Origin: Pseudomonadaceae bacterium SI-3
Lineage (GTDB): Bacteria > Pseudomonadota > Gammaproteobacteria > Pseudomonadales > Pseudomonadaceae
Direction of reading: 5' to 3'
Length of the DNA: 64,000 nucleotides
NCBI GenBank assembly: GCA_004010935.1
Contig: CP026511.1
Coordinates: 2,480,001-2,544,000 of the forward strand
The notes beneath the pieces were generated by a model, which ran no database searches, was not told where the DNA came from, and saw nothing but the letters and a program-made list of their open reading frames with translations. Of this stretch, positions 1-64,000 are shown in pieces (position 1 is the first letter of the stretch; every line of letters starts with the position of its first letter). The position numbers were made by a program, and so were the translations under genes.

Positions 1-1480
1 GGTTCTTGGTCTGCTGGTAGTGATCGAGCATCATCTTGTGCGTTTCGCGACCGACACCGGACTTCTTGTAGCCACCGAAGGCGGCGTGCGCCGGGTACAG
101 GTGGTAGCAGTTGGTCCATACGCGACCAGCCTTGATCGCCCGGCCCATGCGGTAAGCGCGGTTGATGTCGCGGGTCCACAGGCCGGCACCCAGGCCGAAC
201 TCGGTGTCGTTGGCAATCGCCAGGGCTTCGGCTTCATCCTTGAAGGTGGTGATACCGACCACCGGGCCGAAGATCTCTTCCTGGAACACGCGCATCTTGT
301 TGTTGCCCTTGAGCAGGGTCGGCTGGATGTAGTAACCGCTGGCCAAATCACCTTCCAGACGCTCGGCCGCGCCGCCAGTGAGCAGCTCGGCGCCTTCGTC
401 CTGGGCGATCTGCAGGTAGCTGAGGATCTTGTCGTACTGCTGCTCGGAGGCCTGGGCACCGACCATGGTCTCGGTGTCCAGCGGGTTGCCGCGTTTGATC
501 ACCTTGATCTTCTTCATCACCTCGACCATGAAGGCGTCGTAGATCGACTCCTGCACCAGGGCGCGGGATGGGCAGGTGCACACTTCGCCCTGGTTGAAGA
601 ACGCCAGTACCAGGCCTTCGGCGGCTTTTTCGATGAACTGCGGCTCGGCGTTCATGATGTCTTCAAAGAAGATGTTCGGCGACTTGCCGCCCAGCTCCAC
701 GGTCGACGGGATGATGTTCTCGGCGGCGCACTTGAGGATGTGCGAACCGACCGGGGTGGAACCGGTAAAGGCGATCTTGGCGATACGCTTGCTGGTGGCC
801 AGGGCCTCACCGGCTTCGCGGCCGTAGCCCTGCACTACGTTGAGCACGCCTGGCGGCAGCAGGTCGCCGATCACCTCCATCAGCACGGTGATCGACAGCG
901 GGGTCTGCTCGGCCGGCTTGAGCACGATGCAGTTGCCGGCGGCCAGGGCCGGTGCGAGCTTCCAGGCGGCCATCAGCAGCGGGAAGTTCCATGGAATGAT
1001 CTGACCAACCACACCCAGCGGCTCGTGGAAGTGATAGGCGGCGGTGTGTTCGTCGATCTCGGCGGCGCTGCCTTCCTGGGCGCGAATGCAACCGGCGTAG
1101 TAACGGAAGTGGTCGGCGGCCAGGGGCACGTCGGCGTTCAGGGTTTCGCGCACAGCCTTGCCGTTGTCCCAGGTTTCGGCCACGGCCAGCAGTTCGAGGT
1201 TGGCTTCGATACGGTCGGCGATTTTCAGCAGCACCAGGGCGCGGTTCTGTACCGAGGTTTTGCCCCAGGCATCGGCGGCGGCATGGGCGGCATCCAGAGC
1301 ATGCTCGACATCCTCGCCCCCGGAGCGCGGGAATTCGGCGATGACTTCACCATTGACCGGCGAGGTGTTGACGAAATACTCACCCTTGACCGGCGGGACA
1401 AACTCACCGCCGATGTAGTTGCCATAGCGTGGCTTGAAGGAAATGACGGAGCCTTCCGTACCGGGTTGGGCGTAGATCAT
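1..1480 (-). CDS. exaC: NAD(P)-dependent aldehyde dehydrogenase, ExaC/AldB type (3' end cut)
   Basis: Oxidises the aldehyde made by the PQQ alcohol dehydrogenases to the carboxylic acid in the cytoplasm. The reading frame runs from the ATG at 1480 through the left edge of the window; about 493 codons are present, and the family is about 506 residues, so roughly a dozen C-terminal residues are missing. The catalytic cysteine lies in [13 protein letters not shown] near residue 300, and the C-terminal block contains [16 protein letters not shown], typical of this subfamily. It is divergent from pqqA and lies in the alcohol-oxidation cluster, as exaC does in P. aeruginosa and pedI in P. putida. 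A copy of the cluster motif lies about 123 bp upstream of the start. Confidence 0.93.
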
Positions 1481-1890
1481 GAGCGGCCTCTCTAATTTTT
1501 CTGCTTGTCGGAGCCTGACCGGACATGGACAGGACATGGAACGATCTTAGGCAGCCAAACCGCTTGCCCGGAATGCCCCCAAGGAACAGATGCGCTCCTC
1601 ATTTGGTAGTACATGCCAAAACCGGTGCGCCGCCACCACGGGCACCGGGTGCCCCAAAAGGCGCGCCATGCGCCTGAAAAAAACCGCCAGATTAGGGCGC
1701 CCCAGCTCACATGCAATTGACCATGCGCAAGGGCAGTCCGCTGCCCAGCGAATGTTTTTTTCATGCAACAAAAACGCGACCAAATGCCCGGAAAAACGGC
1801 CCGAAAGTCTCATTAGTCGAGCGTCAAAAGCGCCTTAGCTTCGAGCCGCAACATTGGTTTTCCCAAAACGTTTGCTTAAGGAGATATGCC
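1481..1890. other. Intergenic region between exaC and pqqA
   Basis: A 410-bp divergent region. It must hold the promoters of exaC (minus strand) and the pqqA operon (plus strand). The only recognisable element is the CTCATTTGGTA motif at 1598-1608. Short open frames on both strands here have no ribosome-binding site and no recognisable similarity, so no gene is called. Confidence 0.6.
1598..1608. promoter_or_regulatory. Putative alcohol-oxidation regulator box (copy a)
   Basis: CTCATTTGGTA matches the consensus CTMCYTTRGTA (10 of 11) built from promoters across this cluster. Its centre is about 123 bp from the exaC start codon, the same distance as in front of pedH and pedF. It probably binds one of the two LuxR-type response regulators encoded here; the assignment is inferred. 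Confidence 0.5.
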
Positions 1891-1965
1891 ATGCAGTGGA
1901 TCGATCCGGACTTCTGCGACTTGCGTCTGGGCTTTGAAGTCACCGCGTACGTTTACGTGCGCTGA
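1891..1965 (+). CDS. pqqA: PQQ precursor peptide PqqA
   Basis: A 24-residue peptide that supplies the glutamate and tyrosine crosslinked to form PQQ. It carries GFEVTAY, in which Glu16 and Tyr20 have the canonical spacing (GFEVTMY in most PqqA). The start has a strong ribosome-binding site (AAGGAGA) about 7 bases upstream. It is followed by pqqD and pqqE; pqqB and pqqC, normally next, are absent. It may be a second pqqA copy in the genome, since complete PQQ synthesis needs pqqB and pqqC from elsewhere. Confidence 0.92.
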   Translation: MQWIDPDFCDLRLGFEVTAYVYVR

Positions 1966-2020
1966 GCCCCCACCGGCGTGTTCGCAACCGCCTTCACGCC
2001 GGTCGAGCGAGGAAATGGAC

Positions 2021-2314
2021 ATGACCGCAACAAGTATTTCGCCGCTGAGCTGCTATGAGATTCGCTCGCCCTTTCTGTTTCGCTGGGAAGAATCGCAGCA
2101 AGCGCACGTACTGCTCTATCCCGAGGGCATCGTCAAGCTGAACGCCACCGGTGGAGAGATATTGAAGCGCTGCGACGGCAAGACCCGTGTCGTTGAGCTA
2201 ATCGAGCAATTGGCCCAAAGCTACAACGCATCCGATATCGACGCGATCCGTAACGGTGTCCTGAATTTCCTGGAGGTATCTCATGGCAAAGGCTGGATCC
2301 GCGCTAAGGCTTGA
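2021..2314 (+). CDS. pqqD: PQQ biosynthesis peptide chaperone PqqD
   Basis: PqqD binds PqqA and presents it to the radical SAM enzyme PqqE. The 97-residue product has the family's winged-helix precursor-recognition fold, recognisable from YPEGIVKLNATGGEIL and the following helix region. The ATG at 2021 is chosen because GAGGA lies 7-8 bases before it; the in-frame ATG at 2015 is too close to that site. Its last 32 bases overlap pqqE, which suggests translational coupling. A separate pqqD paralogue next to an aldehyde dehydrogenase is also known in the P. putida ped cluster. Confidence 0.93.
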   Translation: MTATSISPLSCYEIRSPFLFRWEESQQAHVLLYPEGIVKLNATGGEILKRCDGKTRVVELIEQLAQSYNASDIDAIRNGVLNFLEVSHGKGWIRAKA

Positions 2315-3428
2315 TGGCAACGGCAACCCCGTCTGGCTGCTGCTCGAGCTGACCTATCAGTGCCCGCTGCAATGCGTGTTCTGCAGCAATCCACGCAACT
2401 TCGCCGATTACCGCCAAGACGAGCTGAGCACCACCGAGTGGATCGATGTAATGGCCCAGGCCCGCGCCATGGGTGCGATGCAGATCGGCTTCTCGGGCGG
2501 CGAGCCCACGCTGCGCAAGGACCTCGAAACGCTGGTCGCCGAGGCTGACCGCATGGGCTACTACACCAACCTGATCACTTCCGGCATCGGCCTGACCGAG
2601 GCGCGCCTGCGCGTCCTGAAGGATGCCGGGTTGCGCCACATCCAGCTCGGTTTTCAGTCCACCGACCGTGACGTGGCGCGTGAACTGGCCGGTGTCGACG
2701 CCTGGGAGCGCAAACTGCGCATGGCGCGGCTGATCAAGTCAATGGACTTCCCCATGGTGCTCAACGTACCGATCACCCGGCAGAACATCGCTCAGGTGCC
2801 GGACATCATCGAGTTCGCCGTCGAACTGGGAGTCGAGTACCTCGAGCTGGCGAACGTGCAGTACTACAACTGGGCGCTGCTCAACCGCGACGCGCTGATG
2901 CCGACCCATGCCGAACTGCAGAAAGCCGAAGATGAGGTGCGCAAGGCACGCGAGCGGTTCGGTGATCGCCTGACCATCTTCTTCGTCATCCCCGACTATT
3001 ACGAAGGTCGTCCCAAGGCGTGCATGAACGGCTGGGGCGCGATTCACGTCACCATCGCGCCAAACGGCAACGTGCTGCCCTGCTCCCAGGCCAGCACCTT
3101 CAAAGACCTCGCCTTCCCCAACGTGCGGCAGCAACGACTGGAGCAGATCTGGCACGACTCGCCGGTGTTCAACCTCTACCGTGGCGACACCTGGATGCCA
3201 GAACCCTGCCGCAGCTGTGACGATAAGGAAAAGGATTTCGGCGGGTGCCGCTGCCAGGCGCTGCTGCTGACCGGCAACGGCGCCAACACCGATCCGGCCT
3301 GCAGTAAATCCCCACATCACCAGCTGATTCGCCAGGCCGTTGAATTGGCGCAGGATGCCACGCGCCCGCAAGGCACGCTGATCGCCCGACAGGCCAGTCA
3401 GGGGGTGGAACTTGAAACTGCCCCATGA
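2283..3428 (+). CDS. pqqE: PqqA peptide cyclase PqqE (radical SAM)
   Basis: PqqE makes the C-C bond between Glu and Tyr of PqqA, the first step of PQQ synthesis. The 381-residue protein shows the radical SAM cluster motif CxxxCxxC (Cys27, Cys31, Cys34 in YQCPLQCVFC), a GGEP motif in the barrel, and a C-terminal SPASM domain with cysteines in CMNGWG, LPCSQAS, CRSCDD and GGCRCQ for auxiliary iron-sulfur clusters. The start at 2283 follows GGAGG by 7 bases. The length and motif set are normal, so the enzyme looks functional. Confidence 0.95.
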   Translation: MAKAGSALRLDGNGNPVWLLLELTYQCPLQCVFCSNPRNFADYRQDELSTTEWIDVMAQARAMGAMQIGFSGGEPTLRKDLETLVAEADRMGYYTNLITSGIGLTEARLRVLKDAGLRHIQLGFQSTDRDVARELAGVDAWERKLRMARLIKSMDFPMVLNVPITRQNIAQVPDIIEFAVELGVEYLELANVQYYNWALLNRDALMPTHAELQKAEDEVRKARERFGDRLTIFFVIPDYYEGRPKACMNGWGAIHVTIAPNGNVLPCSQASTFKDLAFPNVRQQRLEQIWHDSPVFNLYRGDTWMPEPCRSCDDKEKDFGGCRCQALLLTGNGANTDPACSKSPHHQLIRQAVELAQDATRPQGTLIARQASQGVELETAP

Positions 3429-3510
3429 TTCGTTCAGCGGCACTGTCAGCGCCGGCCTCGCACTCACGCTCGGTTGCTACTTGCTGCTGCGTTTCTGGCT
3501 GGTGAACTGA
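3412..3510 (+). CDS. Possible 32-residue single-span membrane peptide
   Basis: An open frame starting with TTG at 3412, inside the last codons of pqqE, preceded by a G-rich GGGGTGG. The product has a short polar N-terminus (KLPHDSFSG) and a hydrophobic stretch (SAGLALTLGCYLLLRFWLV) long enough for one membrane span. It stops 2 bases before the start of the next membrane protein, which fits a coupled reading frame. There is no family match that I recognise; it could also be chance coding in the gap between two operon genes. Confidence 0.4.
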   Translation: MKLPHDSFSGTVSAGLALTLGCYLLLRFWLVN

Positions 3511-3512
3511 GC

Positions 3513-4016
3513 ATGCAGATGCTGATCCTCGATCTGCTGGCCCGCTACGCGCACCTGCTGTTCGCGTTGGTCTGGGTCGGCCACAACTATGCCAACTTCA
3601 TCCAGAACCCACGCTTCGTGCCACTGCAGAACGGCATCGACACCGCCACGTTGAACCACGATCTGGAAGCGCGGATGAAACGTGAGCACGGCATATTCCG
3701 CTATGCCTCCGTGGTGGTCTGGGTGTCCGGCATGTTCATGCTCTGGCAACGCGGCTGGCTGGTCGATGCGCTGCTGCTGCAGGGTCCGCTGGCGGTGATC
3801 GGCCTGGGCGCCTGGATTGGCACGCTGATGTTGCTCAACCTCTGGCTGGTGCTCTGGCCGCATCAGAAGAAGCTGCTCGGCTTCATCCCGGCGACTCTCG
3901 AAGAGCGTGTGCGCTGCTCGCGGATAACCTTCCTCTCGTCCCGCAGCAACACGATCCTGTCCTTTCCCCTGCTGTTCCTCATGGCGAGTGGTGGTCATGG
4001 CCTGCATCTCTTCTGA
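3513..4016 (+). CDS. Membrane protein resembling the urate oxidase (PuuD) N-terminal domain, DUF989-like
   Basis: A 167-residue integral membrane protein with about four hydrophobic segments. Its N-terminal ARYAHLLFALVWVGHNYANF resembles the start of the membrane domain of PuuD-type urate hydroxylases, where conserved His residues of the span may bind haem; here only this domain is present, with no cytochrome c tail. The ATG at 3513 is preferred over a TTG at 3474. It overlaps the next gene by 20 bases (3997-4016). In this operon it may anchor or deliver electrons for the flavoprotein and PQQ-related enzymes, but that is inference. Confidence 0.6.
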   Translation: MQMLILDLLARYAHLLFALVWVGHNYANFIQNPRFVPLQNGIDTATLNHDLEARMKREHGIFRYASVVVWVSGMFMLWQRGWLVDALLLQGPLAVIGLGAWIGTLMLLNLWLVLWPHQKKLLGFIPATLEERVRCSRITFLSSRSNTILSFPLLFLMASGGHGLHLF

Positions 4017-5097
4017 GCCGACCGAGCGCTACAGTTTTGCCGCCGGCCCGGCAATGCTGCCGAGTGCAGTGCTAACGCAGATTCAGAATGAATTGCCGGA
4101 CTGGAACCACAGCGGCTTCTCCTTACTTGAACAACCGTTCACCAGCCCCGCGTTCAAGCAGCTGATGGCCGAAACCGAACAGAACTTACGCAAGCTGCTG
4201 TCGGTTCCTCACAACTATCGGGTGCTCTTTGTTCAAGGTGGCGCCTCGGCGCAGTTCGGCCTGGTGCCGCTCAACCTGCTGCAGCCCGGGCAGAGCGCCG
4301 ACTATCTCGAGAGTGGCCACTGGGGGCGCAAAGCGATTGTCGAGGCGCGTCGACATTCCCCGGTCAATGTCATCGCCAGCGGTGCGGCAGATGGCTTCAG
4401 CGCCCTGCCGAAGCGGGAATACTGGCAGCTCGATCCTCACGCCGGTTATTGCCACATCACTAGCAACGAAACTGGAAACGGGCTTCAGCTACGCGAATTT
4501 CCAGAAGTGCCGGTGCCGCTGGTGGCTGACATGACGTCGGACTTTCTTACCCGGCCCATTCCGGTAGAGCGCTTCGGCCTGATCTACGCCAGCGCTCAGA
4601 AGAACTTCGGCATCGCCGGGCTCTGTCTACTGATCGTGCGCGAGGATCTTTTGCGATCACCGCAGCGTGGCCTCCCAGCGGTATTCAGCTACAAGGTACA
4701 GGCCGAGCAACAGAGCCGCTTCAACACGCCACCGACCTTCGCCCTGTATGTCGCTGCGTTGATGCTGCGCTGGATCGAGGATCAGGGCGGACTCGCCGTA
4801 ATGGCAGCACATGCGCGCGAAAAGAGTCAGCGGTTATACCGCTGCATTGAGGCTGGAAGCTTCTACCGCTGCCGCCAACAGGCCGCGGATCGCTCGAGCG
4901 TCAATGTCTGCTTTGAACTGGCAGATGCGCGATTGCTCCAGCCCTTTCTTGCCGATGCAGAGCGCAACGGCCTGTTTTATCTGCAGGGGCACAGCCATGT
5001 TGGCGGCGTCCGCGCCAGTCTTTACAACGCCATGCCTCTGGCGGGAGTGGATCGACTGGTCGCCTTCATGCGTGATTTCGAGAGCCGTCATGGCTAA
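3997..5097 (+). CDS. SerC-like PLP-dependent aminotransferase
   Basis: A class V aminotransferase of 366 residues, clearly in the phosphoserine aminotransferase family: FAAGPAMLP at the N-terminus, the lysine that binds PLP at Lys202 in SAQKNFGIAG, and GGVRASLYNAMP near the end, which keeps the arginine for the substrate alpha-carboxylate. However, the SHRG block that binds the phosphate of phosphoserine in E. coli SerC reads PFTS here (residues 47-50), and GHRVVGG reads GHSHVGG (His332-Ser333). The enzyme should therefore use a different, non-phosphorylated substrate. It overlaps the next gene by 8 bases. Start ATG at 3997; an upstream GTG at 3988 is possible. Confidence 0.85.
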   Translation: MACISSEPTERYSFAAGPAMLPSAVLTQIQNELPDWNHSGFSLLEQPFTSPAFKQLMAETEQNLRKLLSVPHNYRVLFVQGGASAQFGLVPLNLLQPGQSADYLESGHWGRKAIVEARRHSPVNVIASGAADGFSALPKREYWQLDPHAGYCHITSNETGNGLQLREFPEVPVPLVADMTSDFLTRPIPVERFGLIYASAQKNFGIAGLCLLIVREDLLRSPQRGLPAVFSYKVQAEQQSRFNTPPTFALYVAALMLRWIEDQGGLAVMAAHAREKSQRLYRCIEAGSFYRCRQQAADRSSVNVCFELADARLLQPFLADAERNGLFYLQGHSHVGGVRASLYNAMPLAGVDRLVAFMRDFESRHG

Positions 5098-5935
5098 GCC
5101 GAACAGTGTCCGGACAATCAGCAGCCGTCTGGCGCAAAGGCTCGCGATGGACCTTTGCTGCTTGGCATGTCACTTCTCGACTTATCAAGCCAATCAACCG
5201 GTCACGGTAATGGGCCTGCCGTTCCCCTCGCCGTTAGGTATCGCCGCAGGATTCGACCGTTACAGCAGGCTCGGTCGCCGCGCGGCGTTGCTGGGCTTTG
5301 GTTTCAATGAAGTGGGCAGCCTGACGGCAGATGGTCTCGCCAGGCTGTCGCCTGTAAAGCATGGTCAAGCACGTCTAGGCCTGAACCTGACTCTGGACGC
5401 CAGCCAATCTTGGACTGAGACCTGCGCCCTGCTACAGACTGCCTGGCCGCTCGCGGACTATCTGGTGCTCAATCTGATCGGCCCTGCCAGCGTCCGGCTG
5501 GTCCAAGACCCTGATCGGTTGCACCGACTGCTCTCGCTGTTGCGACATCAGCAACACGCGCTGAACACAGCGGGAAATCGCAGTGTGCCCCTGCTCGCAA
5601 AGTTGCGTTGCCTGCCGGAACAGGTGCCTGAGTACCTAACCGAAGTGCTGCTGGAGTTGGGTTTCGACGGCTTGATCGCTGCGCATGACCCAGGGCCGCC
5701 AGCGACACGGCAGCGTTACCGCGCCTGGCAGGATGACCGTCAACAGATGCAAGCCTGCATGCAGATCGAACAGTTGCACCGACTGTGCGGCACCGATCTG
5801 GCGTTGATCTCGGTCGGAGGAGTACAGACCGCAGGCCACCTCCAGGCGCGCCTCGACGCAGGGGCCCAGCTTATCCAGGTGCATGGAGCCCTGATGCGTC
5901 AGGGGCCATGGCTTGCTCGGCGGCTATGCGGATGA
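5090..5935 (+). CDS. PyrD-like FMN oxidoreductase, divergent
   Basis: Resembles class 2 dihydroorotate dehydrogenase: PVTVMGLPFPSPLGIAAGFDR matches the FMN-binding N-terminal part of PyrD, GFGFNEVG the next strand, and ISVGGV with QVHGAL the C-terminal phosphate-binding part. At 281 residues it is shorter than PyrD (about 336). The active-site loop SSPN of E. coli PyrD reads IGPA here, so the catalytic serine is lost, and the conserved lysine of GLDK is Arg57. It is unlikely to make orotate. The start ATG overlaps the SerC-like stop (ATGGCTAA), which points to coupled translation. The substrate is unknown; the operon suggests a PQQ-related or alcohol-related one. Confidence 0.78.
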   Translation: MAKPNSVRTISSRLAQRLAMDLCCLACHFSTYQANQPVTVMGLPFPSPLGIAAGFDRYSRLGRRAALLGFGFNEVGSLTADGLARLSPVKHGQARLGLNLTLDASQSWTETCALLQTAWPLADYLVLNLIGPASVRLVQDPDRLHRLLSLLRHQQHALNTAGNRSVPLLAKLRCLPEQVPEYLTEVLLELGFDGLIAAHDPGPPATRQRYRAWQDDRQQMQACMQIEQLHRLCGTDLALISVGGVQTAGHLQARLDAGAQLIQVHGALMRQGPWLARRLCG

Positions 5936-6030
5936 GTCCGGGCTAAGCAAAGCCGCACAGGAGCTTGGCCATCCGCAAAGTTGGCTGTTCGAGGATCAAC
6001 GCTGCCGCCCAATACCCGTAAATTTCCCAT

Positions 6031-6056
6031 AAAAAAAGGCCGACATAAGCCGGCCT
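6031..6056. terminator. Intrinsic terminator, probably bidirectional
   Basis: A stem formed by AGGCCGAC and GCCGGCCT around ATAA. On the minus strand it is followed by a run of seven T, ending pedH; on the plus strand it is followed by CGTTTTCTT and can end the pqqA operon. The two genes converge here. Confidence 0.85.
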
Positions 6057-6074
6057 CGTTTTCTTGGTGCTTAA

Positions 6075-7853
6075 TCAGCGCTTGGCGACTACCTGCTCCT
6101 TCGGCAGTTTGAAGGTCCAGACCATGCCGCCCTGGTTGAAGTCTTTGATGCGCTTGGCAACCTCGCCACCCCACAGTGGAACTGCACCGCCCCAGCCAGA
6201 AAGGACCGATACGTACTGTTCGCCATCCATTTCCCAGGTAACCGGAGAACCGATCACGCCGGAGCCGGTGTTGAACTCGTAGACCTTCTCACCCGTCTTG
6301 GCGTTGAACGCCATCAGGAAGCCTTCCGGGTTACCGGTGAACACCAGGTTGCCCTTGGTTGCCAGAACGCCGCCCCACAGTGGCGCGTAGTTCTTGTAAC
6401 GCCAGACTTCCTTGCCGGTTTTCGGGTCAATGGCGCGAAGCACGCCAATGTATTCCTCGTTCAGCGGGTGGATAGTGAAGCCAGCGCCCAGGTAAGCCGC
6501 GCCTTTCTTGTAGGCGACGCCTTCGTTCCAGATGTCCATGGCCCATTCGTTAGACGGCACGTAGAACAGTCCGGTGTCCTGGCTGTACGCCATTGGCATC
6601 CAGTTCTTACCGCCGAGGAAAGACGGCGCAACAGTCACGGACTTGCCCTTGTCCGCATCGCCTGGTGCGCCAGGACGGTTGGCGTCGTCATAGATCGGAC
6701 GTCCATCCTTATCCAAACCCTTGGCCCAGGTGATCTTGTCCACGAACGGGAAGCCGCGAATGAATTTGCCGTTGGTCCGATCGAGCACGTAGAAGAAGCC
6801 GTTACGGTCCGCGGTACCAGCGGCCTTGATGGTCTTACCACCATCCTGGTAGTCGAAGGAGATCAGTTCGTTGACACCGTCATAGTCCCAGCCGTCATGC
6901 GGCGTAGACTGGAAGTGCCACTTGATCGAGCCGTCGTCCGGGTCCAGCGCCAAACGCGAAGACGAATACAGGTTGTCGCCTGGGCGCAGGTGCGAGTTCC
7001 ACGGTGAGGGGTTGCCGGTACCGAACAGCAGCGAATCGGTGTCTGCGTCGTAGTAGCCACCCAGCCAAGGCGCTGCACCGCCGGTCTTCCAAAGATCGCC
7101 CGGCCAGGTTTTACCGGCTTCGCCGCCAGAGATGCCGTTATCGACCTTTTTGCCATCCTTCATCACGTAGCCCATGTGACCTTCGACGGTCGGACGGGAC
7201 CACAGCAACTCACCATTCTTGGGGTCGAACGCCTGGATCATGCCGACTACGCCGAACTCACCGCCGGCCAGGCCAGTGATCAACTTGCCTTTTACCACCA
7301 TCGGCGCGGCAGAAATCGAGTAGCCAGCCTTGTAGTCAGCGACGGTCTTTTTCCAGACGACCTTGCCGGTGTCCTTGTTCAGCGCGACCAGCTTGGCATC
7401 CAACGTGCCGAAGATCACCAGGTCGTCATACAGCGCCACGCCACGGTTGATCACGTCACAGCAAGGCATGATGCCGTCCGGCAGGCGGGCGTCGTACTGC
7501 CACAGTTCCTTGCCGGTACGGGCGTCGATCGCAAATACGCGCGAGTAGGAGCCGGTGACGTACATCACACCATCTTTAATCAGCGGCTGCGCTTCCTGGC
7601 CACGTTGTTTTTCACCCCCCAGGGAAAAACCCCAAACCGGGCGCAGCTGGCTGACGTTCTCAGTGTTCAGTGCATCGAGTGTGCTGTAGCGCTGGCCTTG
7701 CAGCCCCAGGCCGTTAGTAACGATCTGATCGGTGGACTTGGCGTCATCGAGGATTTCCTGATCGGTGACTGCCCATGCCGACACGCTGGACACGGCCATG
7801 GCGGCGCAAAGCGCTGTCAGGGCGAAGGGCTTGCGAAGACCGGTGTGCTTCAT
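6075..7853 (-). CDS. pedH: Lanthanide-type PQQ-dependent alcohol dehydrogenase, PedH-like
   Basis: Periplasmic quinoprotein that oxidises primary alcohols and passes electrons to cytochrome c. The 592-residue product has a signal peptide ending near VSAWA, eight-bladed propeller repeats, and the vicinal disulfide pair in PCCDVIN. The catalytic Asp323 lies in WDYDG; the extra acidic residue two places later (Asp325) is the hallmark of lanthanide-dependent enzymes of the XoxF/PedH type. The start ATG at 7853 has AGAGG about 8 bases upstream. A second, calcium-type enzyme is encoded at 20597-22456, so this strain should switch between the two according to rare-earth supply. Confidence 0.94.
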
Positions 7854-7967
7854 TGCGGCTACCTCTACGGGTTCATTGTTATCGTCGCCGGGAACTTTTC
7901 CCGGTCTAGTAGCGATTCTTAGATCTAGCCGCTCCTGTAACAATTACACGCAGTACCGATTTTCCTC

Positions 7968-7978
7968 CTCCCTTGGTA
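7968..7978. promoter_or_regulatory. Putative alcohol-oxidation regulator box (copy b)
   Basis: CTCCCTTGGTA, a full match to the cluster consensus, centred 120 bp upstream of the pedH start codon. The flanking CCTCCC is shared with the copy near pedF. It lies in the divergent region between pedH and the substrate-binding protein gene and may serve both. Confidence 0.55.
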
Positions 7979-8137
7979 GCAATACTCCACGAAGGGCCCG
8001 TCATCCTTGCGCCATGATGGCCAAACCGGGCTACCGCACCGGCACCGAAGTTGAAGCCGGTGTGCCCGAAAAGACAATTCCTAGCGCAATGCTCGAGCCT
8101 TACAACGTACGCCCCTCCGCTCACAAGGACACGAGCC

Positions 8138-9373
8138 ATGCGCCGCCTGATGATCTGCAGCTTCCTGTTGGTATTGGCCGCCACTGCCAACGCCGCCCAG
8201 CCGATTCGGCTGGGCTTGAATTACCCAAGCACCGGTAACTACAAAAGCGAAGGTCTGGAGCTTCGCCGCGGCGCCTTGCTCGCTATCGAGACCCTCAATC
8301 GACAGGGCGGCGTACTGGGCCGGCCGCTCGAGCTGATCAGCCGCAACACGGCCGCCCGCGAAGAGAAGGCGCGAGCCAACATCGAAAAATTCGCGGCCGA
8401 GGGCGCCGCGATGGCATTCGGCGGCGCTACCAGCGAAGAGGCCATAGCCGCCGGCCAGCGCGCCCGCGAGCTGGGCCTGCTGTTCTTCCCCACGCTGGGT
8501 TACGCCAACGCAATCACCGGACACGACGGCCAGCGTTACCTGTTTCGTGAAACCAACAGTGCCTGGATGAGTGCGCGCGTGCTTGGCGAGTACCTCAGCT
8601 GGCACCTGCCGAACCGCCGCTACCACTACGTCAGCCTCGACGACAACTGGGGCCACAGCATGGAGCAGGCACTGCGCGAAGCCACCCGCAGCCGTGACCG
8701 AGCACGCCATGGATTCTCGCGGATCAGCGCCAGGGGTGCGCACCATGAGGAGTACCTCGCAGCGCTGAAAAAAGCCGCCTCCAGCGACGCGGATGTATTG
8801 GTCATCGTCTTGCTCGGCCAGGATCTGGTGCAGACCATGCGTCTGGCGCATGACCTCAAGCTCGACCAGCGGATGCAGATTATCGTGCCCAACCTGACCG
8901 GCAGCATCGTCGAGCAGGCCGGCCCGCAGGTAATGGAGCATGTCATTGGCACGGCAGCCTGGACCTGGCGCGTTCCTGCGCTGGTTAAAAGCGAACAGGG
9001 CCAAGCATTCGTCGATGCCTATATCGCTCAGCATCAGCGCTACCCGGACAGTACTGCCGCCTCGGCCTACGCCATCGTTCAGCAATGGGCCGCAGCCGCT
9101 CAGCGCGCGGGCAGTCTGCACAGCGAAAAGATCATCAAGGCGCTGGAAGATCACCGCTACAGCCTGCTCAAGGACGAACAGTACTGGCGCAGCTTCGACC
9201 ATCAGAATGTACAGAGCATCTATGCGGTACGGGTCCGCTCGCGTAGCGAAATCATGCAGGACAGGTTCAAGCAGGATTACTTCAACATCATCCATCGCAT
9301 GGACGGCGAAGCGGCGGCCCCGAGCCTTGACGAGTGGCAGGAGGAACGCGGTGACGAGCTGAGCTTGCGCTAG
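8138..9373 (+). CDS. Periplasmic substrate-binding protein, branched-chain amino acid/urea type
   Basis: A 411-residue exported protein (signal peptide ending near TANA) of the type I periplasmic binding fold (Peripla_BP_6). The N-terminal IRLGLNYPSTGNYKSEG and ETLNRQGGVLGRPLEL are typical of this family's ligand-binding lobes. No permease or ATPase is adjacent, so it may act with the ABC system at 30629-34879 or as a sensor for alcohols. It is divergent from pedH and shares its upstream region. Start ATG at 8138 with AAGGA about 9 bases upstream. Confidence 0.82.
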   Translation: MRRLMICSFLLVLAATANAAQPIRLGLNYPSTGNYKSEGLELRRGALLAIETLNRQGGVLGRPLELISRNTAAREEKARANIEKFAAEGAAMAFGGATSEEAIAAGQRARELGLLFFPTLGYANAITGHDGQRYLFRETNSAWMSARVLGEYLSWHLPNRRYHYVSLDDNWGHSMEQALREATRSRDRARHGFSRISARGAHHEEYLAALKKAASSDADVLVIVLLGQDLVQTMRLAHDLKLDQRMQIIVPNLTGSIVEQAGPQVMEHVIGTAAWTWRVPALVKSEQGQAFVDAYIAQHQRYPDSTAASAYAIVQQWAAAAQRAGSLHSEKIIKALEDHRYSLLKDEQYWRSFDHQNVQSIYAVRVRSRSEIMQDRFKQDYFNIIHRMDGEAAAPSLDEWQEERGDELSLR

Positions 9374-9568
9374 CAATAGCACCGTACCGTCTGTCGCAAG
9401 AGGGCTGCGGGTCGGCGAGCCTGACCCAATGGGTTGCTAATCACGGAACGAATGGCTGCGCGGAGATCACGCCGAGCCGATACAGTAGGCACCTAATGAC
9501 CAGGGCGTCATCCCGCCACGCTAGGCAATACGGATAACGCCATTCTTTCGTCAAGCTGGGTTCTTTCA

Positions 9569-10768
9569 ATGAAACAAACGTGGTCCCCGTTTCCGTGGGT
9601 GTGCTTCGCCATGTGCGTCGGTGTCATGGGTACGGCGCTCATTTCCCCGTTGTATCCGCTCTATCAACAAGCGTGGCAGCTTCGTACCAGCGACATCTCA
9701 ATGATCTATGTCGTCTACATGGCGGGCGCGCTGTTCGGGCTGTTGTTCATGGGCCGCCTGTCAGACACCCTGGGCTTTCGCAAAGTGATGCTCACCGGCT
9801 TGCTGCTTGGCTGGGCCGGGACCCTGGTGACGATGCTGGCGTGGAACCTGCCTAGCCTCAACATCGGTCGTTTTGCAGTTGGCCTCTCTTCCAGCCTGAT
9901 CGTGACCAGCGCGTCGGTCGGCCTGGTACAGATTTCCCGGGACGGAGCATCCCAGCGGATATCGATGATCACCAGCTTTCTGCTCGCCTTTGGCTTCGGC
10001 CTCGGCCCGCTGACCGGAGGCGTCATTGGCCAGTGGCTGCCGTTTCCGCTGACGGCCACTTACGTGCCCACCCTGATCCTCGGCGTGCTGGGGGTATATG
10101 CCTTGCTGCGCGTGCAGCTCAAACCGCATCCCGAACTCAGCGCAGCTGCACCGCTCGGTTTGCGTACGTTCATCCCGCGGCTGACCTGGGCCACCCGCCC
10201 TGATTCGCTGGCGTTCATGCTGACGTGTGCCTGTCCGTTTTTTGCGTTTGGCGTGTTCGGCATCTACGCGTCGATGGCACCGCTGTTCCTGGAGAAAATG
10301 CTGCCCTGGCATGGACCGGTAGTGAGCGGCACGTCCATCGGGGTCATTCTGCTGGCTTCGGCCATGATGCAGTTGGCCTGTGCCCGGATGAGTCTGCGCT
10401 GGTGCGGCTTGCTCGGCCTGCTGTCGGTTGTGTTGAGCAACGCGATGCTTGTACTCAACTTTACCGCTGGCTCTTCGCTGGTGTTCATCATCGGCGTCTG
10501 CGCTGCAGCGGCGGGACATGGCATGTGTCTGTTGGCCGGCATCAGCATGGTCAACCGCATCGCGAGCCCCGCCGAGCGTTCGGGCCTGATTTCAACCTAC
10601 CTGGTGTGCGGCTACGTTGGCAGCATCGTGCCGTTGCTCGGCGTCGGCTGGGTCGCCGATCACTATGGCCTGCCTGTCGCAATCAGCTTGCTCGGCTGGG
10701 TAGTCATCGCACTCGCCACGCCATTGGCGTTTTGGTTTTTCCGGCATCCGCGGATGCAGCCAGCCTGA
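9569..10768 (+). CDS. MFS transporter
   Basis: A 399-residue major facilitator superfamily protein with about twelve hydrophobic spans. The loop between spans 2 and 3 has the family motif as GRLSDTLGFRKV, and the sequence ends in a short cytoplasmic tail. Substrate unknown; the family includes sugar and drug efflux carriers. The Shine-Dalgarno site is weak. It converges with kdpE, and no terminator was seen between them. Confidence 0.82.
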   Translation: MKQTWSPFPWVCFAMCVGVMGTALISPLYPLYQQAWQLRTSDISMIYVVYMAGALFGLLFMGRLSDTLGFRKVMLTGLLLGWAGTLVTMLAWNLPSLNIGRFAVGLSSSLIVTSASVGLVQISRDGASQRISMITSFLLAFGFGLGPLTGGVIGQWLPFPLTATYVPTLILGVLGVYALLRVQLKPHPELSAAAPLGLRTFIPRLTWATRPDSLAFMLTCACPFFAFGVFGIYASMAPLFLEKMLPWHGPVVSGTSIGVILLASAMMQLACARMSLRWCGLLGLLSVVLSNAMLVLNFTAGSSLVFIIGVCAAAAGHGMCLLAGISMVNRIASPAERSGLISTYLVCGYVGSIVPLLGVGWVADHYGLPVAISLLGWVVIALATPLAFWFFRHPRMQPA

Positions 10769-10833
10769 CCGATAGAGAATCGCGCTGCGAACCGACACCC
10801 AGGCCAACGAGCCTCAGATGTACCCCGGAACGA

Positions 10834-11523
10834 CTAGTCCGCGACCAAGCGGTAGCCCACTCCCGCCTCGGTAATGATGAACCTCGGCGCGGACGGGTCA
10901 TCCCCGAGCTTGCGCCGCAGATGCCCGACGACCACGCGCAGGTAATGGGTATCGCCGCTGTGGCTGGGGCCCCATATGTCTTTGAGCAGCTGCTGCTGCG
11001 TGACGACCCGGCCTGTGTGCTGGGCAAGCTCAGCCAGTACTGCATACTCCTTGCGTGTCAGGCTGACCTCCTGCCCGTCCACGCTAACCCGTCGGTACGC
11101 GAAGTCGATGCATAGAGGACCAGACATCGCCTGCGCCGGCCCGCTCGACGCGCCTTGGTTCTGACGCAGCAGTGCACGGACCCGGGCGAGGAACTCCTGG
11201 ATGCTGAATGGTTTGGTCACGTAGTCATTCGCTCCGCCATCAAGCGCCATGACCTTCTCGGCCTCGCTCGACCGTACCGACAGTACGATCACCGGCACCT
11301 GACTCCATTCGCGCAATTCGCGCAGCACAGTCTGACCGTCCATGTCCGGGAGGCCTAGATCGAGCACGACCAGGTCAGGTTTGTTCAAGGCTGCCGAGGC
11401 CAGACCGTCCTGACCGTCTCCACTCTCGCTCACGCGATAGCCCTGCGAGCCGAGGCTGATGCGAAGGAATTTCCTGATCTGCGGCTCGTCGTCGATGATC
11501 AATATGCTGGTTTGCTGACTCAC
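10834..11523 (-). CDS. kdpE: KdpE response regulator
   Basis: OmpR-type response regulator (229 residues) that activates kdpFABC under potassium limitation. The receiver domain has the acidic pocket (IIDDEPQ), the phosphorylated Asp in LVVLDLGLPDMDG and the Lys in VTKPFS; the C-terminal winged helix ends in HYLRVVVGHLRRKLG and GVGYRL. GTG start overlapping the kdpD stop by 4 bases, with AAGGA before it, so the two are translated together. Confidence 0.96.
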   Translation of the reverse strand: MSQQTSILIIDDEPQIRKFLRISLGSQGYRVSESGDGQDGLASAALNKPDLVVLDLGLPDMDGQTVLRELREWSQVPVIVLSVRSSEAEKVMALDGGANDYVTKPFSIQEFLARVRALLRQNQGASSGPAQAMSGPLCIDFAYRRVSVDGQEVSLTRKEYAVLAELAQHTGRVVTQQQLLKDIWGPSHSGDTHYLRVVVGHLRRKLGDDPSAPRFIITEAGVGYRLVAD

Positions 11524-14177
11524 GTGAGGTCCTTTTCCATCTCAGGCTGAGGCTGTAGCGGAAGCTCCAGGGTGACGCTCGCGCCTCGTCCGCCGAGCCC
11601 GTCTCCAACGAACACCCGTCCCCCATGCGCGCCGATCATGCCCTGGCAGATGGCGAGGCCGAGCCCGGTGCCCGGCCCGCCCCGATCACCGCGCGCTGCC
11701 GTATAGAACATGTCGAAAATACGTTCACGTTCGGCCTCGGGCACGCCTGGGCCCTCATCGCTGACGATGAAACGCAGGGTGCTGGCTCCTGTCGCGACAG
11801 CAATCTGCAGCCTGCCTTGAGGTGGAGAAAAACGGGCCGCGTTCTCCAGTACATTGACCAGCGCCTGCTCGACCAATGCAGGGTGGACGTACAAAAGCGG
11901 CAGATCATCGGGTACCAGCACCTCATGCCGCAGCTCTGCCAGCACACGGTGCAGGCGTTGCAGCGCACTGGCAACGATGTCGGCAGGTGTCGTCCAGTCA
12001 CGGATCAGCTTCAGGCCGCCGTGACCGAGGCGTGTCATGTCCAATAAATTTTGAATGTAGCGGTCAAGGCGCTCGGCTTCGTCACGCGTCGCCTCAAGCA
12101 GCTCCTGCCGATCCGCCTCGCTCATGCTGTGCCCCAGGCTCGCCAGGCTGTCGATAGAGCCACGCATGGCTGTAAGCGGCGTGCGCAGATCGTGGGACAC
12201 GGATGCAAGTAACGCGCTGCGCAGCTCCTCGGTCTGCCCGTGCAGTCGGGCCGCCTCCAACTCCTGGGCCAGCGTGGCGCGCCCCAGTGCTTGCGCCAAG
12301 GGTTGAGCGAGCGCAGCGATCAGGCGACGTTTCTGTAGCCCTGCCTGGTCTGCGCCCAGCTGGCGAATGCCAAGCAAGCCCAGCGGCTGACCGTCGCCAC
12401 TCAAGGGCAACCACCACCATTGCCCACTCGGCAAGGTATCCGTTCCCTTCCCCGCTGGCTGACCATGCTTGAACGCCCATTCAGCAGCCCCCCGCTCCTG
12501 CTCGGCCAGCAGCGGCTCAGATCCGATGAAGATCCATTTGCCCTGCTTGCCGCGCGTCGCGATGACGGCTTCCAGCTTCGCCACCAGTTGCAACTGGCGA
12601 ACAGCGGCCGCGCCTACGGCCTGAACATCGGTGGCAGCACTCAACTGTCGCGAGAGATCGAGCAAAGCGGTGGTCTCCGCCTGAGTCTGACGCAACGCCT
12701 GAAGCTGTCGCCGTTGGCGGCTGGCAAGATTGCCCGCGAGCACCGCCATCAACAGGAAAAACAGGAGCGTCAGGACGTCCTCCTGACGCGCGACGATGAA
12801 CGTGAACGTCGGCGGAATGAACAGAAAATCGTAAAGAAGAAATGACAGCCCCGCACATGCCAGTGCCGGCCCCAGACTGCTGCGCACGGCAACCACCAGC
12901 ACGGCCGCGAGGAATACCAGCGAAATGTTAGGCAACGCCAGATAGCGGGACAACATCAATGCCACGCCTGTGGCGGTCAAGGTCGCCAGCGCAGCAAGCA
13001 AATACTGACGCCAATCCAGAGTGGCGGTGGTTCTCACGGGTGCTGCCGCCAGTGCAAGCTCTTGACCAAGCACACTGATCTCCAGTCCGCGCCCACCCTT
13101 GATCAGTTGCTCAGCTACCGATCGGCGCACCGAGAACGTCCAACCCCGACGCATTCGGCCGCCGCTGCCTACCAACACGAGGGTGGCGCGTCGCTCAACA
13201 GCATGTTCGATGAGCGTTCGAGCGACCCGCTCGTCACGCAGCTCCACAACCTCTCCACCAAGACGCTCGGCGAGTTGCTGGGCGGACTGGAGATAACCCA
13301 GCTGAATCTCGCCTCGACTCGCGCCGGTGTCGACATGCACGACTGACCATGGGAGATGCCGGCGCTCAGCGACCCGGGCTGCATGCCTGACCAGCCCTTC
13401 CGCATAGTCATCACCATCGATCCCTACCAGCAAGCGGCCACGGACTGCCGGAGCGGTTTGCCCCTGCAACCGGTGGCGTCGATACAAGTCTGCATCCACT
13501 CGCGCCGCTGCGGTCTGCATCGCCAATTCGCGGAGCGCGGTCAGGTTGGTTTGAGTGAAGAAGGCATCGATCGCGGCACGTGCCTGCTCCGGCACGTAAA
13601 CCTTACCCTCACGAAGGCGCTCCAACAGCTCACGCGGAGGCAGATCGATCAGCAGAATGTCATCGGCTTGATGAAGCACCCAGTCCGGGACCGTTTCCCT
13701 GACCTGCACACCGGTTATACCGCGCACCTGGTCGTTGAGACTCTCGAGGTGCTGAACGTTGACGGTGGTGTAGACATCGATACCCGCTTCGAGCAGCTCA
13801 AGGACATCCTGCCAGCGTTTGGCATGCCGGCTGCCGGGCGCGTTGCTGTGCGCCAGCTCATCGACCAGCGCAAGACTTGGCTGCTCTTGCAGCAGGCCGT
13901 CTAGGTCCATTTCGAACAGCGTCACGCCTCGATACTCGCTGCGGCGCATCGGCTGTTCCGCCAATCCGACCCGCATCGCCTCGGTTTCCGCCCGACCGTG
14001 GGTCTCGACCACCCCTACCCGCACATCGCGCCCTAGCTGTCGCTGGCGCTGTGCGGCCTGAAGCATCGCGTAGGTCTTGCCTACGCCAGGTGCCGCGCCG
14101 AGGAATACCTTGAGTCGCCCGCGACCTTCGCGGGGCGCGTCATCAAGCAGGGCATCGGCACGTTGAGCGTCGCTCAT
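11520..14177 (-). CDS. kdpD: KdpD sensor histidine kinase
   Basis: Potassium/turgor sensor kinase of 885 residues. In order: the cytoplasmic KdpD domain with Walker A GAAPGVGKTYAM, a universal-stress-like domain, four membrane spans around residues 400-500, a GAF-like region, the HisKA domain with ASVSHDLRTPLT and a HATPase domain with DEGPGVP and GTGLGLAICQ. The ATG at 14177 matches the usual N-terminus; a GTG at 14186 overlapping the kdpC stop is possible. Partner of KdpE. Confidence 0.95.
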   Translation of the reverse strand: MSDAQRADALLDDAPREGRGRLKVFLGAAPGVGKTYAMLQAAQRQRQLGRDVRVGVVETHGRAETEAMRVGLAEQPMRRSEYRGVTLFEMDLDGLLQEQPSLALVDELAHSNAPGSRHAKRWQDVLELLEAGIDVYTTVNVQHLESLNDQVRGITGVQVRETVPDWVLHQADDILLIDLPPRELLERLREGKVYVPEQARAAIDAFFTQTNLTALRELAMQTAAARVDADLYRRHRLQGQTAPAVRGRLLVGIDGDDYAEGLVRHAARVAERRHLPWSVVHVDTGASRGEIQLGYLQSAQQLAERLGGEVVELRDERVARTLIEHAVERRATLVLVGSGGRMRRGWTFSVRRSVAEQLIKGGRGLEISVLGQELALAAAPVRTTATLDWRQYLLAALATLTATGVALMLSRYLALPNISLVFLAAVLVVAVRSSLGPALACAGLSFLLYDFLFIPPTFTFIVARQEDVLTLLFFLLMAVLAGNLASRQRRQLQALRQTQAETTALLDLSRQLSAATDVQAVGAAAVRQLQLVAKLEAVIATRGKQGKWIFIGSEPLLAEQERGAAEWAFKHGQPAGKGTDTLPSGQWWWLPLSGDGQPLGLLGIRQLGADQAGLQKRRLIAALAQPLAQALGRATLAQELEAARLHGQTEELRSALLASVSHDLRTPLTAMRGSIDSLASLGHSMSEADRQELLEATRDEAERLDRYIQNLLDMTRLGHGGLKLIRDWTTPADIVASALQRLHRVLAELRHEVLVPDDLPLLYVHPALVEQALVNVLENAARFSPPQGRLQIAVATGASTLRFIVSDEGPGVPEAERERIFDMFYTAARGDRGGPGTGLGLAICQGMIGAHGGRVFVGDGLGGRGASVTLELPLQPQPEMEKDLT

Positions 14178-14182
14178 TGATT

Positions 14183-14749
14183 TCACTCGCCGGAATCAGG
14201 CTGCGGATTGTCCGCCAGGGCGAGGTTCAGAGCCAGCACGTTGACGATGGCGGGGCCTACAAGGGGCGTCGTCAGCTGCGCCAGGATCAGGCGATCCAGC
14301 GCTTGCTCAGAGATCCCTCGAGCGGCAGCGACACGGACAGCCTGAAACTTCGCGGCGGCCAAGCTGAGGTGCGGGTCCAGGCCGCTAGCAGACGTCGTAA
14401 CCAACTCCATCGGCACGGGCTGTTGTGCCGTTCCGTTCCACTCGCTGACGCGCTCGCGGGCCTGATCGGCCAACTGCGGGTTGCTGGGAGCCAGATTACT
14501 CGCGCCGCTGGCAACAGTTGCATAGTTGGCGGCAGACGGACGTGGGTGAAACCATTCTGGCCCTTCGAAAGGCTGGGCCAGCAACGCACTGCCTCTCACC
14601 TGCCCCTCCCGGTCGCGCACCAAGCTTCCGTTGGCCTGCTCGGCGAACGCCAACTGCGCCAAGGCCGTAACAGACAGTGGATAGAGCACGCCGGTTATCA
14701 GCGTCATCAGGATCAGCGCTGCAAGCGCCGGACGGATGTGTTTGAACAT
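14183..14749 (-). CDS. kdpC: KdpC subunit of the potassium-transporting ATPase
   Basis: A 188-residue subunit with one N-terminal membrane span ([18 protein letters not shown]) and a periplasmic domain with GSALLAQPF and [11 protein letters not shown], as in the family. It stabilises the KdpFABC complex. GGAG precedes the start with a run of A. It follows kdpB after a short gap holding a hairpin. Confidence 0.95.
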
Positions 14750-14764
14750 GTTTTTTCTCCAAAA

Positions 14765-14784
14765 GCCGCGCCGTCAGGCGCGGC
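14765..14784 (-). other. Hairpin in the kdpB-kdpC gap
   Basis: A perfect 8-bp GC-rich stem (GCCGCGCC / GGCGCGGC, loop GTCA) lies between the kdpB stop and the kdpC start, followed on the transcribed strand by TTTTGGAG. It may stabilise the upstream message or adjust KdpC output; it lacks a long T run and need not terminate transcription. Confidence 0.55.
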
Positions 14785-14789
14785 AGAGT

Positions 14790-16841
14790 TCAGACCAGAC
14801 CTACCGCGGTCAGCAGCATGTCGATCAGCTTGATCCCAATGAAGGGCGCGACCAGCCCACCCAGGCCATAGACCAGCAAGTTGCGCCGCAACAGGCTGGC
14901 CGAGTCGGCGGCCTTGACGTTGACGCCCCGCAGCGCCAGCGGAATCAAGGCAATGATGATCAGTGCGTTGAAGACAATGGCTGATAGGATCGCGCTCGAT
15001 GCGCTGTGAAGCTGCATCACATTCAGCGCGGCAAGTTGCGGGTATAGGCCAATGAAAAGAGCCGGCAGGATGGCGAAGTACTTCGCCACGTCATTGGCAA
15101 TCGAGAACGTGGTCAGTGCGCCTCGGGTTACCAGCAGTTGCTTGCCCACCTGCACCACATCCAGCAGTTTGGTCGGGTCTGAGTCGAGGTCGACGAGATT
15201 CGCAGCCTCGCGCGCTGCCTGGGTGCCATCGTTCATGGCCATGCCCACGTCCGCCTGAGCCAGCGCAGGCGCGTCGTTGGCTCCATCACCGCACATCGCA
15301 ACCATCTTGCCATCGGCCTGTTCCTGGCGAATCCGCTGCAGCTTCTTTTCCGGCGTCGCTTCGGCAATCACGTCATCAACGCCCGCTTCGGCAGCGATTG
15401 CAGCCGCCGTCAGGGGGTTGTCTCCGGTGACCATGACGGTCCGTATACCCAGTTGGCGAAGCTGGGCAAAGCGCTCTTTGATGCCTGGCTTGACTACGTC
15501 CTTGAGATGGATCGCGCCGAGCACGCGGTCATCCGCGCATACCAGCAAGGGCGTCCCCCCGCTCTGTGCAATCGTTTGAATCTCTCTCGCCAGCACTGCT
15601 GGAATCTGCTCGCGCACAAGCCCCAGATAACCCAGCACGGCATCGACAGCGCCTTTGCGGTAGCAGTGACCCTCATGATCCGCACCCGACAAACGGGTTT
15701 CGGCAGTGAACGGGATACCGGCCACTTCATGCCCAGCCGGCGCCTTTACCGGGTCAAGGCCGCGCAGGTATTCAACGATGGATTTGCCTTCTGCCGTGTC
15801 GTCGGCCAGCGATGAGAGCAGCGCTGCCCATGAGAGCTCGGTCGATGAAACGCCTGGCGCCTTGAACATGGCCGTGCAACGACGATTGCCAAAGGTGATG
15901 GTGCCGGTCTTGTCTAGCAGCAACACCTGAACATCGCCGGCGGCCTCCACTGCCCGTCCAGACTTGGCGATCACGTTGAGCCGCACCAGCCGGTCCATGC
16001 CTGCGATCCCGATGGCAGAAAGCAGACCACCAATGGTGGTAGGAATGAGCGTGACCAGCAGCGCCACCAGGTACACCAGCGGGAGATCCCCGCCTGCGAA
16101 CCGTGCAAAGGGTTGCAGCGTGGCAACCACGACAAGAAAGATCAGCGTGAGCCCGATCAGCAAAACGTCGAGCGCAACCTCGTTGGGTGTCTTCTGTCGT
16201 TTGGCGCCTTCCACCAGCGCAATCATACGGTCCAGTGTGGACTCGCCTGGATCGCTGCTGATACGCACCAGCAACCAGTCGGAGACCACGCGCGTATTGC
16301 CGGTGACCGCCGAGCGGTCGCCGCCCGATTCGCGGATCACCGGGGCCGATTCACCGGTGATCGCTGCCTCGTTGACGGCGGCGATGCCCTCGATGACTTC
16401 GCCATCGCCCGGTATCAGTTCACCGGCCTCGACTCTCACCACATCTCCGCGGCGCAAGCTGCCGGCGGCAACGCTCCGGAACGCGCCGGTCTCCGTGCGC
16501 AAATGCGCCTCCAGCCCCTGCGATCCCGCTTTCAGGCTATCCGCGCGGGCTTTGCCGCGGCCTTCAGCCAGCGCCTCGGCAAAGTTGGCAAAGAGCACCG
16601 TGAACCACAACCAGAGTGCGATCTGCACAGCGACACCCGTGCTGACCGCCGCGTTGGGCAGCAGGCACAGCACGCTGGTCAGCACCGCGGTGAGCTCTAC
16701 CACCAGCATCACCGGCGAACGTGCCAATGTCCGTGGATCAAGCTTGATGAAGGCCTGGCGCAGCGCAGGCTTGCCCAGCGAAGCGAAGGACGTGGCGGTG
16801 GTTTGCTCGGCACCCTCGAGTGCCGTTTGATGGACGTTCAT
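14790..16841 (-). CDS. kdpB: KdpB, P-type ATPase subunit
   Basis: Catalytic subunit (683 residues) that couples ATP hydrolysis to high-affinity potassium uptake. Signature residues: the phosphorylated Asp in DKTGTIT, TGES in the actuator domain (ITGESAPV), [10 protein letters not shown] and [10 protein letters not shown] in the phosphorylation domain. Several ATG codons lie together; 16841 has the best spacing from GGAG (7 bases). Confidence 0.96.
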
Positions 16842-16852
16842 CATCACGCTCC

Positions 16853-18550
16853 TCAGAAGCCCTGTAGCAAGAAATGTTCGGCGACCGGCCCGAGTGCCAG
16901 CGCAGGCAAAAACGTGAGCCCGCCGACGAACAGAATCACCAGCGTCAGCAGGATCACGAACAGGGGCCCGTGGGTGGGGAAACTGTTTGCATCGATCGGC
17001 GCACGGTTCTTGGCCGCGAGGCCACCTGCAATGGCGAGCACCGGCAGGATGAAACCAAAGCGGCCCAACAGCATGGCGAACGCGATCATGAGGTTGTGGT
17101 AAGGCGTGGCCGCGCCAAACCCGGCGAAGGCCGAGCCGTTGTTTCCGGTGCCAGAGGTATAGGCGTAAAGGATTTGGCTGAGGCCGTGCGGCCCCGGATT
17201 GGTGATCGACTCGGCAGGGCCTGAAAGACTGACGCCGAGAGCGGTGAGCACAAGCACACCCACCGGCATCACCAGCAGCGTTGCGACCAGCAGGCGAACC
17301 TCGCGCGCTTCAAGTTTCTTGCCCAGATATTCAGGCGTGCGACCAATCATCAGGCCAGCCAGGAACACCGTGATCAGCACAAACAGCAGCATGCCGTACA
17401 GCCCGGCGCCGACGCCGCCGAAGATGATTTCGCCCAGCATCATATTGACCAGAGGCACCATGCCGCCCAGCGCGCTGAAGCTGTCATGCATTGCGTTGAC
17501 CGAGCCATTGGACGCCGCGCTCGTTGTTGTCGCCCATAGCGTCGAGGCCGCGATACCGAGTCGGCTCTCCTTGCCCTCCATCGACCCGACCTGCTCAACC
17601 GCCAGGCTGGACAGCATTGGATTCGGTTGATGCTCGGCGGCCAGCGTGACACCCAGGCCCAGGACGAACACGGTCAGCATGCAGGCAAGAATGGCCCGAC
17701 TCTGCCGCAGGTCTCGCACGTAATGGCCGAACATGAAGACCAACGCGGCGGGAATCAGGATGATCGAGACCATCTCGAACAGGTTGCTCCAGGCGGTCGG
17801 GTTCTCGAAGGGATGCGCTGAGTTGACGCCGAAGAAACCGCCGCCGTTGGTCCCCAGTTGCTTGATTGCGATCTGGCTGGCCGCTGGCCCCAGAGGAATC
17901 GTCTGCTCGCCGCCTTGCAGCGTGACGGCCTGAACGTAGCTCGCAAAACTCTGCGGCACCCCCTGCCAGACCAGAACCAGCGCGAGCACAACGCAGAACG
18001 GCAACAGGCAATAAAGAACCGCTCGGGTCAGATCGACCCAGAAATTTCCGATTGCATTCGCTGATCGCCGTGATAGTGCGCGACAAAGCACCACCAACAC
18101 GGCCAGCCCCACTGCCGGACTGACGAAGTTCTGCACGCCAAGGCCGACCATCTGGCTGAAATAGCTGAGCTGGGCCTCGCCGCTGTAGGCCTGCCAGTTG
18201 GTATTGGTCACGAAGCTCACAGCGGTATTGAGCGCAAGATCCCACGTCATGCCCGGCACTGCTTGCGGGTTGAGCGGAAGACTGGCTTGCATCATCAGAA
18301 TCGCAAACAGCGCTAACAGGCTCACCGCAGTCAGCGCCAATAACGCCAGGCTGTAGCTTTTCCAATCCTGCTCGCTGTGCTCGTCAATCCCTGCAGTGCG
18401 GTAGCAGATGCGCTCGATGGGTCCGAGAACAGGCGTCAGCCAGGTACGTTCACCCTCCATGGCTCGAAACAGGTAGCGCCCCAACCAGGGGGCAGGTATC
18501 AGGACCAGCGCAAAGAAGGCCGCGATCATCCAGTAATCGTGAGTGTTCAT
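16853..18550 (-). CDS. kdpA: KdpA, potassium-channel-like subunit
   Basis: Integral membrane subunit of 565 residues that binds and conducts potassium. It shows four channel-like repeats with conserved pore glycines (for example [27 protein letters not shown] and [12 protein letters not shown]). The length is normal. It is 2.3 kb of an uninterrupted operon between kdpF and kdpB. Confidence 0.96.
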
Positions 18551-18558
18551 TGGCTCTC

Positions 18559-18648
18559 CTAGCTGCGTTCGGCGCGCAACAGCGCAACCAGGAGGTAGAT
18601 GAACAGGGCGATGGCCAAGGCCAGCGATAGCCCGTCGAGAAATGTCAT
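18559..18648 (-). CDS. kdpF: KdpF small membrane subunit
   Basis: A 29-residue single-span peptide (MTFLDGLSLALAIALFIYLL then VALLRAERS) 8 bases upstream of kdpA. Small size, hydrophobic span and position match KdpF, which stabilises the KdpABC complex. Confidence 0.9.
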   Translation of the reverse strand: MTFLDGLSLALAIALFIYLLVALLRAERS

Positions 18649-18917
18649 GGGGATCAGCTCCGTAGGTCGCATCAGTGCGGTACGGAGAGTTTCAGAGCGA
18701 GGGGCGTAAAGATTCGATTGCGCCTTCAGCGCAGCGGCGTAAAGAAAGCGTATTTTTTAAGGACTCGGCTGGTGCTCATGCACGCACATCGGCCTGGCCG
18801 GATGTGCTTAAGCGCAGCTTCAACCCAACACCTGGCGGCGTCCGGTTGAAGCAGCCTGTACAGCGCCATCATGAGGATGGCAATACCAATCGAAAGGGCA
18901 ATTTAGACCGTCGGGCG

Positions 18918-19817
18918 TCAGTTCTCGCCCAGCTGCACCTGGTACAGCTCGGGCAGCTCATACTGCAGGCCGTAGCCTTCGTAGATGGCTTTGACAGTGC
19001 CCGCCTTGATCAGGCCTTCCAACTCGCCTTCCAGCGCGTAAGCCAGCTGACGGTTGGATTCATGCACGGCCATGCCGAGCTCCCAGACCTGTTTGCCCAT
19101 GTTGGGATAGGCGTTCTGCGCGGCCTTGAGATGACTGTCGTTGGCCTGGCTGAGCATCCAGTCGATCTCACCGCGCATGGCCATGGTCGCGTCTACTTCG
19201 CCCGCCTGCATCGCGGCAAATGCGGCCTGCGCGGTTGGGTAGTGATGCAGCATCTTGGCAATGCTGCCGTTGAATACCGATGACAGATAGAACGAGGGGA
19301 CGCTTTCCACTTCCACCCCGACCGGGTGGTAACGGAACACGGCCACGCTGGAAAGCTCTTCGAGGCGTCGATCATCGTAGGCGGACTGCCAGCGCTCGCG
19401 CTGGTATGGGCCGAACATGACCACCAGCTCGTTGATCAGCTCGCCCAGCTCGTTCTGCTTGTAGGAAAACTCGCGGTCGTAGGGCACGCGCATCATCACG
19501 TCGGCCAATACGTTCGGTCGCAGGTAATGCCCTTTCCAGATGAAGTTGCGCAGGTCGTCATCGAGTGTCTCGTCAGGCCTTACCCACAACACCTCGACCT
19601 TCAGCCCGAGTTCCGACGCCAGTTTTTGCGCGAGTTCGAAATCGACCCCGCGCGGCTTGCCATCGGCCATGAAGCTGTAGGGCGGAAAGTTCTCGTACAT
19701 CGCCACCTTGAGCACGCCCGAATCGATGATGTCATCGAACGCGCGCACCGTGACCACCTCCGCCTGTACCAGCGCGCAAGCCATCCACAAGCAGAGCCCC
19801 GCAAGCAACTGGCGCAT
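18918..19817 (-). CDS. Quinoprotein dehydrogenase-associated substrate-binding protein (MoxJ/PedG-like)
   Basis: A 299-residue periplasmic protein with a signal peptide (ending near LVQA) and a type II solute-binding fold: VLKVAMYENFPPYSFM and GVDFELAQKLASELGL mark the ligand-binding lobe. Members of this family occur beside PQQ alcohol dehydrogenases and may assist their maturation (as MoxJ does for methanol dehydrogenase) rather than import a solute. It starts 5 bases after the cytochrome stop, so they share a transcript. ATG 19817. Confidence 0.85.
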   Translation of the reverse strand: MRQLLAGLCLWMACALVQAEVVTVRAFDDIIDSGVLKVAMYENFPPYSFMADGKPRGVDFELAQKLASELGLKVEVLWVRPDETLDDDLRNFIWKGHYLRPNVLADVMMRVPYDREFSYKQNELGELINELVVMFGPYQRERWQSAYDDRRLEELSSVAVFRYHPVGVEVESVPSFYLSSVFNGSIAKMLHHYPTAQAAFAAMQAGEVDATMAMRGEIDWMLSQANDSHLKAAQNAYPNMGKQVWELGMAVHESNRQLAYALEGELEGLIKAGTVKAIYEGYGLQYELPELYQVQLGEN

Positions 19818-19822
19818 CGTAG

Positions 19823-20260
19823 TCACCGCTTGGCAGCTTCGCTTTCGATGTAGGTACGGATGGCCCAGAGCGCTTCCTGGCTGAGGTAATCGGCCATGCG
19901 GGGCATGTAGACGGCGCCATCGCGAACAGCACCGTTGATCACGCGCTCCTTGTACCACTCGTCGCCGTCATAGCTGGCTTCCAGTTCACGCAGATCCGGT
20001 GCGATGCCGCCAGAGATTGCCTCGAGGCCATGGCAGCGGGCGCAGTTCTGGTTGTAGGCCGATGAGCCAATTTCAACGGCCCTGTCATGGTCTTCACTGG
20101 GCGCCCGGTACGGGTTTTCATCGACCCACTCTTCACCCAGCGGGGACAACCCCTTGGTCTCCACCTTCTGCGGCGTGACGTCACCGTGGGCGAAGGCAAA
20201 GCCGGCGAAGCCGAGCAGACCAGCAGCAAAAAGTGCGCGCAGTTCAGTTTTATTATTCAT
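19823..20260 (-). CDS. pedF: c-type cytochrome, electron acceptor of PQQ alcohol dehydrogenase (PedF-like)
   Basis: A 145-residue exported monohaem cytochrome: signal peptide ending near AFA, haem site CARCH in NQNCARCHGLEA, and a likely Met ligand in VYMPRMADYL. It takes electrons from PedE/PedH-type dehydrogenases. It is divergent from the calcium-type enzyme and in one operon with the MoxJ-like protein. A cluster motif copy lies 121 bp upstream of the ATG. Confidence 0.9.
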   Translation of the reverse strand: MNNKTELRALFAAGLLGFAGFAFAHGDVTPQKVETKGLSPLGEEWVDENPYRAPSEDHDRAVEIGSSAYNQNCARCHGLEAISGGIAPDLRELEASYDGDEWYKERVINGAVRDGAVYMPRMADYLSQEALWAIRTYIESEAAKR

Positions 20261-20375
20261 GACTACCACCGTTGTTTTCGAATACCTGAGCAAGGCAGCC
20301 CCACTTGGAGCGCATGGTGGTCATCTTGGGCATTACGCCCACGTGGCAGAATCGTGCTTTGGTTGTCGGATTCTC

Positions 20376-20386
20376 CTCCCTTGGTA
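20376..20386. promoter_or_regulatory. Putative alcohol-oxidation regulator box (copy c)
   Basis: CTCCCTTGGTA, identical to the pedH copy including the flanking CCTCCC, centred 121 bp upstream of the pedF start codon and about 215 bp upstream of pedE. Confidence 0.55.
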
Positions 20387-20413
20387 GTAGGGCCTCATGC
20401 GGCATCGGCGCAG

Positions 20414-20424
20414 AACCCAGGTAG
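20414..20424 (-). promoter_or_regulatory. Weaker regulator box (copy c2)
   Basis: Reverse complement reads CTACCTGGGTT, 9 of 11 to the cluster consensus, 173 bp from the pedE start. It could make pedE respond independently of pedF. Confidence 0.3.
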
Positions 20425-20596
20425 CAGAACGAAAACACAGGCGGATTGGGAAGTTTTCCCTAAATCAGCGGGAGCTTTTCCGTATCAGCCGCCGCGATCC
20501 CATCCCAATAATCGAATCGCCTGACCAGCCTCTCGCACAACTCGTGTAGCGAGCACAGCAACTGGCCTCGTCCGAATCGACCAAGGGAAACCAACC

Positions 20597-22456
20597 ATGA
20601 CAACAACACCCCCCCTGGGCAGCAAACGCCCTCTCGCCATCGCCGTTCTGATTGGCGGTCTCTCACTCAGCGGCTTGGCAGACGCCAAGAACGTCACCTG
20701 GGACGACATCGCCAACGACCATCTTTCGACCGGAAACGTATTGCAGTACGGCCTGGGCACCAATGCCCAGCGCTGGAGCCCGCTGAATCAGGTGAATGAT
20801 GAAAACGTCTTCAAACTGACGCCGGCCTGGTCCTTTTCCTTTGGTGACGAGAAGCAGCGGGGACAGGAATCCCAGGCCATCGTGCATGACGGTGTGATCT
20901 ACGTGACGGGCTCTTACTCGCGCGTGTTCGCGCTCGATTCGCGCACAGGCAAACGGCTTTGGAGCTACGCGCACCGATTGCCTGCGGACATCCGCCCGTG
21001 CTGCGACGTCGTCAACCGAGGTGCGGCGATTTATGGTGACAAGATCTACTTCGGCACGCTGGATGCCCAGGTGGTCGCGCTGAACAAGGACACCGGCAAG
21101 GTCGTCTGGAAGAAGAAGTTCGGTGACCACGGCGCGGGCTACACCATGACTGGCGCACCAACCCTGATCAAGGACCAGAAAAGCGGCAAGGTGCTGTTGA
21201 TTCATGGCAGCTCGGGCGACGAATTCGGAATCGTCGGCAAGCTGTTCGCCCGCGATCCAGAGACCGGCGAGGAAGTCTGGATGCGTCCCTTCGTCGAGGG
21301 CCATGTGGGCCGTCTCAACGGCAAAGACAGCACACCGACCGGGGACGTCAAAGCGCCCTCCTGGCCTGATGACCCCAATTCGCCCACTGGCAAGAAAGAG
21401 GCCTGGAGCCAGGGTGGCGGCGCGCCTTGGCAGAGCGCGAGCTTCGATGCCGAGACCAACACCATCATCGTCGGTGCGGGAAACCCGGCGCCCTGGAACG
21501 GTTGGGCGCGCACCGCCGATGGCGGCGAGCCGAAGGACTACGACAGCCTCTATACCTCCGGGCAGGTCGGTGTCGACGCCACCACGGGCGAAGTGAAGTG
21601 GTTCTATCAGCACACCCCCAACGATGCCTGGGATTTCTCTGGCAACAATGAGCTGGTGCTGTTCGACTACAAAAACAAGGATGGGAAAACCGTCAAGGCG
21701 ACGGCTCATGCCGACCGCAATGGCTTCTTCTACGTGGTCGATCGCGAGGATGGCAAGTTGCAGAACGCCTTCCCTTTCGTCGACAACATCACCTGGGCCA
21801 GCCACATCGACATGAAGACCGGACGACCTGTCGAGAATGAAGGTCAGCGCCCACCGCTGCCGGAGCCAGGCGAAGCGCACGGCAAGTCAGTCGAGGTTTC
21901 ACCGCCCTTTCTGGGCGGTAAAAACTGGAACCCCATGGCCTACAGCCAGGACACCGGGCTGTTCTACGTCCCCGCCAACCATTGGAAAGAGGACTACTGG
22001 ACCGAAGAGGTCAGCTACAAGAAGGGTAATGCCTATCTCGGTCAGGGCTTCCGCATCAAGCGCATGTACGACGATCACGTCGGCATTCTTCGCGCCATGG
22101 ATCCCACCACGGGCAAAGTTGCCTGGGAGCACAAGGAGCCGCTGCCGCTCTGGGCGGGTGTGCTTGCCACCCAGGGCAACCTGGTATTCACCGGGACCGG
22201 TGATGGTTACCTGAAAGCGTTCAACGCTAAAACCGGCGAAGAGCTGTGGAAATTCCAGACCGGCAGCGGAATCATCGCCCCGCCCATCACCTGGGAGCAG
22301 GACGGTGAGCAATTCATCGGAGTGACCGTCGGCTACGGTGGCGCCGTGCCGCTGTGGGGCGGCGACATGGCAGCGCTGACCAAGCCTGTCGCGCAAGGCG
22401 GCTCGTTCTGGGTGTTCCGGATCCCGAGTTGGGACAACTCGACCGCTAAACGCTAA
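20597..22456 (+). CDS. pedE: Calcium-type PQQ-dependent alcohol dehydrogenase, PedE/ExaA-like
   Basis: Periplasmic quinoprotein ethanol dehydrogenase, 619 residues, with a signal peptide ending near LADA and the vicinal cysteines in PCCDVVN. The catalytic Asp346 sits in WDFSG; position 348 is Ser, the calcium-type state, in contrast to Asp in the PedH-like copy. GGAVPLWGG near the end matches the family. Start ATG has AAGGGA about 8 bases upstream. A GC-rich hairpin follows the gene. Confidence 0.95.
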   Translation: MTTTPPLGSKRPLAIAVLIGGLSLSGLADAKNVTWDDIANDHLSTGNVLQYGLGTNAQRWSPLNQVNDENVFKLTPAWSFSFGDEKQRGQESQAIVHDGVIYVTGSYSRVFALDSRTGKRLWSYAHRLPADIRPCCDVVNRGAAIYGDKIYFGTLDAQVVALNKDTGKVVWKKKFGDHGAGYTMTGAPTLIKDQKSGKVLLIHGSSGDEFGIVGKLFARDPETGEEVWMRPFVEGHVGRLNGKDSTPTGDVKAPSWPDDPNSPTGKKEAWSQGGGAPWQSASFDAETNTIIVGAGNPAPWNGWARTADGGEPKDYDSLYTSGQVGVDATTGEVKWFYQHTPNDAWDFSGNNELVLFDYKNKDGKTVKATAHADRNGFFYVVDREDGKLQNAFPFVDNITWASHIDMKTGRPVENEGQRPPLPEPGEAHGKSVEVSPPFLGGKNWNPMAYSQDTGLFYVPANHWKEDYWTEEVSYKKGNAYLGQGFRIKRMYDDHVGILRAMDPTTGKVAWEHKEPLPLWAGVLATQGNLVFTGTGDGYLKAFNAKTGEELWKFQTGSGIIAPPITWEQDGEQFIGVTVGYGGAVPLWGGDMAALTKPVAQGGSFWVFRIPSWDNSTAKR

Positions 22457-22461
22457 GTCTG

Positions 22462-22486
22462 GGCTGCGCCGTGGTGCGGCGCAGCC
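22462..22486 (+). terminator. GC-rich hairpin after pedE
   Basis: A perfect 9-bp stem (GGCTGCGCC / GGCGCAGCC) starts 6 bases after the pedE stop. There is no T run, so it may be a message-stabilising hairpin or a weak terminator before the pentapeptide gene. Confidence 0.5.
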
Positions 22487-22602
22487 TCTCGCGTTGCACA
22501 GCTGGCGTAGCCAACTCGGTTGAACCGCAAGGGTTGGCGCTCTCCGGTTCACCGATCCGTCACACGTCGGCTGTCCCTTTCCCCTTCGAATACGGAACTG
22601 CC

Positions 22603-23253
22603 ATGAACCCGACTCTTCTTTTGCTGCCCCTTGCACTGCTCGCCAGCACGTCCCTTCTCGCTGATGACGATCAGCCGATCATCATCAATGGCTGCGTCAT
22701 CCAGCCGGAAAGCAGATGCCGCAACGCCGACCTTCGTAACGCCGACCTGAGCAATCAGGACATGCGCAAGATGGACCTGGCCGGTGCCAATCTGTCCGCT
22801 GCCAACCTGCGTCATGCCAATCTCGATCTGGCCAATCTGGAAAAGGCAGACCTGACCGGCGCCACCCTCACCCGCGCCAGCCTGCAACAAGCCAACCTGC
22901 GGGTGGCGAATCTCACCAATGCGCACCTGGTCGCGATTCAGGGATGGGGCCTGTTCGCTCAGGCCGCACGCTTCAACGGGGCCAACCTGACCGCAGCAAA
23001 CCTCGAGTTTGCGCGTTTGAGTGGGGCGAAATTGCAGGGTGCAAATCTAACTGCCGCCAACCTGGAAATGAGTTGGCTCAGCAAGGCCGATCTCGCACGC
23101 GCAACGCTGACCGACGCGAACCTGCAAGAAGGCAAGTTCAACGATGCCAACCTCGCAGAGGCCACCCTGACCGGGGCACGCCGTCACTATGCAACCTTTC
23201 AAGGCACCCATATGGAAAGCTGCATCGATTGCCCGATTGACTGGGAAAAGTAA
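22603..23253 (+). CDS. Exported pentapeptide-repeat protein
   Basis: A 216-residue protein with a signal peptide (MNPTLLLLPLALLASTSLLA) and about thirty A(D/N)LxX repeats forming a right-handed beta-helix, ending in a C-terminal CIDCP motif; a further pair of Cys lies near residues 31 and 39. A pentapeptide-repeat gene beside pedE is also known in P. putida. Function unknown; a periplasmic scaffold for the quinoprotein is one possibility. Confidence 0.85.
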   Translation: MNPTLLLLPLALLASTSLLADDDQPIIINGCVIQPESRCRNADLRNADLSNQDMRKMDLAGANLSAANLRHANLDLANLEKADLTGATLTRASLQQANLRVANLTNAHLVAIQGWGLFAQAARFNGANLTAANLEFARLSGAKLQGANLTAANLEMSWLSKADLARATLTDANLQEGKFNDANLAEATLTGARRHYATFQGTHMESCIDCPIDWEK

Positions 23254-23375
23254 GGGGTACGCCGGCCTCGTCATCCGCATCAAACATGCGTCTGGTGACG
23301 TTGTGCGCTAGTCTCGCCTGCATCAACGACACCACTGCACTTTGCTGCTTTAGTCAGCGCTCGCCGGAACCCCTC

Positions 23376-24020
23376 ATGAGCATCATCCGTATCCCACAGG
23401 TCGTCGAACTGGACGCCCTGCCCCGCTTCGATGGCCTTCACCTGGACCAGATCATCACCCCCGAAACCCCCGAAGCCTTCAGCCAAGCCAAGGACGAGCT
23501 GCTCGGTTGGCCGCAGGTCGGCTTCGATACCGAGTCCAAACCGACCTTCAAGGTGGGTGAAGTATCGACGGGGCCGCATTTGATTCAGTTTGCCAGCCCC
23601 GAGAAAGGCTACCTGTTCAAGGTCGGCTTGGATGGCTGTAGCGAAGCCGTCAGAGCGGTGCTCCAGTCAACTCAGGTATTGAAGGTGGGGTTCGGGCTGA
23701 GTACCGACCGCAGCCGATTGCGCAACCGCCTGGGTATCGAGATGGTGCACTTCATCGACCTGGGCACAACCCTGCGCTACCAGGGCAAAAAGGGACAGGT
23801 CGGACTACGCGGCGCGGTTGCAGCGGTATTGGGTACGCGAGTGAGCAAATCGCGCAGCGTATCCACGTCGAACTGGAGCAACCGTTCTCTTACCGATGCG
23901 CAGCGGCTGTATGCGGCGAACGATGCCTACGCCGCACTTAGCGTATTCCTTGCCTTGGGCGACGACGCCGAACGCGTTCTGCATGACCGGATCGTCCCGG
24001 CCAAACAGCTGGACAGCTGA
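23376..24020 (+). CDS. 3'-5' exonuclease domain protein (DEDDy)
   Basis: A 214-residue protein with a DnaQ/RNase D-like exonuclease fold: exo I as GFDTESKP, exo II around VGFGLSTDRS and exo III YAANDAYAAL, where Tyr four residues before Asp is the DEDDy type. It lacks the HRDC domain of RNase D, so it belongs to the small stand-alone group. ATG 23376 chosen as the first with family-like N-terminus; no clear operon partner. Confidence 0.82.
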   Translation: MSIIRIPQVVELDALPRFDGLHLDQIITPETPEAFSQAKDELLGWPQVGFDTESKPTFKVGEVSTGPHLIQFASPEKGYLFKVGLDGCSEAVRAVLQSTQVLKVGFGLSTDRSRLRNRLGIEMVHFIDLGTTLRYQGKKGQVGLRGAVAAVLGTRVSKSRSVSTSNWSNRSLTDAQRLYAANDAYAALSVFLALGDDAERVLHDRIVPAKQLDS

Positions 24021-24125
24021 CAGCGCAGCTGGTCGATACGAAGGAATACCTTCTTCCTCCTACTGAAGGTGCAACCCATCTACCTCGATGGCGTCTACCA
24101 AGGGCAGACTCCAAAGGAGATAGAT

Positions 24126-24665
24126 GTGGAAGGTATGTTTTTCAGCGGCTGGTCGACACTGGTCCGCACCCTGGTCATTGGCATCCTGGCTTATATCAAC
24201 CTGATCGTACTGTTGCGTATTTCCGGCCGCCGTACGCTCTCCAAGATGAACGCATTCGACCTGATCGTCACGGTAGCCCTGGGATCGACGTTCGCCACCA
24301 TTTTGCTGAACCGCGATGTATCGCTTGCCGAAGGCACCCTGGCATTGGCGCTGCTGATCGGATTGCAGTATCTCGTCACCTGGTCCAGCGTAAGAGTCGG
24401 TTGGGTACGCAAGCTGGTCACTGGCGAACCAGCGCTGCTGCTATATCAAGGGCAGATGCTAGGCAGTGCCATGCGCGCGGCTCGGGTCACTGAAGATGAG
24501 GTCCGCTCGGCGATACGCTCTAGCGGATTCTCTGCTATCGATGAGGTTGAAGCGGTCATTCTGGAGACCGATGGCAGCTTCAGTGTGATCAAAAAAGGTT
24601 CTCGCGATAGCCGTTCGAGCCTATCCGGGGTCATGACGCCGGGCCCCCGGAACATTGAGCTTTAG
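24126..24665 (+). CDS. YetF-like DUF421 membrane protein
   Basis: About 179 residues: two or three N-terminal membrane spans then a cytoplasmic DUF421/YetF domain. RISGRRTLSKMNAFDLIVTV is the characteristic block. The GTG at 24126 follows AAAGGAG by 6 bases and is preferred; the open frame extends to a GTG at 24069. Members are linked to spore or envelope functions in other bacteria; role here unknown. Confidence 0.8.
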   Translation: MEGMFFSGWSTLVRTLVIGILAYINLIVLLRISGRRTLSKMNAFDLIVTVALGSTFATILLNRDVSLAEGTLALALLIGLQYLVTWSSVRVGWVRKLVTGEPALLLYQGQMLGSAMRAARVTEDEVRSAIRSSGFSAIDEVEAVILETDGSFSVIKKGSRDSRSSLSGVMTPGPRNIEL

Positions 24666-24699
24666 GCCATCGAAGCTTTGGTATTGACGCACCGCCTCG

Positions 24700-25824
24700 T
24701 CAGTCGCGCGGGTAAACGTGGTGCCATTCCCAGCCATCCGCTTCCAGTAATGCGGCCAACAACCGGCGCCGCTCCGGTGCGTTGAGCATTTGAGCCGCAT
24801 TCGATTTAAGCGGTATTCCGGCATCGCTCAGCGACGCGAGATCCATGATCGGAAGCTGGGCGTGGCTATTCACCTGGCCGAGGTAGTTGGAACGCTGCAT
24901 CTCAACATGCTGGTCCAGCGCCGACACGAGCATCTTGTGTTTCAGCGTGTCCTGCGGTACGTCGTCAGCGACCTCTTCAAGCAACTGCAGCACCTCGTTC
25001 AGGCTCGCCACAGCGGGGATGACGTTCTTTTCTGCTTGTTTGTTATGAAAGCAACGAATCACCGGATAGGCGTGATGGTTGAGGGTGTGCTCGACCAGCA
25101 TCTGCCGTATGTCGCTGGCATTGTCATAAAAACGCGAAAAATCAGACCCGTTCCAACTGTTGACCAAGATCTCCTGCGGTGTCCGTCCCATGCTACTGAT
25201 GAGCAGACTAAGCTGGTTTTGCAAGCTGACAGCCGACAGTACCGGAACGATGTAGGTGATCGCAGCCGTGATGAAGGTCAGCCCACAAAAGGCTGCAGCA
25301 CTGGTCAATACCCGCCAGGCGTCGTTTGAGGCTGCGAAATCGCCTACGCCCAGCGTCGAAAGCGTAAAGCCGGCGTAGTAGAAGGTTTCCCAGAGGTCCG
25401 CGGCCGCCTTGGTCGTGCCATTGATCACCGAGGCCGGGTCCGACGCAAGCATCAGAAACAGACTGAGCCATAGACAGGCAATCCAGGTCAGCAGCACCAA
25501 CAGCAGCACGCATTGGCCTGCATACTCCAGCAACTTCGCCTCCCCTCGCCGACCGGCCGCGGCGAAGAAACAACGCCATACGCTCTTGGAAACGATATTG
25601 GTGATAGTCCCACCACCGCGCGTCGACAGCGTGGTTTTGGTGATATCTGCCGCCGTGAACAGAAAAAGCAAAATTCCCAAGACAAGAAAAACCATAGGGC
25701 CGCCGTATTGCTCCATCGCATAGTGTTCAGAAGTTATGAAGTAGCCAGCCGTTGTTAGTTCAGAGCCGGTTAGCGCTTTCCAGTGGCTGAACCAACAGAG
25801 CAGGCACAACGCCACTACAATCAT
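24700..25824 (-). CDS. Ion channel with potassium selectivity filter
   Basis: A 374-residue membrane protein with four spans and a pore loop containing STLGVGDF, close to the potassium filter TxGYGD with Val in place of Tyr. A long cytoplasmic C-terminal part of about 180 residues follows and matches no domain I recognise. It overlaps the upstream edge of the divergent diguanylate cyclase region by its start. It may be a potassium or other cation channel. Confidence 0.78.
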   Translation of the reverse strand: MIVVALCLLCWFSHWKALTGSELTTAGYFITSEHYAMEQYGGPMVFLVLGILLFLFTAADITKTTLSTRGGGTITNIVSKSVWRCFFAAAGRRGEAKLLEYAGQCVLLLVLLTWIACLWLSLFLMLASDPASVINGTTKAAADLWETFYYAGFTLSTLGVGDFAASNDAWRVLTSAAAFCGLTFITAAITYIVPVLSAVSLQNQLSLLISSMGRTPQEILVNSWNGSDFSRFYDNASDIRQMLVEHTLNHHAYPVIRCFHNKQAEKNVIPAVASLNEVLQLLEEVADDVPQDTLKHKMLVSALDQHVEMQRSNYLGQVNSHAQLPIMDLASLSDAGIPLKSNAAQMLNAPERRRLLAALLEADGWEWHHVYPRD

Positions 25825-25910
25825 TCATGTCAGTAACATCGCTTTCAGGTATCTTCGCCGCGCACAATTCGCGCATCCGCGCACGTATCGACTTGCCAGA
25901 GGACGGCTCG

Positions 25911-27596
25911 ATGTCGGCCTGCTTGAATTCAGAGTGGAGTTTTTCAGCCCCCGTGCTGATGGCGCTGCTAGTTGGCCTCGGCGTCGCGGTATTGGCACGC
26001 TGGGTCCGCCATCAGCCACAATTTGCCGGCAGCTCCGCTTTCACCTTGATGCATCTGGCCATCCTCTGGTGGCTCGGCGTTGCTGCGTTGGAAATGAGTG
26101 TTCACCAGCAGGCTTGCAAAATGTTCTGGGCAGGCATGGCCTGGCCCGCCATTCTCGGCGTCCCGACGTTCTGGTCGGTATTTCTCTGGCAATACGTCCA
26201 CAGCATCCGTAGCCCCTTAAGACCGCTCCCCGTCATTGCCTCGATGGTGATGCCAGTGGTGTTCTGGTTGCTGGCAGTGAGCAACCCCTGGCATTTACTG
26301 TTCTACGGCTTGGACAGCTCGCCGATCTCATCAGAGCCCAATGCGCCGATTGCCTACCAGCACGGGCCGTTATTCTATCTGGCGGCGGCTTACGGCTACC
26401 CCTTCATGGTTTTCTGCATCGGTATCACGCTGCGTGCAGCGGCGCTCAGCAGCGGCTTGCATCGACGGCACTACCTGATTTTCCTGATGCTGACCACGAT
26501 TCCCTGGGCTGCCAATATCAGTTATGTCGCTTTTGGCTGGACCCTATTCGGCTTCGATCCGACACCGTTCAGCTTCGCATTGACCGTTGCGGGTTTCGGC
26601 TGGCTGATCGGCGGGCTGCGGCTGTTCGACCTGCTGCCAGTGGCGCGCCACCTGCTGCTCGATGCGCTGATGGACCCGGTATTGGTGATCGACCCACAAC
26701 GCCGAGTAATCGAGGCCAACCCAGCTGCACTTCGCATGGCGGACCTGAAAAAGGGCTGGCATGGCTGCGCGTTGGCGCAATGGCCCTATATAGGCGACAC
26801 GCTGGACGGCATATTGCAGCAGACGGAGCCTGGAGGCGCACCGCAGCAGGTAAGCGTCGACGCACGGCAACAGCACTTCGAGGTACGTGTCCGTGCGATT
26901 TGTCGCTCGACACGCGAAGGAACGGTGACCCTAGGGCAGATGCTTTATCTGCGCGATATCACTGAATTCCAGCGCAGCCAGCAGCAACTGGCAGAAGCAT
27001 TGGCACTTAGCAAACAGCAGCTGGAGACTATTTCCAGCCTTCATAGAACCCTACAGGACCAGGCTCTCCGTGATCCACTGACGGACTTGTACAACCGCCG
27101 TCACCTGGAAGAGTTCTTCGCCCGCGAAGCGGCCCGTGCGCAGCGTGATGACACGCCTATCGCATTGGCGATGGTCGACTTGGATCATTTCAAGCGACTG
27201 AACGACACCCATGGTCACGCAGCTGGCGATGACGCATTAAAGGGCGTGGCCGCATTTCTGTTGAGTAGGTTGCGCAACACCGATGCGGTCTTTCGTATCG
27301 GTGGAGAGGAGTTTTTGCTGGTATTGCCGTGTACTCAGCCGGCCGAAGCCTTGGAAAAGCTGGCTCAGCTTTGCCGGCAGTTCGCGGCTCAATCACTGGC
27401 GACTCGTGCCGGACTGCTTCGCCTGACCATGTCGGTCGGCGTCGCGCATTTTCCTTTACAGGCCAGTGACCTGGACGGCCTCATGCAGCACGCCGACAGG
27501 CAGCTTTACCTGGCCAAGGACGGCGGACGGAACCGGGTCATGGCGATGCCCGGCGCTGTCCAAGCGACCGTCAGTGCCCTACCACTACCTCACTGA
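25911..27596 (+). CDS. Diguanylate cyclase with 7TM N-terminal sensor
   Basis: Makes cyclic di-GMP. Seven or so N-terminal membrane spans (HisKA_7TM type) are followed by a PAS-like segment (MDPVLVIDPQRRVIEANPAA), a short coiled coil and a GGDEF domain with the active motif as RIGGEEF. 561 residues from ATG 25911, which has AGAGGA 7 bases upstream; an in-frame ATG lies at 25827. Its last 26 bases overlap the convergent EthD gene. Confidence 0.88.
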   Translation: MSACLNSEWSFSAPVLMALLVGLGVAVLARWVRHQPQFAGSSAFTLMHLAILWWLGVAALEMSVHQQACKMFWAGMAWPAILGVPTFWSVFLWQYVHSIRSPLRPLPVIASMVMPVVFWLLAVSNPWHLLFYGLDSSPISSEPNAPIAYQHGPLFYLAAAYGYPFMVFCIGITLRAAALSSGLHRRHYLIFLMLTTIPWAANISYVAFGWTLFGFDPTPFSFALTVAGFGWLIGGLRLFDLLPVARHLLLDALMDPVLVIDPQRRVIEANPAALRMADLKKGWHGCALAQWPYIGDTLDGILQQTEPGGAPQQVSVDARQQHFEVRVRAICRSTREGTVTLGQMLYLRDITEFQRSQQQLAEALALSKQQLETISSLHRTLQDQALRDPLTDLYNRRHLEEFFAREAARAQRDDTPIALAMVDLDHFKRLNDTHGHAAGDDALKGVAAFLLSRLRNTDAVFRIGGEEFLLVLPCTQPAEALEKLAQLCRQFAAQSLATRAGLLRLTMSVGVAHFPLQASDLDGLMQHADRQLYLAKDGGRNRVMAMPGAVQATVSALPLPH

Positions 27597-27894
27597 TCTG
27601 CCGGACCGGCGTCAGGTCGGTGTAATTGGCGATGTCCGCAACAATCTCCTCTGCATGAGGACCGATACCCGCCAGAAAGGCTTCGACCGATTCGCTGAAA
27701 ATGTGGCACATCGCAACGTAGGGCGCCGGTTCATCTGGAGTGCGCCCGGAAATGGCCTTGTCGATCGTGTAATAGAGGCAGGCATCGCCCATACGGGCCT
27801 TGAGCAACGGTAGGTGCTTGTCGCGATAGTAATCGTGATCGAACCTCGCACCAGGGGTATTGGGGTACATCACGCTGACTTTGATCATGCTCAT
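27571..27894 (-). CDS. EthD-family protein
   Basis: A 107-residue dimeric ferredoxin-like fold protein of the EthD family (MYPNTPGARFDHDYYRDKH then LPLLKA, and a C-terminal ISEVVVGH). The family includes proteins needed for ethyl tert-butyl ether breakdown and many of unknown role. The start has two in-frame ATG codons, 27894 and 27888. Confidence 0.82.
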   Translation of the reverse strand: MSMIKVSVMYPNTPGARFDHDYYRDKHLPLLKARMGDACLYYTIDKAISGRTPDEPAPYVAMCHIFSESVEAFLAGIGPHAEEIVADIANYTDLTPVRQISEVVVGH

Positions 27895-28082
27895 TTGCCT
27901 CTATCTAGAGAGTGGAGAAATGGGATCGCTTGCTACCGTTTCCAAAGCAGCATCGTCGGCCAGATACGACACCGAAATGCCCGAGCTCTGACAATCGCAG
28001 AGGATTAAGGTTTTTACAGAACGTACTGCTAACCCGCACCGTTACCAGCGAAGTCAGGCCCATCAAAACGCTGCGAACCGAG

Positions 28083-28736
28083 CTAACTGGCTGCTCGATC
28101 ACCTACCCGCACAATACCGGTATCAATGGCCAGATGAACCAGCTCCGCATGCGAGCTGACCTGCAGCTTGCTCTTGAGGAGCGTCAGGTAGTTGGACACC
28201 GTCTTACCACTGATGCAAAGCCGTTCGGCGATCAGTCGCGCCGGTGTGCCCTTGGCGAGCATTACGAAGATTTCGAATTCACGCTGTGTCATTCCTTGCA
28301 AGCGTGGATCCTGCGCATTAGCCGCCACCGGGTTGCGTGCCAATTGGGTGGCCAGCGTCTGTTCGATGTAGGCGTGACCGGCCAAGGTACGGCGTACCGC
28401 GTCCAAGAGCACCTCCGGCGATGAGCTCTTGGTGATATAGCCGGCGGCTCCGGCATCCAGTGCCTGGCGCACCAGGGGTAATTCGTCGTGCATGCTAAAG
28501 AACAGCACGCGCAGTTGTGGCAGCCGCTGCAACAGGCGCCGTGTGGTTTCGACGCCGCTGATGCCGGGTAGTCCGACATCCATGATGACCAGGCTTGGGG
28601 CCACCTCCAGAGCTTTGGCCAAGGCCTCCTCGCCATCGCAGGCCTCAATGACCTGAACGTCGGGTAGCAAGACGCGTAGTAGCGCAGCGTAGCCCTGGCG
28701 GACTACGGCGTGATCGTCAACGAGAAGGATCTTCAT
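28083..28736 (-). CDS. pedR2: LuxR-type response regulator, PedR2/ExaE-like
   Basis: NarL/LuxR-family regulator of 217 residues. Receiver: VDDHAVVR, phosphorylated Asp in VIMDVGLPGISG, and Lys in YITKSSS; C-terminal LuxR helix-turn-helix with TPARLIAERLCISGKTVSNY. It lies downstream of its kinase with a 20-base overlap. In P. putida the equivalent pair controls the pedH/pedE switch in response to lanthanides. Confidence 0.88.
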   Translation of the reverse strand: MKILLVDDHAVVRQGYAALLRVLLPDVQVIEACDGEEALAKALEVAPSLVIMDVGLPGISGVETTRRLLQRLPQLRVLFFSMHDELPLVRQALDAGAAGYITKSSSPEVLLDAVRRTLAGHAYIEQTLATQLARNPVAANAQDPRLQGMTQREFEIFVMLAKGTPARLIAERLCISGKTVSNYLTLLKSKLQVSSHAELVHLAIDTGIVRVGDRAAS

Positions 28737-30000
28737 TGGAGCATGACTCCCTGATCGGAATGTCCAGATAGACCACCCAGCCGTAACCTACTCGCCCGCA
28801 CGCGATCAACCGGCCATCCAGCGCCCGGGCACGTTCATGCATCGAACGCAGGCCAATGCCGGGCCGTCCGGGTGCGCCGTGTCCGTGGCCATTGTCACGC
28901 ACGAGCAGCCGCAGCCGACCGCCGTTCATGCGCAGGCGAATGAACACGAAGCTGGCACAGGCATGCTTGGCCACATTTGTGAGCGATTCCTGCAGCAAAC
29001 GGTACAGCTGTTCTTTCTTGTTCAGCGCAAGGGAGGGAATGCGCCGGTCGATCTGCACGCGCAACGTGATCCCTTGCGCGCTCTGCCACTGCTCGGCCAA
29101 CAGGTGTATTGCTTCAGGCAATTCCAAATGGTCGAGCATCACGGGATAGAGCTCGCGCGTCAGCCTGCGAAAACCGTCCTGCAATTGTTCGCAGTGATCA
29201 TCCAGAGTGCGTGCGGTTGTGCTGACCAGTTGCGGCTGGTCTTTTATCGCCTGTAGCAAGCAAGCCTGGGCGCGGATACCGGCCAGGTATTGCCCAAGAT
29301 CATCATGCAGCGCCTGGGCGAGCTGTGTGCGCTCACGCTCCTGCAGCTCCAGTAACGAGCGCGTCAGGTCATCGTTTTCTCGCCGGGTGTACTCCAAGGC
29401 GCTGACCATGCGGTTGAAATGCCCGGATAACTGCTGTGCCTCCAGCAGGGAGTGGCTCGGCAGACGCATATCGAGACGGCCTTGGGAAACCTGGCCAAAG
29501 GCGGCAAGCAACTCGTTCAGCACGCCCAGCGCAGGCCTGACAGCCCACCGGATCGCCAGCAGGCTCAGCAATAACGCACTGCCGAACCATGCCAACAGCT
29601 GTAGCAGGGATTCCTCGACTTCCTCGATCTCGTCTCGGGGATCGACGCTCAGTTGCAAGGTTCGACCCTCTGGCATCTGCACAGTCAGCGGCGGGGGCAG
29701 CTCGGCGGGATACAACAGGATCTCGAGCCAGGTGCTTCGCTGCGGGCGGACCTCGCGGCTTGGGACACCTGGGCCCAACCAGCGAACCTGAACATGCCGC
29801 AAGTGCCGCGTCAGCTCAGGCTGGAGTGCAGCGGGATCGCGCTCCGCTACATCGGTGAGATAGCTGAGCACGGCACCCGCCGCCGCCAGTTCGCGGCTGA
29901 CGTCTTGACTGGCCTGACGCAGCAGTACAGCCAAGCAGACGGCCGCAACCAGGCTAAAAAACAGCGAGACCAGCAGGCTGATACGCCAGAGTGCTGACAT
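28717..30000 (-). CDS. pedS2: Membrane sensor histidine kinase, PedS2/ExaD-like
   Basis: A 427-residue kinase: membrane span 1 (about 7-27), a periplasmic part of about 105 residues, span 2 (about 134-152), HAMP, then a HisKA_3 domain with His232 in QALHDDLGQYLAG and a HATPase with DNGHGHG and GIGLRSM. An acidic run (Asp120, Asp123, Glu124, Glu126, Glu127, Glu129, Glu130) sits just outside span 2 and could coordinate a metal. ATG 30000; a TTG at 30006 is possible. Partner of the regulator downstream. Confidence 0.88.
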   Translation of the reverse strand: MSALWRISLLVSLFFSLVAAVCLAVLLRQASQDVSRELAAAGAVLSYLTDVAERDPAALQPELTRHLRHVQVRWLGPGVPSREVRPQRSTWLEILLYPAELPPPLTVQMPEGRTLQLSVDPRDEIEEVEESLLQLLAWFGSALLLSLLAIRWAVRPALGVLNELLAAFGQVSQGRLDMRLPSHSLLEAQQLSGHFNRMVSALEYTRRENDDLTRSLLELQERERTQLAQALHDDLGQYLAGIRAQACLLQAIKDQPQLVSTTARTLDDHCEQLQDGFRRLTRELYPVMLDHLELPEAIHLLAEQWQSAQGITLRVQIDRRIPSLALNKKEQLYRLLQESLTNVAKHACASFVFIRLRMNGGRLRLLVRDNGHGHGAPGRPGIGLRSMHERARALDGRLIACGRVGYGWVVYLDIPIRESCSNEDPSR

Positions 30001-30037
30001 GCTCAATGTCCGCTTTTAAGGGCAGCAGGTTGATGCG

Positions 30038-30475
30038 CTACTTGACCAAGAAGCTTCCTTCCATGCCCTTGTTCTGCAGCCCTTTGCAATAGAAGGGGTA
30101 ACGGCCGGGCTTGATCGGCAGGAAAAAGATTTCCGCCTCACCGGCTTCTTCGAATTCAAGCTCGACCAAAGTCACAGCCTTGATTTCCACGCCTCCGGCT
30201 TCGACCTTGCGCAGGAAGATTGCCTGCGAAAACTCCGGTGCCTGGAAAGCGCATTCTTTCTGGCCTTCGGCGATGACCTTGAGTTGATAGGCCACGCCGG
30301 TCTCGAGTTGGTACTCCTTCTGCGAGACCGCGTAATCGCTTTCTTCGGAACCGAATCTGAGATCCGGCAGCGATTGCGTGCGACGGGTAAGGTCACCGGC
30401 GGCAAGCACCTGATCGAAGCCGATCAGGCTGGCAATCAACAGGAGCTGAAGGGTGAGCGCTTTGAATGGAGGCAT
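30038..30475 (-). CDS. Cupredoxin-like periplasmic protein
   Basis: A 145-residue exported protein (signal peptide ending near VLAA) whose C-terminal block PGRYPFYCKGLQNKGMEG matches the copper-site loop of blue copper proteins. The usual His between Cys and Met is absent (Cys, then Leu-Gln, then Met), so a normal type I copper site seems unlikely. It is 31 bases upstream of the PedS2-like kinase and divergent from the ABC binding protein, sharing a regulator box. Confidence 0.7.
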   Translation of the reverse strand: MPPFKALTLQLLLIASLIGFDQVLAAGDLTRRTQSLPDLRFGSEESDYAVSQKEYQLETGVAYQLKVIAEGQKECAFQAPEFSQAIFLRKVEAGGVEIKAVTLVELEFEEAGEAEIFFLPIKPGRYPFYCKGLQNKGMEGSFLVK

Positions 30476-30538
30476 GGGGTCTTCTCGTTATTGTTATGCA
30501 CGGTTCTATGCTAGAGGCGGCCGCCGGGCGCCGGTTTA

Positions 30539-30549
30539 CTACCTTGGTA
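30539..30549. promoter_or_regulatory. Putative alcohol-oxidation regulator box (copy d)
   Basis: CTACCTTGGTA, containing the near-palindrome TACC-TT-GGTA. It lies 70 bp from the cupredoxin start and 84 bp from the binding protein start, in a divergent region. Confidence 0.55.
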
Positions 30550-30628
30550 CACAGCAGCTGGTACTTTCTGCATATTCCCCCGCCCCGACAGGGTTCCTAT
30601 GCTGACCGCAACGCCATAGGAGTCGTCC

Positions 30629-31822
30629 ATGCGCCCTCTTTCTTTCCGCATCCGTTGCTTGATCACCCTCGCCTGTTGCGCCGCTTTCGTCAGTGACGCA
30701 GGCGCAGCGGAGCCAGAACTCTCGGTGCGCATCGGTTACCTAGGCTACCGCCCGGACCCAGGCCCTCTGCTATCCAACGTGATCCCCGAGCCGGTTGATG
30801 CCGGCTTGAGCGGTGCCGAACTGGCCATTGCCGACAGCAACAGCACAGGACGTTTCCTCAAACACAGCTATGCCTTGAATAGCATCACGGCCGAAACACC
30901 AGAGCAACTCCAGAACGAGGCCCGGCAGCTGCATGATCAGGGGGTTCGATTGTTCGTCGTGAATGCGCCCGCTAAAAGCCTGGAAGCGCTAGCCTCTGCC
31001 ATGCCGGACAGCCTGCTGATCAACGCCGGCAGCCCCGATGACGAACTGCGAACGACCCGCTGCCTGGGTAACGTGCTGCATACCCTTCCAAGCCGCAGTA
31101 TGTTGGCCGACGCGCTGGGGCAGTTCCTTGCCGTGCGCCGTTGGAACCGCTGGCTGTTGATCAGCGGGCCGACCGAGGAGGATCAGGCCTATGCCGAGGC
31201 GATCAAGCGTGCCGCCAAACGGTTCGGCCACAAGATCATCGAAGAGAAGCCCTGGACCTTCGATAACGACCAGCGGCGCACAGCTCAAGCCGACATGCCC
31301 CTGTTCACTCAAGCTGGCGAGTACGACGTGGTCGTGGTGGCTGATGAGCGCGGCGACTTCGGCGAGTACGTGCCCTACCACACCTGGCTTCCGCGGCCGG
31401 TAGTGGGCACGCAGGGCCTGATCCCGACAGGCTGGCATAAAACGGTCGAAACCTATGGCGCTGCGCAGCTCCAGAAGCGCTTCGAAGCACATGCCAATCG
31501 CTGGATGAACGACCGCGATTTCGCTGTCTGGATCGGCGTGCGCAGCCTCGCCACGGCAATCACCAAGCTCGGCACCGCCGACCCCGACGCAATACGCCAG
31601 ATATCGCTGAGCGAGACGCTGCCGGTCGATGGATTCAAAGGCCGCAAGCTGACGTTCCGGCCCTGGAACGGCCAGCTGCGCCAGCCGATCCCGCTCGTGC
31701 ATCCACGTGGTCTGGTATCCAACTCGCCCCAGGAGGGCTTCCTGCACCCCACCAGTGAACTGGATACCCTGGGGTTCGATCGTCCGGAGAGCAAATGCCG
31801 GTTGAGCGAGGCGAGCCGATGA
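30629..31822 (+). CDS. ABC substrate-binding protein of the PQQ alcohol dehydrogenase system
   Basis: A 397-residue exported protein with a type I binding fold, of the family that always accompanies PQQ-dependent alcohol dehydrogenase loci (TIGR03863-type). Signal peptide ends near GAGAAE-like sequence (SDAGAAEPE). First gene of an ABC operon with the Sel1 protein, beta-propeller, ATPase and permease. AGGAG 8 bases before the ATG. The transported compound is unknown. Confidence 0.86.
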   Translation: MRPLSFRIRCLITLACCAAFVSDAGAAEPELSVRIGYLGYRPDPGPLLSNVIPEPVDAGLSGAELAIADSNSTGRFLKHSYALNSITAETPEQLQNEARQLHDQGVRLFVVNAPAKSLEALASAMPDSLLINAGSPDDELRTTRCLGNVLHTLPSRSMLADALGQFLAVRRWNRWLLISGPTEEDQAYAEAIKRAAKRFGHKIIEEKPWTFDNDQRRTAQADMPLFTQAGEYDVVVVADERGDFGEYVPYHTWLPRPVVGTQGLIPTGWHKTVETYGAAQLQKRFEAHANRWMNDRDFAVWIGVRSLATAITKLGTADPDAIRQISLSETLPVDGFKGRKLTFRPWNGQLRQPIPLVHPRGLVSNSPQEGFLHPTSELDTLGFDRPESKCRLSEASR

Positions 31823-32310
31823 GAGTCATGTCCCGCTGCATCTGCGGTCTGTTATTTAGCGGTTTGGCGCACACCGCGAGCGCCAGCGAGCTGGGGTATG
31901 ACGCCTACATCGACAGCCCGAAGCGGATCAAATGCATGTACGGCTACGTCACTGCCAAGACCGGAAATTTCGACGTTGCCAGGCAGATATTCGAGGACTG
32001 CATCGCGCGCTGGAACGACGTGTATTCGATGATCTGGCTGGCGCAGATGTACGAGTCTGGGTCGGGCGTGCCGGTGGATCTGGACAAAGCCGCTGCGCTC
32101 ATGGAACGCGGCGCCAATCAGCCCGATGAGGCCAGCTATGTGAGCCTGGCCCGGTACCACTGGGGTACAGCGCTAGCCGAAGGGCGCGGTGTGAAAAAAG
32201 ACCCGAAGGCCGCGCGAATGTGGCTGGAACGTGCATCCGAAGGCGGTCAGAGCGAAGCGGACGAATACTTGCTGCGTATGGATCAGTCACCGAATCAAAT
32301 TGCCCGCTGA
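31819..32310 (+). CDS. Exported Sel1-like repeat protein
   Basis: A 163-residue protein with a signal peptide and two to three Sel1 (TPR-like) repeats, for example IWLAQMYESGSGVPVD and GTALAEGRGVKKDPKAA. The ATG overlaps the stop of the binding protein (ATGA), so it is coupled. Likely a protein-interaction module for the ABC/quinoprotein system. Confidence 0.78.
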   Translation: MRVMSRCICGLLFSGLAHTASASELGYDAYIDSPKRIKCMYGYVTAKTGNFDVARQIFEDCIARWNDVYSMIWLAQMYESGSGVPVDLDKAAALMERGANQPDEASYVSLARYHWGTALAEGRGVKKDPKAARMWLERASEGGQSEADEYLLRMDQSPNQIAR

Positions 32311-32341
32311 GCGGTTAACACAACAACAAGAGAATCTATCC

Positions 32342-33313
32342 ATGCCCCGAACACTCCTTGCTGCTGCCATTTCCTGCGCGTTCGCTTGCACCAGTGCATC
32401 CGCTCTGGCGGCCACTGCCTATGTGTCGAACGAAAAAGACGACACCGTCAGTGTGATCGATCTGGATACGCTGGAAACGGTCGAGACGCTCGAGGTTGGC
32501 CAGCGTCCGCGCGGGCTGACGTTGTCACGCGACAACAAGCTGCTCTACATCTGCGCCAGCGACTCGGACACGGTTCAGGTCATGGACCTGGCAACCCGGA
32601 AGATCATCAAGCAACTGCCATCCGGCGCGGATCCCGAGCAGTTCGCCCTGCACCCGAACAACAAGTGGCTGTACATCTCCAACGAGGACGATGCGCTGGT
32701 AACGGTGGTCGACGTCGACAACGAGGAGGTACTGGCGCAGATCGACGTTGGCGTCGAGCCAGAGGGCATGGGCGTAAGCCCAGACGGCAAATGGGCGGTG
32801 AACACCAGCGAAACCACCAACATGCTGCACTGGATCGACACCAGTACCAACCAGCTGGTGGACAACACCCTGGTCGACCAGCGCCCGCGCCATGTCGAGT
32901 TCAACAAGGACAGCACGCTGCTCTGGGCCTCGTCGGAGATTGGCGGAACGGTAAGCGTCGTCGACGTTGAAAAGCGCGAAATCATCAAGACGCTGAACTT
33001 CAAGGTCAAAGGCGTGCATCCGGACAAGGTCCAGCCGGTCGGCATCAAGCTAAGTTCGGACGGCAAATACGCGTTCGTCGCGCTCGGCCCGGCCAACCAT
33101 ATCGCCGTGGTCGATGCGAAGACTTATGAGGTGCTCGACTACCTGCTGGTGGGCCGCCGGGTCTGGCACATGGCGTTCAACCTCGATGAGAGTCAATTGC
33201 TGACCACCAATGGCGTCAGCGGCGATGTTTCAGTGATCGATGTGGACTCGCTCAAGGTGATTAAATCGATCAAGGTCGGACGTTACCCCTGGGGCGTGGT
33301 GGTCGCGCCATGA
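32342..33313 (+). CDS. PQQ-associated YVTN beta-propeller protein
   Basis: A 323-residue exported protein with about seven beta-propeller repeats of the YVTN type (VSNEKDDTVSVIDLDTLETV and later copies), of the PQQ-dependent catabolism-associated family (TIGR03866-type). It probably binds a ligand or protein partner in the periplasm; no catalytic motif seen. Its stop overlaps the ATPase start by 4 bases. Confidence 0.88.
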   Translation: MPRTLLAAAISCAFACTSASALAATAYVSNEKDDTVSVIDLDTLETVETLEVGQRPRGLTLSRDNKLLYICASDSDTVQVMDLATRKIIKQLPSGADPEQFALHPNNKWLYISNEDDALVTVVDVDNEEVLAQIDVGVEPEGMGVSPDGKWAVNTSETTNMLHWIDTSTNQLVDNTLVDQRPRHVEFNKDSTLLWASSEIGGTVSVVDVEKREIIKTLNFKVKGVHPDKVQPVGIKLSSDGKYAFVALGPANHIAVVDAKTYEVLDYLLVGRRVWHMAFNLDESQLLTTNGVSGDVSVIDVDSLKVIKSIKVGRYPWGVVVAP

Positions 33314-34038
33314 CCGCGCTGCGGGTTGAGCGTGTCAGCTTCGCCTACGGGGAACGTCAGGCGCTGCACGATGTGAGTTTCAACACGGCGTCCGGAGGCT
33401 TTACCGCCCTGCTCGGCCCCAACGGAGCTGGCAAATCGACACTAATCGCGTTGCTGACGCGCCTGTACGACTTGCAGCAGGGCGACATCCAGGTGGCCGG
33501 CTTCAGTCTGCGCAGCCAGCCGCGCGAAGCCTTGCGGCGACTTGGGGTGGTCTTCCAGCAAAGCACGCTGGATCTGGATCTCAGCGTCGAGCAGAACCTG
33601 CGCTACCACGCCGCCCTGCATGGCATGCCGCGCAAGGTTGCCAATGACCGGATCGAAGTGGAGCTGGATCGCCAGCAATTGAGCGAGCGCCGCAAAAGCA
33701 AGGTGCGCGAACTCAATGGCGGCCATCGCCGAAGAGTGGAAATCGCCCGTGCCCTCCTCCACAAGCCGAGCCTGCTGCTGCTCGATGAAGCCAGTGCGGG
33801 GCTCGATCCGGCCAGCCGCCAGAACCTCAACGATCATGTGAGATCGCTTTGCAACGAGCAAGGCATGAGCGTGCTCTGGACGACCCACCTGCTCGACGAG
33901 GTCCAGGCAAGTGACGAGCTGATCATCCTCAATCGCGGCAACCTCGTAGCGCAGGGTCGCGCTGATGAGCTGGCTGCTGCCGATGGCAGCCTGCAGCAGA
34001 CCTTTGCCCGTCTCACTCGCAACGCGGTGCCGGCGTGA
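33310..34038 (+). CDS. ABC transporter ATP-binding protein, PQQ alcohol system
   Basis: A 242-residue ATPase with Walker A GPNGAGKST, Q-loop VVFQQ, Walker B LLLLDEASAGLDP and a His switch in TTHLLDEV. The signature motif reads LNGGHRRR instead of LSGGQ, a deviation seen in some export-type ATPases of this family (TIGR03864-type). Likely drives the permease downstream. Confidence 0.88.
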   Translation: MTALRVERVSFAYGERQALHDVSFNTASGGFTALLGPNGAGKSTLIALLTRLYDLQQGDIQVAGFSLRSQPREALRRLGVVFQQSTLDLDLSVEQNLRYHAALHGMPRKVANDRIEVELDRQQLSERRKSKVRELNGGHRRRVEIARALLHKPSLLLLDEASAGLDPASRQNLNDHVRSLCNEQGMSVLWTTHLLDEVQASDELIILNRGNLVAQGRADELAAADGSLQQTFARLTRNAVPA

Positions 34039-34087
34039 TGTGTCCCGTTCAAGCCGTATGCCCCGCCTCAATTCAGGAATCCCGGCC

Positions 34088-34879
34088 ATGACCCCCTATT
34101 GGGAATGCCTGCGAGCAATCGTGTTTCGCGAGTGGCTGCGCTTCGTTCAGCAGCGCTCACGGTTCTTCAGCGCCCTGGTGCGCCCGCTGCTCTGGCTGGT
34201 GGTGTTCGCTGCCGGATTTCGCGCCGCCTTGGGCATCGCCATTATCGAACCCTACGAGACCTATATCACCTACGAGACCTGGATCGTGCCGGGCCTGGCC
34301 TGCATGATCCTGCTGTTCAACGGCATGCAGGGCTCCCTCTCGATGGTGTATGACCGCGAGATGGGCAGCATGCGCGTGCTGCTGACCAGTCCGCTGCCGC
34401 GCAGTTTTCTGCTGGCGAGCAAGCTATTGGCGACTGCGCTGATCTCGCTGCTGCAGGTCTATGCGTTCCTACTTATCGCCTGGTTCTACGGCGTCCAACC
34501 GCCTGCGGCCGGCCTGCTGACAGCGCTACCAGCCCTCTTGCTGGTGGCGCTGCTGCTGAGTGCGCTGGGGCTGTTGTTATCCAACGGCATTCGGCAGCTG
34601 GAAAACTTCGCCGGGGTGATGAATTTCGTCATCTTCCCGATGTTTTTTCTGTCGTCGGCGCTCTATCCACTCTGGAAAATGCGCGAAGCCAGTGAATGGT
34701 TGTTCTGGATCTGCTCGTTTAACCCCTTTACCTACGCGGTGGAGTTGGTTCGCTTTGCACTGTATGAACGGCTCAATCCGCTGGCGCTGGCGGTGTGCCT
34801 TGGCCTGACGCTGCTCTTCAGTCTGCTTGCGGTGCTCAGTTTCAATCCGCAGCACGCCGCGCTACGCCGGGCTACCTAA
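34088..34879 (+). CDS. pedC: ABC-2 type permease, PedC-like
   Basis: A 263-residue membrane protein with six spans, of the ABC-2 type, containing the family region YDREMGSMRVLLTSPLPR. TIGR03861-type permeases accompany PQQ alcohol dehydrogenases. An ABC-2 permease usually exports, which is at odds with a paired binding protein; the direction of transport is uncertain. ATG 34088. Confidence 0.84.
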   Translation: MTPYWECLRAIVFREWLRFVQQRSRFFSALVRPLLWLVVFAAGFRAALGIAIIEPYETYITYETWIVPGLACMILLFNGMQGSLSMVYDREMGSMRVLLTSPLPRSFLLASKLLATALISLLQVYAFLLIAWFYGVQPPAAGLLTALPALLLVALLLSALGLLLSNGIRQLENFAGVMNFVIFPMFFLSSALYPLWKMREASEWLFWICSFNPFTYAVELVRFALYERLNPLALAVCLGLTLLFSLLAVLSFNPQHAALRRAT

Positions 34880-35213
34880 GCCGTTCTCTGCTACTTTAGT
34901 ACTGATTTCCCTGTCGATCGTAGGATTTCAAACCGCTGCACTTTGCACTGTAATGTGGCCGACCGAAGTACTGAAAAGCTGGGCATGCCAAAGCCAACCG
35001 GGTTCGCTGCAGATCGCAGGGGCTTGCAGTGCAGAAGACGCCACGGCTGTTTGCGCCGATGGTTTTCTTTCCCCGGACTGGGCAAGCTTGTGGGTGAACA
35101 GCTTCTGATCGAATAGGCGCCGCACAATGGCTGCCATTGTCGACCGAAGCCGCGCACACTAAAGGTCTCTTCCGATCTACCCCACCATAATCACAACAAT
35201 GAGGTGACCGGCC
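34880..35213 (+). other. Long leader of the erbR-like gene
   Basis: A 334-bp gap holding motif copy e at 34891-34901, about 313 bp before the regulator start. A ribosome-binding site (GAGGTG) precedes the ATG. No other gene or clear terminator was seen; it could carry a long 5' untranslated region. Confidence 0.5.
34891..34901. promoter_or_regulatory. Putative alcohol-oxidation regulator box (copy e)
   Basis: CTACTTTAGTA, a palindrome-like TACT-TT-AGTA, full match to the cluster consensus, at the start of the leader of the LuxR-type regulator. Confidence 0.5.
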
Positions 35214-35879
35214 ATGTACAAGATACTGATCGCTGATGACCACCCGCTTTTTCGTGAAGCCATCCATAACGTCATCCAGGACGGCTTTCCAGGCAGCGAG
35301 ATCCTTGAAACCGCCGATCTGGACAGTGCGCTGGCGATGACGCTGGAAAATGACGATCTCGACCTGGTGCTGCTCGACCTGAATATGCCCGGCATGCACG
35401 GCCTGAACGGCCTGATCAACATGCGCAACGAGGCGCCGACCATTCCAGTGGTGATCGTGTCTGCCGAGCAGGACAAGCAAGTGGTGCTGCAGGCCATCAC
35501 CTACGGCGCGTGCGGCTTCATCACCAAGTCATCGCCACGCGCGCAGATGACCGAAGCCATCGAGCAAATCCTCAACGGCAATGTCTACCTGCCTTCGGAC
35601 ATCATCCGCAGCCAGAAAGCCAATACCCGCCGCTCCCAGCACAACGAACAGAGCATCGCGCCCGAGCTGTTGCAGGCACTGACCCGCAAGCAGCTACTGG
35701 TGCTCGAACGCATGACCAAGGGCGAATCCAACAAGCAGATTGCCTACAACCTCGATATCGCCGAAACCACGGTCAAGGCTCATGTCTCGGCTATCCTGCG
35801 CAAGCTCAACGTGCACAACCGCGTACAAGCCATCCTCTCGGCGGGTGATATCGACTTCACCGCGTATCTGCGCAGGTGA
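35214..35879 (+). CDS. erbR: LuxR-type response regulator, ErbR/AgmR-like
   Basis: A 221-residue NarL/LuxR-family regulator: [10 protein letters not shown], phosphorylated Asp in [13 protein letters not shown], Lys in FITKSSP, and a C-terminal LuxR domain with [15 protein letters not shown] and [20 protein letters not shown]. ErbR/AgmR regulators control PQQ alcohol oxidation in P. aeruginosa and P. putida. It is the likely top regulator here and probably binds the shared 11-bp motif. Confidence 0.88.
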
Positions 35880-35964
35880 TAACCAACACCCACGCAGCTA
35901 CGCTCGCCTCTGCGATAAACCTAATCCCTTGTAGGACCCGGATCACTGGCTGACGCCGCATCCC

Positions 35965-36031
35965 GTAGGAGCCAGCTTGCTGGCGATCAAGGGGATCCCG
36001 CGTAGCAGCGGATCGCGAGCAAGCTCGCTCC
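35965..36031. repeat. Inverted REP pair (REPIN-like)
   Basis: A GTAGGAGCCAGCTTGCTGGC unit at 35965-35987 and an inverted unit GATCGCGAGCAAGCTCGCTC at 36011-36030, facing each other with a GGGGATCCCGCG spacer. This is the classic Pseudomonas REP pair, a non-autonomous mobile element dependent on a RAYT transposase. Confidence 0.88.
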
Positions 36032-36126
36032 AACGAGACTGCGCCCTACCGTCTGCTTTGTGCGTGACGTTCACCAAGTCGTAAACGCAGGACCTCCCGT
36101 AATACGATACGGTCTCCGCCACCCTA

Positions 36127-36150
36127 TGTAGGAGCCAGCTTGCTGGCAAT
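36127..36150 (+). repeat. Single REP unit
   Basis: A second direct copy of the unit at 35965 (TGTAGGAGCCAGCTTGCTGG and following CAAT), about 160 bp downstream of the first. Confidence 0.85.
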
Positions 36151-36225
36151 CACGGGGCTCGCGCCTAGCGATTGGCTAACGGCGTCAGCGACGCCGAGCA
36201 CTTGTCGATCGAGCCTGGCGCTGTT

Positions 36226-38802
36226 CTAAGAATGGCCGTGTTCCATCATGTGGCACATGGCAGTCTTCAGCTTCATCGGCCGCACCGGCTTGTGCATCAG
36301 CATGTGGCCCAACTCCCGGACCTGCTGCTTGAGTTCATTGCTGTAGTTGGCCGTAATCATCAGCGCCGGTAGTGGACTGGCACGCCGCGCGTTGACCGTC
36401 TCGACCACATCGACGCCGTTGCAGCCGTTGTCGAGGTGGTAGTCGGCGATGATTAGATCTGCATCGGCATGGAAGTTATCGACCTGCCCGGCCAAATCCT
36501 GCTCCGACAACGCCGTCACAACATGACACCCCCAGCCCTCCAATAGGGTGCGCATGCCGGCACAGATCGCGGTGTCGTTATCCAGCACCCAGACCCGCGC
36601 ACCTTTGAGCCGTTCGAGTAGCAGATCCGTAACAGACGGCTCCACGCTCGCCTTCGGCGCCCGCTTGGCCAGCGGCACTTCAATAGCGAATTTGGACCCC
36701 TTCCCCGGAACCGACTTCACCTGAATCCGATGACCGAGCATGCGCGCGATCTTCTCCACAATCGCCAGACCCAGACCAAGCCCGCGATCCTGCTGAGGAC
36801 GCACGCCCTCGCCGCGTTTGAATTCGTGAAAGATCTCTTCGAGCTTGTCCTCAGGAATGCCGATGCCGGTGTCCCATACCTCGATCGACAGGCTCTGCCT
36901 GCGGCGGCGGCAACCCAGCATCACGCGGCCATGCGGGGTGTAGCGAATGGCATTGGTCAGCAAGTTGCGCAGGATCCGCGCCAACAACTGGATATCGCTG
37001 CGCACCAGCGCTGAACAGGGTATGAAGTCCAGCTGCAGCTGCTCACTGCCTGCGATCTGGTGAAACTCCGCCGCCAGGTTTTCCAGCAACTGGCTGACGG
37101 CAAACGGGGCGATATCCGGCTTGATCACGCCGGCATCTAGCTTTGATATATCGACCAGCGTGCCAAGCAGGTTTTCGACGTCTTCCAGGGAGTTGCTGAT
37201 GTTGCGGATCAGCCCGCCACTGGGTGCGGTGGGTTGCTCCAGCAATGCGCTGGTGAACAGCCGAGCAGCGTTCAACGGCTGCAGCAGGTCGTGACTCACT
37301 GCGGCAAGAAACTTGGTTTTCGACAGGTTGGCCAGCTCCGCCTCCCGCTTGGCTTCACGCAGCCGCGCCTCGGCATGGGCGCGTTCGTCGATTTCACACA
37401 GCAGCTGGTCGTTCAGGCTGGTGAGCTCAGCCGTGCGCTCACGGACGCGTTGTTCGAGGTTCTGGTAGGCCTGGTGCAGCGCCTCCGCGGTGCGCCGGCG
37501 ATCCGTGATGTCTTGAATCAGCACGAAGATGCCGACGACCTCGCCGCTAGCCTGACGGTTCGGTACGTAAGAGCGCAGCATGTAACGCTGCTGCCCCGAG
37601 TGGTTGTGCTCGGCCATCTCGAAGCTGACGCTTTCGCCGCACAAAGCACGGTCGATATAGGGTTCGAGCTGCTGCCAGTGCTCACCGCTGTGGATGTCAC
37701 GCAACGATTGGCCGAGCATGCCTTCGCTGGGCCAGCGATACCACTCCTCGTATACCTTGTTGGTGAATTCGTAAGTCAGGTCAGCCGAGACATAGGCGAT
37801 CAGCGCCGGCACGTGGTCAGTAATCAGGCGGATCCAGCGCTCGCTCTCGCGCAGCGCCTCGGCGTGGCGGTAACGCTCAGTGATGTCGGTAAAGGTGTTG
37901 ACGAAGCCGCCGGTGGGTAGCGGATGGGTGCGGACCTCAAGCGTGCGACCATCGAACAGGTGCTGTTCGAGCTCAGTCAGAGGCTGACCATCGGCGTCCC
38001 GAGTGTTGGGTGTCAGCAGTTTCAGCTCACTGTCAGCCATCACTTCATCGAATGGCCGGTGTGCCTCGATGGGCGCCAAGCCGCAGAGTTCCAGGAAGCG
38101 GCCGTTCCACAGCTCCAGCCCCCCATCGGCGCTGACCATCGCCACGCCCTGCGAGAGGTTATCTACGGCACGCTGCAACAAGCGGGACTTCTGCGCCAGG
38201 GCCTGCTCGCGACGCATCGTCTCGCTGATCTTCACCTCGGTGATATCGGTGTAGAGCATCACCAGGCCACCTTCGCGCGTGGGACGCTCGCTGACCTGCA
38301 CCCAGCGGCCATTCTGCAGCCGGTAGACGGTGGGCTCGTTGGCCTTACCGCGATGTTCCTCGGCGATCAGCCCGCTGCTCTCGGCCAACCGCTTGAGCTC
38401 CGACAGCCGCGTACCGCTGTTGATGCGCGCGCGCGTTCTGCTCCAGAGCGACTTGAAGCGCTTATTGAACAGAACGATGCGCTGATCCTTGTCGAACAGC
38501 ACGAAGGCATCGGAAATGCTCTCGATCGCGTCGACCAAATGCTGATGAGCGGTTTCCGCCCTCAGGCGTGCGTCGCTGAGCAAACGGTTGCTGGCCTTCA
38601 GTTCTGCCATCGCCTGATTCAACGCATCGGTGCGTTCGCGCACTTGTTCAGCCAGTTCGACTGAATGCTGGAAGGCGGCGTAAGACGCATCGCGCCCGGT
38701 ACTGCTGGACTCGATACGCTCGATCAGTGCCGCATTGATCCGCCGCAGCTTGTGGTTTTCGCGCTCGAGTTCGGCCTGCCGATCGAGTCGCTCAACGAGC
38801 AC
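36226..38802 (-). CDS. PAS-containing hybrid sensor histidine kinase/response regulator, ErcS'/NahK-like
   Basis: About 858 residues with no membrane span: an N-terminal coiled coil, three PAS domains (for example AIESISDAFVLFDKDQRIVL, the VAMVSADGGLELWNGRF block and LITDHVPALIAYVS), HisKA with AAVSHDLLQPLNAARLF, HATPase with GLGLGLAIV, and a C-terminal receiver with Asp in LIIADYHLD. The GTG at 38802 follows GGAG by 6 bases and overlaps the FIST stop by 11 bases. ErcS' of P. aeruginosa is the nearest relative, also beside a FIST protein and ErbR. Confidence 0.82.
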   Translation of the reverse strand: MLVERLDRQAELERENHKLRRINAALIERIESSSTGRDASYAAFQHSVELAEQVRERTDALNQAMAELKASNRLLSDARLRAETAHQHLVDAIESISDAFVLFDKDQRIVLFNKRFKSLWSRTRARINSGTRLSELKRLAESSGLIAEEHRGKANEPTVYRLQNGRWVQVSERPTREGGLVMLYTDITEVKISETMRREQALAQKSRLLQRAVDNLSQGVAMVSADGGLELWNGRFLELCGLAPIEAHRPFDEVMADSELKLLTPNTRDADGQPLTELEQHLFDGRTLEVRTHPLPTGGFVNTFTDITERYRHAEALRESERWIRLITDHVPALIAYVSADLTYEFTNKVYEEWYRWPSEGMLGQSLRDIHSGEHWQQLEPYIDRALCGESVSFEMAEHNHSGQQRYMLRSYVPNRQASGEVVGIFVLIQDITDRRRTAEALHQAYQNLEQRVRERTAELTSLNDQLLCEIDERAHAEARLREAKREAELANLSKTKFLAAVSHDLLQPLNAARLFTSALLEQPTAPSGGLIRNISNSLEDVENLLGTLVDISKLDAGVIKPDIAPFAVSQLLENLAAEFHQIAGSEQLQLDFIPCSALVRSDIQLLARILRNLLTNAIRYTPHGRVMLGCRRRRQSLSIEVWDTGIGIPEDKLEEIFHEFKRGEGVRPQQDRGLGLGLAIVEKIARMLGHRIQVKSVPGKGSKFAIEVPLAKRAPKASVEPSVTDLLLERLKGARVWVLDNDTAICAGMRTLLEGWGCHVVTALSEQDLAGQVDNFHADADLIIADYHLDNGCNGVDVVETVNARRASPLPALMITANYSNELKQQVRELGHMLMHKPVRPMKLKTAMCHMMEHGHS

Positions 38803-39931
38803 TTTTTTCTCCAGCACGTCCACCTGGCCGTCCGATGGCGACGCCGGTGAAGGTCTGGTTGATATGCATGCCATTGAACTGCTCTCCATAGGTGTTGAAG
38901 CCAATCACCTGCTGGCGTCGTAGGAAGGCTGAGATGTCGTCGCTGGAGCCGTTACCGTCGATCTCCAGCCGCCGCAGAAAGCAGTCGCAGCCGATGGTCA
39001 GCAAGGGCGGGCCGAGACGCTGTTCGAGACGTTCAAATACGGCTTCGAGGTTGGGCATCAGCGGGCCAGGACGCATCGCGGTCATCACGATGCCGTTCTC
39101 CACGGCGCAGTAAAACGTCAGGCTGAGGTCATCGTTGACCTTCTGGATCGAGCGGACGTAGTAGTTCTCGTTGATGCGCACTGCCAGCGGATGCGCAGCG
39201 AACAGTTGGTGATCGAGATCGCTGACCTCGACGCCGACCAGCCGTGCATATTCCTCGGCAGCGGGTTCTGCGTTCAGTTCGTAGACGCGACGCGCGTGAC
39301 TGTCCACGCGCGTCACCACCAGCTTCTCAGTGCGCGGCAGCATGTGATGTGTGGTGAACACCTCGAAATCCATCCAGGTGTTGATCAGCACGACCGCCGC
39401 CGCCCCGCTGTGAAACTTGCCGTCGTAATAGACATGAGTGTCGGTCAGGTGATTGTCATCGCCGGCCGAGCCGCCGAAATGCGGAATGCTGCCAAAGGCG
39501 GCACTGAGCGCCGACAGCACGATCTCCTCGCGGCTGGACAGCCCATCAAGCAGGGTCAGGGCAAAACTGTGATCCTTGATCGGCGCCAGCGAGTTGCTGC
39601 GGCAATCGCTGCCCAGCCGTTCGACCAGTTGCTGCGCATCGGTGAGGCTGAACCGGTCCATCTCGTCGATCAGCTCGCAGGCGATGGAAAAGTTGCGGTG
39701 GTCGAAGCCGACCGCCGTTACGCAGCTGCGGCCGTAGCCCTGGGGGGTGATCTCTCCAGCCGATGTACAGCCCACCATGCGTACACCACCGAAGTACTGG
39801 TGCAGCGCATTACCCAGTGCTGGCAAATCGTACTCGGCAGAGCAGAAAAACAAGACGAAGCCGAGATACGGGTGAATCAGCTGGCGAGCCAGGTCCTGGG
39901 CCACCGTTTCGGCGTCCCCCGATTCAGACAT
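38792..39931 (-). CDS. FIST-domain sensory protein
   Basis: A FIST N and FIST C domain protein of about 379 residues, which typically binds small ligands such as amino acids. GGVRMVGCTSAGEITPQGYG is the typical N-domain block and LTIGCDCFLRR is in the C domain. It precedes a kinase without its own input span, so it probably supplies the signal. The start is uncertain: ATG 39931 is used here; the open frame extends to a GTG at 39985. Confidence 0.8.
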   Translation of the reverse strand: MSESGDAETVAQDLARQLIHPYLGFVLFFCSAEYDLPALGNALHQYFGGVRMVGCTSAGEITPQGYGRSCVTAVGFDHRNFSIACELIDEMDRFSLTDAQQLVERLGSDCRSNSLAPIKDHSFALTLLDGLSSREEIVLSALSAAFGSIPHFGGSAGDDNHLTDTHVYYDGKFHSGAAAVVLINTWMDFEVFTTHHMLPRTEKLVVTRVDSHARRVYELNAEPAAEEYARLVGVEVSDLDHQLFAAHPLAVRINENYYVRSIQKVNDDLSLTFYCAVENGIVMTAMRPGPLMPNLEAVFERLEQRLGPPLLTIGCDCFLRRLEIDGNGSSDDISAFLRRQQVIGFNTYGEQFNGMHINQTFTGVAIGRPGGRAGEKSAR

Positions 39932-40033
39932 CGCTGTGCGCACCGCTAAGGATTCTTGCTCGACCACGCACGCCACCCCATACACCGTTATCGTATGACC
40001 CCATTCTTGGTCAGGGCATAGGGTACGAACATG

Positions 40034-40067
40034 CTACTTCAGTACCACCTGCGGCCTGCCAAGGTAG
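40034..40067. promoter_or_regulatory. Putative alcohol-oxidation regulator boxes (copies f, f2)
   Basis: CTACTTCAGTA (40034-40044, 10 of 11 to the cluster consensus) and, on the other strand, CTACCTTGGCA (40057-40067, 10 of 11), upstream of the FIST-kinase operon. Confidence 0.5.
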
Positions 40068-40123
40068 CAAAGCGGCGAAACAGTACGGGGCTTATTGCCG
40101 CAGCTGCTCGTGGCGCACTGAAT

Positions 40124-40156
40124 AAAAAAAAACGGATGCCCTAGAAAGGCATCCGT
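40124..40156 (-). terminator. Intrinsic terminator of the porin gene
   Basis: A perfect 9-bp stem (ACGGATGCC / GGCATCCGT) with loop CTAGAAA, followed on the minus strand by eight T. It ends the porin transcript 20 bases after the stop. Confidence 0.92.
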
Positions 40157-40175
40157 CTGGTTGTCGCAGGCTGGG

Positions 40176-41363
40176 TTAGAAGCTCAACGCGGCACCAATG
40201 GCGTAGGTACGCGTGTCCTCGTCGATGGCGCTGGTATCCCGACCGGTCAACTCGAACTGGTTCACTTCCGCCACCAGTTTCAGGTTGTCATTGATGGTGC
40301 GGAAATACGCGATGCCCCGGGTTTCGTAATCGGCCGCCGTTCCCAGACCATTGCCGTCATCCTTGGTCTTGCCAGATGACAGCGCGATGCGGTTCTTGCC
40401 GAACGAGTACGAGCCTTGCAGCAGGTAGCCGTCGCTGTCGACGTCACGCAGCTGGGCTTCGCCTGCGTTGTTGGTATAGAACGGGTTGATACCCTCGGCC
40501 TGGAAGCCTGACGCAGTGACGGAGAACCCAGCCATCTTGGCCTGTACGCCGTAGCCGATGCCCTGGGAGTCGACCTCGTCGACGGTGCTGTCGGTGTTCT
40601 TCGAGGTCTGCTGCATGCCGTTGACCCACGAATAGATCTGAGCGCCTGCCACTTCGAACTGGTAGGTGATCTCGGTTTCGAAACGAGGACTGTCCTGATA
40701 GGCCTCGTCCAGCGCGCTGCTGGCATCGTTCGTGGTATCGACCGGGTCCATGATGCCGACTGCCACACGCAGGCCGCTCATCACTGGCGAGCGATAGGTC
40801 ACCTGGGAAGTCGGGAACGGGTACGGGTAACCCGTGCCGATGTTGCCGAAGGACACGCCGCCGAAATCCACCAGGCCCAGGGTGTCGCTGACCTGGCCGT
40901 ATCCGGTCAGCATCTCGTCAAGGAATATGTTGGACCGGCCGAACAAGCCGAAATCCTTACCGAAGAGCACCTCGCCCCACTGATCGTTCGACGCCGTGCC
41001 GTAGAACTGGCGCACGTCGATACCGGTCTCGGTGCCGTTGGTATCGCTGTCGTTGATCGTGACCCAGAAGGAGGAGCGACCGCCGACCTTGAGTTCTTCG
41101 AGCTGCTTGCCGAAGTTGAAACCGATGTAGTTAGGCAGGAAACCCATCTTCACGCGGGACTGGTCCCGGTCGAACCGCTCCCCGGCGCGATCGACATCAC
41201 TGCTGACGTAGAAGGTGTTGAAGTAGCCGTCGACGGTAAAGGTGGTGTCATCCTTGTCATAAAGCATGATTTCGGCAACGGCCGACTGGCTAAGGGTCAT
41301 GCCAATCGCGCTGGCTAAGGCCAACGGCAGTAAGGTGGTAACCGCTTTCTTCTTGTTGTGCAT
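40176..41363 (-). CDS. Outer-membrane porin
   Basis: A 395-residue 16-strand-type porin of the Gram-negative Porin_4 group: signal peptide ending near SAVA, alternating beta-strand pattern and a C-terminal aromatic residue (AIGAALSF). Similar porins sit beside exa clusters; it may admit alcohols or their acids. GGAGAG lies about 6 bases before the ATG. A weak motif copy (CTACTTTCGCC) lies about 100 bp upstream. Confidence 0.85.
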   Translation of the reverse strand: MHNKKKAVTTLLPLALASAIGMTLSQSAVAEIMLYDKDDTTFTVDGYFNTFYVSSDVDRAGERFDRDQSRVKMGFLPNYIGFNFGKQLEELKVGGRSSFWVTINDSDTNGTETGIDVRQFYGTASNDQWGEVLFGKDFGLFGRSNIFLDEMLTGYGQVSDTLGLVDFGGVSFGNIGTGYPYPFPTSQVTYRSPVMSGLRVAVGIMDPVDTTNDASSALDEAYQDSPRFETEITYQFEVAGAQIYSWVNGMQQTSKNTDSTVDEVDSQGIGYGVQAKMAGFSVTASGFQAEGINPFYTNNAGEAQLRDVDSDGYLLQGSYSFGKNRIALSSGKTKDDGNGLGTAADYETRGIAYFRTINDNLKLVAEVNQFELTGRDTSAIDEDTRTYAIGAALSF

Positions 41364-41643
41364 GGCGCTCTCCGCTGATGTGACGACAGGCAGTCGTGTC
41401 GAGGCGGATTATCGAAAGCACAACCGAAGGGCCATACGCTCCAATAGCGGCGACTGGCTACTACTTTCGCCACGACCACTGATGCGAGCGGAAAGGCCCT
41501 CCCTGCCGTTCCGTTCGGACTAGCGCTTAGGTCGTACACCGTTACGCTTAGGTCGATCATCAGACGCAAGACAACAGCGCCGAAGCCGCCGGAGGCTGGT
41601 CAGAAAGCGAAACTGCCGAGTGAAGTTGCGGTGGGATTGGGCG

Positions 41644-44169
41644 TCAGGTCCAGCCTGAATCAGGTGCTGGCGCATTGGCGACAGCCACCCAGCCCGCGCG
41701 GGCCAAGCGCAGTGCCTCCAGGGCCGCCGTCAGATCCTGTCGCTGAAGGGTCCGCATCGCAGCGGCAATCTCGATGGGTCGATCAATCTCATGTCCTGCT
41801 TGCAGACTCTGCCATGCCTGTTCGGCCTGGGCGCGGAAGTCCGATGCGCTGGCTACGTGCCGGTCGCTGGCTTGGCGTGCGGCTCGCTCGATCACATCTT
41901 CATCTTGTTCGGCCAGTTTCACTGTGCTGTCGCTGAGGAATTGCTCGACGTGATCGAGAATCTCGTTCGCCGAGGCGGTCGGTGACTGCACGGCGAACAG
42001 CATCCCGGCGTGCTCGTCGAACTGACAGAAGCGACTGAACACGGCGTACCCCAGTTGCAGCTCGCTCCGTAACCGTCGGAAGAAGTCCGCTTCGATCAGC
42101 CGCCCCAACACACGCCAGGAGGCCTCGCATTTGGCGGTACGGTCTGGCAACGGGCAGAACAGCAGAAATGCCGTTTCGGGCATCGCGGCGGCGCCACTGA
42201 CGTCATGCCAGCGTTTCACCGTTGCTGGCACGCTGCGAGCGACCGGGAATAGCGCGGGTGTTCCTGGCAGCGTGTGGATCGCATCGGTCAGCGGTCCGCT
42301 TATGGACGACGCGAAGCCGATGGCCAGGCCTTGCCACTGTGCCGTTTGCCACAGCCGAGCCAGTGAGGATGAAGCTGCGGTCTGGCCTGGGGCCGCAGTC
42401 GGATCCATCAGCAGCCGAGGCAGGCGATTGAGCAGCTGCCGAACCAGCATCACATCGCTGCTGAGTGCCGCGTCGCGTTCAGCCAGTGCTTGGCCCTCGG
42501 TAAACGCCGCGGCTGGCGGCGCGCTAAGCACGGGCGTTATGTCGCTCAGAATTGCCGGTATGGCCTCGGCAAAGCCTTCCAGCCTGAGGCACCAGGCATC
42601 CCCGAGATCCTCGAAACGCAGCGCTACACCGGCTTGTTGGGCAGCCCAAGCAGCTGACTGCAGCGCATGCGTCAGGGTATGCGACAAGGCGGGGAAAGAC
42701 TCGCCTCGCATGAACTGCCAGCGTAAAAACAAAGCGCCCTGTCCGCTCATGTCTTCCGGACCCTGCCAACGCAGTGCAGGCGGGATATCAGCCGCTTCAT
42801 AGCGCAGCAATCCGGGTGTTAACCAGGGATTCGCAGCTGGCTGTTGCCAGCCCCAGTCAGCGGGCACTGTCCGCTGCGGCGGTTCGGACTGCAGGCGCAG
42901 CGGAAAGCCGCTGGTTTCAATGGCCGCGCAGCTGGTCTTGTCGGTGATAAGGACCAGCGGCGCGCAACCGAGCATCTGCGCCGAGAGCAATGAAAGCGCC
43001 TGTTTGATCGCAGCTTCATCGCTGTTGAGGTTCCAGGCCAGCGGATCCACCCAGTACCGTAGCCGTGTCAGCGGTTCGGCATTCTGCAGGCTTCGATGGC
43101 GGATGCGTTGATATTCCTCATGACATGGCTGCCAACGTGCATCGTCGGAAAAGAAACGCAACCAGTCGAGCACGGCTTCGACCAGCTCAGCCGGTGCCGC
43201 CATTCCTCGCTCCGTCGGCAACAGCTCGACGACCACAACGCCCTGCCCCGCATACCAATAAGGAATGCGCAGCTTTACCGATTGAACCAATTCGGCATCA
43301 CGCAGGCGTTGGGTGAGCCCACCTGGCGCTTCGGACGCGAGCCAGGCGGACAGGTAATCCAGCGCCGGTACGGCGTGCTCCGGCAATCCGTCAAGCGCGA
43401 ACGCCAGCAACAAGCGTGGCTGAGCAGTGCTGAGCTGCAAGCGAAACCAGCCGTTAGCCTTACAGCGCAAAGGCGGGACTTCGCGCCGCACCAAGGGATG
43501 GCTGGCGAGCCCAGCGTCCATTTGCTCGGCGAGACACTGCAAGACCTCTTCGTGCTGAGGCCCGGCCAGTAGCAGCTCGATCTGGCCGGCGTGGTAAAAC
43601 CGCCGATGATAGCCAAGCAGAGCCTCCTGAAAGGCTGCGTCCTCTACCGGGAGCGTGTCGCGGTTGCCTGCATGAAAGCCAGCGAACGGATGGGTTGGGT
43701 CGATCGCGTGTCCAAGCGCCGCGTCGCATAGCGTTTCTGCGTCCTGCGCACGCGCTTGGTATTCGGCCTGCAGCACCTCGCGTTCACGCAGCTGCGCACC
43801 AGGGTCCAGCAACGGATTGGCGAGCATATCTACGAGACGACGCAAGCCCTCTTCGAGCTGGTCGGCTGGCAGCTGAAAGAAAAAGTCGGTATGTCGTTCA
43901 CGGGTCGATGCGTTCAGCTGCCCTCCACATCCTTGAACGAAGGGCATCAGACCTTCTGCCGCAGTGTAATTCCGGCTGCCGAGAAACAGCAGATGCTCAA
44001 GAAAATGCGCCAACCCAGGATAGGCACTCGGCGCGTCATGCGAACCGGCGTGGACTCGCACCAGTGCTGCGGCCTGCGAGCTGCCAAGCAACGGCATCAG
44101 GCGCACGCGCAGCCCATTGGGAAGAACAGTTTGCGACGGCTGCTGGACAGGATCGGCTGACGAGTGCAT
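41644..44169 (-). CDS. pqqF: PQQ biosynthesis metalloprotease PqqF
   Basis: An M16-family zinc peptidase of 841 residues that helps cut the crosslinked PqqA. The inverted zinc motif HxxEH appears as HFLEHLLFL and the third ligand in EREVLQAEYQ. Four M16 half-domains are apparent; the C-terminal half keeps LRSELQLGYAVFSRF. It is 38 kb from pqqADE, not adjacent as in many Pseudomonas. ATG 44169; the frame extends to a GTG at 44226. No clear ribosome-binding site. Confidence 0.88.
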   Translation of the reverse strand: MHSSADPVQQPSQTVLPNGLRVRLMPLLGSSQAAALVRVHAGSHDAPSAYPGLAHFLEHLLFLGSRNYTAAEGLMPFVQGCGGQLNASTRERHTDFFFQLPADQLEEGLRRLVDMLANPLLDPGAQLREREVLQAEYQARAQDAETLCDAALGHAIDPTHPFAGFHAGNRDTLPVEDAAFQEALLGYHRRFYHAGQIELLLAGPQHEEVLQCLAEQMDAGLASHPLVRREVPPLRCKANGWFRLQLSTAQPRLLLAFALDGLPEHAVPALDYLSAWLASEAPGGLTQRLRDAELVQSVKLRIPYWYAGQGVVVVELLPTERGMAAPAELVEAVLDWLRFFSDDARWQPCHEEYQRIRHRSLQNAEPLTRLRYWVDPLAWNLNSDEAAIKQALSLLSAQMLGCAPLVLITDKTSCAAIETSGFPLRLQSEPPQRTVPADWGWQQPAANPWLTPGLLRYEAADIPPALRWQGPEDMSGQGALFLRWQFMRGESFPALSHTLTHALQSAAWAAQQAGVALRFEDLGDAWCLRLEGFAEAIPAILSDITPVLSAPPAAAFTEGQALAERDAALSSDVMLVRQLLNRLPRLLMDPTAAPGQTAASSSLARLWQTAQWQGLAIGFASSISGPLTDAIHTLPGTPALFPVARSVPATVKRWHDVSGAAAMPETAFLLFCPLPDRTAKCEASWRVLGRLIEADFFRRLRSELQLGYAVFSRFCQFDEHAGMLFAVQSPTASANEILDHVEQFLSDSTVKLAEQDEDVIERAARQASDRHVASASDFRAQAEQAWQSLQAGHEIDRPIEIAAAMRTLQRQDLTAALEALRLARAGWVAVANAPAPDSGWT

Positions 44170-44228
44170 TGGGCGACGTGTTCCGGCTGTGAGTCTGGGA
44201 GGATCGCGCCGAGGTTCGCTTGGCACAA

Positions 44229-44244
44229 TGATGCTTAAGCATCA
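44229..44244. promoter_or_regulatory. Perfect 16-bp palindrome TGATGCTTAAGCATCA
   Basis: A self-complementary 16-mer 60 bp upstream of pqqF, just after the convergent-side merR stop region. It may be an operator for a dimeric regulator, but no second copy was seen in the window. Confidence 0.35.
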
Positions 44245-44278
44245 AACCCTGGGGCCAGCTCCGCAAGTCCGGCCGTCT

Positions 44279-45235
44279 TCAGGTGTCCAGATGCCCATCG
44301 AGGAACTGCAGCAGACGGCGCTGCATCAGCTTGCCGGCATTACCCAGGCAGGCAATGGGCGACCCGCGCAGTCCTTCCTGGGAAAACTCGGCGGCCTCAC
44401 CCGCCATAGCCAGAGGACAGTCGAGGCTGAGTGCAAGCTTGGCAAACTGCTTGAGCAAGGCTGCGTTGGGCGGAACATTGGAATACAGCACCAATGCGCG
44501 CGGGCGAACCTTTTCGCAGATCAGGGTCAGCTCATCCAGCGGTTGGCCGATGGCCAACACACTGGCGGCAACCTCGTCACCGGAAAGCAGCAGGCCGGCA
44601 ATCAATAGCTCCAGCTCGCGGCATTGTCCTGGCACAGCCGCCAGCAGCACGCGATCTTCCGCCTGGGCTCGCGCAAGTTGCAGTCGCTGCAGCACGCGGG
44701 CACGCAAGAAATTGTCCAAAAAGAGCCACTCGCTGGTCCGACCGAACTCATCCTGGCGCACCAGTAACTGCTGCCACAACGGCAACAGCACATCCTGAAA
44801 AACGACCGGTAATGGATAGGTCGAGAAGATCTGTCCATAGACCCGATCGAGGCGGCTCTCGTCGAAACTGCTTATTGCCCGCTGCACCTGAGCCTGCCAT
44901 TCGCCCCATTCGCCAGCGACAGCCTCCTGCTGCTCGGGTGGCACCGCCGCTCGGGTTGCGGCACTGCGCGACAGAATGCTGCCCACTTTGCTCACCGCCA
45001 CGCCGCGCTCCGTCCATGCCACTATACTGCGCACCGCTTCGACATCGGCCATCGAATACAGACGATGGCCGCTCTCGGTGCGGGTCGGTTGGATCAAGCC
45101 ATAGCGGCGCTCCCAGGCACGCAGGGTGACCGGATTGACACCGGTCAGGCGTGATACCTCTCGGATCGGGAACAACTCTTCCTGCTTGAGCGATGAAGAC
45201 GAAAGTAGCGAAGAAGCACGGGCAAATTCAGTCAT
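44279..45235 (-). CDS. MerR-type regulator, class II LitR-like (copy 1)
   Basis: A 318-residue regulator with an N-terminal MerR helix-turn-helix (FPIREVSRLTGVNPVTLRAW then ERRYGL) and a C-terminal part related to the LitR/CarH sensory domain but without a B12-binding His motif. Class II LitR proteins repress light-induced genes and rely on another photosensor. A divergent DCC-family gene lies 94 bp away with a LitR-type operator between. A paralogue is encoded at 54115. Confidence 0.86.
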   Translation of the reverse strand: MTEFARASSLLSSSSLKQEELFPIREVSRLTGVNPVTLRAWERRYGLIQPTRTESGHRLYSMADVEAVRSIVAWTERGVAVSKVGSILSRSAATRAAVPPEQQEAVAGEWGEWQAQVQRAISSFDESRLDRVYGQIFSTYPLPVVFQDVLLPLWQQLLVRQDEFGRTSEWLFLDNFLRARVLQRLQLARAQAEDRVLLAAVPGQCRELELLIAGLLLSGDEVAASVLAIGQPLDELTLICEKVRPRALVLYSNVPPNAALLKQFAKLALSLDCPLAMAGEAAEFSQEGLRGSPIACLGNAGKLMQRRLLQFLDGHLDT

Positions 45236-45296
45236 GACGCGGACAGCTCATGCAAGGGAATGGGCGCATTGTAACTCAGGGTCTGCAGGCATAGGC

Positions 45297-45319
45297 TGTA
45301 CAGAGGTTATACAAGTACA
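45297..45319. promoter_or_regulatory. Putative LitR-type operator (copy 1, imperfect)
   Basis: TGTACA at 45297 followed after 11 bases by AGTACA at 45314, in the divergent region between merR copy 1 and the DCC-family gene. Compared with the known pattern TRTACA-N12-TGTAYA it has one base less spacing and one mismatch. Confidence 0.45.
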
Positions 45320-45329
45320 GGATTGTGCA

Positions 45330-45728
45330 ATGCCTCCGAAACTACCGCTTACGCTCTATGTCGACGGTGCCTGCCCGCTCTGCGCCCGCGAGGTCATCTG
45401 GCTGCGGCGTCATGCCACGCAGGAGTGCCTGCAGCTGGTGGATATCAGCACGCCTGGTTTCGTCAGCGAGGACCGATCCGTCGACCAGCTCCGCAGTAAG
45501 TTACATGCGCGCAGCGCCGACGGACACTGGCTGACTGGCCTCGACGCAACCTACTGGAGCTGGCGCGCGGCAGGCCTCGGGAAATGGGCCGCGCCGCTAG
45601 GCTGGCGGCCGTTACGGCCATTGCTGCTGCTTGCCTATTGGCTGTTCAGTCTGGCGCGGCCTTATCTCGGCTGGCTACCCCATCCCGACGGCAGCAGCCG
45701 CTGCACGGACCGTTGCGGTCCTCGTTGA
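45330..45728 (+). CDS. DCC-family (DUF393) thiol-disulfide oxidoreductase-like protein
   Basis: A 132-residue protein with the YVDGACPLCAREV block that holds the DxxCPLC motif of the DUF393 family, followed by hydrophobic segments. The start lies only 11 bases after the operator, so the message could have a very short leader. Role unknown; it is a candidate light-regulated gene. Confidence 0.8.
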   Translation: MPPKLPLTLYVDGACPLCAREVIWLRRHATQECLQLVDISTPGFVSEDRSVDQLRSKLHARSADGHWLTGLDATYWSWRAAGLGKWAAPLGWRPLRPLLLLAYWLFSLARPYLGWLPHPDGSSRCTDRCGPR

Positions 45729-45886
45729 CTCCCAGTCCGTTGCGCAACGAAACCTCTACAGTCTGCAAGCTCGCTTGAGCCCGCACCGTTCGTCCTGCAT
45801 TTGCTCGGGATCGCCAGCCGCCCCGTGAACAAAGGTTTACGAGAAACCTAGCGACAGTTCCAGCGCGCCAGATTTCCGCTAATTCT

Positions 45887-45910
45887 TGTACAGCATTAAT
45901 ATTTGGTATA
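45887..45910. promoter_or_regulatory. Putative LitR-type operator upstream of folE
   Basis: TGTACA (45887-45892), 12 bases, then GGTATA (45905-45910): 11 of 12 to TRTACA-N12-TGTAYA. About 106 bp before the folE start. Confidence 0.55.
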
Positions 45911-46015
45911 GCTTTGCATCAACCAGTGACGAGGATCAGGTCCGCGCTCAGCTGGCGCCTTTGCCACGAATAACATGCATGGTTTGCCTATGGACGGCTT
46001 CCCAGAGGATCACTC

Positions 46016-46573
46016 ATGAACGAACTACCCGGCCATTTTCACCAAATACTTCTGGGGGTCGGTGAAGACCCACAGCGCGAAGGCTTACTCGACACCCCGA
46101 AACGCGCCGCCAAGGCCATGCAGTATTTGTGCAATGGATATGGCAAGAGCCTGGAGGAAGTGGTCAACGGAGCCCTGTTCGCCTCGGACAGCGACGAGAT
46201 GATCATCGTACGAGACATCGAGCTCTATTCTCTCTGCGAACACCATATGCTGCCCTTTATTGGCAAAGCACACGTGGCTTACATCCCGACCGGCAAGGTA
46301 CTCGGATTGTCTAAGATTGCACGCATCGTCGACATGTATGCACGCCGCCTGCAAATTCAGGAAAACCTCACCCGCCAGATCGCCGAGGCGATTCAGGAAG
46401 TGACGCGTGCGGCTGGCGTTGCGGTGGTCATCGAAGCCAAGCACATGTGCATGATGATGCGCGGGGTTGAGAAGCAGAACTCGCTAATGAACACCTCGGT
46501 GATGCTGGGTGCGTTCCGCGAATCCTGTACCACCCGGATGGAGTTCCTGCAGCTGATCGGAGGAAATCGCTGA
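46016..46573 (+). CDS. folE: GTP cyclohydrolase I
   Basis: Makes dihydroneopterin triphosphate from GTP, the first step of folate and pterin synthesis. The 185-residue enzyme has the zinc ligands in SLCEHHMLP and in [11 protein letters not shown], and the terminal [10 protein letters not shown] block. In this region the pterin may feed the photolyase/cryptochrome antenna. It overlaps folX by one base (TGATG). Confidence 0.93.
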
Positions 46574-46944
46574 TGTCTCGGCTGGAACCCGGTTTGGCGC
46601 GTATCCGGGTAAAGGATTTGCGTCTGCGCACCTACATCGGCATCAACGAAGATGAAATCCTCAACAAGCAGGACGTGCTGATCAACCTGACGGTCCTCTA
46701 CAAGGCAGTCGATGCGGTACGCGACAACGACATAGACACCGCACTGAACTATCGGACCCTGACCAAAGCGGTCATTGGCCACGTCGAGAGCAACCGGTTC
46801 AGCCTGCTGGAACGCATGACCCAGGAGATCCTGGACTTGGTCATGAGCCGGCCCAGCGTCGAGTACGCCGAGGTCGAGGTCGACAAGCCGCACGCACTGC
46901 GGTTTGCCGAATCGGTTTCGATCACACTTGCCGGGAGCCGCTGA
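46573..46944 (+). CDS. folX: Dihydroneopterin triphosphate epimerase FolX
   Basis: A 123-residue tunnel-fold enzyme of the FolB/FolX family: LRLRTYIGINEDE at the N-terminus and HVESNRFSLLERMTQEI with the catalytic region. The sequence resembles FolX more than FolB (longer N-terminus, RIRVKDL). Partner of folE in pterin metabolism. Confidence 0.86.
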   Translation: MSRLEPGLARIRVKDLRLRTYIGINEDEILNKQDVLINLTVLYKAVDAVRDNDIDTALNYRTLTKAVIGHVESNRFSLLERMTQEILDLVMSRPSVEYAEVEVDKPHALRFAESVSITLAGSR

Positions 46945-47279
46945 GGCCGTTTGATAACTGAACGACAACCTGCGGCTAACCCTCTATCCGATACGCGCCG
47001 ATGCCTTTTCGTTATCAATATTCTTGCTACCGTTCTGGCTCGGCGCCGGCATGCTGCCTATCCCGCGCCGAGGACTCGGCATTGACGCCCCGCACTTCAG
47101 CCGACGGCGGCCACGTCGTAGCGAGCAGTTCCGCCGTTTCGCGAACACCTCTTTCGCGGCCAGTTGTTCGGCGGCCAATGGTTGCGGCCAAAGGGCAGAA
47201 CCGCCTCGCTACAAAAAGCCGTGTGCCAGCTTTCAGGTAGTTGTTCTAGAATGCCGTGAAACGCACAAGAGACACCCTG
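46945..47279. other. Intergenic region before the LOV gene
   Basis: A 335-bp region with no supported gene, operator or repeat. Frames across it lack start signals and similarity. The LOV promoter must lie here. Confidence 0.5.
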
Positions 47280-47726
47280 ATGATCAACGCCAAGCTGCTG
47301 CAACTGGTAATCGAAGCCTCCAACGACGGTATCGTGGTAGCCGAGCAGGAAGGTGACGACAATATCCTGATCTACGCTAATCCCGCATTTCAGCGCCTGA
47401 CGGGATACGAGGTCGACGACATCCTTTACCAGGATTGCCGCTTCCTGCAGGCGGATGACCGCGACCAGCCAGGTCTTGCGGCAATACGCGAAGCGGTTCG
47501 CAACAACACGCCGTGCCGCCAGATCATCCGAAACTACCGCAAGGATGGCAGTGCGTTCTGGAACGAACTGTCCATCACGCCCGTATTCAACGAAGGTGAC
47601 CAGCTCACCTATTACATCGGCATCCAGAAAGACGTCACCCCTGAAGTCGAGGCCAAGCAGCGGGTCCGCGAGCTTGAAGCCGAAGTCCAGCAGCTCCGAG
47701 AGCAACTGGCGGCCCTGCAGAGCTAA
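47280..47726 (+). CDS. Short LOV blue-light photoreceptor
   Basis: A 148-residue protein made of one LOV domain and a C-terminal helix, like PpSB1-LOV of P. putida. The photoactive Cys53 lies in YQDCRFLQ, and flavin-contact residues are in NYRKDGSAFWNELSITPV and YYIGIQKDVT. The C-terminal coiled coil (QRVRELEAEVQQLREQLAAL) suggests a dimer. It has no output domain, so it may act on another protein, possibly a class II LitR regulator. ATG 47280; an in-frame GTG is at 47256. Confidence 0.93.
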   Translation: MINAKLLQLVIEASNDGIVVAEQEGDDNILIYANPAFQRLTGYEVDDILYQDCRFLQADDRDQPGLAAIREAVRNNTPCRQIIRNYRKDGSAFWNELSITPVFNEGDQLTYYIGIQKDVTPEVEAKQRVRELEAEVQQLREQLAALQS

Positions 47727-47882
47727 CCGGCTTACCGTAGGTCAGTTATCACCCGACGACGCTTCAGCCTGCTTCAGGGGTGCCGATAAGGCTTGGTATA
47801 AGCCACACCCTGAGGTCGCGGCACCTTGTTTGTGACCGGCAGGTGCATTTATTGATGCAGACTGCCGGGAAAACACGAATAA

Positions 47883-50579
47883 TTGCCATCTGCCACTACA
47901 TTCCCGCCAACCTGGACGGCGGCTGAATCCGGATCCGCTTCCTTGACTTCCTATGCTTTCGTTGAAAACGCAACGGTGCTCCTTGCGCTTTGCTGGCTGC
48001 TTTCCGTTACAGCGCGTCATTGGGGGCAGAGCCATCAGCGATGGGCGCAATGCACAGCTGGCATCTGGTTCGGCGGTGCCTGCATTGTCGGCATGCTGAT
48101 GCCTATTTCCGTGCAGGACGGGGTCATCTTCGATGCACGCACTGTCGTGCTGAGCATGGCGGCCTTGTTCGGAGGCCCGATCGCTGCGGGCATCGCTGGG
48201 CTGATTGCCGGCGCGTATCGGCTTTGGGTCGGCGGCGCGGGCGTCTGGGTCGGGTTGATCAACGTACTGCTGCCGATCGTCTTGGGCCTTGTCTATCGCC
48301 ATTTCCACCGCCGGGGCCAGATCGGGATTGGTATCTTCCAGCTGCTACTTTTTGGACTGGTGTTACATGGCGGTGTCGTAGCCTCGCTGCTGCTGTTACC
48401 CGCACATCTGGTAGCTCCTACCCTTGAGCAGGTTGCGGTGCCTATGTTGCTGGTACTACCAATGGCGGTAATGCTGTTGGGCTTGCTCTTGGCAGATCTG
48501 CTCAAACGCGACCAGATCGAACGAGCAATGCATCTCAGTGAGGCGCGTTTGAGGGCCATCACCCAGGCGATTCCCGACGTGCTGTTGGTGCTCGATGAGG
48601 ATGGCCGCTACCTGGAAGTGATCTCCAACGGCTCCGCGCCGCTTCAAGAAGGTGACCAAAGCCTGATCGGAAAGACAGTGGAGGACGTACTCCCACCCCG
48701 TCAGGCAGAACGCTTCCGCGAATTGATTCGTGAAACACTTTCCCTCGGCGCACCCGGCCTGCTCGAATATTCCACCCAGACGGTGGACGGCCTGAAGGTA
48801 TTTGAAGTGCGCGCGCAGCGCTTGCAGCTGGCGCAACCGTACAAGCCAGCGGTGGTGTGCCTGAGCCGGGATATCAGCGAGCGTGCCAGCGCCGAACAGG
48901 AGCGTCGCATCGCCTCGATCGCGTTCGAGTCACAGCAGGGCATGATCATCACCGATGCCAAGAACCGCATCTTGCGGGTCAACCAGGCATTCACTGAGAT
49001 CAGCGGCTACAGTGCAGACGAGGCCATCGGACAGGACACGCGCCTACTCGCCTCGGGCCGTCACTCGCCCGATTTCTATCTGGCCATGTGGCGCAGCATC
49101 CAGCAGACCGGCGCCTGGCAGGGTGAAATCTGGAACCGTCGTAAGACCGGCGAGGTGTACCCTGAATGGCTGTCGATCAGCACAGTGCTCGACGCCCAGG
49201 GCGCCATTTCCAACTACGTGGCCGCCTTTACCGATATCACCGAGCGCAAGCAAGCCGAAGAGCGCATCCATAACCTTGCGTTCTACGACCCCCTGAGCGG
49301 CCTGCCCAACCGCCGGCTGCTGCTCGATCGTCTCAAGCAGGCCCTGGCCGCCACTGTACGCAGCCAGCAATACGGCGCGTTGATGTTCATCGATCTTGAT
49401 AACTTCAAGAACATCAATGATCTTCATGGTCACCAGGCCGGCGACCAGTTGCTCTGTATGGTGGCCGAACGACTGAGCGGTGAGGTCCGCGGTGTCAACA
49501 CAGTTGCCCGCCTCGGAGGTGATGAGTTCGTAGTCATGCTCGAGGACCTGGATGCCAAGGCGGAATACGCAGCAGCCCAGGCCGAGCAGATAGGCGAAAG
49601 GATCCTTTCGGCCCTTGGTCAGCCTTACCGACTGGGCTCGCTACTGGTGCATAGCAGCGCCAGCATTGGTGTGGTACTGCTCAACAGCAACGACGGTGAC
49701 GCGGAAGAGCTGATGAAGCGCGCCGACATGTCGATGTACGAAGCCAAACAAGCCGGCAAAAACGCCCTGCGCTTCTTCGACCCGCGCATGCAGCTAGCCG
49801 TGCAAGAGCGCCTGCGCCTGGAAGACGAGATCCGGCGTGGTTTGACGGCCGGCGAGTTCGTGATTCATTTCCAGCCCCAGATCGAACGTCATCGTGGACT
49901 CGTCGGTGCTGAAGTGCTGGTGCGCTGGCAACATCCGCAACGCGGCTTGCTCACCCCAGTTCACTTCATCGGGCCTGCAGAGCGTGCGGGGCTGATCGAA
50001 GCACTGGATTTCGTAGTCCTCACCCAGGCTTGCGAGCAGCTCGCCACGTGGGCCAAACAGCCATCCCAGGCGGCACTGACGCTCGCGGTCAACCTCAGTG
50101 CGAGCCTGCTCTACCAAGCCGACTTCGTGGATCGGGTGCTAGCCTTGCTGCAGCGTACCGGCGCCAATCCGCGACTGCTGAAGCTTGAAATCACCGAGTC
50201 CTTGTTACTCGATGACATGGAAGAAGCGGTGGTTCGGATGAGAACCCTGAAGCAGCACGGCATTCGGTTCTCGATTGACGACTTCGGCACAGGTTACTCA
50301 TCAATGGCCTACCTGCAGCGACTACCACTTGATCAACTGAAGATCGACCAGTCGTTCGTCCGTCAGCTGGTCGAAGATGCCAGCAGCCAGACCATCATCC
50401 GAGCCACCTGTGCACTCGCGTCCGGGCTCAAGCTGGAGGTGATTGCCGAAGGGGTCGAGACGGAGGAACAGCGGACATTGCTGATCGCCAATGGCTGCGA
50501 CATGTTTCAGGGTTACCTGTTCAGCCGCCCCGTTCCGCTGGAAGCATTCGAAGCGCTCGCGCTAGAACCCGTGACGTGA
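47883..50579 (+). CDS. Membrane GGDEF/EAL protein with LytS-type spans
   Basis: About 898 residues: five to six N-terminal spans of the 5TMR-LYT type, two PAS domains (QAIPDVLLVLDEDGRYLEV and SQQGMIITDAKNRILRVNQA), then GGDEF (ARLGGDEFVV) and EAL. The EAL motif itself reads EVL in GAEVLVRW, which many active enzymes tolerate, and the later DFGTGYSS and EGVET blocks are intact. The start codon is uncertain: TTG at 47883 is used, with no strong ribosome-binding site. Confidence 0.88.
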   Translation: MPSATTFPPTWTAAESGSASLTSYAFVENATVLLALCWLLSVTARHWGQSHQRWAQCTAGIWFGGACIVGMLMPISVQDGVIFDARTVVLSMAALFGGPIAAGIAGLIAGAYRLWVGGAGVWVGLINVLLPIVLGLVYRHFHRRGQIGIGIFQLLLFGLVLHGGVVASLLLLPAHLVAPTLEQVAVPMLLVLPMAVMLLGLLLADLLKRDQIERAMHLSEARLRAITQAIPDVLLVLDEDGRYLEVISNGSAPLQEGDQSLIGKTVEDVLPPRQAERFRELIRETLSLGAPGLLEYSTQTVDGLKVFEVRAQRLQLAQPYKPAVVCLSRDISERASAEQERRIASIAFESQQGMIITDAKNRILRVNQAFTEISGYSADEAIGQDTRLLASGRHSPDFYLAMWRSIQQTGAWQGEIWNRRKTGEVYPEWLSISTVLDAQGAISNYVAAFTDITERKQAEERIHNLAFYDPLSGLPNRRLLLDRLKQALAATVRSQQYGALMFIDLDNFKNINDLHGHQAGDQLLCMVAERLSGEVRGVNTVARLGGDEFVVMLEDLDAKAEYAAAQAEQIGERILSALGQPYRLGSLLVHSSASIGVVLLNSNDGDAEELMKRADMSMYEAKQAGKNALRFFDPRMQLAVQERLRLEDEIRRGLTAGEFVIHFQPQIERHRGLVGAEVLVRWQHPQRGLLTPVHFIGPAERAGLIEALDFVVLTQACEQLATWAKQPSQAALTLAVNLSASLLYQADFVDRVLALLQRTGANPRLLKLEITESLLLDDMEEAVVRMRTLKQHGIRFSIDDFGTGYSSMAYLQRLPLDQLKIDQSFVRQLVEDASSQTIIRATCALASGLKLEVIAEGVETEEQRTLLIANGCDMFQGYLFSRPVPLEAFEALALEPVT

Positions 50580-50601
50580 GGGTCGTTTCCGCACCCTCAC
50601 G
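50575..50601. terminator. Stem-loop between convergent genes
   Basis: A perfect 9-bp stem CGTGAGGGT / ACCCTCACG that includes the EAL gene stop codon; hemH ends 15 bases further on the other strand. No T run, so it may be a weak bidirectional terminator. Confidence 0.5.
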
Positions 50602-50615
50602 CCGAGACGGGCCGC

Positions 50616-51641
50616 TTACAACGCCAGCGGCGCCCGACGGCACAGAGTAATCAAAGCCTGCACCCACTGCTCATGAGTGTTCAGGCAAGGGACCAACTGC
50701 AGATCCATGCCTCCGGCCGCCACGAACTGTTCGCGGCCTCGATCACCGATTTCCTCCAGCGTTTCGATGCAGTCGGCCACGAACGCTGGGCACATCACCA
50801 ACAACTTCTTAACCCCCCTGGCAGCCAGCTCTTCAAGGTGCGCCTCGGTATAGGGTTCGATCCACTTGGCACGCCCTAGTCGCGACTGAAACGACACCGA
50901 CCACTGTTCGGGCTGCAAGCCGGCGCGCTCGGCGAACGCAGCGGCGCTCTGGATGCACTGCGCGCGGTAGCAACTGGCAAGGACGGCACCTTCGGCACGC
51001 TGGCAGCAATCAACGGTTTTCAGACAATGCGCGCCGGTTGGATCCGTCTTGCGCAGATGCCGCTCAGGCAAGCCGTGAAAGCTCAGCAGCAGGTGGTCGA
51101 AGGGTTGTTCCAGGTGCGGTTGAGCGCTCGCAACCAGCGCATCGAGGTACTCCGGCTGGTCGAAAAACGGCTGCAGTATCGACAGCTGAATGTCGAGCTT
51201 TCGCTCACGAATCACCCGCCGCGCCTCTTCGATGACGGTGGTCGTGGTGCTGTCGGCGAACTGTGGATACAACGGCGCCAAAGTGACCTGCCGGATGCCC
51301 TGCCCAGCCAATTTCAGCAGCGAGCGCTCAATGGACAGCTCGCCATAGCGCATCGCCAGTTCCACGGAGCCCTCTTTCCAATACGGGCGGACGGCGTCGG
51401 TAAGGCGTTGACTGAGCACCACCAGTGGTGATCCTTCTGGCCACCAGATGGAAGCATAGGCATGTGCGGACTGTTCCGGGCGCTTGATCAGGATCAGCGA
51501 GACCAGCAACCGGCGAACTGGCCAAGGCAGGTCGATGACATAGGGATCCATCAGAAACTGGTTGAGATAGCGGCGTACATCAGCCACTTCAGTGGACGCC
51601 GGGGAACCCAGATTGACCAACAACAACGCCTGCTCTGACAT
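50616..51641 (-). CDS. hemH: Ferrochelatase HemH
   Basis: Inserts ferrous iron into protoporphyrin IX, the last step of haem synthesis. 341 residues; [12 protein letters not shown] carries the active His and [17 protein letters not shown] the active Glu. It lies downstream of the SDR39U1-type gene and may share its light-responsive promoter. ATG 51641; an upstream ATG at 51647 is possible. Confidence 0.93.
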
Positions 51642-51713
51642 GCACATTTCCAACTACTGATTTAATGGAGCGCGCCGCAACCCGTTGGCCGCGGCGCTAT
51701 TTTCACATAGCGA

Positions 51714-52613
51714 CTACGCCTTGCGCAGGTCCGCCAATGCCGCATCCAACGTCACGAAGCGAAACTGGAACCCCGCGGCCTGCAATCGCAACGGCTGGGC
51801 TTTCTGACCGCCTAGAATCAAACCCGACAGCTCACCCAGACCGACCTTCAAGGCCAGCGCCGGTACCGGCAGAACTGCTGGTCGCCCCAAACTCGCTGCG
51901 AACGCCTTGGCAAAGTCGGCATTACGCACTGGCTGAGGTGCGCAGGCATTGTAGGGCCCAGCAGCACCTGGCTGGTGCAACAGAAAATCTATCAGACCGA
52001 TCTGGTCGTTCATGTGAATCCACGGCATCCACTGACGACCACTACCTTGTCTGCCTCCCAGCCCGAGCGCGAACAAGGGTCTGAGCCGTTGTAGGAACCC
52101 GCCATGAGCTGCCAACACCAGCCCCGTTCGGACCAGCACCACACGAATGCCCAACGACTCAGCTCGCGTGGCACTTTCCTCCCAGGCGGCGCAGAGCTGG
52201 CTAGCGAAATCGTTGCTAACCGCGCTGTCATCCTCGCTCAGTTCTCGTTCACCACCGTTGCCATACCAGCCAACGGCCGAGCCGGAAATCAGCAGGGCAG
52301 GCTTTTGTTGCCTGGTTGCAAGCCATTCAACCAACTGCTCGGTTAGCTTGATACGGCTGTTCCAAAGCAACAGACGGCGGGATTTGGTCCAGGGACGATC
52401 AGCAATCGGCGCACCTGCAAGGTTGATAACCGCGTCAAGCCGGACCTGATCGAGCTCGCCCAGATCGCCGATGCCCGTTACTGACTCGCCGCAACGGTCC
52501 GCCACCTGCTCGGGTGACCGACTCCAGACCCAGAGCTGATGGCCCTGAGACAACCAGTGTTTACACAGTGCACGACCGATCAGGCCGGTCCCGCCGGTGA
52601 GCAATATGTTCAT
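51714..52613 (-). CDS. SDR39U1-type NAD(P)-binding epimerase (TIGR01777)
   Basis: A 299-residue NAD-dependent epimerase/dehydratase-like protein of the YfcH/SDR39U1 group: ILLTGGTGLIGRALC at the N-terminus and the C-terminal DUF1731 region (GELSGLILGGQKAQPLRLQA). Function unknown. It is directly upstream of hemH, an arrangement seen in other pseudomonads, with a LitR operator upstream of its start. Confidence 0.88.
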   Translation of the reverse strand: MNILLTGGTGLIGRALCKHWLSQGHQLWVWSRSPEQVADRCGESVTGIGDLGELDQVRLDAVINLAGAPIADRPWTKSRRLLLWNSRIKLTEQLVEWLATRQQKPALLISGSAVGWYGNGGERELSEDDSAVSNDFASQLCAAWEESATRAESLGIRVVLVRTGLVLAAHGGFLQRLRPLFALGLGGRQGSGRQWMPWIHMNDQIGLIDFLLHQPGAAGPYNACAPQPVRNADFAKAFAASLGRPAVLPVPALALKVGLGELSGLILGGQKAQPLRLQAAGFQFRFVTLDAALADLRKA

Positions 52614-52684
52614 TGCGGCCTCCGCAAGTCAGCTGTGGGCTCGCGCCTATGACTCCGCGAGCTGCTACGTTCTGATGTTACACC

Positions 52685-52708
52685 TATACAGCCATCGATT
52701 GCTGTATA
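52685..52708. promoter_or_regulatory. Putative LitR-type operator (SDR39U1-hemH / Trp-rich gene)
   Basis: TATACA (52685-52690), 12 bases, TGTATA (52703-52708), a perfect fit to TRTACA-N12-TGTAYA and itself an inverted repeat. It lies 72 bp from the SDR39U1 start and 86 bp from the Trp-rich gene start. Confidence 0.65.
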
Positions 52709-52793
52709 ACTTAGTAGTGCAAGCGTAGTCCATGTACAACTTGGCAAACAGGTGGCCAATGCACATCCAGTCTCTCACCGGCGTCCAGTCGCT

Positions 52794-53009
52794 ATGAATC
52801 GATTCAATCCAGACAAGCTGCTGCTTTCTAAATGGACAGCTACTCGACCACAGAACAAGGAAAAACACTTTCTCGTCACGGAGCTCCTACGGGATGAAGA
52901 TGACGTTTTGCTGAAGGTGGAGCTGCAGGCCGTCCTCACTCGACGCAGCCAATGGATTGATTGGCACGCGCTGCAAGACGATCAGCAATGGCTGTTTGGC
53001 TGGCGGTAA
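52794..53009 (+). CDS. Small Trp-rich protein (TIGR02450 family)
   Basis: A 71-residue protein that begins MNRFNPDKLLLSKWTA and ends DDQQWLFGWR, a conserved family of unknown function (TIGR02450). It commonly stands next to light-regulated genes in pseudomonads. Confidence 0.87.
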   Translation: MNRFNPDKLLLSKWTATRPQNKEKHFLVTELLRDEDDVLLKVELQAVLTRRSQWIDWHALQDDQQWLFGWR

Positions 53010-53052
53010 CGAACCGTCGCGCTCGCTAGGCGATAGCCGCATCAACACTTCT

Positions 53053-53077
53053 TGTACACGGGCTATTGACCTGTACA
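53053..53077. promoter_or_regulatory. Putative LitR-type operator upstream of the photolyase operon (13-base spacing)
   Basis: TTGTACA (53052) and its reverse complement TGTACAA (53072-53078) flank 13 bases. The spacing is one base more than the usual 12. It overlaps a possible -35 TTGACC (53067) and a -10 TATGAT (53088). Confidence 0.5.
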
Positions 53078-53103
53078 AGTAAGCGCTTATGATCTCCACA
53101 TAT

Positions 53104-53127
53104 TGTACAGAACCTCTTATCTGTACA
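53104..53127. promoter_or_regulatory. Putative LitR-type operator, photolyase operon
   Basis: TGTACA (53104), 12 bases, TGTACA (53122): perfect match to the pattern. It ends 22 bp before the DUF523/DUF1722 start. Confidence 0.65.
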
Positions 53128-53149
53128 GGAACACAGTGAGGTCATCCCC

Positions 53150-54112
53150 ATGCCCAATGCCTCTCGTCCCGCAATCAAAGTCGGTATCAGTGCCTGCCTG
53201 CTCGGCAGCCCGGTGCGGTTCAATGGCGGCCATAAGGAATCGCGGCTATGCAGCGAAACGCTGGCCAAACATTTCGAGTTCGTGGCGGTCTGCCCGGAGG
53301 TCGCCATAGGTCTCGGTACGCCACGTGAGCCAATCCGCCTGGTCGGCGATCCCGACAGCCCTCGCGCAGTTGGCACCGTGCACCCGGAGCTGGATGTCAG
53401 TGAAGCCCTGACCGCTTACGGCAAGCAGATCGCCCGCGAACTGGGTGATATCAGCGGTTATATCCTGATGCAGAAATCCCCCTCCTGCGGAATGGAGCGG
53501 GTCAAGGTCTACCAGGCCAATGGGCATCCCATCGACGGTGGCGGCTCCGGCCTGTTCGCTCATGCACTAATGGAAGCGCGGCCGGACCTGCCCATTGAAG
53601 AAGACGGCCGGCTAAACGACCCTGTGCTGCGGGAAAATTTCCTTACCCGAATCTTTGCCTACGCCGAATGGCAGCGTTTGCTCGAAGCCGGGCTGACCCG
53701 CAAGGCGTTGGTCGAATTCCATTCGCGACACAAGTACCAGCTGATGGCGACCAACCCCTTGCAATACAAAGCCCTCGGTCGGCTGGTCGGGACGGTCGGC
53801 ACTAAGCCGCTGGACGAGTTCGCACCGGTCTATTTCAGCCGGCTGATGGCAGCGCTCAAAACCACAGCTTCGCGCGGCACGCACAGCAATGTCCTGCAGC
53901 ACTTGAGCGGCTATCTGAAGAACGATCTTTGCGGCGACGACAAGCAGGAGCTGCAACGTCTCATCAGCCAATACCGCGAGGGCATCGTGCCCCTCGTCGT
54001 ACCGATGACGCTGCTCAAGCACCACTTCCGCCGTCATCCGGACCGTTACGTGGCCAGCCAGGTGTATATGCAGCCCCATCCAGAAGACCTCAGCCTACGC
54101 AACGGCATCTAA
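53150..54112 (+). CDS. DUF523/DUF1722 fusion protein
   Basis: A 320-residue two-domain protein. The N-terminal DUF523 domain resembles TudS thiouracil desulfidase: three cysteines in SACLLGSP, VCPEVA and SPSCGME may bind an iron-sulfur cluster. The C-terminal DUF1722 (YbgA) follows from about residue 170, with HSRHKYQLMATNP. It heads the photolyase operon; a role in photodamage or modified uracil handling is possible. Confidence 0.85.
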   Translation: MPNASRPAIKVGISACLLGSPVRFNGGHKESRLCSETLAKHFEFVAVCPEVAIGLGTPREPIRLVGDPDSPRAVGTVHPELDVSEALTAYGKQIARELGDISGYILMQKSPSCGMERVKVYQANGHPIDGGGSGLFAHALMEARPDLPIEEDGRLNDPVLRENFLTRIFAYAEWQRLLEAGLTRKALVEFHSRHKYQLMATNPLQYKALGRLVGTVGTKPLDEFAPVYFSRLMAALKTTASRGTHSNVLQHLSGYLKNDLCGDDKQELQRLISQYREGIVPLVVPMTLLKHHFRRHPDRYVASQVYMQPHPEDLSLRNGI

Positions 54113-54114
54113 AC

Positions 54115-55056
54115 ATGACCCTGAATATTGATGATGAGATCGACCCCAGTCGTGAAGACGGCTGGTTTCCGATCAGGGAGGTCGCGCGCCTTACTGGAGT
54201 CAATCCGGTCACCCTGCGGGCTTGGGAACGTCGTTACGGGCTGATCGTGCCGCGTCGCACGCCCAAGGGCCATCGGCTCTATGACGACAGTCACGTCAAG
54301 CGCATCCAGAGCATTCTCAAGTGGCTCAACCGGGGCGTTGCAGTCGGTCAAGTCAAGCAGTTGCTGGACGCCCGCCAGAGCACCAATCCCACCGAACATA
54401 ACCAGTGGGCCGGAATGCACGACCAGATGTATCAGGCCGTCACCGACCTTTCCGAGCGACAGCTAGACGACAGCTTCAACCGTGCGCTGTCTCTATATCC
54501 ACCACTTACCCTGTGCAAGCACCTGCTAATGCCCTTGCTGCTGAGCCTCGAACAACGCTGGACCAGCTCGTTCGGTGCGGAGCTCGAGCGTGGATTGTTC
54601 TGTTCATGGCTGCGAACTAAGCTCGGCACCCGCATCTATCACAGCAACCGCCAGCACAACGGCGCTCCGTTGTTGTTAATGACCCTATGCGAGCAGCGCT
54701 TCGAGCCGGGCTTGTGGCTCAGCGCCTGGCTGGTCTCCAGCGCCGGTTGCCCTGCCGAGGTAATCGAGTGGTCGGTGCCGCTGGCGGAACTGCCGCTGGC
54801 GCTGGAACGGATCAAACCGCGTGGCCTGCTGCTCTATGCCAGCCAGTCGCTGGATAGTGGCTACCTCAAGCGCCAACTGCCGCGCCTGGCCGACCCGCAC
54901 GGTATGCCGCTGCTGTTGGCAGGGCCTGCAGCCAGCATCCACCTGGCCGAACTGCGCGACGTACCTGGCCTGACCCTCGCCATCGACCCCCTCGCCGCCC
55001 TCGAAGTCCTGCAGGATGGGCCGCTGCTTGAAAATCTCAAAGGGTATCGGGAATGA
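54115..55056 (+). CDS. MerR-type regulator, class II LitR-like (copy 2)
   Basis: A 313-residue paralogue of the regulator at 44279; both have the FPIREV(A/S)RLTGVNPVTLR block and ERRYGL. The C-terminal half is again LitR-like without a B12-binding motif. It sits 2 bases after the DUF523 stop and its own stop overlaps phrB by 4 bases. It probably controls its own operon. Confidence 0.86.
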   Translation: MTLNIDDEIDPSREDGWFPIREVARLTGVNPVTLRAWERRYGLIVPRRTPKGHRLYDDSHVKRIQSILKWLNRGVAVGQVKQLLDARQSTNPTEHNQWAGMHDQMYQAVTDLSERQLDDSFNRALSLYPPLTLCKHLLMPLLLSLEQRWTSSFGAELERGLFCSWLRTKLGTRIYHSNRQHNGAPLLLMTLCEQRFEPGLWLSAWLVSSAGCPAEVIEWSVPLAELPLALERIKPRGLLLYASQSLDSGYLKRQLPRLADPHGMPLLLAGPAASIHLAELRDVPGLTLAIDPLAALEVLQDGPLLENLKGYRE

Positions 55057-56480
55057 ACCAGCTTCTCTGGCTACGCACCGATTTGCGCGTCAGTGACAAT
55101 AGCGCCTTGGCTGCCGCGATGAGCACCGGTCCGACCGTGGCGCTCTATCTGATTACACCTGGGCAGTGGCTCGCCCATGACGACGCGCCGTGCAAGGTCG
55201 ATTTCTGGCTACGCAATCTGGCCGAACTGTCGATACGCCTCTCGGAACTGAACGTCCCGCTGCTGATCCGCACCGTTGAAGACTGGCAGGCAGTGCCGGC
55301 GGTGATTGTTGATATTTGCCACACCCATGAGATCAGTACCCTGCACGTCAACGACGAGTACGGTGTGAACGAGCAGCGCCGTGACGAGGCGGTCGCCGGA
55401 GCGCTGCGAAAAACGCCCACCGACATGCGTCGCCACCTTGATCAGCTGTTGTTTGCACCAGGGACCATCACGACGCTGTCGGGTGGTTACTTCAAGGTCT
55501 TCAGCCAGTTCCGAAAGGTGTGTTATGCCCGGCTGACACAGTCACTTCCCGCGTGTCTCCCCGTCCCGGATCGCCAGGCATCGCTGCTGGTTGTCAGCGA
55601 CTCGGTGCCGCAGGCAGTCGATGGTTTCGCCCAACCCAGCGACTATCTGCGTTCGCTGTGGCCGGCTGGCGAAGACTTCGCCCAACTTCGCCTTGCAAAG
55701 TTCGCCGAAGACGACCTGGCGGACTATCAACAACGTCGCGACTTCCCCGCCGAGCCGGGTACCAGCCAAGTTTCCGCCTACCTGGCTGCAGGCGTCATTT
55801 CCCCTCGGCAATGCCTGCATGCCGCTTTAAGAGCTAATCGGGGCGAACACGACAGCGGCAATCCCGGTGCGGTCACCTGGATCAATGAACTGCTCTGGCG
55901 AGAGTTCTACAAACATGTACTGGTCGGCTATCCACACGTCTCGATGGGCCGGGGGTTCCGGCGAGAAACCGATACCCTGCCCTGGCGTCACGCACCGGAT
56001 GAGCTGGCGGCCTGGCAGCAGGGCCGTACCGGATTTCCGATCATCGATGCCGCCATGCGCCAATTGCTGGCCACGGGCTGGATGCACAATCGCCTGCGCA
56101 TGATCGTCGCCATGTTTCTGAGCAAAAACCTGTTGATCGACTGGCGCGAAGGTGAGCGTTGGTTCATGCAGCACCTGATCGATGGCGACCTCGCCGCCAA
56201 TAATGGCGGATGGCAGTGGAGCGCCTCGACGGGGACCGATTCGGTGCCTTATTTCCGCTTGTTCAACCCGCAAAGTCAGTCGGCCAAATTCGACCCGGAC
56301 GGCCGGTTCCTGCGGCGTTGGCTGCCCGAGCTGGCGGAATTGGACAAACGCGGAATCCACAACCCGGCGAAGCTGAACGGGCTGTTTTCAGGCGTCGAGT
56401 ACCCGTCTCCTATCATCGATCTGCCAATGAGCCGTGAGCGTGCGCTTTCAGCATTCAGGCAATTGGGAGAGGTGCTGTGA
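55053..56480 (+). CDS. phrB: Deoxyribodipyrimidine photolyase
   Basis: Repairs cyclobutane pyrimidine dimers using light. 475 residues: an N-terminal antenna domain (LLWLRTDLRVSDNSAL) and a C-terminal FAD domain with WINELLWREFYKHVL, FPIIDAAMRQLLATGWMHNR and the FAD-binding NGGWQWSASTGTD. All the usual motifs are present. ATGA overlap with merR. Confidence 0.95.
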   Translation: MNQLLWLRTDLRVSDNSALAAAMSTGPTVALYLITPGQWLAHDDAPCKVDFWLRNLAELSIRLSELNVPLLIRTVEDWQAVPAVIVDICHTHEISTLHVNDEYGVNEQRRDEAVAGALRKTPTDMRRHLDQLLFAPGTITTLSGGYFKVFSQFRKVCYARLTQSLPACLPVPDRQASLLVVSDSVPQAVDGFAQPSDYLRSLWPAGEDFAQLRLAKFAEDDLADYQQRRDFPAEPGTSQVSAYLAAGVISPRQCLHAALRANRGEHDSGNPGAVTWINELLWREFYKHVLVGYPHVSMGRGFRRETDTLPWRHAPDELAAWQQGRTGFPIIDAAMRQLLATGWMHNRLRMIVAMFLSKNLLIDWREGERWFMQHLIDGDLAANNGGWQWSASTGTDSVPYFRLFNPQSQSAKFDPDGRFLRRWLPELAELDKRGIHNPAKLNGLFSGVEYPSPIIDLPMSRERALSAFRQLGEVL

Positions 56481-56905
56481 GCGGCTTTCTGCAGCAGTTT
56501 TCGGCCAACTTCGCGCGGCTCGATGTACGCAATCTCGACCGCCTTGCCGAGCTCTATGCCGACAACATCCATTTCACAGACCCGTTGCATGAAATCTGCG
56601 GGCTAACCCAGCTGCACGATTATTTTGCAGAGCTGTACGCCGATCTCACGTCACTCGACTTCGAGTTTTTCGCCTTCGACGAGGTGCGGGAAGGCGAAGG
56701 TTATCTCCGCTGGGTCATGAGCTTTCGCCATCCCCGCCTCAATCAAGGCCAGCTCATCAGCCTGGAAGGTTGCACCATGCTGCGCTGGAATGCGGCTGGC
56801 AAGGTGGTGCGTCATCGCGATTATTTCGACGCAGGCGCCTTGATTTATCAACACGTTCCCGTTGTCGGATCGATGATTCGCTGGTTGCACCGGAGAATCG
56901 CATGA
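56477..56905 (+). CDS. NTF2-like (SnoaL) protein
   Basis: A 142-residue NTF2/SnoaL-fold protein (LDRLAELYADNIHFTDPLHE is typical). GTG start overlapping the phrB stop by 4 bases. Found downstream of phrB in pseudomonads; function unknown. Confidence 0.85.
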   Translation: MSGFLQQFSANFARLDVRNLDRLAELYADNIHFTDPLHEICGLTQLHDYFAELYADLTSLDFEFFAFDEVREGEGYLRWVMSFRHPRLNQGQLISLEGCTMLRWNAAGKVVRHRDYFDAGALIYQHVPVVGSMIRWLHRRIA

Positions 56906-57153
56906 GCCCGTCGCAATGCCTTTGGCTGACCAGCGCGAGCCGCGGGCCTGGTCAGGCATTGGCCGGTCAGCAGGGCTTCCCAATGCCCAAGCGCTGGCCA
57001 GCAGAACGGGCAGCACGCCAAATCGCCGGCAAGCTTGATCGGCAGCCGCATGGCATCGTCTTTCTGGCGGCGTTTGTCGCCGCACTGCGTTCCACCTCTC
57101 TACTACCGGCACGCCTGCAGTACGCACTGGGCCAGCGCATGGCGCGCCGTTGA
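56902..57153 (+). pseudogene. Internally deleted short-chain dehydrogenase remnant
   Basis: An 83-codon in-frame remnant. The first 20 residues (LWLTSASRGPGQALA) look like the N-terminal TGASxGxG nucleotide loop of a short-chain dehydrogenase, with the first Gly changed to Ser; the last 50 (AARQIAGKLDRQPHGIVFLA and the following part) look like the C-terminal tail of the same class. About 150 residues, including the YxxxK active site, are missing. Upstream and downstream genes overlap or abut as in an operon, so an intact SDR probably stood here. Confidence 0.6.
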
Positions 57154-57168
57154 TCAAGGAAAACGGTC

Positions 57169-58416
57169 ATGAAAGTGGCGATCATCGGAGGCGGTATCTC
57201 CGGCCTGACGAGCGCGCACCTGCTGCATCGCGAGCACGACATCACCCTGTTCGAGGCAGCTGGCTGGCTTGGCGGACATACGCATACGGTGGACGTCAGT
57301 CTGCTGGGTCGGGATTACGCAATCGATACCGGCTTTATCGTATTCAATGAACGGGCCTATCCCAACTTCATCGAACTGATCGAGCGTCTCGGCGTGGCCT
57401 TCAAACCGACCGAAATGAGCTTCTCGGTGAGCGATCCGTTATCCGGCCTGGAATACAACGGCAATAACCTAAACAGTCTTTTCGCCCAGCGCAGCAACCT
57501 CTTGTCGCCCTCCTTCTGGAACATGGTCCGCGACATTCTGCGCTTCAACAAGGAGAGCCTCGACGACTACGCCAATCAGCGCATAGCCCCGCACGTCACG
57601 CTCGGCGAATACCTGCGTTGGGGCGGCTATAGCCAACGTTTGATCGATCACTACATCGTGCCCATGGGGGCTGCAATCTGGTCGATGTCGCTGCATGAAA
57701 TGCTCGGTTTCCCGCTGCTGTTCTTCGTTCGTTTCTTCAAGAACCACGGGTTACTGCCGGTCAGCCAACGGCCTCGGTGGTATGTGATCGAGGGTGGATC
57801 AAGTGCCTATGTCGGACCGCTGACCCAGGGCTTCAGCCAGCGCGTCCGGCTCAACTGCCCGGTATTCGAAGTGAACCGCGATCGCCTGGGCGTGACGGTC
57901 GTCAGTGCGCAGGGTGCCGAGCGTTTCGACAAAGTCATCTTTGCCTGTCACAGCGACCAGGCGTTGAGGCTGCTAAACGCACCGACTTCGGCCGAACAGC
58001 AGATTCTGGCCGCACTGCGTTATGCCGATAACGACGTGGTGCTGCACACCGATACCCGGCTGTTGCCAAAGCGCCCGCTGGCATGGGCCAGCTGGAACTA
58101 CCGCCTCGGCAGTCCGGGCGAGCAGCTGGCAGCGGTCACCTACAACATGAACCTACTGCAGGGTATCGAAGCGCCGGAAACGTTTTGCCTCAGCCTGAAC
58201 CAGACCCGCTTCATCGACCCTTCGCGGATTCTCGGGCGCTACACCTATGCTCATCCGCAATACAGCCTGGACGGAATCGCTGCACAAAATCGCGCCGATG
58301 AACTGTGCGGCCCGAATCACAGCTACTTCTGTGGCGCCTACTGGGGTGATGGCTTTCATGAAGACGGCGTGGTCAGTGCGATGCGGGTGGCCGATGCGCT
58401 GGGCAACCGGGGTTGA
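57169..58416 (+). CDS. FAD-dependent amine oxidase-like protein
   Basis: A 415-residue NAD(P)/FAD-binding protein with GGGISGLTSAHLL at the N-terminus and GGHTHTVDV, and CGAYWGDGFHEDGVVSA near the end. Relatives sit next to a DUF1365 protein and a cyclopropane fatty acid synthase in light-induced operons of other pseudomonads; those two genes are absent here. It is the last gene of the photolyase operon. Confidence 0.87.
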   Translation: MKVAIIGGGISGLTSAHLLHREHDITLFEAAGWLGGHTHTVDVSLLGRDYAIDTGFIVFNERAYPNFIELIERLGVAFKPTEMSFSVSDPLSGLEYNGNNLNSLFAQRSNLLSPSFWNMVRDILRFNKESLDDYANQRIAPHVTLGEYLRWGGYSQRLIDHYIVPMGAAIWSMSLHEMLGFPLLFFVRFFKNHGLLPVSQRPRWYVIEGGSSAYVGPLTQGFSQRVRLNCPVFEVNRDRLGVTVVSAQGAERFDKVIFACHSDQALRLLNAPTSAEQQILAALRYADNDVVLHTDTRLLPKRPLAWASWNYRLGSPGEQLAAVTYNMNLLQGIEAPETFCLSLNQTRFIDPSRILGRYTYAHPQYSLDGIAAQNRADELCGPNHSYFCGAYWGDGFHEDGVVSAMRVADALGNRG

Positions 58417-58545
58417 ACGCAACTCACACAGCACCCCGAGTCTTCCATGCCACGAACCGGCCATGAGCCGATGAGCGGTCTGAGTTCCAGTTAAAAGCCA
58501 GCCGATATAGCGATGCGCGCCCGAGCGCTTTACGAGAGGCATTCG

Positions 58546-60045
58546 ATGAACAGCACGACCTTCACCATGCAAGACTACTACCGCAAGGCCGATCGAATCA
58601 TGCTCGGCGTGCTGTGGTTTCTCTTCGTATACGCGCTCGGTTTGGCAGCAATGAGCGGCAGCTGGGCACAGGCCATCGTCGTGGGTGGCGGTACCGCGCT
58701 CGCGATGACAGTGCTCAACGCACTGATTTCAGGCGAGCGGCTGATGCGCTGCCTCATCGGCGCTGCGTTCATGGTCATGTCAGCGCTGCACATCAACCAG
58801 GAGCACGGCATGCTGGAGATGCACTTCGGCATCTTCGCCCTGCTCGCGTTCCTGGTGTATTACCGGGACTGGCTGCCCATCGTCGTGGCTGCTGCGACCA
58901 TCGCGGTGCATCACCTGGCGTTCTTTGCACTACAGCAGCAAGGTGCCGAGGTGTTCCTGATGCCCCATGGCACCTGGGGTGAAGTCTTCCTGCATGCGTT
59001 TTATGTGGTACTTGAGAGTGCCATCCTCATTTATCTGGCGATACGCGGAAACGCCGAAGCGCGCGAAGGCGAAGCGCTGCTGAGCGCTGCGGCCGAGATC
59101 ACCCGCAACCCTGAACGGATCGACCTCAACCATCGCTCCGCAGCCAGCGGGCCGGTAGGCGAGCGGTTCAATCAGCTGCTTGATCAACTGTCCGAATTGG
59201 TCAGTGCGGTGGTAATCGATGCACGCGGGCTCGACGGGACGGCTGGCAGCCTGAGCGCCGCAACCCGGCAAATGCGCGACGGTGCCGATCTACAACTGGG
59301 CGAAACCGCACAAATGGTCGATGCAATGCAGCAGATGTCGACCGCCATCGAAGAAGTCGCCGGTCATGCCGATCGGGCGGCACAAGCGGCACAAGCCGCA
59401 AACGCGAAGGCGGGACAGGGCCGGCAATCGGTCGCGACCAGCCGTCAGGAAATTGCCCAGCTGGCGCAGCGCATCGACGGAACCGACGAGGTCATGCAAG
59501 ACCTGGCCGCCCAGTCCGAGCAGATCGGGCGCGTGCTCGAAGTGATCCGTAGCATCGCCGAACAGACCAACCTGCTGGCCTTGAACGCCGCCATCGAGGC
59601 CGCTCGGGCCGGGGAACAAGGCCGAGGCTTTGCGGTGGTTGCCGATGAGGTGCGTAACCTCGCGCAGAAAACGGCGACTTCTACTCGCGAGATTCAAGAG
59701 ATCATCACGCGCCTGCAGCAAAGCAGCCGCAAAGCCGCCGATTCGATGCAGGTCAGCCGGCAGAGCGTGGCCCGTTGCGTCGAAGACAGCCAGCACACGA
59801 CGGTGCTGCTGGAATCCATGGCACAGGAGATCGAATCCATCAGTCATATGAACGAGCTGATCGCTGCCGCAACCCATGAGCAGACTGCGGTTTCCGCGGA
59901 TATCGCCAGCCACCTGCAGAGCGTTCAGCAGATCGCCGAGCAGAACGCTGTAGATGCCAGCAAGCTGGAGCAGGACAGCGTTGGCTTGACTGCGCTGGCC
60001 TCACGACTGGGCACGCTCAGCGGACGCTTCGCCGTTCGTTCATAA
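58546..60045 (+). CDS. Methyl-accepting chemotaxis protein
   Basis: A 499-residue receptor with an N-terminal region of about six membrane spans and no periplasmic sensor domain, then the signalling domain with the invariant hairpin ([20 protein letters not shown] and [15 protein letters not shown]). GAGAGG lies 7 bases before the ATG. Ligand unknown; membrane-span receptors of this type often respond to energy or a redox signal. Confidence 0.9.
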
Positions 60046-60467
60046 ATGACATCAGGGCTTCGGTTGTACACCGGAGCCCGCGGCCTTCCCTGCTATCAGC
60101 CCCTTGGGAGTGACTACAGTGCGGAACATCAGCCGTACGAAGCCGCTATCAAACCTCAGGGGCCGGTCATTCCCGAACGGTGCGTGAGTCAAGGATCGCG
60201 ACGCTTACCTGGTCTCGCCCTCTACGTTTGGCGACATACAAGCTACGGTCCGCAGCATCTACTAACGATGCAGCCGTCTAGCCTATGCCCGCGCCCACAG
60301 CGATTACCCACGAGCGTAGCGACGCCGATACTCTGAAACGTTGGAGCTTGAGTAACGAATGGCCTCACTGGCAGTCGCTATGGAGTGACCGTCTTTTTTT
60401 TGGCACCTGGGTGCCTTGAATGGTATTGGTCGCTTTCAGCTCAATCGCCGCACAGAGGAGTCAGCTC
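60046..60467. other. Intergenic region with a decayed GGDEF remnant
   Basis: A 422-bp region; apart from the GGDEF remnant at 60167-60340 it holds only a T-rich tract followed by a short inverted repeat near 60395-60415, without a terminator arrangement. Confidence 0.5.
60167..60340 (-). pseudogene. Remnant of a GGDEF domain
   Basis: On the minus strand the frame reads VGAGIG, an in-frame stop, then AASLVDAADRSLYVAKRRG and RDQVSVAILDSRTVRE before a stop. This matches the C-terminal part of diguanylate cyclase domains (ADxALYxAKxxGRNQV). No N-terminal GGDEF part or start is present nearby, so it is a decayed fragment. Confidence 0.6.
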
Positions 60468-61229
60468 ATGATCCCAGCCTCATTGGTCGACACGCTGCGT
60501 AGTGCCAGGCACGTTGTGGTTTTTACAGGCGCAGGCGTGTCGGCAGAAAGCGGTATTCCGACCTTTCGCGACTCACTCACCGGGTTATGGGAGCGTTTCG
60601 ACGCGGCGTCGCTGGCAACGCCCGAAGCCTTCCTAGCCGATCCGCCTCTGGTCTGGGGTTGGTATGAGTGGCGTCGGATGAAGGTGCTGCAGGCCCAGCC
60701 GAACCTTGCGCACGTGGCCATTGCCGAACTGGCCCGCCACGTCCCTCACCTCACGCTTGTCACCCAGAACGTCGACGACCTCCACGAGCGCGCGGGCAGC
60801 ACCGACGTCATTCACCTGCATGGCAGCCTGCATCAGCCACGTTGTTTCAACTGCGGCGAGCGCCCCGACACACCGCTGGGTATGCCGGACGAGCCCGAAG
60901 GTGGACGCCGACTGGAGCCGCCGCGCTGCAATGCCTGCGGCGCAAAGCTGCGCCCCGGCGTCGTCTGGTTTGGCGAAAGCCTGCCGACCGAAGCACTGAA
61001 TACCGCCTTCGCTGCCGCAGAGACCTGCGATCTGCTCATTTCGGTCGGCACCTCCGGGATGGTCTACCCCGCTGCTGAAGTCCCGGGACTGGCCTGGCGG
61101 GCCGGAGCCGTAGTGGTCCACGTCAACCCGCAGCCAAATACCGATCACAGCGAGCGGGAATTTGCGTTGGCAGGGCTCGCTGGTGAGCAGCTGCCACCAC
61201 TGGTCGAGCTGGCCTTTGGTGACCGCTGA
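60468..61229 (+). CDS. cobB: NAD-dependent protein deacylase, CobB-type sirtuin
   Basis: A 253-residue sirtuin: GAGVSAESGIPTFRD at the NAD site, active His in IHLHGSLHQ and a zinc site with CFNC and CNAC. Tyr66 and Arg69 (YEWR) match the YxxR pair that gives CobB/SIRT5 desuccinylase activity. GGAG 8 bases before the ATG at 60468. Confidence 0.92.
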   Translation: MIPASLVDTLRSARHVVVFTGAGVSAESGIPTFRDSLTGLWERFDAASLATPEAFLADPPLVWGWYEWRRMKVLQAQPNLAHVAIAELARHVPHLTLVTQNVDDLHERAGSTDVIHLHGSLHQPRCFNCGERPDTPLGMPDEPEGGRRLEPPRCNACGAKLRPGVVWFGESLPTEALNTAFAAAETCDLLISVGTSGMVYPAAEVPGLAWRAGAVVVHVNPQPNTDHSEREFALAGLAGEQLPPLVELAFGDR

Positions 61230-61263
61230 GCGCCGTACCAGCCTGGCTGCAGAGCCACACGCT

Positions 61264-61884
61264 TCAGGTCAGTGGCGTGACCACCGCCGCCTGATAGGCC
61301 GGACGCTCTAGCAGTCGCTCATACCAGCTGCGCAGGTGCGGTAGGTCCGGGCGCTCGATGGGCATCTCGAACCAGGCGTAGGCGAAGCAGCCGAGCGGGA
61401 TGTCGCCCATGCCGAACGAGACGCCACCCAGATAGGGTTGTTTCGAGAGGGCATGGTCAGCGATAGCCAACAACCTTCCGCACTCGCCGATTGCCATCTG
61501 TACTGCTGGCATATCGCGTTGATCCGGCGCAGTGCGCACCATGTTCCAGAACACCGTGCGGAAGGGAGCGGCCAGCGACGAGGTGACCCAGTCCATCCAT
61601 TTGTCCGCCTCTGCGCGCTCGGCAGGGTCTGCGCTCCAGAGTGTTCCTTCCCCATAACGAGCGGCCAGATAGCGGACTATGGCATTGGACTCCCACAGCA
61701 CCAACGCGCCGTCTTCCAGGCATGGCACCAGCTGGTTGGGATTCTTGGCGATATAGTCTGCGTCGCTTACGACTCCGAAGGCGCCGCCTGCATCGATTCG
61801 TGTGTAGGGAACATCCAGCTCTTCAAGGCACCAGAGCGCCTTCTTCACATTGGTCGAGTTCGCTCGGCCCCAGAGTTTCAACAT
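61264..61884 (-). CDS. Glutathione S-transferase family protein
   Basis: A 206-residue GST: an N-terminal thioredoxin-like domain with LWGRANSTNVKKALWCLEEL and an all-helical C-terminal domain with an ending typical of the family (SWYERLLERPAYQAAV). Substrate unknown; converges with cobB. Confidence 0.88.
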   Translation of the reverse strand: MLKLWGRANSTNVKKALWCLEELDVPYTRIDAGGAFGVVSDADYIAKNPNQLVPCLEDGALVLWESNAIVRYLAARYGEGTLWSADPAERAEADKWMDWVTSSLAAPFRTVFWNMVRTAPDQRDMPAVQMAIGECGRLLAIADHALSKQPYLGGVSFGMGDIPLGCFAYAWFEMPIERPDLPHLRSWYERLLERPAYQAAVVTPLT

Positions 61885-61948
61885 GCGATTCGCTCCTGTT
61901 CTTTAGTCGATCAGTCAACGCTCAACCCTAGCTGTAAATTGCCGCTGC

Positions 61949-63955
61949 TTAACGGGCCTTACCTTTGTCAGCAAGCAGCCGCGTCGCACCCTGCGCTTTC
62001 TGCGTGTACCAGAACACCCGGCTTACACCGCGAGTGATTGCCACGTACGCCAGCCGCAGGTTTTCATCCGCCATGGCCTGGTCATAGCTGTTCCGAAAGA
62101 AGCCACTGTAGGCGTACAACGCACTGCGCAGCGGGTGGCGTTCACTCGGCAGGCAGTCATCGACGATGATCGCAACTTCCGCCTGCAGGCCTTTGGCGCG
62201 GTGGATGGTGTATGCCTTGACCGGCAGCTTGCGATCCAGCTGCGCCTCGATGGCCCGCAAGGGCTCGTTGCGGCGGCTGAGAACCAGTACGGCATTGCGG
62301 TCGGCGTTCGGCAGCCCGGCAACGTGGTCGCACTGGGTCTGGATATCGCGGATCAGATCGGGCAGACGGGTCTTGATATCGAAACGGGTAATCAGTTTCA
62401 CGCCGTGATCGCCTGGCTGCGTTGGGCGGCTCGCCTTGCTGGCTTTGGCCTGTTTGACCGCAACGCCCGCCAGCACGGCTTCGCCGTCGCGGATTACCGG
62501 TTCGATGGAACGATAGTTGGTTTCCAGCATCAACGTCCGACTTTGCTTCGCCCCGCCCTTGGCCGGGAAGTACTTGTCGAAGTCCATGAACAGCTCCGGC
62601 GAACTGCCCCGCCAGCCATAGATCGACTGCCAGTCATCACCGATTGCCATCAGGCTGACCGTTTCACCCTGTCTCGCAAGGGTGCCGTGCAACGCCTGCA
62701 GCCACTGAACGATCTGTGGCGATATATCCTGAAACTCGTCGATCAGCAGATGGCTGAACGGTGCCAGCGCATCGCCGGAAACCTTGCCACCGCCGTTCAG
62801 CTGCTGAGTGAGGGCTTGGAACGCACCGTTGAACGTCATCAAGCCCTGGGCTTCCAGAGCGCTCTGGAAATGCCGCCAGAACAGCTGCAGCACTTCGATG
62901 AAGTTACGCTCGGGTTCCTTGCACGCCAGCCGTGTCAGTTGAATCTGGTCGATGCGAATGCCGATGCTTTCGATGAAGCCGGCTTGGACATAAAACGCCT
63001 CGAACAACGGCGCTGCACTGTACTCGCCGGTCAGCTTGCAGCCGTCCAAGGGCGCACGCGGAACCGCCCGCCGGGTGCCAGACTCGGGCGGCGGAGCGAG
63101 ACCTAGCAAGGTATGCACCAGCTCTCGGAAACGTTGGTCTTCGGCGTAACAGCGCTGGTACGCCTCTTTCAGCAACCGCAACTGGCCGGCCCGTAAGCGC
63201 GACGCGGTGAGCGGGTTGTCCAGCTCTGTGGGCGAAGCCCCCTTCTCGTCCAGTTGTTCGAACCACTGCGGCTTGCCGAGCAGGTCCTTGGCCAGCACCG
63301 CCATGGCCGAGTGGAAGGTACGAACGCACTGACGTGCGCGGGCCGGATCAAAGTCGAAATTCCAGAAGCCCAGCACTCGGATCAATTGCTCGCGCAACTC
63401 GGCGCACGAGGCATTGGTGAAGGAAATCACCGTGAGCCGCTCGGGCGGGATGTCCAGATGGCAGAGCATGAACACCACGCGCAACACCAGCGTCGTGGAT
63501 TTGCCCGAGCCCGCCCCTGCGAATATCCGTGTTGCTGGCGACTCTTCAAGAATCATCGCCCATTGCTCGTCGGACGGCGCTCGGATCACGCCTGCGTCCA
63601 CCGCCCGCCCTACTCGCAGGCGCATGGCCTGGATTTGTTGCTCGTTCACGCAGAGTTTCGCAGGGCCGTAGATACCGTCACCGGCCGGCTTGCGCGCCTT
63701 CGTTCGGGGCTTGGACGCGACCTTGGGCGCGGTACTGGCAGCCGTATCTGCAAGGCGCGTTGGCTTAGCGGCTGACTTGGCTTTCCTGACCTTTTTGCCT
63801 GGATGCCCCGACTTGCCGCCGGACTTTACCCCGGCGTCCGGCCAGCGACGCAGAATCAGATCATCTTCAGACTGAACGTACGCAGAGGTACGCGGAAAAC
63901 AACGCGCGAGCGCACTGGACACCAGCAGCTTGTAGCGCTTGACGGCAGACAGCAT
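61949..63955 (-). CDS. UvrD/Rep-family DNA helicase
   Basis: A 668-residue superfamily 1 helicase: Walker A AGAGSGKST, DEFQD Walker B (LLIDEFQDISP), GDDWQSIYGWRGSS, TIHRAKGLQAEV and a C-terminal LAYVAITRGVSRVFW. The first ~100 residues are Lys/Arg/Pro-rich (KKVRKAKSAAKPTR and KPRTKARKPAG), unlike UvrD, and may bind DNA or a partner. ATG 63955; the only ribosome-binding site is weak. Confidence 0.88.
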   Translation of the reverse strand: MLSAVKRYKLLVSSALARCFPRTSAYVQSEDDLILRRWPDAGVKSGGKSGHPGKKVRKAKSAAKPTRLADTAASTAPKVASKPRTKARKPAGDGIYGPAKLCVNEQQIQAMRLRVGRAVDAGVIRAPSDEQWAMILEESPATRIFAGAGSGKSTTLVLRVVFMLCHLDIPPERLTVISFTNASCAELREQLIRVLGFWNFDFDPARARQCVRTFHSAMAVLAKDLLGKPQWFEQLDEKGASPTELDNPLTASRLRAGQLRLLKEAYQRCYAEDQRFRELVHTLLGLAPPPESGTRRAVPRAPLDGCKLTGEYSAAPLFEAFYVQAGFIESIGIRIDQIQLTRLACKEPERNFIEVLQLFWRHFQSALEAQGLMTFNGAFQALTQQLNGGGKVSGDALAPFSHLLIDEFQDISPQIVQWLQALHGTLARQGETVSLMAIGDDWQSIYGWRGSSPELFMDFDKYFPAKGGAKQSRTLMLETNYRSIEPVIRDGEAVLAGVAVKQAKASKASRPTQPGDHGVKLITRFDIKTRLPDLIRDIQTQCDHVAGLPNADRNAVLVLSRRNEPLRAIEAQLDRKLPVKAYTIHRAKGLQAEVAIIVDDCLPSERHPLRSALYAYSGFFRNSYDQAMADENLRLAYVAITRGVSRVFWYTQKAQGATRLLADKGKAR

Positions 63956-64000
63956 GAACAACCAACCGGGGCTAGACAGGTGGCCGATATGGTACGGGTT

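Follow-up and report, generated by a model that had tools for sequence, protein, structure and literature searches.

Organization of the accessory pqq operon

The analysed window (64,000 nucleotides of the Pseudomonadaceae bacterium SI-3 contig CP026511.1) contains a six-gene operon at 1891-5935, in which open reading frame and family searches place, in order, pqqA, pqqD, pqqE, a DUF989 membrane protein gene corresponding to half of PuuD, and genes for paralogues of SerC and PyrD. Family models confirm all six of the families originally predicted for these genes from the sequence. The first gene, pqqA2 (1891-1965, plus strand as for all six), encodes the precursor peptide MQWIDPDFCDLRLGFEVTAYVYVR (TIGR02107, 7e-08; PF08042, the Pfam PqqA family, 3e-10), and the predicted Glu-Tyr spacing is indeed E-x3-Y, as in canonical PqqA. 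It is followed by genes for the peptide chaperone PqqD2 (2015-2314; TIGR03859 above cut-off, PF05402) and for PqqE2 (2283-3428), a paralogue of the radical SAM/SPASM PqqA cyclase that reaches 507 bits against TIGR02109 (cut-off 381). The last three genes encode a DUF989 integral membrane protein (3513-4016; PF06181, Urate_ox_N, formerly DUF989, 1e-10, model positions 153-238 of 295), the SerC-like PLP aminotransferase SerC2 (3997-5097; PRK05355, 447 bits against a cut-off of 253; PF00266) and the PyrD-like flavoprotein PyrD2 (5090-5935; PF01180, DHO_dh, 6e-14). The overlapping or abutting frames that had been noticed correspond to three overlapping pairs (pqqD/pqqE, membrane gene/serC and serC/pyrD).

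The same searches found neither pqqB nor pqqC inside the six-gene operon. A canonical pqqA-B-C-E-G cluster with ercA lies just outside the window, at 2471.8-2478.4 kb of the contig, ending ~1.6 kb short of the start of the window and containing the sole pqqC found in the genome (2476.6 kb); pqqB and pqqC are therefore absent from the accessory operon only, and the original prediction that both are missing holds for the operon and fails for the genome. That prediction had also named, as findings that would together count against it, a complete second pqq cluster and a lack of effect on PQQ when the paralogues are deleted; the first of these is present, save that pqqD has no separate call.

The operon is flanked upstream by an aldehyde dehydrogenase gene on the minus strand and downstream by one of the window's two PQQ alcohol dehydrogenases (6078-7943, minus strand; TIGR03075, 796 bits), which we take to be lanthanide-dependent from an Asp two residues past a WD. 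These flanks are as first described, but the lanthanide quinoprotein is not a conserved neighbor: among the window and 28 other stretches, some of them ended by contig ends, a close PedH homologue is restricted to the window, L046, L057, L063, L065 and L066, and none was found in L069 or L140-L144.

Distribution of the cassette

Of 27 relatives whose loci were retrieved with wide flanks, 26 have an identical gene order, which is also found in further families and on plasmids, and this recurrence indicates that the arrangement is not due to chance. In 19 of those 26 relatives the retrieved stretch contains canonical pqqB as well. SerC2, PyrD2 and DUF989 genes accompany pqqDE2 in all 26 pqqDE2-bearing stretches of L046-L072; a SerC-family gene is present in every cassette seen except that of genome G010, where only a cassette remnant persists. 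Two alphaproteobacterial plasmids carry the cassette, which is a single, portable unit across Gamma- and Alphaproteobacteria, plasmids included. Every cassette-bearing genome tested (18/18) also contains pqqC, so any sufficiency of the cassette on its own is hypothetical.

The SerC and PyrD genes might have been equally common outside any PQQ context, which would have spoken against the original prediction. For PyrD2, a survey of the context of 35 matches speaks against this: those in the window and in 27 of the retrieved stretches sit at pqq loci (one of them a remnant), and in the remaining seven DUF989 and SerC2 genes adjoin within the 1.5-kb flanks. DUF989 proteins divide sharply by similarity, with all five examined at >=59% identity sitting in a cassette and none of the 53 examined at <=48% identity adjoining pqqB-E.

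Features of the encoded proteins

The C-terminal sequence GFEVTAYVYVR of PqqA2 is identical in all 35 cassettes read (34 distinct; 28, 5 and 2 from three readings), and its YVYVR end differs from the MYFANR end of canonical PqqA. PqqE2 retains the radical SAM CxxxCxxC motif, the SPASM domain and the C-terminal cysteine pattern, scores above the equivalog cut-off, and shares 54% identity with the canonical PqqE of the same genome; PqqE2 sequences form a separate tree branch with support of 100/100.

SerC2 is 48% identical to the host's housekeeping SerC. In presumed E. coli numbering, W102, D174, K198, H328 and R335 are kept in 35/35 sequences, among them what we take to be the PLP lysine, the stacking Trp, the Asp and the carboxylate Arg. 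By contrast, H41 is Phe and R42 is Thr, Gly or Ser in all 35, and R329 is likewise replaced in all 35 (once by Lys); these three are presumably the phosphate-side residues of phosphoserine aminotransferase. Thus, SerC2 shares the PLP lysine and alpha-carboxylate arginine of that enzyme and, judged from its residues, is a predicted PLP fold-type I aminotransferase without the phosphate pocket. PQQ retains both amino nitrogens, so plain transamination by SerC2 does not fit; a transaminase has no obvious step in PQQ synthesis.

PyrD2 scores at most 103 bits against models of quinone-dependent dihydroorotate dehydrogenase (DHODH), all under their cut-offs (>=200). Its structural model (pLDDT 92.3) matches E. 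coli DHODH best (7t5k, TM 0.76), and K217 (35/35) and the GG residues (35 and 33 of 35), presumably the FMN site, are conserved, as is N172 (33/35). Most dihydroorotate residues of class 2 DHODH (PyrD) are missing, in contrast to this shared fold, FMN site and N172: N111 is found in 0/35, with its loop gapped in 32/35, N177 and N246 are each found in 0/35, and Ser occupies the position of Ser175 in 7/35 (we assume Ser175 to be catalytic and the Asn residues to bind orotate). PyrD2 is consequently best described, from alignment and model, as a DHODH fold with a predicted FMN site and an apparently remodelled substrate site. The analysis supports placing the SerC-, PyrD- and DUF989-type genes in a unit linked to PQQ, as distinct from an ordinary serC and pyrD.

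The DUF989 protein (167 aa) has PF06181 as its sole match. Its AlphaFold model (pLDDT 86.8) contains long helices at 2-31, 61-79, 91-122 and 129-160 plus two shorter ones, and structure comparison returned no similar solved fold at E<=0.001. H14, H24, E58, H59, C135 and H162 are present in 35/35 sequences, while across 36 database relatives H24 and C135 are merely nearly invariant. Set against the PuuD domains described in PMC4562309, the cassette protein corresponds to part of the DUF989 membrane domain, with four long helices instead of eight, HN and EHG motifs specific to it, and no C-terminal cytochrome c domain such as PuuD has. PuuD oxidises urate with cytochrome c (PMC4562309) and serves as the model for the mechanism of the cassette protein.

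Upstream sites and possible links to anaerobic respiration

A degenerate FNR/ANR-like site, TTGACCATGCGCAA (1717-1730, plus strand; 7/10), lies at -174, an aligned position common to the genus, although in this genome alone it is weak (shuffle p 0.515). Two further loci from Pseudomonadaceae have perfect FNR-type boxes, at -173. Outside Stutzerimonas, TTGATnnnnATCAA at >=9/10 precedes pqqA2 in eight of ten cassettes versus 0/26 canonical pqqA genes; in those ten loci such boxes occupy 17 of 753 segments of 250 bp, cassette boxes counted in. Stutzerimonas upstreams contain none at that threshold (0/25; best 6-8 of 10), and no FNR-type box was found upstream of the cassette in L140 and L150. A conserved promoter-like block at 1804-1816 (plus strand) reads AAAGTCnTATTAG in the genus alignment, with one mismatch here; it is the better of two loose matches in the window, where ~1 is expected by chance, and the neighbouring 18 kb contain none.

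Potentially relevant neighboring genes are found in three loci: NarG, NarK-like, NarX-like and NarL in L143, NrdD in L140, and UbiU (oxygen-independent ubiquinone synthesis) in L141. These come from ten neighbors picked by eye for seeming relevance, leaving out those of L065, L068, L142 and L144, and two of the regions (L143 18050-18829; L141 12131-14365) match only models under cut-off. No respiratory genes were seen among the annotated neighbors on plasmid L151, and neither plasmid host is, to our knowledge, a denitrifier. A nosZ match above cut-off is present in the SI-3 genome and in 32/34 cassette genomes versus 43/160 others, a difference confounded by kinship; within the genus the figures are 29/31 versus 18/25 (Fisher p=0.063, not significant). 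The cassette genomes G053 and G055 (the latter 73% complete) have no nosZ above cut-off.

Possible roles of the cassette

The predicted PQQ-related product or step is still the best reading of the gene content. The cassette probably allows the cell to finish PQQ, or a PQQ-level quinone, without oxygen, in parallel to the PqqB/PqqC route encoded next door, which requires oxygen. PqqE2 and PqqD2, given their family membership and retained motifs, would join the Glu and Tyr of PqqA2, and a peptidase coded elsewhere (PqqF/PqqG) would release the linked pair. PqqB is an oxygen-using hydroxylase; in its place the DUF989 protein may oxidise or hydroxylate the tyrosine ring, by analogy with PuuD, with water as the putative oxygen source and electrons passing to the respiratory chain. 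SerC2 would act on an amino-acid end of the intermediate. PyrD2, a predicted FMN-type TIM barrel, might dehydrogenate the reduced N-heterocycle in the way that DHODH treats dihydroorotate, and so take over the oxidations for which PqqC uses oxygen. Transcription may be under anaerobic FNR/ANR/DNR-type control, with boxes that are weak inside Stutzerimonas.

A fuller version of this scheme is offered tentatively, as possible rather than probable: the six genes would form a complete, horizontally mobile oxygen-independent PQQ branch, in which PqqB is replaced by a four-helix membrane dehydrogenase that uses water to hydroxylate the linked tyrosine, PqqC is replaced by a repurposed SerC and a repurposed PyrD for ring closure and oxidation, and the respiratory chain takes the electrons. 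Such a branch would be to PQQ what the UbiTUV route is to anaerobic ubiquinone synthesis.

Alternatively, the cassette could make a different PqqA-derived molecule by mycofactocin-like logic (e.g., a compound that binds metal, or a PQQ-like redox cofactor that is deaminated or otherwise tailored). Its own PqqA with the invariant end, its own PqqE branch, the transaminase-family enzyme in all cassettes but the G010 remnant and the company of pqqC in all 18 genomes tested agree with this. It is nonetheless unlikely, since the Glu-Tyr spacing is that of PqqA, an unsystematic look across lineages noticed no recurrent dehydrogenase, receptor or exporter gene next to the cassette, and the replacement of oxygen-using steps better accounts for the FNR-type boxes and for the neighbors in three loci. 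It is improbable that the extra PqqA, PqqD and PqqE simply raise the dosage of the canonical PqqB/PqqC route, for the benefit of this genome's quinoproteins, while the other three proteins do side jobs: the matching PqqA core and the proximity of both the canonical pqqBC and the window's pair of PQQ alcohol dehydrogenases would suit this, but the three genes stay with pqqDE2 in 26/26 stretches and across classes, and in the window their frames overlap. It is very improbable that the product is a peptide signal or another RiPP without relation to PQQ, for although PqqD- and PqqE-like proteins are known in other RiPP systems, several models of which score here, and no recurring protease gene was seen in the cassette, PqqA and PqqE exceed their PQQ equivalog cut-offs and all 18 cassette genomes tested have pqqC.

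Should the cassette prove to supply PQQ in the absence of oxygen, it would explain how denitrifiers can make this cofactor that way, add three unexplained reactions (a membrane hydroxylase/dehydrogenase, a non-SerC and a non-PyrD), and provide a 4-kb module for PQQ production in anoxic fermentations. The database names urate hydroxylase PuuD, phosphoserine aminotransferase and dihydroorotate oxidase are misleading and hide the cassette.

Comparison with known systems

The mycofactocin cluster combines a peptide, a PqqD-like protein, a radical SAM enzyme and a flavoprotein; the cassette follows a similar logic with another peptide and lacks a gene of MftE/MftD type. With canonical pqqABCDE the cassette has in common the PqqA, PqqD and PqqE families and the Glu-x3-Tyr arrangement, but it contains DUF989, SerC2 and PyrD2 instead of PqqB and PqqC, and the PqqE branch and PqqA C-terminus differ.

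Contrary to the initial impression that it had no description, the gene arrangement itself was published in 2025: section 2.9 of PMC12423496 describes 'pqqAED-puuD-serC-pyrD' clusters in Hyphomicrobium denitrificans (Hden_0548-0553), S. stutzeri, Halomonas, Methylophaga and Azoarcus. The named genes equal those of the window operon, and the classical pqqABCDE that accompanies those clusters in the genome has its counterpart here in the pqqA, B, C, E and G found. That section states that PqqC requires oxygen and that no PQQ is made anaerobically by K. pneumoniae or P. aeruginosa, which have the canonical genes alone; it also speculates that denitrifiers may synthesize PQQ independently of oxygen. 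In H. denitrificans the cluster is located close to genes for oxygen-independent UQ9 synthesis and NO reductase, and Hden_0551-0553 transcripts are lower in two regulator mutants (PMC12423496). The arrangement is given one paragraph there, and sections 2.8 and 2.9 contain no analysis of residues, promoters or phylogeny and no functional test; to this the present analysis adds the unit conserved across classes, the PqqE clade, the invariant PqqA end, the SerC2 and PyrD2 residues, the FNR-type boxes and the neighboring genes.

Organization of the operon and other pqq genes in the genome

By open reading frame and family calls, the six-gene operon of the original prediction is real, occupying positions 1891-5935 of the window on the plus strand in the order pqqA2 (1891-1965), pqqD2 (2015-2314), pqqE2 (2283-3428), a DUF989 membrane protein (3513-4016), the SerC-like SerC2 (from an ATG at 3997 to 5097) and the PyrD-like PyrD2 (5090-5935), with three overlapping joints. 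The pqqB and pqqC genes that had been called missing are indeed absent from this operon, but one canonical set stands just outside the window, where pqqA-B-C-E-G and ercA stop ~1.6 kb upstream of the window start (calls covered pqqA, B, C, E, and G). Since canonical pqq genes are also present, the cassette supplements the genes for PQQ synthesis and does not replace them. The window covers bases 2480001-2544000 of a 4.84-Mb genome in a single contig. One pqqC copy was found in the genome, together with three PqqE copies: PqqE2, the canonical copy (54% to PqqE2), and a third (53%) that sits with pqqG and ercA in an incomplete copy of the canonical cluster (stretch L013, 9670-14114; contig G000:C1, about 2372.7-2377.1 kb; 92, 72, and 92% to the canonical ones, respectively). 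A PedH-like stretch adjoins this set, and no pqqB or pqqC match was found across the 19-kb L013 stretch. A housekeeping SerC (48% to SerC2) and a housekeeping PyrD are encoded elsewhere in the genome. Further along, at 20597-22456 and 30629-31822, the window encodes another PQQ alcohol dehydrogenase and an ABC binding protein of the PQQ system, and kdp genes stand between its two PQQ alcohol dehydrogenases.

Distribution and linkage of the cassette

At E ≤ 1e-25, 35 of 194 relatives have a PyrD2 match, as do two genomes in a class sample of 369, both from the same genus. This search overlooks divergent cassettes, because a DUF989 search and the loci it led to revealed three further cassette genomes in the same sample (G312, G325, and G532). 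Among the 35 matches (27 fetched with wide flanks, seven with 1.5-kb flanks, and the window itself), the order pqqD2-pqqE2-DUF989-SerC2-PyrD2 was seen in 26/27 wide-flank stretches and DUF989-SerC2-PyrD2 in all seven with short flanks. On a draft contig of genome G022 (L052, one of the 26), the pqqD2 and pqqE2 matches are short and overlapping, as if the intervening stretch had been lost. The one exception, genome G010, is a natural loss of the cassette: PyrD2 is reduced to a 66-residue piece beside an aldehyde dehydrogenase (L070, 9567-9764), while pqqC and nosZ are retained. In S. stutzeri KOS6, PyrD2 matches as two overlapping pieces (L016, 10001-10835, the same as stretch L062), which suggests a frame break. 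Canonical pqqB shares the stretch with the cassette in 19/26 cases; the remaining seven are cut off by the end of a contig or, for L069, have their pqqC some 30 kb distant. Every one of the 18 tested cassette genomes contains pqqC, as do five tested genomes lacking an intact PyrD2 match.

DUF989 relatives (E ≤ 1e-15) occur in 112/369 class-sample genomes, cassette carriers included, and in 70/398 phylum-sample genomes. Of 58 loci examined from these samples (L080-L137, 1.5-kb flanks), all five with DUF989 at ≥59% identity are cassettes, and none of the 53 at ≤48% is flanked by pqqB, pqqC, pqqD, or pqqE; in one of the latter (L137), a neighbouring sequence weakly resembles the PqqG peptidase (24%). 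The ~170-residue DUF989 proteins outside a pqq context (L085-L137) form a widespread family. An order sample yielded DUF989 in 4/390 genomes at E ≤ 1e-45, and both new ones carry the cassette. The cassette was also found on two alphaproteobacterial plasmids (Methylovirgula sp. HY1 and Acidibrevibacterium fodinaquatile) with DUF989 proteins at 47-50% identity; near 50%, therefore, DUF989 alone does not decide cassette membership. In Methylovirgula (plasmid pHY1), the cassette is preceded by a CbpA/CbpB modified-peptide system (L150, 4980-6559). In the protein database (P0003-P0111 and P0126-P0228 range), PyrD2 homologues named by NCBI are mostly labelled 'phosphoserine aminotransferase' and the membrane-protein homologues 'urate hydroxylase PuuD'; both names are likely misannotations there.

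Remodelled proteins of the cassette

The PqqA2 C-terminus reads GFEVTAYVYVR in all 35 cassettes read (34 distinct); the canonical PqqA sequences recovered finish with GFEVTMY followed by FANR, ISNR, or IANR. In a 46-row PqqE tree, a single branch with 100/100 support splits 33 cassette from 13 canonical sequences, the latter gammaproteobacterial only.

In the residue numbering of E. coli SerC, His41, Arg42, and Arg329 are substituted in 35/35 sequences (34 distinct), and Trp102, Asp174, Lys198, His328, and Arg335 are retained in 35/35. Judged from these residues, SerC2 should be a PLP enzyme acting on a non-phosphorylated amino acid. The PyrD2 model (pLDDT 92) has class 2 DHODH as its best fold match (TM 0.76). 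Its FMN site keeps Lys217 in 35/35 and the GG motif in 35/35 and 33/35; Asn172 is present in 33/35, position 175 is Ser in 7/35, the NRMGFNN loop is gapped in 32/35, and Asn177 and Asn246 occur in none of the 35 aligned sequences. Among the protein-database relatives of PyrD2 listed (at least 120), one (P0101) combines aminotransferase and DHODH domains. The cassette DUF989 protein (167 residues, four long helices in the predicted structure) has H14, H24, E58, H59, C135, and H162 in 35/35, and its HN and EHG motifs were not found in five generic DUF989 relatives aligned. PuuD, a characterised DUF989 relative, oxidises urate with cytochrome c (PMC4562309).

Possible association with anaerobic metabolism

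Scanning 250 bp upstream of pqqA2 for the 10-position consensus TTGATnnnnATCAA revealed anaerobic-type boxes matching at 9-10 positions in 8/10 loci outside Stutzerimonas (L065, L068, L069, L141, L142, L143, L144, and L151, the exceptions being L140 and L150). Of the 753 250-bp windows in these ten loci, 17 contain a box at ≥9/10, cassette ones counted. No such box precedes any of 26 canonical pqqA genes (maximum 7) or 25 Stutzerimonas cassettes (four score 8, the others 6-7; L016/L062 counted twice), where a degenerate site sits at an equivalent alignment position, roughly as far from pqqA2. Profile searches of ten cassette neighbours, chosen by eye, identified NarG, NarL, and NarK-like and NarX-like proteins (L143), NrdD (L140), UbiU (L141), and a Crp/Fnr-family regulator upstream of the cassette (L150); a PqqF relative (L069) scored under its cut-off, and two more had matches under the model cut-off only. 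No respiratory genes were seen among the annotated neighbours in L151. Among the 194 relatives, nosZ exceeds its cut-off in 32/34 intact-cassette genomes versus 43/160 others, a comparison confounded by kinship; within the genus, the counts are 29/31 versus 18/25 (p = 0.063).

Interpretation and comparison with known systems

The operon is best read as an oxygen-independent PQQ-maturation cassette. The analysis shows the gene unit, how widely it occurs, the distinct PqqE branch, the remodelling of enzyme sites and, beyond Stutzerimonas, the anaerobic-type boxes, whereas we infer every catalytic step of the enzymes. The weakest point of this reading is SerC2, and because a transaminase-type enzyme has no obvious job in PQQ chemistry, a product that is PQQ-like but different from PQQ is still a live alternative.

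In its accessible sections, the ped-cluster review PMC12997753 does not contain the terms aminotransferase, serC, or dihydroorotate. The original prediction knew of no description of this arrangement, but the cluster type has already been published: the available portion of PMC12423496 reports this set of genes from H. denitrificans, close to genes for oxygen-independent ubiquinone synthesis and NO reductase, with Hden_0551-0553 transcripts reduced in two regulator mutants. The same paper lists S. stutzeri and further denitrifiers as carriers and speculates that the last PQQ steps are possible without oxygen. As far as that portion allows, the window operon therefore belongs to a published, uncharacterised cluster type.
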